From: Promethearchaeota archaeon
Lineage (GTDB): Archaea > Asgardarchaeota > Lokiarchaeia > Sigynarchaeales > SOKP01
Direction: 5' to 3'
DNA length: 32,253 bases
NCBI GenBank assembly: GCA_030605085.1
Contig: JAUWBH010000053.1
Location: forward strand, 1 to 32,253
The position numbers were made by a program, and so were the translations under genes. Every line of letters begins with the position of its first letter. Positions within the stretch are counted from its first letter, which is position 1. The notes under the pieces are model-generated. The model ran no database searches, was not told the origin of the DNA, and worked only from the letters and a program-made list of their open reading frames with translations. Positions 1 to 32,253 of this stretch are shown one piece after another.

Positions 1-2315
1 TACCACTTGATTTTTTTCCAATAATCGTTTGGATGACGATTTTCGTATTCAGCTTTAAGCCTCTGTATAATTTTAAGTTCTTTTCTGAGATTTCTTAACG
101 ATAATTTCATATTAGTCGGATTTTTTTGTTTATCAACGATATTTTTTATTTTTTCTCCCTTTTCATTTACGAATACATTTATATATTTGATGTATTCAAA
201 TTTTCCTGTTTCAACGTTGAACGTCATATCAAAGAGAGTTCGCTGATCCAGAAAATATCGTTTAACCTCATCGCAGTTAGAAGGTTTCGACTTATCCCTG
301 ACGGAAAGGACTCCAAAATGTATTAAGCCTAAATCTCCTCCAATCTCTATATTAACATTCAACTGAGATATATCAGGTTGACTTACTTCTTTGGAGGACG
401 TACCCGTTTTTTGCTCAAACGGTTGGCATAATACTATTTTTCTTCCTTCTAGCTTTATAATAGGGCTGTTTGATCTTTTATACGTTTCCAATAATTCTTG
501 AAATTTACTCCTTTGTTTTTTTGATTTAATTTCTAATTGATATTCCTTTCCTTTTCTTTTTAATAATCCGAACTGGATACATAAGTTTTCCTCATCAAAT
601 TCACATATATGCTCTGAGACAATTAATGGAATAGTTAATTCCTTTATTTTTGGAATTGAAGTAATAGTATACATATCAGAACTTATTGCGTTTAACTCTT
701 CGGCGATTTTCTGTTTCATTACTAAAAACGAGTTCTTGTTTAAAAATAACGTTTTGAGTAACTCTTTTGCTTGATAAAATAATCTCGTGAAAAAATATTC
801 TTGAAAGCCCTCAAAGTCAAGAGATTTGATTGAGACTCGTGAGAAATGTGGTTTAAAGATGCCCTTCACGATGTTAGATGGGGCATTATGTAAAAGATCG
901 TTTAAATAAGTGCAGAGTTTTTTAATTACTTCTATGCGAAGAGCTTTTTCCGAAATATGTGAATAATTCTGTAAATCTGTAATAGTAAAGGTATTTACGA
1001 GAGGATCTCGAATCTTTTTAAATTCTGATAGAGTTGAGATTGAATTTACTTGAAAGAGATGTTCAACAAAAGATATTACCCATCCTTTTCCATAGAGCTT
1101 TTTTCCTTTAAGTTTCAATTTCGCTAATTCCGATGTTCTTCTTCTAATATGCTGAATAAATCTTTTAAGAAAAAATTCTTGTAAGGTAGAATTATTTTTC
1201 AGTGAAAAGCTTGAAAAAAGAGAAGTAAAAAAAGCGCTCACATCTTGATTCGGGTTTTGCTCGTGATTGTTTAGCAACGATATCAGGTTGCTTATTTCAG
1301 TTCTCAATAGAGGATCAAGTGATGTTTTTGAAAGAAAAATATTTCTGAGTTGTCCGATACATTGAGCAATCTCTTCGTATGAAATATTCTCATAATCTCC
1401 TAACACATTTTGCTTATTACCTTTCTTAAAATCGCCAAGGAATTCTCGATACAATTTTTCTCCTGTAAGAAACGCTTTGATGACATATTGCCCCTCATTA
1501 ACTTGTATATTTCTTTTCTCCGAATAATCGTATACCCTCCTTGTTTTCGTAGAAGCTAGTAAAGAATTTATTACAGAAATATAGTTTCTTAAACGCTCAT
1601 TTCGTATAATCCAGTTTCTCACCGCATAGTATGGGTATTGTAACGCATTTTGATTAACTCTTTCTATAAATTCAAGCCTTTTATACGAGTCTGTAGTAAA
1701 CGTACTTAAGTTGTGAGGGGGATCATTTTTAAAATTTTTCTCAGTATAATAATCGTAAATGTATTTTCTGATTCGCATTTTTGCAGATGTGGGTATTGTC
1801 TCTTCGGGATCTCTCTTTTTTAATTCTTCCCTTTCTGCTTTTGAAATAGTTAATCGAAAATTTGGATATTCAAATGCTTTATTGTGAATAAGAGCGGGAT
1901 CGTTTCGAATCTCATTTACCAAGAAATTAACGTATTTATTTTCAAGGTTTCGAAATTTTATTAATTGCTCTCTGATTGCATTGACTATCGATGGATCTCT
2001 AGGAGAGAGAGCGAACTTTCGAGTAATTATCTTCTTTTCTCTTTTGTCTCGAAATCGCCACATCAAATTAAAATGCTTTACAATTTGTTTTACCAGACTC
2101 TCGGAACAATTTGTATTTTCTGCGATTTGTCCATCCGTTAATTTTCTGGAAAATGAAAAAATCATTGGTATGATTCTTGAATAAGTAGATACTTCTGCTA
2201 TTTTTTTTTGAGAATGAGGCTCATTCACTCTTTCAAGGAGTTCCTCTGCCTTATAATTAGGATTTTCCTTAATTATTTCCCATACTTGTCTTTGTTTAAC
2301 AGTTTTCAATACCAT
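1..2315 (-). CDS. Large TnpB/Cas12-like RNA-guided nuclease, N-terminal 771 residues (3' end outside window)
   Basis: I read this frame by hand from ATG at 2315 to the left edge and found no stop in 771 codons; the gene is cut by the window end. Near residues 659-664 is GGDLGL followed by IHFGVLSV, the form of the RuvC-I motif of TnpB/Cas12 proteins, with the presumed catalytic Asp at about 661. After it comes a basic helix (LRNLRKELKIIQRLK) like the one that follows RuvC-I in TnpB. Just before RuvC-I, residues about 560-640 resemble the TnpB beta-barrel (KLEGRKIVLCQPFEQ). The N-terminus has helix-turn-helix-like stretches (about residues 60-85). TnpB usually has this Asp near residue 190, so over 450 extra residues precede it, a Cas12-like scale. 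The upstream, co-oriented gene is an IS607 TnpA remnant, which fits a transposon accessory nuclease. RuvC-II, zinc finger, RuvC-III and any omega RNA would lie beyond position 1. Family assignment is moderately sure; function is inferred. Confidence 0.62.
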   Translation of the reverse strand, partial: MVLKTVKQRQVWEIIKENPNYKAEELLERVNEPHSQKKIAEVSTYSRIIPMIFSFSRKLTDGQIAENTNCSESLVKQIVKHFNLMWRFRDKREKKIITRKFALSPRDPSIVNAIREQLIKFRNLENKYVNFLVNEIRNDPALIHNKAFEYPNFRLTISKAEREELKKRDPEETIPTSAKMRIRKYIYDYYTEKNFKNDPPHNLSTFTTDSYKRLEFIERVNQNALQYPYYAVRNWIIRNERLRNYISVINSLLASTKTRRVYDYSEKRNIQVNEGQYVIKAFLTGEKLYREFLGDFKKGNKQNVLGDYENISYEEIAQCIGQLRNIFLSKTSLDPLLRTEISNLISLLNNHEQNPNQDVSAFFTSLFSSFSLKNNSTLQEFFLKRFIQHIRRRTSELAKLKLKGKKLYGKGWVISFVEHLFQVNSISTLSEFKKIRDPLVNTFTITDLQNYSHISEKALRIEVIKKLCTYLNDLLHNAPSNIVKGIFKPHFSRVSIKSLDFEGFQEYFFTRLFYQAKELLKTLFLNKNSFLVMKQKIAEELNAISSDMYTITSIPKIKELTIPLIVSEHICEFDEENLCIQFGLLKRKGKEYQLEIKSKKQRSKFQELLETYKRSNSPIIKLEGRKIVLCQPFEQKTGTSSKEVSQPDISQLNVNIEIGGDLGLIHFGVLSVRDKSKPSNCDEVKRYFLDQRTLFDMTFNVETGKFEYIKYINVFVNEKGEKIKNIVDKQKNPTNMKLSLRNLRKELKIIQRLKAEYENRHPNDYWKKIKW

Positions 2316-2591
2316 TTTTTAGAGGCTCCTATTCCCGATGTTATTAAAAGGAAAGGTGATAATTAACTTTTAGGATACATTTATTTAAAGAAAAAAGCAC
2401 GCCAACCTATTTAAATTAAGAGAGTCTCAAAGTATAATAAATTTTCTGATTAATTTAATTAAAAGAGTATACGAGTCTTGAACTATAATCTCAAATAAAA
2501 TTACCGAACAGTTGGTTATCTCGTATAAAAGAGCAGATAAATTAGATTAATAAGAGGGAGAGAGATGATATAATATAATTAAAAAAGAAAG

Positions 2592-3147
2592 TTATAACAC
2601 CTTCTTCTTTTCTGTCCTTCGCATACGATAAATCTTTCCACTGAAAGAATGCACTATTGCAATTAGATCTTCCACTAATTCGCTCTCAGGACATGTGTCT
2701 TCAAGTCGATTTACACGAATTACTCGAATTCCAAACTCAGAAACATAATTCTCAAGGTATTTATATCCAAAACGAGTTAATCTATCTTTGAAATTAATTA
2801 AAATTGTAGAAAAATTGTTTTTTCGACAATCATTGAGCAATCTCCAGAGTCCCTTTCTATTTGTATTTAATCCAGGACCTATATCTTTCTAAATAGAAAA
2901 AATGGAAAAAACATTTTTCTCTGCATATGATTTTAGTCTTTGTATCTGACACTCCAAGTCTCCTCGTTTACTCTGTTTATGGCTTGAAACTCTTCCATAG
3001 ATAGCACATGTTTCTGAGCTCAAATCATTCTTATTAACATCTTCTTCCGATCTGGAAGTGAGGACACGGTCTATTTCTTGAACAGAAAAGCGTCTATGTC
3101 TTGACGCATACTCCTAAAATCTGAGCGGTAATTCCGATAGAATACAT
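2592..3147 (-). pseudogene. tnpA: Decayed IS607-family serine recombinase TnpA
   Basis: The N-terminus from ATG at 3147 reads MYSIGITAQILGVCVKT, the MerR-like HTH of IS607 TnpA, then hits a TAG. A different frame resumes with RHRRFSVQEIDR, so roughly 20 codons of the HTH/wing are missing and the frame is shifted near 3105. The catalytic segment AIYGRVSSHKQS (nucleophile Ser of the RVS motif) follows in the second frame, is broken by TAG at 2889-2891, and continues as KDIGPGLNTNRKGL, then DRLTRFGYKYLE, VNRLEDTCPESELVEDL and a C-terminal SFSGKIYRMRR. All are standard IS607 TnpA landmarks. With two lesions the protein cannot be made intact. It lies 276 bp upstream of, and on the same strand as, the large TnpB-like gene, the usual IS607 order. 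Confidence 0.85.
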
Positions 3148-3366
3148 AAAAATTGTGTGTAATGTCTACAATTTCAGATAACATATTAGATCTTAGACTA
3201 TATCATATTTTTAAACATTTATCATTTTTATGTAGATATTTATAAAAGAAGTTAGGAGAAATATTTTTTTAGACCATCCAATAGTCCATCCGATTGCTAG
3301 CCTATGGTATTTCCATCTTATGATTATAATAGGTACCTTTCAAATATGACTGATTTAAATAGTTAA

Positions 3367-3543
3367 ATAAGTTATTATTTTATAGAATTACAAGGCAAAA
3401 ACTTAAATAATTACTTCCTATATGGGAATTTATTTAACGAGTACATTACGCTTAAACTTGAGGGAACAAGAACATTTATTTATATTAACGGAAAAAGGTT
3501 TCTTAAATGCATCTGCTTAGATAATCGAATGTATGAGGTGTAA
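3367..3543 (+). pseudogene. Coding remnant of an Asgard LRR-family N-terminal domain
   Basis: A frame open from about 3367 to TAA at 3541-3543 translates to a sensible protein segment containing NNYFLYGNLFNEYITLKLE and TFIYINGKRFLKC. I recall this pattern from N-terminal regions of lokiarchaeal leucine-rich-repeat proteins, though I cannot run a search. No start codon with a ribosome site is visible, so it is probably a 5'-truncated remnant. Its stop abuts the point (3537) where the next frame, that of the LRR gene, opens, so a single indel may have split one longer gene. Confidence 0.4.
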
Positions 3544-3614
3544 TATCAATTTCGTTTGATGAAAAAATTCTAGATAAATTAAAAAAAATTCTAAAGGTTT
3601 CCGATAGAATTAAG

Positions 3615-4646
3615 ATGAAGCAGATGCAAAACGTTCTAGAAATGGACGAAAAAACTTTTGACAGAAAAATTATTGATTGGGCAGACGAATTTGGATTTAG
3701 AATAGATGGAGATTATATAAATATTAATCAAAATACCGTTGATGATTTCATCAATTTACTCGACAGTCAATTTAAGTTATGGGAACATCAAGAAACGACC
3801 GGGACAGGAAAAATAGATATATACGATGCTGAAAAAGTAAATCGAAGAAAAGAACAACGATTAGAACCAGTAGAAACCCCATCTTTTTTAGAAAATTTAA
3901 CTCAATTGCGAAAAATTATATCTTTCGAAGATGCACAAATCCCGCAACTTGAAGCAAATATCCTCCAAGAAATTGAAGAGCTAACAAAGAAACGATTTAA
4001 ACGATTTCAAAGAATAGATAACGTCGAGGGGGCCACAAGAATGGGTTTTACAGCTGAAAATCAACGAATTACTGGAATTGGTCTTTATAATTGTGGGTTA
4101 TCGACTCTCCCAGAGTCAATAGGAAACCTTAAATCGCTCCAAAAACTAGATTTATATGATAATCAGTTAAGGACTCTCCCAGAGTCAATAACTAAACTTA
4201 TATCACTTACTTACCTTCATTTTGGGAAAAATTATTTAACGACTCTCCCAGAGTCAATAAGAGACCTTAAATCACTCCAAATTCTATATTTGGAGGATAA
4301 TCAATTATCGACTCTCCCGGAGTCAATATCGAACTTAACCTCTCTCGAAATACTAGATTTAGGCTATAATAAGTTAACGACTCTCCCAGAGTCAATAGGA
4401 GTCCTTAAATCGCTACAAATACTTCGTTTGGGTGAAAATCAGTTATCGACTCTCCCGGAGTCCATAGGAGCCCTTTCTTCACTCAAAGAACTAAGTTTGG
4501 GTGAAAATCAGTTATCGACTCTCCCAGAGTCCATAACTAATATGACTTCATTAAAAAATTTATACATCTCAAATAATCCATTGGATTCAATAGCTAAATC
4601 CGTGTTAAAGCAATTGAAAAAGAATGGAGTTAATATTTCTACATGA
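3615..4646 (+). CDS. Leucine-rich repeat protein with N-terminal winged-helix-like region
   Basis: The 343-residue protein begins with a charged helical region (residues 1-60, DEKTFDRKIIDWADEFGF and INQNTVDDFINLLD) that looks like a small winged-helix domain. A linker follows to about 135, then at least seven 23-residue leucine-rich repeats (about 150-325) of the form LxxLPESIxxLxSLxxLxLxxNxL. Such repeats form a curved surface for protein binding; the partner is unknown. There is no signal peptide or membrane segment, so it is likely cytosolic. The frame is open upstream to 3537 and the upstream codons (DEKILDKLKKILKVSDRIK) extend the same domain, so the true start may lie before ATG 3615, possibly at a non-ATG codon after GAGGTG at 3535-3540. 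The gene ends in TGA, showing UGA is a normal stop here. Confidence 0.85.
   Translation: MKQMQNVLEMDEKTFDRKIIDWADEFGFRIDGDYININQNTVDDFINLLDSQFKLWEHQETTGTGKIDIYDAEKVNRRKEQRLEPVETPSFLENLTQLRKIISFEDAQIPQLEANILQEIEELTKKRFKRFQRIDNVEGATRMGFTAENQRITGIGLYNCGLSTLPESIGNLKSLQKLDLYDNQLRTLPESITKLISLTYLHFGKNYLTTLPESIRDLKSLQILYLEDNQLSTLPESISNLTSLEILDLGYNKLTTLPESIGVLKSLQILRLGENQLSTLPESIGALSSLKELSLGENQLSTLPESITNMTSLKNLYISNNPLDSIAKSVLKQLKKNGVNIST
4103..4585 (+). repeat. Seven 69-nt tandem repeats inside the LRR gene
   Basis: The block GACTCTCCCRGAGTC begins at 4103, 4172, 4241, 4310, 4379, 4448 and 4517, exactly 69 nt apart (23 codons). It encodes TLPES in each leucine-rich repeat. Codon choice is almost frozen at this block although synonymous choices are free, and five of the seven copies are perfect 6+6 inverted repeats around CCC. 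The rest of each unit varies more. This suggests recent amplification or gene conversion between units. Confidence 0.9.
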
Positions 4647-5009
4647 AATTTATCTTCTCCTTGATTTTTTTTTTGCCACTTATGTGGAGAAGGATTTTTT
4701 TAACATTAAATCCTAATCACAATTAATTCTTATCGAATTATTAATTAAGGAGATTATTGAACTAGTTTAGTTAATGAATCTGGGAAATAATATAAATATT
4801 AAGGCATAAAGTTTTAAACTCATATTCTTTAATTTTTTTTATAATTATGATGTGATACAATTAAATGGCATCCGGGTAAGAAACTATCATGGAACTGGGG
4901 TAGGATTAAGTAAAAAAGAAACAAAAAATTTAAGGGATTTTTTACTGAGAAAGGTTTATTGAATGCTATATAAAATATACAAGTAGATTCGGTTATGCTG
5001 TATAATGTA
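4647..5009. other. Intergenic region with a possible 36-codon family remnant
   Basis: This 363-bp gap lies between the convergent LRR gene and the 459-aa gene. The only coding-like stretch is 4852-4962 (+), GTG to TGA, reading MIQLNGIRVRNYHGTGVGL and a basic tail. I recall similar wording inside lokiarchaeal LRR proteins, so it may be another broken piece of that family. The rest is A+T-rich with T runs (about 4665-4675 and 4832-4841) that could stop transcription of the LRR gene. I see nothing else. Confidence 0.3.
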
Positions 5010-6389
5010 TTATATCTTTTTTAGAAGTTTTCTTATTTTTTTAAGGAGAACTTCAAGCGAAATTAAAGAATTATTCTCGATATCTAAAGTGAGAAATTCA
5101 ACTTTTTTATCAACCTCTTTTTCCCAAGATCTCATTATTTGCTTTAGATTTAAAAGATTCTTAATATGTCTTATTAATGTGAAATTTTCAAGGATAATTT
5201 TAATATTTTTAATTTTTGTTCCTTCATATTTTTCAATAGTATCAGTTATTTTATCCATCGGTTCATTTCCATCTTTTCCCGTTCCGAATAGTGTTTCAAT
5301 TTCGTAGGCAGTATCACTTAATTTACTTGTATCTACAAAGAGATCTGCTGTTTTTTTATCGATAAGATTGTATTCAGTTATAATTTTTTTCATGATTTCT
5401 TCACGAACTAATGCAACTTCACATATTTCTACAAACATTGCTAAAAGATAAATTTTAATTAGAAAATGCTCTTTAGATTTTTTTCCACTATTTTTCCGCG
5501 TAGAATACTTAAATAGTCCATCTTTTTTCGATTTTAATGATTTAAGGAATTCTTTATATTTTTTCTGGGTAAATTTATTAAAGATTGTATCAAATGTATA
5601 AGGAGTTTCGTTAGCGTCTTCAGTAATTTTAATATTTCCCCAGAATAATTTTGATAACTCTTTTTTAATTTCCTTTTTATAACTTCTCGCTTCAATACAA
5701 TAAATATTTAAATTGTGAGAACTTAATTGGTCTTCATTAAATAATTCAAATAAATACCAATATTTATCGGAACTCTTTGTTTTAAAAATGATAAATCCTA
5801 AATTTTTGTTTACAGTTCGAGATAATAGTTGCTTTAAATCATCCAAATTTTCTTTCTTTGTTAATTTCTCCCATATTTTTTCTTTATCTATATCAATTCT
5901 AGTAATACTTTCTTCTCCATCAAGCCAATTTTCTAACTCATCAATGTTATAATTACTTTCTTTTTGAATTAATTTATATGGAGGTTTTCCACCATGGCGT
6001 TCTTTATAAATTTTCATACATAACGTCTCAAAACTTCCAATAGTTTCATCTTTATCTGATTCTTTATAGACTATAATTTTAATATTATCTTGATCGGTGA
6101 GGGTTTCATCTGATATTCCGAAAATCTCTTTAATTATATCTGGAGTAGATCCATTTTGTCCTGTGCTATTTCCATTTGGTTCTGTTTCAATTCGACTTTT
6201 TTCCTTTAACAATTTTTTTAGAGTTTCGCTATCTAAAACTTCTATTTTTCTTCTTTCTCTTGGTTCAATTTTTGCTGGATTTTTCTTAGATTTGAATTTA
6301 ATTGATTTTTTTTCTTTTTTTATATTCGGGATAAATTTTAATATAGTTGTTCTTGGAATAAGTTTTCCATTATCAATTGAAGCATTCAA
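5010..6389 (-). CDS. Hypothetical lysine-rich protein, 459 aa
   Basis: I do not recognise this protein. It starts with a basic, low-complexity N-terminus (residues 1-55, many Lys), has an acidic/polar linker (about 65-100) and then a mixed alpha/beta region (about 100-250, with NLGFIIFKTKSSDKYWYLFE and LNIYCIEARSY) that might be a compact enzyme or binding domain, followed by a helical C-terminal half (about 280-459) ending in a Lys-rich tail. No signal peptide or clear membrane segment. The only start in frame near the 5' end is TTG at 6389, and the frame is closed by TAA just upstream. It overlaps by 13 bp the head-to-head ATPase fragment, so its own N-terminus may be truncated or fused at a rearrangement junction. 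Confidence 0.6.
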   Translation of the reverse strand: MNASIDNGKLIPRTTILKFIPNIKKEKKSIKFKSKKNPAKIEPRERRKIEVLDSETLKKLLKEKSRIETEPNGNSTGQNGSTPDIIKEIFGISDETLTDQDNIKIIVYKESDKDETIGSFETLCMKIYKERHGGKPPYKLIQKESNYNIDELENWLDGEESITRIDIDKEKIWEKLTKKENLDDLKQLLSRTVNKNLGFIIFKTKSSDKYWYLFELFNEDQLSSHNLNIYCIEARSYKKEIKKELSKLFWGNIKITEDANETPYTFDTIFNKFTQKKYKEFLKSLKSKKDGLFKYSTRKNSGKKSKEHFLIKIYLLAMFVEICEVALVREEIMKKIITEYNLIDKKTADLFVDTSKLSDTAYEIETLFGTGKDGNEPMDKITDTIEKYEGTKIKNIKIILENFTLIRHIKNLLNLKQIMRSWEKEVDKKVEFLTLDIENNSLISLEVLLKKIRKLLKKI

Positions 6390-7141
6390 GGGACTTGGCG
6401 AAACTTCTTAACGCGGTATTTGGCTTTCACGGCGAAATGTATTGGCCCATTACGATTGTGTTAGATATGTACAGACACAATGTTTTCCCTAACTCTTTAA
6501 TATATTTATTGGATGATGTAATAAGTTATCTCAAGACGAAACCATATTCAGAGGAATTTCAGAACAGCTTGCTGCGAAGCTTAGAAAAGGCGATTGAATT
6601 GTTGTCCAAAAATCCTAAATTGGAAGAAACTTTACGACTAATACCTCTTCTCCCTAGCTGGTTCGTTATGTGGGCATCGAGAAAAAAAATATGTCTTGAT
6701 TTGTCCACCTGTGACCTACGCACACAGCGAATATTGACCAGCGTAATATTCCAAACGATCAAAAACCTCGTACCTCATACTAATTCGGACGTAATTCAAG
6801 GAATGGTGATGATCGACGATGCGAATCAATTGTTTAAGAGAATTCCTTCAGAAAAATACGATTATAGGTATCTTTTAATGAAAGAACAAATCAAAAAGGA
6901 AAAAGCGGAGTCGTATCTCTTAACGAAAGAAAGGTGGGAAGAAATTTACGGCGACAAAGAGTATTTTACGAGAGTTAAGTTAGCACGATTTTTTGAAGAC
7001 ATGATATACAACGAGTTTCGAATAAAGCACGTTTCGCTCGTTACGGCGACCAATTCTCCCTTACAACTCCTCGATGCAATACCGTTCATGTCTCAACTAA
7101 AGATTTTGTTCAGGTTAGGGATAATCGCAGTAAAAGATTAG
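6377..7141 (+). pseudogene. C-terminal fragment of a HerA/VirB4-like DNA-pumping ATPase
   Basis: The 254-residue frame has the features of the C-terminal half of a HerA/VirB4/FtsK-superfamily ATPase: a hydrophobic strand ending in acidic residues, MVMIDDANQLF (about 145-155), as Walker B, then a conserved later strand VSLVTATNSPLQLLD (about 218-232) and KILFRLG as the sensor and final strand. Before Walker B, residues 1-130 look like the helical insertion that precedes it. The Walker A half is missing: the frame is open only from about 6359 and begins with TTG at 6377, just where an unrelated divergent gene starts. It is therefore a 5'-truncated gene. Its codons use more G/C at third positions than the genes to its left, as in the two small genes that follow. 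Such ATPases serve DNA end-processing (HerA-NurA) or conjugation/virus packaging; which one cannot be told here. Confidence 0.6.
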
Positions 7142-7289
7142 AAAAAAAAAATAGCAAAAACCTAATTCAATTACTATTAAATAGGGTAAATTTTTAACTA
7201 TATAGAACTTAATATATAGAATTTATAAAAAGCGAAATGAAATAAATATTATCTCTATAACCAAGAGTTTAAAATCATATTTTTTAAAT

Positions 7290-7484
7290 TCACTCTATAA
7301 AATCCGCGTTGTAAATTTGCGAGCTCGAGAATTCGACCATATTGCCTTTTCTCAAGTTCTCGTGGTCAAATATAGGGTCGTTTAACAATATACCCGCAAA
7401 GGAGCTTTTGTCCGAAGAGATTTTTATCACGTCAACCCACATGTATTCTTTCTCGCCTCCTTGACTTACGAATTGCACTTTCAT
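7290..7484 (-). CDS. DUF2314-like mini-protein, 64 aa
   Basis: The product reads EYMWVDVIKISSD, then FAGILLNDPIF and a C-terminal KGNMVEFSSSQIYNADF. That is the pattern of DUF2314 domains (x-E-x-W-V-x-V, G-x-L-x-N-x-P, G-D-x-V-x-F, I-x-D/A-W/F). The function of this family is not known. The start ATG at 7484 has AAGGGA about 5 nt upstream. The gene is alone, about 290 bp before the next minus-strand small ORF, and shares the more G+C-rich codon style of the ATPase fragment. Confidence 0.7.
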   Translation of the reverse strand: MKVQFVSQGGEKEYMWVDVIKISSDKSSFAGILLNDPIFDHENLRKGNMVEFSSSQIYNADFIE

Positions 7485-7770
7485 GTGGTCCCTTACCTTT
7501 ATAAAAGGAATAATCTCGCGCGGAAAGAGAGAAAGATTAAAGAACTACAAAACAACACTTTGGATAAGAAATTATTCTTATCAATTAAAATATAGGGATG
7601 ATTAAAACCGTCGGAAAATGAAACATTCTTGTAAGGATAATAATCTGAAAGATTTCCTTTATATCTTAGTCTTTTCAATCATAAAATTATTTGGAAATGC
7701 TCCTGAATTAAGTTTTAACAAAAACTTATAAGACATTGTAAAAATCAAAAAATATTAGCCCTCACTGTTT

Positions 7771-7926
7771 TTAAATTTTTAAATAATAAAATAAAGCAAA
7801 ACAAATTCTCAAGTAATTGTCGGGTGTTTCCATCATGTCTTCTAAGTTGTCGTCTTGCCTCTCTCTGTACTTAAACCGCCTATGCTCGAAATCTTTAGGG
7901 TTGTTTTCTGGATAATATTCGTCCAT
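7771..7926 (-). CDS. Small hypothetical ORF, 51 aa
   Basis: An ATG at 7926 opens a 51-codon frame ending in TAA at 7771. The N-terminal two thirds are strongly charged (MDEYYPENNPKDFEHRRFK, then RERQDD), while the last 13 residues are hydrophobic and aromatic (ICFALFYYLKI), perhaps where the frame runs into A+T-rich DNA. Codons such as CGG, CCC and AGG in the first part resemble the neighbouring DUF2314 gene. I do not recognise it; it may be a viral/plasmid small protein or a truncated gene. Confidence 0.4.
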   Translation of the reverse strand: MDEYYPENNPKDFEHRRFKYRERQDDNLEDMMETPDNYLRICFALFYYLKI

Positions 7927-7957
7927 TCTTAATCCCACTTTTTGTTATTTTTTGTAT

Positions 7958-8332
7958 TTAGAAATACAAAAAATTAGGAGAAAAGTTTATTTCTCCTAAA
8001 GTTGAGATTATTGTATTCAAGCAACTTATTGATGATTCGTATTGATATGCCCACTTCATCGGCGTAAAAGCTTTTTCCAGAAAAAGGATTCTTATTGCTT
8101 TAGCCGCAAAATTTCTTACTATCTCATTAGAGTCAGATAATAATAGGTTTTCTAAAAGATTAAAGACTTTATCGTCTTTAATGCCGATTTTTACTAAAAT
8201 TTCAATACTTTTAATCCTAATATAAGCATTATCAGAATTATCAATTAAAAAAACTAATTGATCGGCAGCAGAAAATTTATCTAAATGTTTATCGGTATAA
8301 TCTTCGTAAATTTGTTTAGGAGATGTTTCCAT
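7958..8332 (-). CDS. Short HEAT-repeat protein, 124 aa
   Basis: Residues 20-90 contain two to three HEAT-like alpha-hairpins: NAYIRIKSIEILVKIG, then KVFNLLENLLLSD followed by NEIVRNFAAKAIRIL. HEAT repeats bind other proteins. The C-terminal third (KAFTPMKWAYQYESSISCLN) is less regular and ends abruptly in NFLYF, so the gene may be a shortened copy of a longer HEAT protein. No signal or membrane segment. It is followed at 160 bp by the co-oriented AMP phosphorylase gene, but an operon is uncertain given the gap. Confidence 0.65.
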   Translation of the reverse strand: METSPKQIYEDYTDKHLDKFSAADQLVFLIDNSDNAYIRIKSIEILVKIGIKDDKVFNLLENLLLSDSNEIVRNFAAKAIRILFLEKAFTPMKWAYQYESSISCLNTIISTLGEINFSPNFLYF

Positions 8333-8491
8333 TAATTACATAATATTAGAGTTCGTTTTTTTAAAGTTACGATTTTATTTTATAAAATAAAATTGCTAAA
8401 ATATTGAAAAAATTAAACTATATGTTAAAAGAATTAATTATTTATTGACATATGTCTGGAAATTCAAATATAACATTATTGAATAAAAAAA

Positions 8492-10021
8492 TTATATTCT
8501 TTCTATCATCATACCTCCAAGAATTATAGGACCACCAGTGGAATTATAAATTTTCTCAGCTTTTTTTAATTTTGATTGACTATCTGAATAAATTTTGAAA
8601 ATTAAATCTCCCTCTTTTATTCTTGCACCTTGTTTCTTGTAAATCTCTACTCCTGAACTCTTTGAGTTAGGACAGCCCGTTGATTTAGCTATTTGATTAA
8701 TTATTGCGTTATTTACTTCAGTTATATGTCCAGATTTTTGGGCGTAAAATTCTTTTGTATAGGGTCCTAATTTAATATCTTCAGGCAGAACATTCGGATT
8801 GCCATCTTGAACTTCAATAATTTGCTTCATTTTTTCATAAGCTTTTCCAGATCGCAAGATTTGTTTCGCTAAAATTTGACCTTGTCCTCTTTCTGCTTTC
8901 CCACCCATCTCAAGTAGTATACCAGCTAATGATGTTGATTTTTCAATTAGAGAATTCGGTCCCGCAGAATAATCTCTTAATAACTTTAGAGCTTCCCATG
9001 CCTCTAAAGCAGGTCCAACGCAATGACCTATTGGTTGATGTGCTAATGTTAAAGCACATTCTGCTTCAATACCTATATTTTTAGCTATTTCTTTAAAAAG
9101 GTAAGCAAAATTCTTTCCATCTTCCAGTCTTGGAAATTTAGTTCCTTCCCCTACAGGTATATCTAAAACAAGTTTTTTTACACCCATACTAAGTTTCTTT
9201 GTAAGAATAGAAGGTATCATAAGTCCTTGTGGATCGAGATGTAAAGGGCGCTCAATCGCTATTAGAATATTGTCTGCTGGTGCCATATCTAAAGCGCCTC
9301 CCCATATTATACACGCATTATGTTTGGAGACGATTTGTTTTAATTCCTCTGAATTAAATGCGACTGGTGCTAATACTTCCATTGAATCAGCTGTTCCAGA
9401 AGGGGATGTTATAGCCCTCGTAGAACTTTTAGGAATTGTAAGACCAGCAGCTGCAACAATCGGGACAATTATAAGGGAAACTTTATTACCAGGCATTCCC
9501 CCTGTACTATGTTTATCGTAAACTTCCGTCCCAAAACCAAAGGTTTCCCCGCTCCTTGTCTCTGCCAAGGTTATAGCAGTCATTTCTTCGCTATCCATTC
9601 CATTAATTGAAACTCCTGTTATAAACGAGGCCAATTCAATTTGAGAGAGCATACCCGAAGATATGTCAGAGATAATACTATTAATTTCTTCGCTATTTAA
9701 TTTTTGTCCTTTAATTTTCTTTTGAATAAATTTAAAAGAATCGGGGGGATCTACTGGGCTAACTGAGACTACAGCATTATTCTCAATATCTCTAATAGAA
9801 TCGATAAACATACCTAATTCTCCCGGTGATACGATAGCTTCAGAATAAGCAATTTGTAATATTGCAACACGATATTTATCGCTTAACGATTCGGATTCGA
9901 TTAATTTAATAACAATACGATCTCCTGATTTTAAATTGAGTTTTTTGGCGTCATTAGCGTTTAAAATAACATCTTTTGTATTGCCCGTTTCAAAATTTAT
10001 TTTTTTTACCTTAAGTTTCAT
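8492..10021 (-). CDS. deoA: AMP phosphorylase (archaeal nucleoside-5'-monophosphate phosphorylase)
   Basis: The 509-residue length and sequence match archaeal AMP phosphorylase, which splits AMP (and other NMPs) with phosphate into base and ribose-1,5-bisphosphate, the first step of the archaeal Rubisco-linked nucleotide salvage pathway. Residues 1-85 form the extra N-terminal archaeal domain (NANDAKKLNLKSGDR) absent from bacterial thymidine phosphorylases. The nucleoside-phosphorylase core follows: KHSTGGMPGNK (about 168-178) is the phosphate-binding loop, SPSGTADSMEV (about 206-216) the family signature, and a C-terminal alpha/beta domain (GHITEVNN, GDLIFKIYS) closes the protein. ATG at 10021 is the only sensible start. 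The gene is divergent from the MFS gene with 139 bp between. R15P isomerase and Rubisco are not in the window. Confidence 0.95.
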   Translation of the reverse strand: MKLKVKKINFETGNTKDVILNANDAKKLNLKSGDRIVIKLIESESLSDKYRVAILQIAYSEAIVSPGELGMFIDSIRDIENNAVVSVSPVDPPDSFKFIQKKIKGQKLNSEEINSIISDISSGMLSQIELASFITGVSINGMDSEEMTAITLAETRSGETFGFGTEVYDKHSTGGMPGNKVSLIIVPIVAAAGLTIPKSSTRAITSPSGTADSMEVLAPVAFNSEELKQIVSKHNACIIWGGALDMAPADNILIAIERPLHLDPQGLMIPSILTKKLSMGVKKLVLDIPVGEGTKFPRLEDGKNFAYLFKEIAKNIGIEAECALTLAHQPIGHCVGPALEAWEALKLLRDYSAGPNSLIEKSTSLAGILLEMGGKAERGQGQILAKQILRSGKAYEKMKQIIEVQDGNPNVLPEDIKLGPYTKEFYAQKSGHITEVNNAIINQIAKSTGCPNSKSSGVEIYKKQGARIKEGDLIFKIYSDSQSKLKKAEKIYNSTGGPIILGGMMIERI

Positions 10022-10160
10022 TTTTTTTGAATTTTATTTTAATTCCAGATTATTGATATATGAAAAAATAGACTTAAAATTTTAATGGATTCTCTAATTT
10101 TGTAACTTTTATAAAATATTTTACATTAAGAAATTATACTAAACAATTTAGGAGAACCTT

Positions 10161-11603
10161 ATGGAAAATGAATCAGAATTAGAGAGTAATGCCTCTTTAG
10201 AGGAGGAACATGATTATTCGTTAGCTAAAACAGTTTCTTATGCTTCAATGTGGTTCACCGATGCGACGATTCTAGCTTTTTTTGGTGTAGTAGTTTTTTA
10301 TTTTTATGAAGTAGAGGTAGGTTTGAATGTAGCCTGGGTTGCTATCGCATTTGTCATATTTGCCATATGGAATATGATAAATGACCCACTCTTAGGATTT
10401 TTAACCGAAAAATCTAGATCGGAAAAACTTGTTATGAAATATGGATTTAGAACGCCCTTGATTTTTATTAGTGCTATATTATTGTTAATAGTCTTTTTCC
10501 TTGTATTTCTGCCTCCTAATGGTTCAGGAGGAACAGATCAGATTTTAATTTTTATGTACATGGTAATTATTGTATGTTGCATGGATACATGCTATACAAT
10601 TTATAATTCACATATGGCGGCAGGCACAGTTAATATGTTTAGAACGGATGATGAGAGGAGAAAGGTTGGAGCAATTGCTCCAATTTTTACCGTACTGGGA
10701 ATTTTCACAGTCAATGCGATTATCCTACCAAATTTTATCGTATACGGTGATCGCCAATCATTTGTTTTAGCCGCAGGTTTAACTGCTATAGTTATGATAA
10801 TTAATATTTTTGTGTTTAGTTATGGGATTCTTGAGCCTAAAGATGTTAAAGAGTATTATTTAAAGGGTCGTGAAAAAGAAAAAGGTGAACAAATTCCTTT
10901 TACACAAGTCGTTAAAACGTCTATGCGAAGTAAAAATTTTGTGATCTTCATTATAGTCTATCTTTTTTTCGCTACTGCTTATAATCTCTTTTTTGCGTCA
11001 CAGGTCTACTTTTATAAAGATGTACTGAAAGTGGATTTTGGTTATTTTATGTATTCAATGATTGCATTTTTTATCGGATTTTTTATTGGACTTCCTTTAT
11101 GGCTAAAAATTGCCAATAAATATGGGCATAGTAATATATATGGTTTTGGACAAATTATTTTTGGCATTATCTTTCTCTCATTTTTATGGGTTGTTACTAT
11201 CACAGAATTATATATTTACATGTTTTTAGGAGGTATTATGTTCGCTGCTTCAGCTAGTGTTCTTATTTGGGTTCAAGCAGATATGTTTGATGAGGTAACA
11301 GTAAATTTAGGAGTACATCAAGAGGCTACCCTTCAAGGAATAACAAACTTTTTTATTCGCTTGGCATATCTTTTTGTTGGAGTTATTATTGCCGTGGTTC
11401 ACATCTTTACAGATTATGATCCCGATCCACATGCTACGCAATCTGCATTAGCTATCTTAGGTATACGTATACATTCTGGTGTTATCCCCGGAATTATTCT
11501 CATTATAGGGGGACTTATTTTTCTGTTGTTCTATGATCTAAAGGGTGAAAAGAAAATAAGAATGAAAGAGCAATTAAAGAAATTAATGGAAGGAAAGCTA
11601 TAA
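10161..11603 (+). CDS. MFS transporter of the glycoside-pentoside-hexuronide:cation symporter type
   Basis: This 480-residue membrane protein has about twelve hydrophobic segments spread evenly from residue 30 to 470. The first loop motif NMINDPLLGFLTEKSRS (about 71-87) matches the GPH/MelB-type N-x-x-x-D-P-x-x-G signature with the cation-site Asp, and an FRTPLIF segment follows, also typical. The N-terminal 20 residues are acidic and cytosolic. The likely role is uptake of a sugar, glycoside or related organic anion with Na+ or H+; the substrate cannot be read from sequence. ATG 10161 has a good AGGAGA site about 6 nt upstream. It is monocistronic, divergent from AMP phosphorylase and convergent with the TPR gene. 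Confidence 0.85.
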   Translation: MENESELESNASLEEEHDYSLAKTVSYASMWFTDATILAFFGVVVFYFYEVEVGLNVAWVAIAFVIFAIWNMINDPLLGFLTEKSRSEKLVMKYGFRTPLIFISAILLLIVFFLVFLPPNGSGGTDQILIFMYMVIIVCCMDTCYTIYNSHMAAGTVNMFRTDDERRKVGAIAPIFTVLGIFTVNAIILPNFIVYGDRQSFVLAAGLTAIVMIINIFVFSYGILEPKDVKEYYLKGREKEKGEQIPFTQVVKTSMRSKNFVIFIIVYLFFATAYNLFFASQVYFYKDVLKVDFGYFMYSMIAFFIGFFIGLPLWLKIANKYGHSNIYGFGQIIFGIIFLSFLWVVTITELYIYMFLGGIMFAASASVLIWVQADMFDEVTVNLGVHQEATLQGITNFFIRLAYLFVGVIIAVVHIFTDYDPDPHATQSALAILGIRIHSGVIPGIILIIGGLIFLLFYDLKGEKKIRMKEQLKKLMEGKL

Positions 11604-11778
11604 GTTAATTTTTATTTTTATATAACTTTAAGTAGTTCAGCTTGAAGATGATTAATTAAACCATACGGCTCAGGATTTAGCCAGATGTTATAATTTTTAT
11701 GTCTATGATGAAAATATTTAAATATATACTAATTAACCTACTATTTGTCAATATTAATAGAAATTATAATTGAAAAAG

Positions 11779-13086
11779 TTATAATTTTATAGAAAATGGA
11801 AAATTTTTCGTTTCCTCAATGACATTACCGTCGGGATCTTTAAAAGTTACATCCATTTTTATGTTAAAGTCTCCAGCTTCAAGTGGTTTCAGAGACAATT
11901 CCCACTTCATATTCTCGTTTGAGTTAAGAGAATAAATTTGTTTTTTTATTGTGCCTCTAATAACTTTAAGCTCTTCTGGAAATTCTATATCTAGTTCTAA
12001 TTCTAGTGCGTCTCCTTCGCTACTATTTTCAATTAAAATTTCTAGAGGAAATGATTTATCTATAAGAGGGGTCCTCAGAGCTTCTATAGAAATATCCAAT
12101 GATGGGGGAGGAGATATCAGATTCGGTATTAAAACCTTTTTTTCTTGAAGGTAAAATATAAATTTTTCGTCAATAACACACGACAATAAAATCGGACCAA
12201 TAAAGGGATTATCTATTTGAAAGTGAGGTTTTAATTCATATTGAAAATCGTGTTTTTCACCGGGTTTTAGTTTTATCGAAATTTTTGGCTTTTTTTGAGG
12301 AGTAATATTCTCAGAGAGTGCTAATCCAATATTAGCTATTCTTATTTCCTTAATTTTATAATTATATACAGGATTTTTAGAAATTTCTCTTAGAGACGAT
12401 GTGTCAACACTTACAGTTAAATTAATTATGTCTTTAGTCGTATATTGATCTTTATCGAGAGATAGTTTTGTTTCCATTAAGATGTGAGAATTTGCGACGA
12501 CTAACACGTCTTTAATAAGCTTTAATTCAGCTTTTCTAAGTTTATATTTATCAATAACTAACTCTACTTTATCAAGATACTTTTTATTTTTATCGCGTGT
12601 TGCGATCACTAAATCTTTTACGAGACTAATTAACTGATTTTCTTTAAAATACGTATCATTAACATTTTTTTTTATTTGCTTAAGCAAAGTTAATCCTTGA
12701 TCTTGTTTTCCTTCGGTAAACAAGCATAAATACGAGAGAGTAGAAAATAGGATGTAATTTAAGTCGCGAATTTCCGATCTTTTTAGTTCTGATATATAAT
12801 TTAACGCTTTTTTAAAAAATTTGTTAGCATCTAAGTACTCGGCTATAGATAGGGAAGCATTTCCTGCATTCCTTAAAGCTTTTAACAAAGGACCAATTTT
12901 ATTTTCTAAATCAAAAGATTGGGCTGCTTTATTGAAACACTCTATTGCTTCTTTGTAATCGTCTGCTTTTAAAAAATTTTCACCCGCTGAAGCAAACATT
13001 TTTCCTGCTCTTTTAAATTGTTCCGCTTTATAAAGGAGTTCTCCTTTAAATATCTGTTTTTCCGCATTTTCAATATATTTTCCCAT
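11779..13086 (-). CDS. Alpha-SNAP-like TPR protein with C-terminal Ig-like (appendage-type) region
   Basis: Residues 1-200 form a run of helical hairpins (LLYKAEQFKRAGKMFASAGE, then DDYKEAIECFNKAAQSF and LDANKFFKKALNYI) spaced like TPRs and, in my reading, like the SNAP-type solenoid. Residues 205-435 are beta-rich, with repeated strand patterns (LSLDKDQYTTKDIINLTVSV; SFPLEILIENSSEGDALEL; GDFNIKMDVTF) that suggest two Ig-like/CARDB-like sandwiches of the kind found in adaptor appendages. There is no signal peptide or membrane segment, so it is cytosolic. The combination would suit a scaffold or trafficking-type adaptor, an Asgard theme, but this is inference from fold-level resemblance. It starts 147 bp after mvhD on the same strand. 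Confidence 0.6.
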   Translation of the reverse strand: MGKYIENAEKQIFKGELLYKAEQFKRAGKMFASAGENFLKADDYKEAIECFNKAAQSFDLENKIGPLLKALRNAGNASLSIAEYLDANKFFKKALNYISELKRSEIRDLNYILFSTLSYLCLFTEGKQDQGLTLLKQIKKNVNDTYFKENQLISLVKDLVIATRDKNKKYLDKVELVIDKYKLRKAELKLIKDVLVVANSHILMETKLSLDKDQYTTKDIINLTVSVDTSSLREISKNPVYNYKIKEIRIANIGLALSENITPQKKPKISIKLKPGEKHDFQYELKPHFQIDNPFIGPILLSCVIDEKFIFYLQEKKVLIPNLISPPPSLDISIEALRTPLIDKSFPLEILIENSSEGDALELELDIEFPEELKVIRGTIKKQIYSLNSNENMKWELSLKPLEAGDFNIKMDVTFKDPDGNVIEETKNFPFSIKL

Positions 13087-13176
13087 TTTAAACTCACTTT
13101 AAATAAAATTTAATGTTAAAAATAAAAATTAAAAGAATAATATAAAACTTTTAAATTAACTTAAAATTTAACAAAT

Positions 13177-13241
13177 CCGATACCATTACTAGGTAAGTCC
13201 TCTTGAGACTAAAATTTTCTCTCAAGACTCATTCTAATCGG
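13177..13241 (-). promoter_or_regulatory. Candidate SECIS element at the end of mvhD
   Basis: On the minus strand the region folds into a compact structure: outer arms CCGAT (13237-13241) and ATCGG (13177-13181), and inside it a perfect 8-bp stem TCTTGAGA/TCTCAAGA (13220-13227 with 13201-13208) closing an 11-nt A/T loop, extended below by AGTC/GACT-type pairing with a small bulge. GAA and AUGA purine motifs precede the 5' side of the inner stem. Archaeal SECIS elements usually lie in the 3' UTR of selenoprotein mRNAs, exactly here, downstream of four in-frame UGA codons. There is no long U-tract after it, which argues against a simple terminator. Placement is strong; the motif match is only approximate. 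Confidence 0.5.
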
Positions 13242-13707
13242 TTTTTTTCTTTTTTTCTTCTTTGGAATTCTTAGCTTCTTTATTCGAAGATAAAGAGTCT
13301 TTAAAAGGATTGCTTCCTAAATTTTCAATTATTTCCGAAATTCTAGAAACTTCCATTTGAAATCTCTGACCTTCTGCTGCTGAACAATAAAACATTTGAA
13401 TTCTTTCGGGTGAAATTCCAGTTGTTTTTAAGATATCTTTTACATAATTAACATTTCTTTCAGCTACAAGATTTCCTGTTTCATAATCGCACTCTCCAGG
13501 ATATCATCCAGCAATCATTATACCATCAGCACCTTTTCCAATTGCTCTCATCATTAAACTAGGCGTGACTCTTCCAGTACAATTTATTCTTATAGGTCTA
13601 ATTGTGGCAGGATATTGAGCTCTAATCATTCCAGCCATATCTCCCGCACCATAACCTCATTTCCAGCACATAAACGCCAGAATCTTAACATTATTGTGTA
13701 ATACCAA
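13234..13707 (-). CDS. mvhD: MvhD/VhuD-type hydrogenase-heterodisulfide reductase linker with two selenocysteines
   Basis: The frame from TTG 13707 (AGAGGTGA just upstream) to TAG at 13234 gives 157 residues if two UGA codons are read through. Codon 17 (TGA at 13657-13659) sits in CWK-U-GYGAGDMAG, where homologues have C-x-W-C-S-Y; codon 68 (TGA at 13504-13506) sits in IAG-U-YPGECDYETGN, where homologues have G-C-H-P-G-D-C-H-Y. Both are cluster-ligand cysteine positions, so selenocysteine is the natural reading. The protein passes electrons between HdrA and a hydrogenase or dehydrogenase partner through a [2Fe-2S] centre. Other landmarks: RINCTGRV and FYCSAAEG; a Lys/Glu-rich tail. It lies 13 nt after hdrA, so the two are co-transcribed. 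MvhA/G and HdrB/C are not in the window. Confidence 0.88.
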
Positions 13708-13720
13708 GTAATTCACCTCT

Positions 13721-15697
13721 TTATATCTCTTCCAAAATTGCATCGATTTGTTTTTCATACTGCGGTTCACGATAATATCTAAGTGTGATTGCCTCAGATG
13801 GACAATTTGCCAAACATGTACCGCATCCTCTACAAAGAATCTCGTTTACCTCAGCACCGTAGTCCATTAGGGTAATAGCATTATAGGGACAATTTAATTC
13901 GCATAAACCGCATTTTGCACATTTCTTTTTATCAACAGCCGCACGGATTAATAGTATTCGATATATTTCTTTACTCATAAGTCTTGAGAGAGACGAAGCT
14001 GCAGCTCTACCTTGAGTAATTGCCTCTGCAATAGACTTTGGTCCTTGAGCTGTCCCAGCAAGTGCAATTCCAGGAATCTTTGTGTCTATTGGATTTAACC
14101 TCGAATGAAACTCTTTAAAAAAACCGTCTTGACTCGTTTCCAACTTTAGTAATTTCTGAATTTTTTCAACACCTTTAGCAGGTACCATAGCAGCGGATAA
14201 AACGACTAAGTGATATTCAAGTTCTCTCAATCCTAGAGAATCTCTTAACGTATTTCCCATGATTACTTTTATATTGTCAGTTAGTGGGTCTTCTTTTAGT
14301 CTAGAAATGTTTGTTCTAATGTATTTAATTCCTTCCTTTCTGGATGCTGTAAAATACTCTTCGTAATCTTTACCTGCAGCCCTTATATCCATGTATGCCA
14401 CATCTATCTCAGAATCAGGATCATGTTGCTTAATTAGCTTGGAATTTTTAATTGTTATCATACAGCAGACTCCAGAACTACAATAGGTATTTTTATTTAA
14501 ATCTCTTGATCCCACACATTGAATAAATAGTATCTTTCTTGGTCGTTTTCCATCAGAAGGTCGAACAAGATGTCCTAGGGTTGGTCCGTTAGGTGCTAAT
14601 AACCTCTCAAGTTCTAACTGAGTGATTACATTTGGAATTTCATTATAACCTAAATATCCCGTCTCAGGCTCGTATTCGTCCCAACCCGTAGCCACAATAA
14701 TCGACCCAACTTCTAAATCAACAATCTCATCCTCTTGATTAAAATCAATTGCGTCAAGTTCGCATACGCCTTTACATAATTCACATTTTATGCATCTGGT
14801 CATATCTATTTGAGCAATTGAGGGAACGGCTTGAGCAAAAGAGACGTAAATGGCTTTTCTTGCGTTCATACCCTCGTTAAATTCGTCGTAACCATACGCT
14901 GGACACGGTTCTATGCACGCACCACATCCATTGCAATCTTTTGTAACATATCTAGCCTTTTTTCTTATTTTTACCTTGAAATTTCCAACAAATCCTTGAA
15001 TATCTTCCAGCTCACTATAAGTATGAATATTAAGACTAGGAGTCCTCGCTGATTGGAGCATTACAGGTCCTAAAATTCATATACTACAATCGTCGGTGGG
15101 GAAAGTACGGTCTAATTTTGCCATTTTTCCGCCTATAGTGGGCCTTTTTTCAACCAAATGCACTTCAAAACCTTGTTCAGCCAAATCAATCCCCGCTGTT
15201 AACCCAGCAACCCCCCCTCCTATTATTAATGCTTTTTGCGTAATATCTACTTCTTTAACTAAGATAAGTTCTAAGACTTTCGCTCTTGCGACTGCCGAAC
15301 GGATTATATCCTCGGAAACTCTCTGAGCACCAGTTTTGTCTAGTCTATGAACAAAACTTGAGTGTTCGCGAATGTTTGCGAATTCTAAAAACGAGGGGTC
15401 CATGTTCATAGATTCTAAAACGCTTTTAAAAACAGGTTCGTGTGTTTTTGGACTACAAGAAACGACAACTAACCTATTCGAATTACTTTCGATCATTTTT
15501 TCCTTAATAAATTCCGCGCCAGGTTCTGTACAGAGGCTAATATAATCCAATGCGTCCACAACATTAGGAAGCGTCTTCGAAAATTCAGCTAAGGCGTTGC
15601 AATCAATAATTTCGGCAATATTTATGCCTCACTGACAGATTGCAACAAATATTCGAATTTCTTCGTCATCTTTAATTAATTCAGTTGTATCTACCAT
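13721..15697 (-). CDS. hdrA: Heterodisulfide reductase subunit A (HdrA) with two selenocysteines
   Basis: ATG 15697 to TAA 13721 gives 658 codons in one frame, the normal HdrA length, interrupted only by two TGA codons. Codon 23 (TGA 15629-15631) lies in AIC-Q-U-GINIAEIID, where HdrA has C-H-C-G-x-N-I; codon 207 (TGA 15077-15079) lies in TDDCSI-U-ILGPVM, where HdrA has D-C-S-x-C-I-L and where Methanococcales HdrA is known to carry Sec. The order is: N-terminal cluster domain; SCSPKTHEP; FAD site GGGVAGLTAG (about 160-169); ferredoxin CNGCGACIEPCP (255-265) and CIKCELCKGVC (302-312); and two C-terminal 4Fe-4S sets CAKCGLCELNCP and CRGCGTCLANCP. HdrA bifurcates electrons at its FAD in energy metabolism with hydrogenase or formate-type partners. 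AAGGA lies about 9 nt before the ATG. mvhD follows after 13 nt. Confidence 0.92.
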
Positions 15698-15870
15698 TGC
15701 AAATCATTCCTTTTTTACTTTTTTATGTACCTCCAATAATTAATGTAAACTATATAATTATTAATTAAAAATAAATTTAAATCAAAAATTTTGCTTATTT
15801 GTTTTATAAGTAAAAAAAAAAATTAAGTTTATAAAAATAAAAGGGATATAAATAAATTGTTGATTGTACT

Positions 15871-16284
15871 ATGATATTAACGATATTTCAATATGAGGGG
15901 ACGGAACAATATACAATATTCACTCTTTTACCTATTTTATTCATAGTAGCATTAATACTCTTAAAAATCGGCTTAGTAGTCGCCAAGGCTGAAGAGAAAA
16001 CAAGCATGAAATGGGTATTGATAAGTTTTGGTATTCAGGTAGGGTTAGCTTTCTTTATTAGTTCTCCCTTAATGTTAATTGGAATTGCTGGGGGATTTGA
16101 AGGTGGACCTGATATTGCTTTAATAATTATAGCGATAATCGTATCGTGTTTTGTAGACTTGAACGTATTAAATGCAATTCACAAGTTAGGCATGAAACGG
16201 GCTTTTATCATCTTTGTATTAATCGCTGTTCCCTTAATAATGGTTGTATCAATGATCTTTTATTTAATAAGTTTTTATGTTTAA
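15871..16284 (+). CDS. Four-helix integral membrane protein, unknown function
   Basis: The 137-residue product has four hydrophobic helices (about 18-37, 50-72, 78-98 and 108-135) joined by short charged loops (KAEEKTS; HKLGMKR). No family is recognised. ATG 15871 lies 174 bp from the divergent hdrA start, so both promoters share that A+T-rich gap. The last 112 bp of the gene are duplicated at 17421-17532, downstream of an unrelated two-gene module. Confidence 0.65.
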   Translation: MILTIFQYEGTEQYTIFTLLPILFIVALILLKIGLVVAKAEEKTSMKWVLISFGIQVGLAFFISSPLMLIGIAGGFEGGPDIALIIIAIIVSCFVDLNVLNAIHKLGMKRAFIIFVLIAVPLIMVVSMIFYLISFYV

Positions 16285-16502
16285 CGAGACACTTTAAAAT
16301 TACTTACCTTTTTTTAATGATTTAAAATAATTTCTAAAATGCACCAATTTTTTTATGAACTCTCTTCCTTTGTATTATGACCATCTTTAATAATTAAAGA
16401 TATTTACAGTTATATTTTTTCTTTACCTGAAGATAAAAATAAGACTTTTCCATAAATTATGAATTAATTAAAAATTTTAAATACCTTTTCTTTTATGAAG
16501 AA

Positions 16503-16937
16503 TTATAAATTGAAAGAAGATTTAACTAAATCTAAATTAAGTGGAATTACCCATTTTGAAGTATCTTTTAATAAACTTCTTACTTTCAACCTTTCTGCAC
16601 GGTTCTCTGGCAAACCTATAATAAGAGAATGTCCATAATTTCTCATTGTTGGATTATGGTTTACACTTAAATTTGTTATATTTCGGATATTTCCAACATT
16701 CATCTTTATAACTCCATTGAATTTTGGAACTTTTGACAATCGTCTTAATTTTTTTGCACTACAATATTTATCCCAGGCGGTAGATATTCCATCACCTTTT
16801 TCATCTCTAAATACATTAATCGGAACTTCATCAGCAGAATAACCTTTAGGTTTTACAATTAGTTTCAAGTTGAAATTTCGGAATAGAAAATCATTATCAG
16901 GTATAAGTTTAACCCTTAGCGGATGTTTTTCAACCAT
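16503..16937 (-). CDS. Hypothetical protein, second gene of a two-gene module (144 aa)
   Basis: No named family is recognised with certainty. Landmarks are INVFRDEKGDGISTAWDKYC (about 40-59), NVGNIRNITNLSVNHNP (about 80-96) and NYGHSLIIGLPENRAERLK (about 100-118). The pattern of a G-I-S-x-x-W segment followed by a G/N-Y-G-H-S-x-I-x-G-L-P segment is one I associate with small proteins encoded beside D-N-W-x-G proteins in bacteria and archaea, function unknown. ATG at 16937 overlaps the end of the upstream gene by 22 bp, so the two are translationally coupled. No signal peptide or membrane helix. Confidence 0.6.
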   Translation of the reverse strand: MVEKHPLRVKLIPDNDFLFRNFNLKLIVKPKGYSADEVPINVFRDEKGDGISTAWDKYCSAKKLRRLSKVPKFNGVIKMNVGNIRNITNLSVNHNPTMRNYGHSLIIGLPENRAERLKVRSLLKDTSKWVIPLNLDLVKSSFNL

Positions 16938-17359
16938 GGAAATATCATTAAATGAATTTTTTCTATTTCAAGAATTCCTTGAATTTCATTCCCTTCATTA
17001 TCTTTTCCATAAAAACTTGGAAAGTTGATATATTCTTCAGAGAAATTTATAGTTAATTCCATTTCATCTGTTTTCCAATGTATATCAATGCTTAAATCTC
17101 CTACGGGTAAAATTGTAGGAATCTCTAAAAATAATGTATATTCATTGTAAAATTTATAAAACAATTTAATCAAAAAATCAGAAGCAAATCTCCATATTTC
17201 AATATTAAAACCCTTGCTACCCTCTCCATTCCAATTATCTTTTAAATTTAATATATGGTTTTTTGAACGTGCTATCTCGTTTTTTAAAGATTTATAAATT
17301 TCAGAGTTAATTAGGGCTAGCTCGTCTATTTCATCTTCATTATTCTTTTTATTAAACAA
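16916..17359 (-). CDS. D-N-W-x-G-type hypothetical protein, first gene of a two-gene module (147 aa)
   Basis: The protein contains LKDNWNGEGSKGFNIEIW (about 39-56), then a helix (FASDFLIKLFYKF), a loop with IPTILPVGDLSIDIHWKT (about 80-97) and a beta hairpin MELTINFSEE. This order, D-N-W-(D/N)-G, a helix, P-x-x-x-P-x-G-x-I-x-x-x-W, then strands, is a recurring small-protein family with no known function to my knowledge. The start is TTG at 17359; no strong ribosome site is visible. It overlaps the downstream gene by 22 bp. The pair is oriented against the membrane-protein gene copies on both sides, which suggests that it arrived as a unit. Confidence 0.6.
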   Translation of the reverse strand: MFNKKNNEDEIDELALINSEIYKSLKNEIARSKNHILNLKDNWNGEGSKGFNIEIWRFASDFLIKLFYKFYNEYTLFLEIPTILPVGDLSIDIHWKTDEMELTINFSEEYINFPSFYGKDNEGNEIQGILEIEKIHLMIFPWLKNIR

Positions 17360-17420
17360 TATTATTTATAAAAATGTCGTTCTATAAATATTTAATTTTA
17401 ATAATCATATTTTCAATTTT

Positions 17421-17532
17421 TGCAATTCATAAGTTAGGCATGAAACGGGCTTTGATCGTCTTCCTTTTAATTGTAATTCCACTTATAATGATTGTATCAA
17501 TGATTTTTTATTTAATAAGCTTTTATGTTTAA
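17421..17532 (+). pseudogene. 112-bp duplicate of the 3' end of the four-helix membrane-protein gene
   Basis: This stretch repeats 16173-16284: both begin TGCAATTCA and read IHKLGMKRA..., ending SMIFYLISFYV and TAA, with scattered synonymous or conservative changes. No upstream coding part is present, so it is a truncated second copy. The two copies are in direct orientation and bracket the two-gene minus-strand module at 16503-17359. Confidence 0.9.
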
Positions 17533-17542
17533 GTAGAAATTT

Positions 17543-18466
17543 TTAAATTCCAATTTCATTATTAATTTTTTCATTCATATTAAAAATTTCTTCCCTGGCA
17601 GCTTCGCCAAATTTTTCTGGAGGATATTGCTTACTTCTATTGTACGCAAACATTATTCCCCTTGAAGAATTTACAATTCCGCCTAATCCATCATCGTTAA
17701 AACCATATTTAATATCTTTTGCTGTAGCACCTTGAAATCCATATCCAGGGATTAAAATAAACGAATTCTTTACTATTTCCCGAATTTTTTTCAATTCATT
17801 AGGATAAGTAGCCCCACATACTATACCAAGATTATGAAATCCAGAAAATTTAGTCAAATTTTCACTCCACTTATTGACTAATCTTGCCATATGTATGTAA
17901 TTTCTTTCCAATTTAATCGATTTAAGTTCAAGATCAGTTTCAGTATCTGGAATTTCGTCTACTCTCACGCTAAATAAATTTTGGAACTCGTTACTACTGG
18001 GATTTGAAGTTTTAACAAGTACAAATAATCCCTTCTCTTTATAATTTTCTAAATAAGGTTTAACACCATCAATTCCGAAATAAGCGTTAAGAGTACAAGC
18101 ATCAACATTGTAAACATTGAAAGTTGAATAAGCGTAAGCTTCTGAAGTCGCTCCAATATCGTTTCTCTTTGAATCAAGTACGACCAATAAATCGTTTTTG
18201 TGGGCATACTTAATCGTTTCCTTTAAAGCATTGAAAGCTTCGTATTTCTCATAAAAAGCTATTTGAGGTTTGACGACCGGGATTAAATCGTAAACTCTTT
18301 CGATTAATGTTTTATTAAATTCTAATATAATTTTATTAGGATCTTTCAGTTCATCAACAAGAAACTCCGGAATTTGACCAGGACCGTCTATACGGGGATC
18401 GAGCCCCATACAGACAACACTTCTTTTGTCTCTTATCGATTCAATTAATTTTTCGACAAAATACAT
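17543..18466 (-). CDS. pyrF: Orotidine 5'-phosphate decarboxylase, long (type 2) form
   Basis: PyrF makes UMP from orotidine monophosphate, the last step of de novo pyrimidine synthesis. The 307-residue length and wording fit the longer type-2 enzyme rather than the short form common in archaea: VCMGLDPRID (about 18-27), then the catalytic LDSKRNDIGATSEAYA (about 97-112, Asp-Lys-x-x-Asp), DACTLNAYFG, FVLVKTSNPSS (about 147-157) and the phosphate-binding PGYGFQGAT near 240 with the C-terminal NSSRGIMFAY. ATG 18466 is the first Met. Convergent-side neighbours are unrelated; no other pyr gene is nearby. The type-2 form suggests a bacterial-like origin (inference). Confidence 0.95.
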   Translation of the reverse strand: MYFVEKLIESIRDKRSVVCMGLDPRIDGPGQIPEFLVDELKDPNKIILEFNKTLIERVYDLIPVVKPQIAFYEKYEAFNALKETIKYAHKNDLLVVLDSKRNDIGATSEAYAYSTFNVYNVDACTLNAYFGIDGVKPYLENYKEKGLFVLVKTSNPSSNEFQNLFSVRVDEIPDTETDLELKSIKLERNYIHMARLVNKWSENLTKFSGFHNLGIVCGATYPNELKKIREIVKNSFILIPGYGFQGATAKDIKYGFNDDGLGGIVNSSRGIMFAYNRSKQYPPEKFGEAAREEIFNMNEKINNEIGI

Positions 18467-18987
18467 TTTAATTATAATTTATGTAACTTTCAATAATAAA
18501 TGAGCCTTTTGCCAAAAATAAATGAGACAACCAAGTTACCATCCCCTCTTCTCTATTTTTATATTATTTTTATTACTTAAATCCATTAATAAAACCACTT
18601 CTCCTTGATTTCTCAAATATCTCTTTCAAATTTATCTCAAATAAGCAGCTCTCATTTGATTAAATCTATTTATTCTTATATACTTAAAGTACAATTATGT
18701 ATATATCTTTTTCTTAGGAATTAATTTTTAATTGGAGAATTAAATATTAGGGGGGTTTTAGTATGGTTTTTAGAAAGTTGAGAATAATCTTAGATATTAC
18801 TAAAATTTAATGCAGAAGTATCCGATATAACCGAAAGGATTAAATTAAATTGAAATAATGTTATTGCATTATTCCACAATTCCGTAATATTTAAATTATT
18901 TTTTTTTTATAATATATTATTATAATAAGATAAAATAACAATAATGCAATATAGAAAAATAATAAAATATTAAACCTGTAGTATTAT
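18467..18987. other. Intergenic region between pyrF and the ArsR-like regulator
   Basis: These 521 bp hold the divergent promoters. Near the right end the run of T and the TATAATATATTATTATA stretch (about 18907-18923) would serve as an A-box for the regulator gene. A 16-codon ORF from ATG 18763 follows AGGGGGG (18751-18757) and would continue for about another 14 codons if one T were removed, so it may be a frameshifted small gene; I give it low weight. Nothing else is recognised. Confidence 0.3.
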
Positions 18988-19260
18988 ATGGCAGAAGAGA
19001 AACTCGCACGAGCGATACGGGCCCAGGTAAGAAGAGATATATTATACCTCCTCTGCCAAAACGAGAAAATGTCTGTTCATCAGATAAGAGATATTTTAAA
19101 TACGACTGAATCAACTGTGTCAAGGCATTTAAAGCAGCTATACGACTTAGGTATTGTAGATTTCGAGAGAAAACCTCCCGAAAAATTCTATTTCCTCAAA
19201 ATTAAGGAAATAAAAGAATTGTTAAATATTTATGATAAAATCATTGAGAAAATAAAATAG
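18988..19260 (+). CDS. ArsR-type winged-helix transcription regulator, 90 aa
   Basis: Residues 10-75 are a winged helix: RRDILYLLCQNEKMSVHQIR (helices 1-2), then TTESTVSRHLKQLYDLGIVD (recognition helix and wing start). It ends in a short helix that could dimerise (LLNIYDKIIEKIK). The metal-binding Cys pairs of classic ArsR/SmtB are absent, so the signal is unlikely to be a metal bound at alpha-3. ATG 18988 is close to an A+T-rich promoter. Neighbours are a dead thiamine-diphosphate enzyme and pyrF; the target is unknown. Confidence 0.85.
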   Translation: MAEEKLARAIRAQVRRDILYLLCQNEKMSVHQIRDILNTTESTVSRHLKQLYDLGIVDFERKPPEKFYFLKIKEIKELLNIYDKIIEKIK

Positions 19261-19292
19261 ATTCAATCTTATAGTGTTTAAGACACACAATT

Positions 19293-19851
19293 CTAATAAA
19301 AATTAGGTGGGAGTAATACATATCGATCAACAATGACATCAACCAAATTAAACCCATCTGATTTTATAGTATCTCGTATTGCAGAATCAAGTTCTCCAGG
19401 TTTTTCTACGCGAATACCTTCACCTTCAAAAGCCTATGCTAAACGAGAATTTTTTAATCGTTTCAAATTCGTTAATTCCTCCATTCATCAGACATCTAGT
19501 GAAAAGAATTTTCTTCGGTTCTATATCATCTAAGGAGATAATATCTACAGCAATACAAGTACCAATGAGTGCCCCTACTCCGAATCCTGTAGGATCTACA
19601 CCTCTAGGCGTTATAATTTTTCTTCCTAAACTCTTGAGAGGAAAGTATGCATCAATCCACCAGGAGCTAGCAGTAGCATCAGTAATTAAATAATCATTTT
19701 TAGTAAAATTGTCCAATATCGCCTTTAAAGCGCGCTTAGGTTTGATAGGCTCACTATTCAACCATTTTATATCATCTAGCTCGCGCATAATATAAAGCGA
19801 GACAAACTTGGACATTTGTCGCGCTTGGGGTGTCCCGATGGTTGCGTCCAA
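19293..19851 (-). pseudogene. Remnant of a thiamine-diphosphate (acetolactate-synthase-like) enzyme, C-terminal part
   Basis: The first frame (19851 to 19426) reads ITDATASSWWIDAYFPLK and then GVDPTGFGVGALIGTCIA, the pyrophosphate-domain wording of TPP enzymes. After a poly-A stretch (about 19455) the reading jumps by one frame to NSRLA, a TAG, then AFEGEGIRVEKPGELDSAI and FNLVDVIVDRYVLLPPNFY with a final TAG at 19293, the typical C-terminal end. The GDG...NN cofactor motif is lacking, with a probable internal deletion around CIAVDIIS...CLMNGG. The N-terminal two domains are missing. Truncation, frameshift, stop and deletion together mean a dead gene. Confidence 0.8.
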
Positions 19852-20156
19852 GATTTTCCTAATTTTTTTTAACTAAAGTTGACGGTATTTTTTATGAGCT
19901 AAATTATCACAATTAGGACAGAATTACATATTGAATATATAATATTTATAATTATTGCACCATTGCATAATTGTGTAAAATCAAGATAATAATTTATGAG
20001 AAAAAGAAAGAATGAACTTGAAAGGAGATCGATAATTAATGATCTTTCTACAAATTTTTGTCATCCTATGTTTTATTGGAATCATTATAGTTCTTTAAAA
20101 TAAAATTAAAATTTAAAAATCTAAAAATAAAATGTACAAAAGAGAATATTACCAAA
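19852..20156. other. Intergenic region upstream of the P-type ATPase
   Basis: The 305-bp gap carries the ATPase promoter, probably around the A+T block 19930-19960 (TATATAATATTTATAATTATT). It also contains a 19-codon hydrophobic ORF (20039-20098) described separately. No RNA gene is seen. Confidence 0.35.
20039..20098 (+). CDS. Possible 19-aa single-helix membrane peptide before the ATPase gene
   Basis: ATG 20039 to TAA 20096-20098 encodes MIFLQIFVILCFIGIIIVL, a pure transmembrane helix. A strong AAAGGAG ribosome site lies at about 20020-20026. It ends 58 bp before the ATPase start on the same strand, so it would be on the same transcript. Tiny single-helix subunits accompany some P-type ATPases (KdpF with KdpA/B; sarcolipin and phospholamban with SERCA), so the position is suggestive. 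Random A+T-rich DNA also makes such ORFs, so confidence is low. Confidence 0.25.
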   Translation: MIFLQIFVILCFIGIIIVL

Positions 20157-22985
20157 ATGGAGCTTAATGCACATTCTTTAGATATTAATACTGTAACCAG
20201 TGAGTTAGAAACTTCTATTGAGAGAGGATTATCTGAAGCAGAGGTAAGAAATCGCCTTGAAAAGTATGGTGAAAATCAATTAATTGAGAAAGAAAAATTA
20301 TCTGCATTTCAAATTTTCATGAAACAATTTAAAGATTTTTTAGTATACTTATTACTTTTTGCGATTGCTATTACTCTAACAATTGGTTTCTATAAATTAT
20401 CAATAGGTGAAGACCCTGAAGAATTTTTGGATGCAATAGTTATTTTCATAATCCTTGTTGTAAACGCATTATTAGGTTTTTACCAGGAATATAAGGCAGA
20501 AAAAGTACTAGAAAGTCTAAAAAAGATGGCACCTCACTCAGCTAAAGTAAAACGTGATGGTATTATAAAAGAGATTGATGTTAAGGATGTGGTTCCAGGA
20601 GATATCATTCAATTAGATGAGGGAAATAAAATTCCTGCAGATGCTCGACTGATCAAGGGCTATTCTCTAAGCGTAGATGAATCTATTCTAACTGGCGAAT
20701 CAAAACCAGTACATAAAAAACCCGACATCGTGGAGGAAAAAAACATGCTAGCGGATCGAAAAAATATTGTATATAGTAATACAATCATTACACGTGGTAA
20801 TGGAGAAGCGATTGTAATTTCAACAGGTATGAATACGGAAATTGGTAAAATTGCCGAAAAAGTCCAAAGAGAAGATGAACCCAGTCCATTCCAACAAGAT
20901 ATTAATTGATTTGGAAAGAAGCTTGGAATATTTATAATAATTATCTGTTTTATTTTATTTATTACTGAAGTTGTTCAAATAATATTATTTCCATCAACAA
21001 TAGGAAATGATTTTAGAGGAGAAATTATTAATGCATTAAATATTTCAATAAGTTTAGCCGTTTCAGCGGTACCAGAAGGATTAGTCATAGTTATTACTGT
21101 TGTCATGAGTATTGGGATGAAAAAAATAGCTAAGAAAAATGCTTTAGTAAAAACTTTAAATGTGGTTGAAACCCTGGGGCGTGTCAATGTAATATGCACG
21201 GACAAAACAGGTACGCTAACCAAGAACGAAATGACTGTTGTTAAAATATATCTCGGAGGAAGAGAATATGAGGTAGAGGGTACGGGTTACACGCTTGAGG
21301 GAAAATTAGTCGATAAATCAAAAATAAATGTTTCCATCTCGCCAAACTTGAAAAGATTTCTTGAAGTTGGGATGTTTTGTAATAATTCAAATGTTAACAT
21401 CAGAAAAGATGGGGTAAATATTGATGTCATTGGCGATCCCACTGAAATTTGCCTTAAAGTGTTAGCATTGAAAATGGAACTTGATACAAAAGCAGAAAAA
21501 ATTAATGAGATACCATTTAGTTCGGATCGAAAAATGATGTCTGTTGCTGTTAAGATTGATAATGAATTGTTTTCTTTCATTAAAGGAGCGCCAGATGTTT
21601 TAATAAAAAATGCCACCAAAGGTTTGTTAAACGATCAAATTAGACCCATAGGTGAAATTGGAGATTTATTTCTAAAAAAGAGCGAAGAATTTGCTAAAGA
21701 TGCCCTCCGAGTCTTAGGAATTGCATATAAACCGTTAAGTGGAGGTTTTACCGAAGATGATATGGAAAAGGATTATATCTATCTTGGTTTAATAGGGATT
21801 ATTGATCCTCCGAGAGATGAAGTAAAACATTCTATCAAGGAGGCTCGAATGGCAGGAATCAGAACGATCATGATTACGGGAGATCATAAAAGCACTGCAA
21901 TGGCTATTGCTAAGGTAATTGGATTAACTGAGGAGGAAGATGCTATTACGGGAGAAGATTTAGAGCAAATGACCGATGAGAAACTTACTGAAAGGATACA
22001 ATCTGTAAATGTTTTTGCTAGGGTATCCTCTGAACATAAGCTTCGTATATTAAATGTATTAAAAACTGACGGGAGTATCGTTTGTATGACAGGTGATGGT
22101 GTAAATGATGCTCCCGCTGTGAAAGGTGCAAATGTTGGAGTCGCAATGGGATTAAAAGGTACAGAAGTTACGCAAGAAGCGGCAGATATCATTCTTCTTG
22201 ATGATAATTACGCAACTATAATAAGCGCTATTGAAGAGGGCCGAGGAATTTTTAATATAACAAAAGGTTTCTTTAGATACATGTTAAGCGTCAATTTTAG
22301 TGAAATTATTTTGATATTTGTGGCATGGATACTAATAAAAGTATTTATTAAAATATATCTTGCTCAACCTCTCGAACCAATTCAAATATTGTGGTTAAAT
22401 ATAGCAACAGACGGAATTCCCGCAATGGTTTTAGGATTGACACCCACAGAAACAGATTTAATGAAATCACCTCCAAGAAAAGATTTCAATATAATATCTG
22501 ACATAAAAAAAGCACTTATAATAACGGCGGGCATTGCGGCAATTTCAAGTATTATATTGTACATTGTAACCTGGACTATTTTAATTCCAACATGGAGTAA
22601 TCCCAGTTCGCCTTGGTATGACCCCCGTTTTATTGAGGGAACTACAATTTTTGGTGTAAGTTATTCTGGAACAGAGTATTCTATTGCTGTCGCTCAATCT
22701 ATAGTTTTTACTAATGTCGTGTTTTTCGAATTATTTTTTGTCTTTTCTTGCACATCTGAAACTAAACCCATGTGGGAGTTTCCAAATAAACATTTATTTT
22801 GGGCAACAGGTCTTTCATTTGCCCTACATTTATTGATTCTGTTCACACCCATGGGTATTGCGTTTCATGCGGTTCCTTTAGATCGATGGTATTATTGGGT
22901 AGCAATTATAGTAAGTTCTTCAATTATTATCCCTGCTGAAGAAATTAGAAAGTATCGAGTAAGAAAAAAAAATGAATTAGTATAA
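20157..22985 (+). CDS. P2-type cation-transporting ATPase with one in-frame TGA
   Basis: The frame from ATG 20157 to TAA 22985 has 943 codons, the usual size of a P-type Ca2+/Na+/H+-type ATPase, and is broken only by TGA at 20907-20909 (codon 251). In order: N-terminal cation-ATPase domain (GLSEAEVRNRLEKYGENQL); helices 1-2; actuator domain with DESILTGES (about 179-187); helices 3-4 with VSAVPEGLVIV; phosphorylation site CTDKTGTLTKNE (Asp about 349); nucleotide domain KGAPDVL; hinge TGDGVNDAPA; and six C-terminal helices including LWLNIATDGIPA. It pumps cations out using ATP; the ion is not certain. The TGA replaces a variable residue (DIN-stop-FGKKLG) just before helix 3, not a cysteine, so selenocysteine is unlikely: nonsense mutation, assembly error or readthrough are the options. 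Confidence 0.9.
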
Positions 22986-23002
22986 ATGATTTAGCTCGTT
23001 AA

Positions 23003-24193
23003 TTATTTTATATTACCAATTTCTCTACCGAAATCTTGGCATTTCTTTAATGCATCATCAGTAGGGTTCCACAAAGCACGAATTCCATCATTTATTATTA
23101 AGAAACCTGCTTTCTCTAAATGGTCATTTAAGACTTTTACAGATTCTCCGCTCCACCCATAGCAGCCAAATGAAGTAGCACTTTTATTTTTAAAACTTAA
23201 GCCTTTAATTTCTTCTAAGATTGCTGCCATAGAAGTAAGAATTCCCTTGCCAATTGTAGGTGAGCCCATAAGTATTGTCTTTGATTTGAAAACCTCAGTT
23301 ATGATATCATTTTTATCATATTTCGATGTGCTTAATAATTTTACCGTGACTTTATCATCTACCTCACAAATTCCTTTGGCAATAGATTCAGCCATTTTTC
23401 TTGTTCCTTGCCACATTGTATCATAAATAATTGAAATCTGGTTTTCTTGATAATCATTTGCCCAACCTAAGTATTTTTCTACAATTTGTGTTGGATTTTC
23501 CCGCCAAATAACGCCATGGCTTGGAGCAATAATATCTATAGGAATTTTAAGGTCAAGAACTTCTTTTATTTTTTTGTCAACGAGCATACTGAAAGGTGTA
23601 AGAATATTAGCATAATATTTGATACACTCAATAGAAAGTTCATTTTGGTCTACCAAATCATTAAACATAAATTCACTTACGTAATGCTGACCAAAAGCAT
23701 CATTGCTAAATAAGACATTATCCTTTGTTAAATAACATGCCATACTATCAGGCCAATGAAGCATTCTCATTTCAACGAAAATAAGATCTTTACCATTACC
23801 AACAGATAATGTATCTCCCGTTTTAACTACGTGAAAATCCCAATCTTTATGATAATGTCCCTTGATTGAGTTTACACCATTTTTTGTACAATAAATAGGA
23901 GTATCCGGTATTTTCTTCATGAGGTCGGGAAGAGCTCCACTATGATCGCTCTCAGCATGATTTGCTATAATATAATCGATCTTATCTAAACTAATTTCTT
24001 TTGATAGTAAATCAACAAACTCCTTTGAAAATGGTGTCCAGACAGTATCAATAAGTACATTTTTTTCTTCCCTTATAAGATATGAATTATAAGTTGATCC
24101 ATGATCGGTAGAATATTCATCTCCATGAAATTTCCTTAGCTCCCAATCTTTTTTACCTACCCAATAAATATTGTTTTTTATTTTAAAGCTCAT
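23003..24193 (-). CDS. fprA: Flavodiiron protein (F420H2/rubredoxin:oxygen oxidoreductase, FprA-type)
   Basis: The protein reduces O2 to water (or NO in some relatives), protecting an anaerobe. The N-terminal metallo-beta-lactamase-like half has the diiron ligands HAESDHSG (about 79-86 from the chosen start), LHWPDSM and SHGVIW; the C-terminal flavodoxin half begins ISIIYDTMWQGTRKMAES (about 255-272) with the FMN phosphate loop and has MGSPTIGKG and SFGCYGWSGES (FMN contacts). About 396 residues, the normal length. I prefer ATG 24193 to the GTG three codons upstream because homologues start about there. It is divergent from a flavin reductase that could feed electrons to it; the 166-bp gap holds both promoters. 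Confidence 0.95.
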   Translation of the reverse strand: MSFKIKNNIYWVGKKDWELRKFHGDEYSTDHGSTYNSYLIREEKNVLIDTVWTPFSKEFVDLLSKEISLDKIDYIIANHAESDHSGALPDLMKKIPDTPIYCTKNGVNSIKGHYHKDWDFHVVKTGDTLSVGNGKDLIFVEMRMLHWPDSMACYLTKDNVLFSNDAFGQHYVSEFMFNDLVDQNELSIECIKYYANILTPFSMLVDKKIKEVLDLKIPIDIIAPSHGVIWRENPTQIVEKYLGWANDYQENQISIIYDTMWQGTRKMAESIAKGICEVDDKVTVKLLSTSKYDKNDIITEVFKSKTILMGSPTIGKGILTSMAAILEEIKGLSFKNKSATSFGCYGWSGESVKVLNDHLEKAGFLIINDGIRALWNPTDDALKKCQDFGREIGNIK

Positions 24194-24359
24194 ATTTAAC
24201 ACATAATTTTTTTGTTATTTTTGAAAAAAGTAATTTTATTTTAAATAAAGATTCATTTGTTATTTTTTATTAATTATTATTAATTTACTGTATATATTCA
24301 TTTTGTTAAAGGTAAAAGAGTAATTTGATATAAGCAACATATAATATGGAGGTTTTGAA

Positions 24360-25007
24360 ATGAAAGTATTAGCTTTTAATGGAAGTCCGAGGAAAAAATG
24401 GAATACTGCTACTCTACTAAAAAAGGCTCTGGAAGGGGCTAATTCACAAGGAGCGGAAACAGAGCTTATTCATTTATATAATCTTAATTATAAAGGATGC
24501 ATGAGCTGTTTTGCCTGTAAAAAAAAAGGAGGTAAAAGTTATGGTAAGTGTGCCATAAAGGATGATCTGACACCAATTTTTAAAAAGATTGAAGCTGCCG
24601 ATGCGATTATCCTGGGTTCTCCGATCTATTATGGAACTGTTTCCGGAGAGATGAAATCATTTATGGAGCGGTTATTATTCCCTTATATGACATATTCAGA
24701 TCCACCACAGTTACTTTTTCCCAAAAAGATTAATACGGGTTTTATTTATACGATGAATGTCACAGAGGAACAGATGAAAAAATTCGGCTTCGGCCAACAT
24801 ATCCGTCTTAATGAAATAATACTGAAGATGATCTTCGGGGTTTCAGAGTCGCTTTTTAGCTGTGATACCTATCAGTTCGAGGATTATTCTAAGGTTGTTG
24901 CAGACCGTTTTGATGTTGATAAAAAGGCAAAAAGACGTAAGGAGGAGTTCCCAAAGGACTGTGAAAAAGCTTTTGAAATGGGAGCGAGATTTGCGAAAAG
25001 AAATTAA
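24360..25007 (+). CDS. NADPH-dependent FMN reductase / iron-sulfur flavoprotein family
   Basis: The 215-residue flavodoxin-fold protein starts MKVLAFNGSPRKKWNTATLL, the FMN phosphate-binding loop, and continues with CMSCFACKKKGG (about 52-63), a cysteine cluster of the ISF (iron-sulfur flavoprotein) type, then a third Cys in GKCAIKDDL, and ILGSPIYYGTVSGEMKSFMER (about 84-104), the second FMN contact. ISF proteins use a compact cysteine motif to hold a 4Fe-4S cluster; here the spacing is C-x2-C-x2-C then C about 12 later. The likely job is electron transfer, possibly to the divergent flavodiiron protein in oxidative stress. A clear GGAGG lies 8 nt before ATG 24360. Substrate and partner are inferred. 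Confidence 0.85.
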   Translation: MKVLAFNGSPRKKWNTATLLKKALEGANSQGAETELIHLYNLNYKGCMSCFACKKKGGKSYGKCAIKDDLTPIFKKIEAADAIILGSPIYYGTVSGEMKSFMERLLFPYMTYSDPPQLLFPKKINTGFIYTMNVTEEQMKKFGFGQHIRLNEIILKMIFGVSESLFSCDTYQFEDYSKVVADRFDVDKKAKRRKEEFPKDCEKAFEMGARFAKRN

Positions 25008-25181
25008 AAAACTCAGTAAATTTTATTTCTAAATAACACATATTCTATAACTCTATTTTACATTTTTATAATGAAGTTTACTTATATCTATTTAATTTTG
25101 AAATTTCCTTCCGGTAATTGGAATTCAGCTGGCGCCTCATTCATATCAACTATCTTTTCTCTAAATTTTATTCAAATTATA

Positions 25182-25249
25182 GAATAATTATTCAGAGGAC
25201 TTTTATAATATCCTATCTATTTGATTGAATATGTTGTGAATAATTATTC
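25182..25249. promoter_or_regulatory. Two copies of the palindrome GAATAATTATTC
   Basis: The perfect 12-bp palindrome occurs at 25182-25193 and 25238-25249, 56 bp apart (centre to centre), in the gap before the membrane-protein gene at 25307; the second copy extends to a 14-bp palindrome TGAATAATTATTCA. Two identical palindromes in one promoter gap are typical of an operator for a dimeric MarR/ArsR-type regulator. Candidate regulators in the window are the ArsR-like gene at 18988 and the dead MarR-like remnant at 27117-27260. Binding is inferred. Confidence 0.5.
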
Positions 25250-25306
25250 ACCAAGATAATTTACCATAATTATTTATAATAAAAATTATAATGAGGAAAA
25301 AAAACG

Positions 25307-25825
25307 ATGAATACAAATTTAATGAATAAACTATTTTGGCGTTTTTGGTTTGCTTCAACAATATTGACAGGCATATTGGCTGGATTCATGATTTCACATA
25401 TTCTTCAGTTAGGACATTTCTTCACGTGGAGTGCTGAAACAGGTGTTTCCCTCTCAAATTTTACTGCTTTTCGTCCCGGTAATAGACCCTATGACTTTAT
25501 CTATGATTGTTACCTTTTGGCACAGCTTGCCATAGGTATTATTTGGACTGTATTAGCTTTTTTATCGAAGAGAGAGAAGAGAGAGAATTATAGCAATAAT
25601 AGCAGGGTTAGCAACTGTTTGGGTTGCTATCATCTTTATATTCTCTGGTATGGGTGGGGCAGAATCAGCGTACTTATCAGGAACTGCAGATGCAAGTATG
25701 ACGCAAAATTCGCGTTACTTAATCTGCCAGTTCATACATCTTTTGCATTAATTTATTCTGTAAGCTTCTTTTTACTGCTATTTATTGCTTATAAAAATTT
25801 AGAATTCAAGAATTTAGAGTCCTAA
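25307..25825 (+). pseudogene. Small integral membrane protein gene with two compensating frameshifts
   Basis: The uninterrupted frame gives 172 residues, but the middle (residues about 93-145) is polar and Cys/Tyr-rich, unlike a membrane protein. In the +1 frame the same DNA (about 25580-25740) reads RIIAIIAGLATVWVAIIFIF and then SGMGGAESAYLSGTADAS, a proper helix plus loop. The outer parts in the first frame also carry helices (residues 11-33, 68-86 and 148-166). Hence the real protein probably has four helices, and the gene has a shift in the GA-rich run at 25569-25586 and a second near 25735-25750. The N-terminal part LGHFFTWSAETG is distinctive, but I do not recognise the family. Either assembly indels or decay. 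Confidence 0.55.
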
Positions 25826-26106
25826 AATAGAAGGAGTCTTAAAAAATTTAAAATTTTTTTTTTTTATTCATTATTCTTTACGCTATGGTGGAATTATATC
25901 AATTTGTTGGCTTTAAATTTAAAGAATGATATTGTCGAATTGCTGCTTAATTTTTTTCTTTTTACTTAATTATCTTTAGTAAGGAAGTTACTAAACCCTC
26001 CAGAACTCCTCTCATTAAAAAGCCATTCTTTATCAAAATCATCGCCAGTAGATAAGAGAACTAAATTAGAAAAAAATTTTTATAATTAAGATTCTTCCTT
26101 AAAGAT

Positions 26107-26895
26107 ATGTCTAAAGAAGAAGATAAAGTTCCGACTTCCGGATTTTTCGATTCAAATGGTTTGAAGATCCACTATGAGATAATTGGCCAAGGAGATCCCA
26201 TCATTTTAATACACGGATGGAGTTTAAATGTTAAGAGTAATTGGGTGGATACTGGTTGGGTAAAAAATCTCACACCAATAAGAAGGGTTATCGCTCTAGA
26301 CTGCCGTGGTCATGGTCTTAGTGATAAACGCTACGATCAAGAAGCTTATAGCTATATAAATATGGCCCAAGATGTCTTGAACCTAATGGAACATCTTGGC
26401 ATCATTAAGGCTGATATCTTCGGCTACTCTATGGGAGCCTTTATAGCGCTTTATTTACTAGGTCATTACAAGGAAAGATTCACATCAGTAATTCTAGGTG
26501 GCATAGGCGATGAAGTAATGGAGGAGCACCCAATTGCGAATGCGCTTTTAGCTGAAGATCCATCGCAGATCACTGATCATGAGGCTAAAATGTACCGTTT
26601 AGTCGCTCAACTTGACCCAAACAATGATCTCAAGGCACTTGCACATTGCATCCTGCAAATTTTGCCTGAAGCCAACCCTATAATAGAACTTGGAGGAACT
26701 GGATTAACTGAGATTGAAATCCCTATTCTTATTATTAATGGGGAAAAAGATACGGCTAACGGAACTCAGCTAGATGAGCTTACTAGTACAATTCCCGGTG
26801 CTAAGCTTATTTTGATACCAAATCGAGACCACTTTAGTGTTATACCTAATAGGCGATTCAAGAGGGAAGTATTGAAATTTCTCGAAGAATATTGA
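26107..26895 (+). CDS. Alpha/beta hydrolase, 262 aa
   Basis: The full set of family landmarks is present: oxyanion-hole strand IILIHGWSLN (about 33-42), LDCRGHGLSDK (about 64-74), nucleophile elbow GYSMGA (about 105-110, Ser at 107), acid region INGEKDT (about 214-220) and catalytic His in NRDHFSVI (about 242-249). It hydrolyses an ester, lactone or similar bond; the substrate is unknown. No signal peptide, so cytosolic. ATG 26107 is preceded by an A+T-rich promoter; no operon partner. The gene ends with TGA, which again shows UGA working as a stop. Confidence 0.9.
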   Translation: MSKEEDKVPTSGFFDSNGLKIHYEIIGQGDPIILIHGWSLNVKSNWVDTGWVKNLTPIRRVIALDCRGHGLSDKRYDQEAYSYINMAQDVLNLMEHLGIIKADIFGYSMGAFIALYLLGHYKERFTSVILGGIGDEVMEEHPIANALLAEDPSQITDHEAKMYRLVAQLDPNNDLKALAHCILQILPEANPIIELGGTGLTEIEIPILIINGEKDTANGTQLDELTSTIPGAKLILIPNRDHFSVIPNRRFKREVLKFLEEY

Positions 26896-26930
26896 TTGAG
26901 CTAGACATCGAATAAATAGTAAAAAAAGTT

Positions 26931-27062
26931 CTAATATTTTCTAATATCAAGCAGAATAATACCAATTATATTGAAAAAAAGAAATTTTTTTCTTTTTAGA
27001 AATAATACTCCCACAATTATTGCGGTTTTACGTGGTGATATATCGGCGATACGATTTGTCAT
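26931..27062 (-). pseudogene. Truncated DUF4386-like membrane protein (5' fragment)
   Basis: After a strong AGGAGG at about 27069-27074, ATG 27062 opens MTNRIADISPRKTAIIVGVL, the start characteristic of DUF4386 membrane proteins (R-K-T-A-x-I-x-G-x-L-x-L). The text then degrades to a Lys/Phe-rich stretch and stops after 43 residues, so only the first helix remains. It follows the MarR-like remnant on the same strand, a pair often seen as regulator plus membrane protein. Confidence 0.6.
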
Positions 27063-27116
27063 TTCAATTCCTCCTGTGAAGATATATTTAAATTTAGCCA
27101 TAAAATATATTATCAT

Positions 27117-27260
27117 TTATTTTAATATAAATATTCCTAAAAATGGATTCTTTTCCATTTTATTTACACCCGTTTTAATAAGTCCCTGGTTTACTAGCAT
27201 ATCTACTTGTCGTGTTGCTGTACTAGCCAATAAATTCAAGCTTTCAACAATGTTTTTCAT
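27117..27260 (-). pseudogene. MarR-type regulator remnant
   Basis: ATG 27260 to TAA 27117 gives 47 residues: MKNIVESLNLLASTATRQVD followed by MLVNQGLIKTG, which matches helix 3-helix 4 (recognition) of MarR HTH domains (L-x-x-S-T-A-T-R-x-V-D-x-L-x-x-x-G-L-I). The N-terminal dimer helix and C-terminal part are missing, so the fragment cannot act as a regulator. Between 27261 and 27497 I see only A+T-rich DNA. Confidence 0.6.
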
Positions 27261-27497
27261 AATACAATTCTTCTTGAATCTATAAGACTAAGGATGAAGA
27301 TTCCGTTTCCAATCTTTATATCTTCATTAGAAATATTGGCGATATGACGGATTAAGCTTAATAATTCGGTTAAGAATAATAATAAAAAAAGATAATTTAT
27401 CTTTTCAGTGGTTTAATTTAATGCAGAAAAATTTGGTTAAAGCATTTTATTTTGAAGTTCAGCGGTAATCTTTTTTTATAAATATAATCCTCAAAAA

Positions 27498-29717
27498 TTA
27501 TGTGGTTTCATCGTCATCGCTAATATCTCCATAATTTTCGATTGTATTATAAATTTGTTCAATTAATTCATCAAGATCAATAGTCTCTTGCTTTTCAGTA
27601 AGCATATTTCTAAAAGCAACGCAATTTTGCTCCATTTCTTTTGGTCCTATTATTAATGTGATTAATACACCAAATTCTTTAGCTCTTTTTAATTGATTCT
27701 TTAAATTTTTAAATCTATAATCGACAATATACGGAAATTCTTCTTTTCGGATAATTTGGGAGAGCTTAATTGCATAATTTGCGACACTCTCGTTAGTTGA
27801 TGCGATGTAAATTGTATCTGTGTATTCCTTTTCTTGAATAAAGTCAGGGATTAGGTTGTAAGTGTTTAAGAACATAGACAACATTAAAACGCCCATACCA
27901 AATCCTATTCCCGAGATTTGCTCGTCCGAGAACAAGGATAAAAGATCGTCGTATCTACCGCCACCGAAAATAGCCCTTATGTTTTCTTTTCCAGTATCAA
28001 AAACTTCAAATACCGTTCCTGTGTAGTAATCAAGCCCTCGCACAACTCTTGAGGAAAATGAACAGTATTTTGAAATACCAGCGTCATTTAATAAGTTTTC
28101 TAAGCCGATCAATTCTTTATAACCGTTTGATTCGTAGAATTCTTCAGGAATTTCATCAAATTTTCTTAATAATTCTTATATATTATCAGATTCCTTCAAT
28201 TTTAAAATTCCTTGAACCACATATTCGTCTTGAAAGGAATCAATAACATACTTTTCAAATTCAGTTTCTTCCATTTTATCCGATTTGTCTAAGATTTTAT
28301 AGACTAGTGGCATTTTATCTTGAGGAACTTTAAGAATAAATTCGCAAACAGCATCAATAAAACGTCGATTGTTATAATAAATCTGAAATTGCTCCTCTGT
28401 TGCGCCAAAATTCGTTAAAATGTCCACAACGATATTAAACATTTCTAAATCAGCATAAAGACTGATATCTCCTAAAATATCCATGTTTATTTGCTTGAAA
28501 GAGCGTAATCTCCCTCTCTGTGGTTGCTCGTATCTAAAACATGTTGGTATAGAGTACCATCGAATGGGCTTCTTTAATTCTTGGGATTTTCGAGATACCA
28601 TTCTAGCAAGTGTTGGTGTAAGTTCTGGTATTAAAATTATTTTACGATCTTCAAATTTTTCTACATAAAAAGATTGTTCATAAATTAATTCGTGTGAAGA
28701 TTTTGCTGCAAAAATTTCGATAGGTTCTAAAATTGGACCTTCATATTCTTCATAACAATATAATTCAGCAACTTCTCGAACTATTTCTGTTATCCAATTT
28801 ACTTCCCGCATATCTTCGGGAAAAAAATCTCTCATACCTTTGAGAGGGCTATTACTAAACCTTTTCAGAGTTAATTTTTCCCATATTCTAAACTTTTCTT
28901 CTATATGATCTCTTTTTTCTTTTAAATCCGTAATTTCTTTTAGATTTCCTAGTTTATCTTTAAAAAAGAAATTATTAAAAATTTCCATATAATTATTGGC
29001 TCTATAACTAAAATATGTAATACCTTCATCTACCAATTTTCTTCCATAATCTATAGCTCTATTATAATAGCCTAAAGCCCACTTTACTTCATTAACATAT
29101 CTTTTAACATCGTCCTGATAATATTCTTTAAATAATAAAGCATTATGAATATGTAAGTCACCCAGAATTTCATAATAATCTAAGAATCGTTTATAATTAT
29201 CAATATTATCATCTAATTTTCCAAGATTTACTTTAACATTTTCTATAGCTTTATCTAAATTATAAAAGATTTTATTATAAAAATATGGAGTGACCTCATT
29301 AAGAAAATCAGAGATATTTAATTTTTTATTTGGATAATGATGTACTACTTGATTTCTTTTTTCTATTAATAACTCAAATAATAAATTATTTAATTGTAAA
29401 TAAAGAGAAAAGTCTATTTTATCAACTCCATAGAGTTTTTCACTTGTACTAACATATTTTTCATTATAATTAAGTTCTTTATCTTTATAGTTATTAATTA
29501 TATCATAATAGGATTCATGTGTATATAATCTCAATTTTGAATAATATAAAATGATTTCTTTAATCTTATAAATTGTTTCACGATATAAATCTTGAAGTTT
29601 ATATAAAACGCCTTTCGATTCTTCTTTAATAGAATCATATTTATCTATTTCTTTAGTTAAATCATCAATTTCTCTTTTTATATCATCAATCTTATTTTCA
29701 ATTTCTGCTTGAGTCAA
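27498..29717 (-). CDS. hisS: Histidyl-tRNA synthetase with a long N-terminal HEPN-like extension and an internal TAA
   Basis: One frame of 740 codons from TTG 29717 to TAA 27498, broken by TAA at 28176-28178 (codon 514). From about residue 285 it is HisRS: LKGMRDFFPEDMREV (motif 1 region), RWYSIPTCFRYEQPQRGRL (motif 2), then after the stop VVRGLDYYTGTVFEVF (HisA loop), GGGRYDDLLS, SGIGFGMGVLML (motif 3) and a C-terminal anticodon-binding domain. Normal HisRS is about 420-430 residues; the first 280 are extra. They begin with a coiled coil (1-35), then helices with EKRNQVVHHYP (119-129) fitting the HEPN RNase motif R-N-x3-H, and a TPR-like stretch (about 200-250). As the only HisRS seen it should be essential, so the TAA may be an assembly error or true split; the next in-frame start is TTG 28112. 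HEPN is inferred from the motif only. Confidence 0.85.
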
Positions 29718-29885
29718 TTTTTTTTCACTATTTTTGTTAAATTACTGATTATAAATAAAAATCGAAAAAATTTAGAATTTTTCATTCTTTATTTTTTAAA
29801 GTGTAAATTTAAGTGAATATAAGAATTGTTAAATAATTAATCTACAATATTGCTACATTTCAATTGCATATCTTTTGAAATCAAT

Positions 29886-31703
29886 TTAAATTCTTAAGTA
29901 TATTTGATTAAAATTTTTTTGTTGGTCTTTTCTATTACCAAAGTTAAATTTTAATTGTTTATTTGCTGATTTAGCTAAATTTTTCAATTCTTCATATGCA
30001 TTCGGACTATATGGTGCTTTCTTAGCTAATTTTATGGCATCTCTAATCTTTTGTTCAATAGAAATATCAAATGTAAAAATTTTAAAAAAATCATCAATGT
30101 CAATTATTTTAATATTTTTTTTGTATGGTACATCTAAAGGAATGGAATAGCCCTTTAGTTTAGCCGTTAATGTAACAATTAGCAACAACATTTCCTTGCT
30201 ATGATAATTCTTATACATTTTTGGATATAATCGAGCAGGATTAGTAGAAAATAAATAATCGATATTTACGATATTGACTCCAAATAGACTTATTCCTGCG
30301 GATTGTGGATATATTATGGAATTATCAATTCTAAAAAGATCATCAATTTCCATAGAAGGCGTAATCTCATAAAAAATGTAAGCGTCAGTACTCCTAAAAT
30401 TTACCATAAAATAATATTCAATGATTTGGTGAATTTTTTTGCCAATGTCAACGATATTGTCGCTAAGGGAAAATTCATTTAACCAATTATTATAATTAAT
30501 GCCTTTATCTCCCAAATATTTTTTTACAGTTTTCCTTATGACACTAGGACTAATGTATTTTCTTAGAATAGGTTCTATTTCAGCACTAACAGCAGGAAAA
30601 CTTCCTAGTTCTTCAAACAATGATTTCCAATCAGCAATTTCATTATCAGTATATTTAATTGAGTGATGAACATAATGTTTTTCGTACCAATCATTAAATT
30701 TTTTACCCAAAAGCTCATTCAAATGTTTTTTCATTGCTTTAGCATCATGTCCTGTTAAATCAGACACTTTACCAATAGAGCCATATTTTTCATATAATCT
30801 TTTCCATTCTTCAATCTCTTCTATTTCAAATGTTTTTCTTGCGAATTTATTTTTCCATTCTTCATATTTATCACCGAGAATTGATTTTAATCCGTTCCTA
30901 ATGGTAATTGCGTCTGGGGGATCATTTTTTTCATTTCTTAATCTTTCCCTAACATCCTTTAAACTTCCTAATTCTTCATAAAGCTCTTTCCAATGAAGAT
31001 AATCTTCTCTCTCATATTTGTAGAGTTTGCGTTCATGATGTTTTTCTAACCATTTATCATAATCCGTTTCTAATATTTGAGAAAGATATTTCTTTACACA
31101 CTTTCTGATTGTATCTTCATGTGGACCGTTTGGATCGATGTTTTCCTTTATATACTCCTCAATTGCTCCAAAATTATGTAGATTTTCGTATTTAATTTTC
31201 CATAACCGGATATCTTCCCATGAATATTTACCTGACAATTGATATTTATCATACCAATGTTCAAATTTATCCATTAATACCTCTTTTAATCTGCGTTTAA
31301 TAGTATTATGTGGAACCAATTTACCCTTAATTTTCCCTATTTTTTTGCTAACAGTTATTAAATTTCCATATGTTTCATAGAGTTTTTTCCAAGAAAAAAC
31401 ATCTTCATTGGAATAAATGAGCATAGATCTTCTAATTTTTTCCTTTTCTTTATTTTCCTTTTCAAATTCATCATTCTTATCCTCTCTGTCATTTTTAAGC
31501 GGCAAATTTTTATATTTTATCTCTTTTAAATCAATCTTTGTATTTTCATTTAAAAGCCCCTCGTTTTTCTCTTTTCTCCCTCCCAATTGATTTAATCCAG
31601 AATAGTTACCGAAAGATCCGTTTAAAATTTCATCAAAAGAGACTTTTTCGTTAATGTGGCTAATGTTTCTCACTAGAAAATAGCGAATTTCCCTTCTGTT
31701 CAT
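29886..31703 (-). CDS. 605-aa protein with five HTH-like repeats and an unknown C-terminal domain
   Basis: Residues 1-90 are a charged low-complexity leader. Residues about 95-410 hold five repeats of 55-65 residues, each starting W-K-x-L-Y-E-x-x-G-S/N (WKKLYETYGN, WKIKYENLHN, WKELYEELGS, WKRLYEKYGS, WKSLFEELGS), with T-I-R/K-x-x-L-K in the middle and ending D-K-x-x-x-W-x-x-K. This three-helix form with a T-I-x-x-x-L recognition-like helix resembles tandem helix-turn-helix DNA-binding modules. Residues 415-545 form an alpha/beta domain (DIGKKIHQIIEYYF; ITPSMEIDDLFRID; GVNIVNIDYLFS; LLLIVTLTAK) with a nuclease-like or sensor-like look but no catalytic set I can name. C-terminal tail basic. ATG 31703. 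A multivalent DNA binder is the likely role; not a known family to me. Confidence 0.6.
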   Translation of the reverse strand: MNRREIRYFLVRNISHINEKVSFDEILNGSFGNYSGLNQLGGRKEKNEGLLNENTKIDLKEIKYKNLPLKNDREDKNDEFEKENKEKEKIRRSMLIYSNEDVFSWKKLYETYGNLITVSKKIGKIKGKLVPHNTIKRRLKEVLMDKFEHWYDKYQLSGKYSWEDIRLWKIKYENLHNFGAIEEYIKENIDPNGPHEDTIRKCVKKYLSQILETDYDKWLEKHHERKLYKYEREDYLHWKELYEELGSLKDVRERLRNEKNDPPDAITIRNGLKSILGDKYEEWKNKFARKTFEIEEIEEWKRLYEKYGSIGKVSDLTGHDAKAMKKHLNELLGKKFNDWYEKHYVHHSIKYTDNEIADWKSLFEELGSFPAVSAEIEPILRKYISPSVIRKTVKKYLGDKGINYNNWLNEFSLSDNIVDIGKKIHQIIEYYFMVNFRSTDAYIFYEITPSMEIDDLFRIDNSIIYPQSAGISLFGVNIVNIDYLFSTNPARLYPKMYKNYHSKEMLLLIVTLTAKLKGYSIPLDVPYKKNIKIIDIDDFFKIFTFDISIEQKIRDAIKLAKKAPYSPNAYEELKNLAKSANKQLKFNFGNRKDQQKNFNQIYLRI

Positions 31704-31785
31704 GTTCTCGTTAACATTACCAAGATTTAAATTATTTTAATCCTGAAAAATCGTTTTTCTGCAATCACAGTTCTAAATTAACGAA

Positions 31786-31978
31786 TTAAGAACAAGAAAT
31801 TTTCGGTTTTCGGCGTAATCGATACAATTTCCCCATAAACGAGTATAAAATCGCCGTTAAATCCGTAATATCCAGATTTTTTTCCGTAATCTCAACAAGG
31901 TCTACATCTCCAGAGTATCCTCTCAAAAAATGCGCACAATACACAATTTTGGTCCTTTCAATTTTTTTATTATATCCA
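31786..31978 (-). pseudogene. C-terminal remnant of a second IS607-type TnpA
   Basis: A 64-codon minus-strand frame ends at TAA 31786-31788. Its last third, DLTAILYSFMGKLYRLRRK, is the conserved tail of IS607 serine recombinases (compare DLIAIVHSFSGKIYRMRR in the copy at 2592-3147), and EITEKNLDITD fits the segment before it. No catalytic domain is present. It shows that IS607-like elements have inserted and decayed on this replicon more than once. The bases 31704-31785 hold nothing I recognise. Confidence 0.55.
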
Positions 31979-32036
31979 AAAATTTAAAATAAAAAGAATA
32001 TTTTAATATCAAAAATCATTCAGAGATTGATTTATC

Positions 32037-32253
32037 TTGCGTATATTTAGAATTCTAAGGAGAAGAAGAAAAAAAACAAGTTCTGTAGCAATTGACACCG
32101 TACCGCTTCCTGAGAAACCAAAAGAAAAAGGTTCTGTAGCAATTGGCACCTGGCCGACCCCTGAGAAACCAAAAGAAAAAGGTTCTGTAGCAATTGACAC
32201 CGTACCGCTTCCTGAGAAACCAAAAGAAAAAGGTTCTGTAGCAATTGACACCG
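32037..32253 (+). CDS. Repeat-rich protein, N-terminal part (cut by the window edge)
   Basis: The plus-strand frame open from 32031 runs off the right edge. After an Arg/Lys-rich start it encodes 17-residue repeats of the form GSVAIDTVPLPEKPKEK, a Pro/Lys/Glu-rich, probably extended linker. TTG 32037 is the only early start in frame and has no clear ribosome site, so the beginning may lie elsewhere or be frameshifted at the poly-A run (32069-32076). The minus strand is also open (SIATEPFSFGFSGSGTV repeats), because the unit is a multiple of three without stops; the plus reading looks more protein-like to me because of its P-E-K-P-K linker style. Confidence 0.35.
   Translation, partial: MRIFRILRRRRKKTSSVAIDTVPLPEKPKEKGSVAIGTWPTPEKPKEKGSVAIDTVPLPEKPKEKGSVAIDT
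32079..32253 (+). repeat. 51-bp tandem repeat (three units and a partial one)
   Basis: Units start at 32079, 32130, 32181 and 32232, each exactly 51 bp and nearly identical (start GGTTCTGTAGCAATTGACAC, end CCAAAAGAAAAA). The second unit differs in the middle (GGCACCTGGCCGACCCC for GACACCGTACCGCTTCC), while units one and three are almost the same, hinting at a higher-order 102-bp unit. It continues beyond the window. Confidence 0.9.

Follow-up and report, generated by a model that had tools for sequence, protein, structure and literature searches.

The stretch of DNA analyzed here (32,253 nt, referred to below as the window) carries on its minus strand what appears to be a selenoprotein unit of hdrA and mvhD from an archaeon of Lokiarchaeota type. 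Codons 23 and 207 of hdrA and codons 17 and 68 of mvhD, all in-frame UGAs, would be decoded as selenocysteine (Sec), as the conservation of these positions suggests, and for both hdrA codons we regard Sec as very likely. A single eukaryote-like SECIS hairpin behind mvhD, the sole such element found, would act on all four UGAs in the two genes. The N-terminal cluster of HdrA most likely has Sec23 among its ligands, provided from within the N-terminal domain, and joint ligation of this one cluster by Sec23 and Sec207 is plausible. Taken as a whole, the model of four Sec residues, one shared SECIS, and Sec23 and Sec207 on the same cluster is in our judgment likely to be correct. The coordinates of the features considered are listed in Table 1.

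Table 1 Features of the hdrA-mvhD unit, with positions numbered along the window.
Feature	Position	Strand	Remarks
hdrA	15697-13721	minus	658 codons, of which 23 and 207 are in-frame UGAs; homologous to solved HdrA over the full length
UGA codon 23 of hdrA	15631-15629	minus	C-x-U-G (ICQ-U-GINIAE); aligned to Cys13 of 5odc_A
UGA codon 207 of hdrA	15079-15077	minus	DDCSI-U-ILG; known Sec site of HdrA; Cys197 in the 5odc_A alignment
Gap from hdrA stop to mvhD start	13720-13708	minus	13 nt; too short to hold a separate SECIS
mvhD/vhuD-like gene	13707-13234	minus	TTG start picked by eye; 157 codons before the stop, with UGA as codons 17 and 68
UGA codon 17 of mvhD	13659-13657	minus	C-W-K-U; UGA or Cys in relatives
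UGA codon 68 of mvhD	13506-13504	minus	U-Y-P-G-E-C; UGA or Cys in relatives
Eukaryote-like SECIS hairpin	13232-13198	minus	AUGA, stem, A-rich 11-nt loop, stem, GA; directly after the mvhD stop

The hdrA and mvhD frames

The hdrA frame starts with ATG at 15697 and ends with TAA at 13721-13723, and TGA is the only type of stop found in frame between them. Calling of open reading frames with table 11 breaks the gene into a 160-aa piece (15077-15559) and a 446-aa piece (13721-15061), while the first 22 codons, being below the 90-aa limit of the ORF list, are absent from it. The first-pass annotation had described an otherwise full-length HdrA split by two in-frame TGAs, without giving a strand, and had expected automatic annotation to fragment the gene. 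Both points hold, with the gene lying on the minus strand and with a catalogued 446-aa protein (P0026) being 100% identical to the C-terminal piece.

When the frame was compared with the solved HdrA chain 5odc_A, an end-to-end alignment was obtained (E 8.2e-200, query residues 12-655), which is gap-free from query residue 12 to column 207. In this alignment, columns 21, 23, 56, 81, 204 and 207 of hdrA correspond to residues 11, 13, 46, 71, 194 and 197 of 5odc_A. The presence of Cys in homologues at both UGA columns, proposed as a check in the first-pass annotation, is thus found at columns 23 and 207. In 9sfi_A, the N-terminal motif is C-Y-C-G, placing Cys at column 23, and column 207 is written X, as for a nonstandard residue, the listing not saying which. 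Pfam matches to ferredoxin and FAD/NAD-binding domains were obtained, and the full-length homology takes in the N-terminal iron-sulfur, FAD, inserted ferredoxin and C-terminal ferredoxin domains of HdrA. The protein nonetheless scores below the curated cut-offs of three NCBIfam models, namely NF040770 (751 of 1100 bits), NF041778 (570 of 1400 bits) and NF041891 (532 of 1300 bits). It should be considered that these profiles are 762-777 positions long and that two of them match the window MvhD by their C-terminal part, such that HdrA alone is at a disadvantage against these cut-offs. The window protein is an HdrA homologue and not a member of these three models.

The stretches of hdrA between and after the UGAs are under purifying selection. 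Relative to eight relatives, pN/pS was 0.10-0.15 for codons 24-206 and 0.12-0.15 for codons 208-658, with pS of 0.66-0.88, while for codons 1-22 the ratio is noisy, as few sites are available (0.05-0.52). As synonymous sites are near saturation while the UGA stays, the UGA seems to be kept even though a single transversion would yield a Cys codon.

The second gene of the unit matches the NCBIfam VhuD model NF045873 with 147.6 bits, below the cut-off of 215, over profile positions 3-131 of 132; its product is a VhuD/MvhD homologue by coverage, under the curated cut-off. An MvhD-like frame was found behind hdrA in 119 of the 142 distinct HdrA proteins of the survey described below. Among these 119, both MvhD columns are UGA in 108 cases and the first alone in three, one frame is cut off after the first column, and seven have Cys at both columns, all seven adjoining an HdrA without UGA. 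At two loci (L131 and L136), the hairpin is reached before any TAA or TAG downstream of hdrA, as is expected if hdrA and mvhD are fused or if the intervening stops are TGA.

UGA columns among HdrA relatives

Our analysis of related HdrA proteins was based on two collections. One genome scan yielded 59 loci, 53 of which are titled Lokiarchaeota or Lokiarchaeia. Among the 57 sequences that cover column 23 (56 of these loci and the window), UGA was found in 48 and Cys in 9. We then considered 227 genomes of the phylum of one relative, scoring five candidates per genome, with matches at E ≤1e-165 in at least 147, and added 80 regions picked by hand from among the matches listed, aiming at lower identities. 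The resulting 186 records, including the window, were reduced to 177 rows and 142 distinct proteins by considering only alignments that start at or before residue 20 and span at least 550, with fragments dropped. As these 142 proteins are the best matches to the window HdrA, all proportions given below should not be taken as population frequencies.

Column 23 is UGA in 119 of the 142 proteins and Cys in the other 23, with nothing else being found, so that codon 23, singled out in the first-pass annotation as the second Cys of a C-x-C-G motif, is a genuine second site. Codon 207, which had been taken as the known HdrA Sec site and which aligns with Cys197 of 5odc_A as stated, is UGA in 134. Nor is codon 23 a lone oddity, as UGA recurs at columns 56 and 81 as well (27 and 29 proteins), followed by columns 308 and 603 with a single UGA each. 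In total, 311 of 313 UGAs lie on Cys columns, and of the 26 Cys columns followed, the 22 other than 23, 56, 81 and 207 are UGA only twice, namely at 308 and 603. Columns 23, 56 and 81 represent three of the four conserved Cys of the N-terminal domain, the fourth of which, column 21, is Cys in all 142 proteins. The two UGAs found off Cys columns are located at Ile170 (L185) and at Arg118 (L068).

The number of UGAs per protein ranges from none (8 proteins) through one (8), two (79), three (42) and four (4) to five (1). The window type, with UGA at 23 and 207, is the most common (77 of 142). All four recurrent columns are UGA together in four proteins, namely L061 (same place as L006), L066, L067 and L071. 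An N-terminal UGA (at 23, 56 or 81) is present only alongside UGA207, in 126 of 126 proteins, and the eight proteins that lack UGA207 have none. The HdrA paralogue L066 (G005:C7:36086-38017) has five UGAs, one of them beyond the four recurrent columns, at Cys column 308 of the inserted ferredoxin domain. Its unit presents two more UGAs in mvhD, giving seven across the two genes.

On a FastTree tree of the 142 proteins, the fewest changes between Cys and Sec that explain the data are 9 for column 23, 9 for column 56, 16 for column 81 and 1 for column 207, each below all 200 shuffles. This should be read with the method in mind, as UGA residues were entered as X with the columns left in, as a quick method and long branches limit the tree, and as the direction of change is not given by such counts. 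In 20 distant paralogues, conservation singles out no non-ligand among the N-terminal Cys, as all four are kept in 20 of 20. At column 207 of the same paralogues, two have Cys, 16 have another residue and two have no aligned residue. One Sec-HdrA is titled Bathyarchaeota (L050, Bathyarchaeota archaeon Bin_245); it groups among the other surveyed HdrA proteins and is perhaps mis-binned.

A further candidate, a calcium-type P-type ATPase in the window (20157-22985, plus strand) with one in-frame TGA at codon 251, was rejected as a Sec site, since this TGA aligns with Ser in two solved homologues; a nonsense lesion or a sequence error may have produced it. As the UGAs of L185, L068 and the ATPase are at non-Cys columns, not every in-frame UGA here is plausible as Sec.

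The SECIS element and the Sec machinery

The hairpin behind mvhD presents AUGA, an 8-bp stem, an 11-nt loop and GA, and agrees with what the excerpted text of Huang et al. 2024 (PMC11227280) gives for Asgard type I eSECIS-like elements, that is, a GA..[G/A]A core, an upper stem of 7-15 bp and a loop of 8-20 nt. UGA23 is 2,399 nt away from this element in the window, and in 84 units the distance is 2,327-2,450 nt, with a median of 2,395. RNAfold yielded -13.4 kcal/mol for the window element, with a z-score of -2.2 and 7 of 200 shuffles being as stable, the minimum-energy fold pairing part of the core differently.

For comparative analysis, we aligned 54 sequences from 73 distinct 35-nt elements found by a hairpin scan. 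In the nine-position stem, 91.8% of 486 cells are paired, both sides have changed in 157 cells (39 in shuffles), and the covariation score is 0.907 as compared to 0.14-0.21 in slid versions, figures that are inflated by the selection of the sequences by a pairing scan. In 31 of the 54 sequences, the outermost position does not pair, and RNAalifold alone predicts the inner eight pairs. Counting the pairs in which both sides have changed at least once does not separate the alignment (9) from shuffles (8.6). A hairpin-scan score of at least 24 was reached by 94 of 110 Sec loci, by 0 of 7 non-Sec paralogues and by 7 of 117 shuffles. It was also reached by 5 of 117 internal regions. When an element was sought near the hdrA start, this score was found in 5 of 117 hdrA 5' regions, like shuffles.

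A covariance model built from the alignment, considered at E values up to 1, gave 68 matches in 67 of 75 sources, one in each and two in L050. It should be noted that 36 of these 67 sources are training rows and that the 67 hold 46 distinct hdrA genes. All 68 matches are downstream of hdrA on the same strand, 64 of them at 430-503 nt. In L068 and L075, which are related HdrA paralogues, the match lies 93-96 nt after hdrA, with no MvhD frame found behind the gene, while the two matches in L050 lie 50 and 1,129 nt after hdrA. The eight sources in which the model has no match are five non-Sec paralogues, L044/L064 (one place) and L065, and these last, L044/L064 and L065, encode a Sec-HdrA yet have no match. 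The window element, itself one of the 54 training rows, scores 61.9 bits, with other matches in the window reaching at most 18.4 bits.

We also looked for a second SECIS in the window unit by both the hairpin scan and the covariance model, and none was found. One SECIS therefore probably serves four UGAs in two genes, and one element per hdrA-mvhD unit would be the simplest reading. A lokiarchaeal SECIS has been reported to be non-functional in Methanococcus maripaludis (PMC11881835).

The Sec machinery that the first-pass annotation had proposed to look for was sought in five relatives. Matches above cut-off were found for SepSecS in all five relatives (4 of 14 controls, two of these bacterial), for SelD in four, with one internal TGA each (2 of 14 controls), for tRNA-Sec in three (above the Rfam cut-off; 5 of 14 controls) and for SelB in two (2 of 14 controls). 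For PSTK, a match above cut-off was found in none of the five relatives (1 of 14 controls), G001 and G002 having full-length, weaker matches. The tRNA-Sec match is located about 220 nt before the SepSecS match in G001, G004 and G005 (in G005 below cut-off), and a weaker match in G002 (35 bits) is likewise placed before SepSecS. The Sec elongation factor model PF21208 had no match anywhere, controls included, and is thus uninformative.

Candidate cluster ligands and alternative readings

In the heterodisulfide reductases, Sec ligates iron-sulfur clusters (PMC9499178), and Cys197 of the other HdrA has been described as a trans ligand of the N-terminal cluster, on a path towards ferredoxin (PMC9012536). 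Since a [4Fe-4S] cluster with one trans ligand would need three more, and since exactly three N-terminal columns take Sec, we propose positions 23, 56, 81 and 207' (the prime denoting the other HdrA), and not Cys21, as the four ligands. Which three N-terminal Cys bind is named in no source that we found, and this assignment was inferred from the column pattern. The recurrence of UGA at columns 56 and 81, together with the trans ligand reported at 207, suggests that the Sec sites probably converge on one cluster. If this cluster is a [4Fe-4S] cluster, as we take it to be, the two UGAs that are 184 codons apart would meet there as two selenolate ligands next to two thiolates, in an HdrA complexed with the MvhD [2Fe-2S] subunit, itself with two Sec. 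Positions 56 and 81 would switch between Cys and Sec in relatives, such that zero to four Sec may be present on the cluster. More tentatively, the Sec columns could be the exact four ligands, in which case L061/L006, L066, L067 and L071 would possess an all-selenolate [4Fe-4S] cluster at the dimer interface, with six or seven UGAs served by one SECIS; this proposal may well not hold. As to electron flow, PMC9012536 differs from PMC12350162, a figure legend of which puts the N-terminal HdrA clusters on the entry path. We conjecture that Sec could help to tune electron exchange in an electron-bifurcating complex, or make such a complex more robust.

Both UGAs might encode Sec while Sec23 and its neighbors serve in redox chemistry as thiols or selenols, such as in a selenenylsulfide with Cys21, rather than as ligands. 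Such a role would fit the C-x-U-G motif, which resembles redox-active pairs. Still, it is the same four columns that recur, Cys21 is never Sec in 142 proteins, an iron-sulfur cluster has been described for the N-terminal domain, and the rare extra UGAs (308 and 603) are also at Cys columns of ferredoxin domains, so we consider a redox role of this kind unlikely. Another option is that the 3' SECIS serves only the other UGAs, while UGA23 is decoded by another, as yet unrecognised signal within the coding region or the 5' leader. Indeed, UGA23 is farther from the SECIS than the 70-1,500 nt quoted for archaea (PMC9499178), a source that also gives archaeal genes one or two Sec. However, every covariance-model match is downstream of hdrA, and the scan of 5' regions gave no more than shuffles did, with the reservation that both scans see only this SECIS type. 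We thus hold a separate signal to be improbable.

The catalogue of proteins bears on two readings without Sec23. We searched 5.8 billion proteins, and the figures refer to the best 120 of 7,389 matches. Among these, 28 entries are at least 460 aa long and the other 92 are 434-453 aa. All 28 long entries have Trp at column 207 and 27 have Trp at column 23, the other lacking that part. Such long entries (P0002-P0025 and others) are from short contigs and carry Trp at UGA as if code 4 had been used. The catalogue matches listed hence represent this enzyme by a C-terminal piece or by a longer version in which Trp occupies the Sec positions. A changed code, with UGA read as Trp or Cys throughout the genome, would account for this Trp and for the window ATPase frame, which is open for 691 codons beyond its in-frame TGA. 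It is hardly credible when one considers that the recurrent columns are otherwise Cys and never Trp, that the remaining 22 Cys columns are almost free of UGA, and that tRNA-Sec, SepSecS and a UGA-containing SelD are present in relatives. Moreover, 4 of the 23 window ORFs examined end in TGA, and, the ATPase aside, read-through would add 18, 25 or 2 codons. We rejected a changed code on the basis of the column pattern and the stop usage. Sequencing error as a source of the UGAs was likewise rejected, as the same column is UGA in many assemblies. Finally, UGA23 could be a real or regulated stop, with translation starting at GTG 15559 or ATG 15061 and with only UGA207, or neither, encoding Sec. 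The table-11 ORFs do begin at these two positions, catalogues contain the 446-aa form, and codons 1-22 are few, with noisy pN/pS. We nevertheless find a stop very improbable, as the alignment with solved HdrA begins at query residue 12, ahead of codon 23, and as codon 23 is UGA or Cys in all 142 proteins, the UGA persisting although synonymous sites are near saturation. The preference of the first-pass annotation for Sec over nonsense is in agreement with the Cys found in homologues, the strong downstream SECIS and, PSTK below its cut-off aside, the Sec-machinery genes seen in relatives.

Relation to known systems and neighboring genes

The window unit shares much with selenoproteins already described. 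HdrA is listed as a CxxU protein with one Sec, and MvhD as CxxU with two, in the excerpt of a 2026 review (PMC13188914), where a small subset of prokaryotic selenoprotein families is said to have 2-3 Sec; HdrA is given as CxxU also in the excerpt of PMC9312934. As in the methanogen and Asgard HdrA of this type, the window protein is of the same family, has the Sec207 site, and is encoded beside frhD/mvhD on one strand. What differs from the listing in the excerpted PMC13188914 is the second Sec at C-x-U-G (column 23), with columns 56 and 81 added in relatives. The window mvhD is like the known VhuD/MvhD with two Sec in the same excerpt and looks ordinary. A SECIS common to hdrA and frhD was already stated by Huang et al. 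2024, and the text of that paper as excerpted (PMC11227280) presents the same type I hairpin, with an AUGA core and an A-rich loop, after the second gene. In contrast, the present unit has four UGAs, the first of which is 2.4 kb upstream, and the excerpted text yielded no Sec count per HdrA. Selenoprotein P-type mRNAs (10 Sec and two SECIS in the 3' UTR, according to the excerpted PMC8266573) resemble the window unit in decoding several UGAs from afar by few 3' elements. Here, however, there would be one element for two genes of one archaeal unit, and the products would be metal-cluster proteins, not a plasma selenoprotein.

In the literature searched, partly as excerpts and with the 2016 Lokiarchaeota selenocysteine paper and supplementary files outside its scope, we found no report of an HdrA with several Sec, and the excerpts of two older Sec-HdrA papers (PMC1794560 and PMC2933860) yielded no Sec positions. 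The C-x-U-G site, the three to five Sec per HdrA and the 2.4-kb distance thus seem new, although the N-terminal site may have been noticed before. The single catalogued Sec site of HdrA would become a set of interchangeable Cys/Sec positions, seemingly around one metal cluster, and a comparison of natural variants with zero to four Sec would put the role of Sec in iron-sulfur ligation directly to the test. A single eukaryote-looking archaeal SECIS that acts across two genes and some 2.4 kb, if decoding takes place as proposed, bears on the origin of the eukaryotic system.

As for other genes of the window, a protein of at least 771 aa (3-2315, minus strand) runs off the window and has no Pfam match at E 0.01, its PADLOC match being at chance level. 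A histidyl-tRNA synthetase (27498-29717, minus strand) seems to be split into ORFs 28176-29717 and 27498-28112, the former having a long N-terminal part without a Pfam match. The gene directly downstream of the SECIS (11779-13086, minus strand) presents a weak but above-cut-off Pfam match to SNAP (soluble NSF attachment protein), together with marginal TPR matches.
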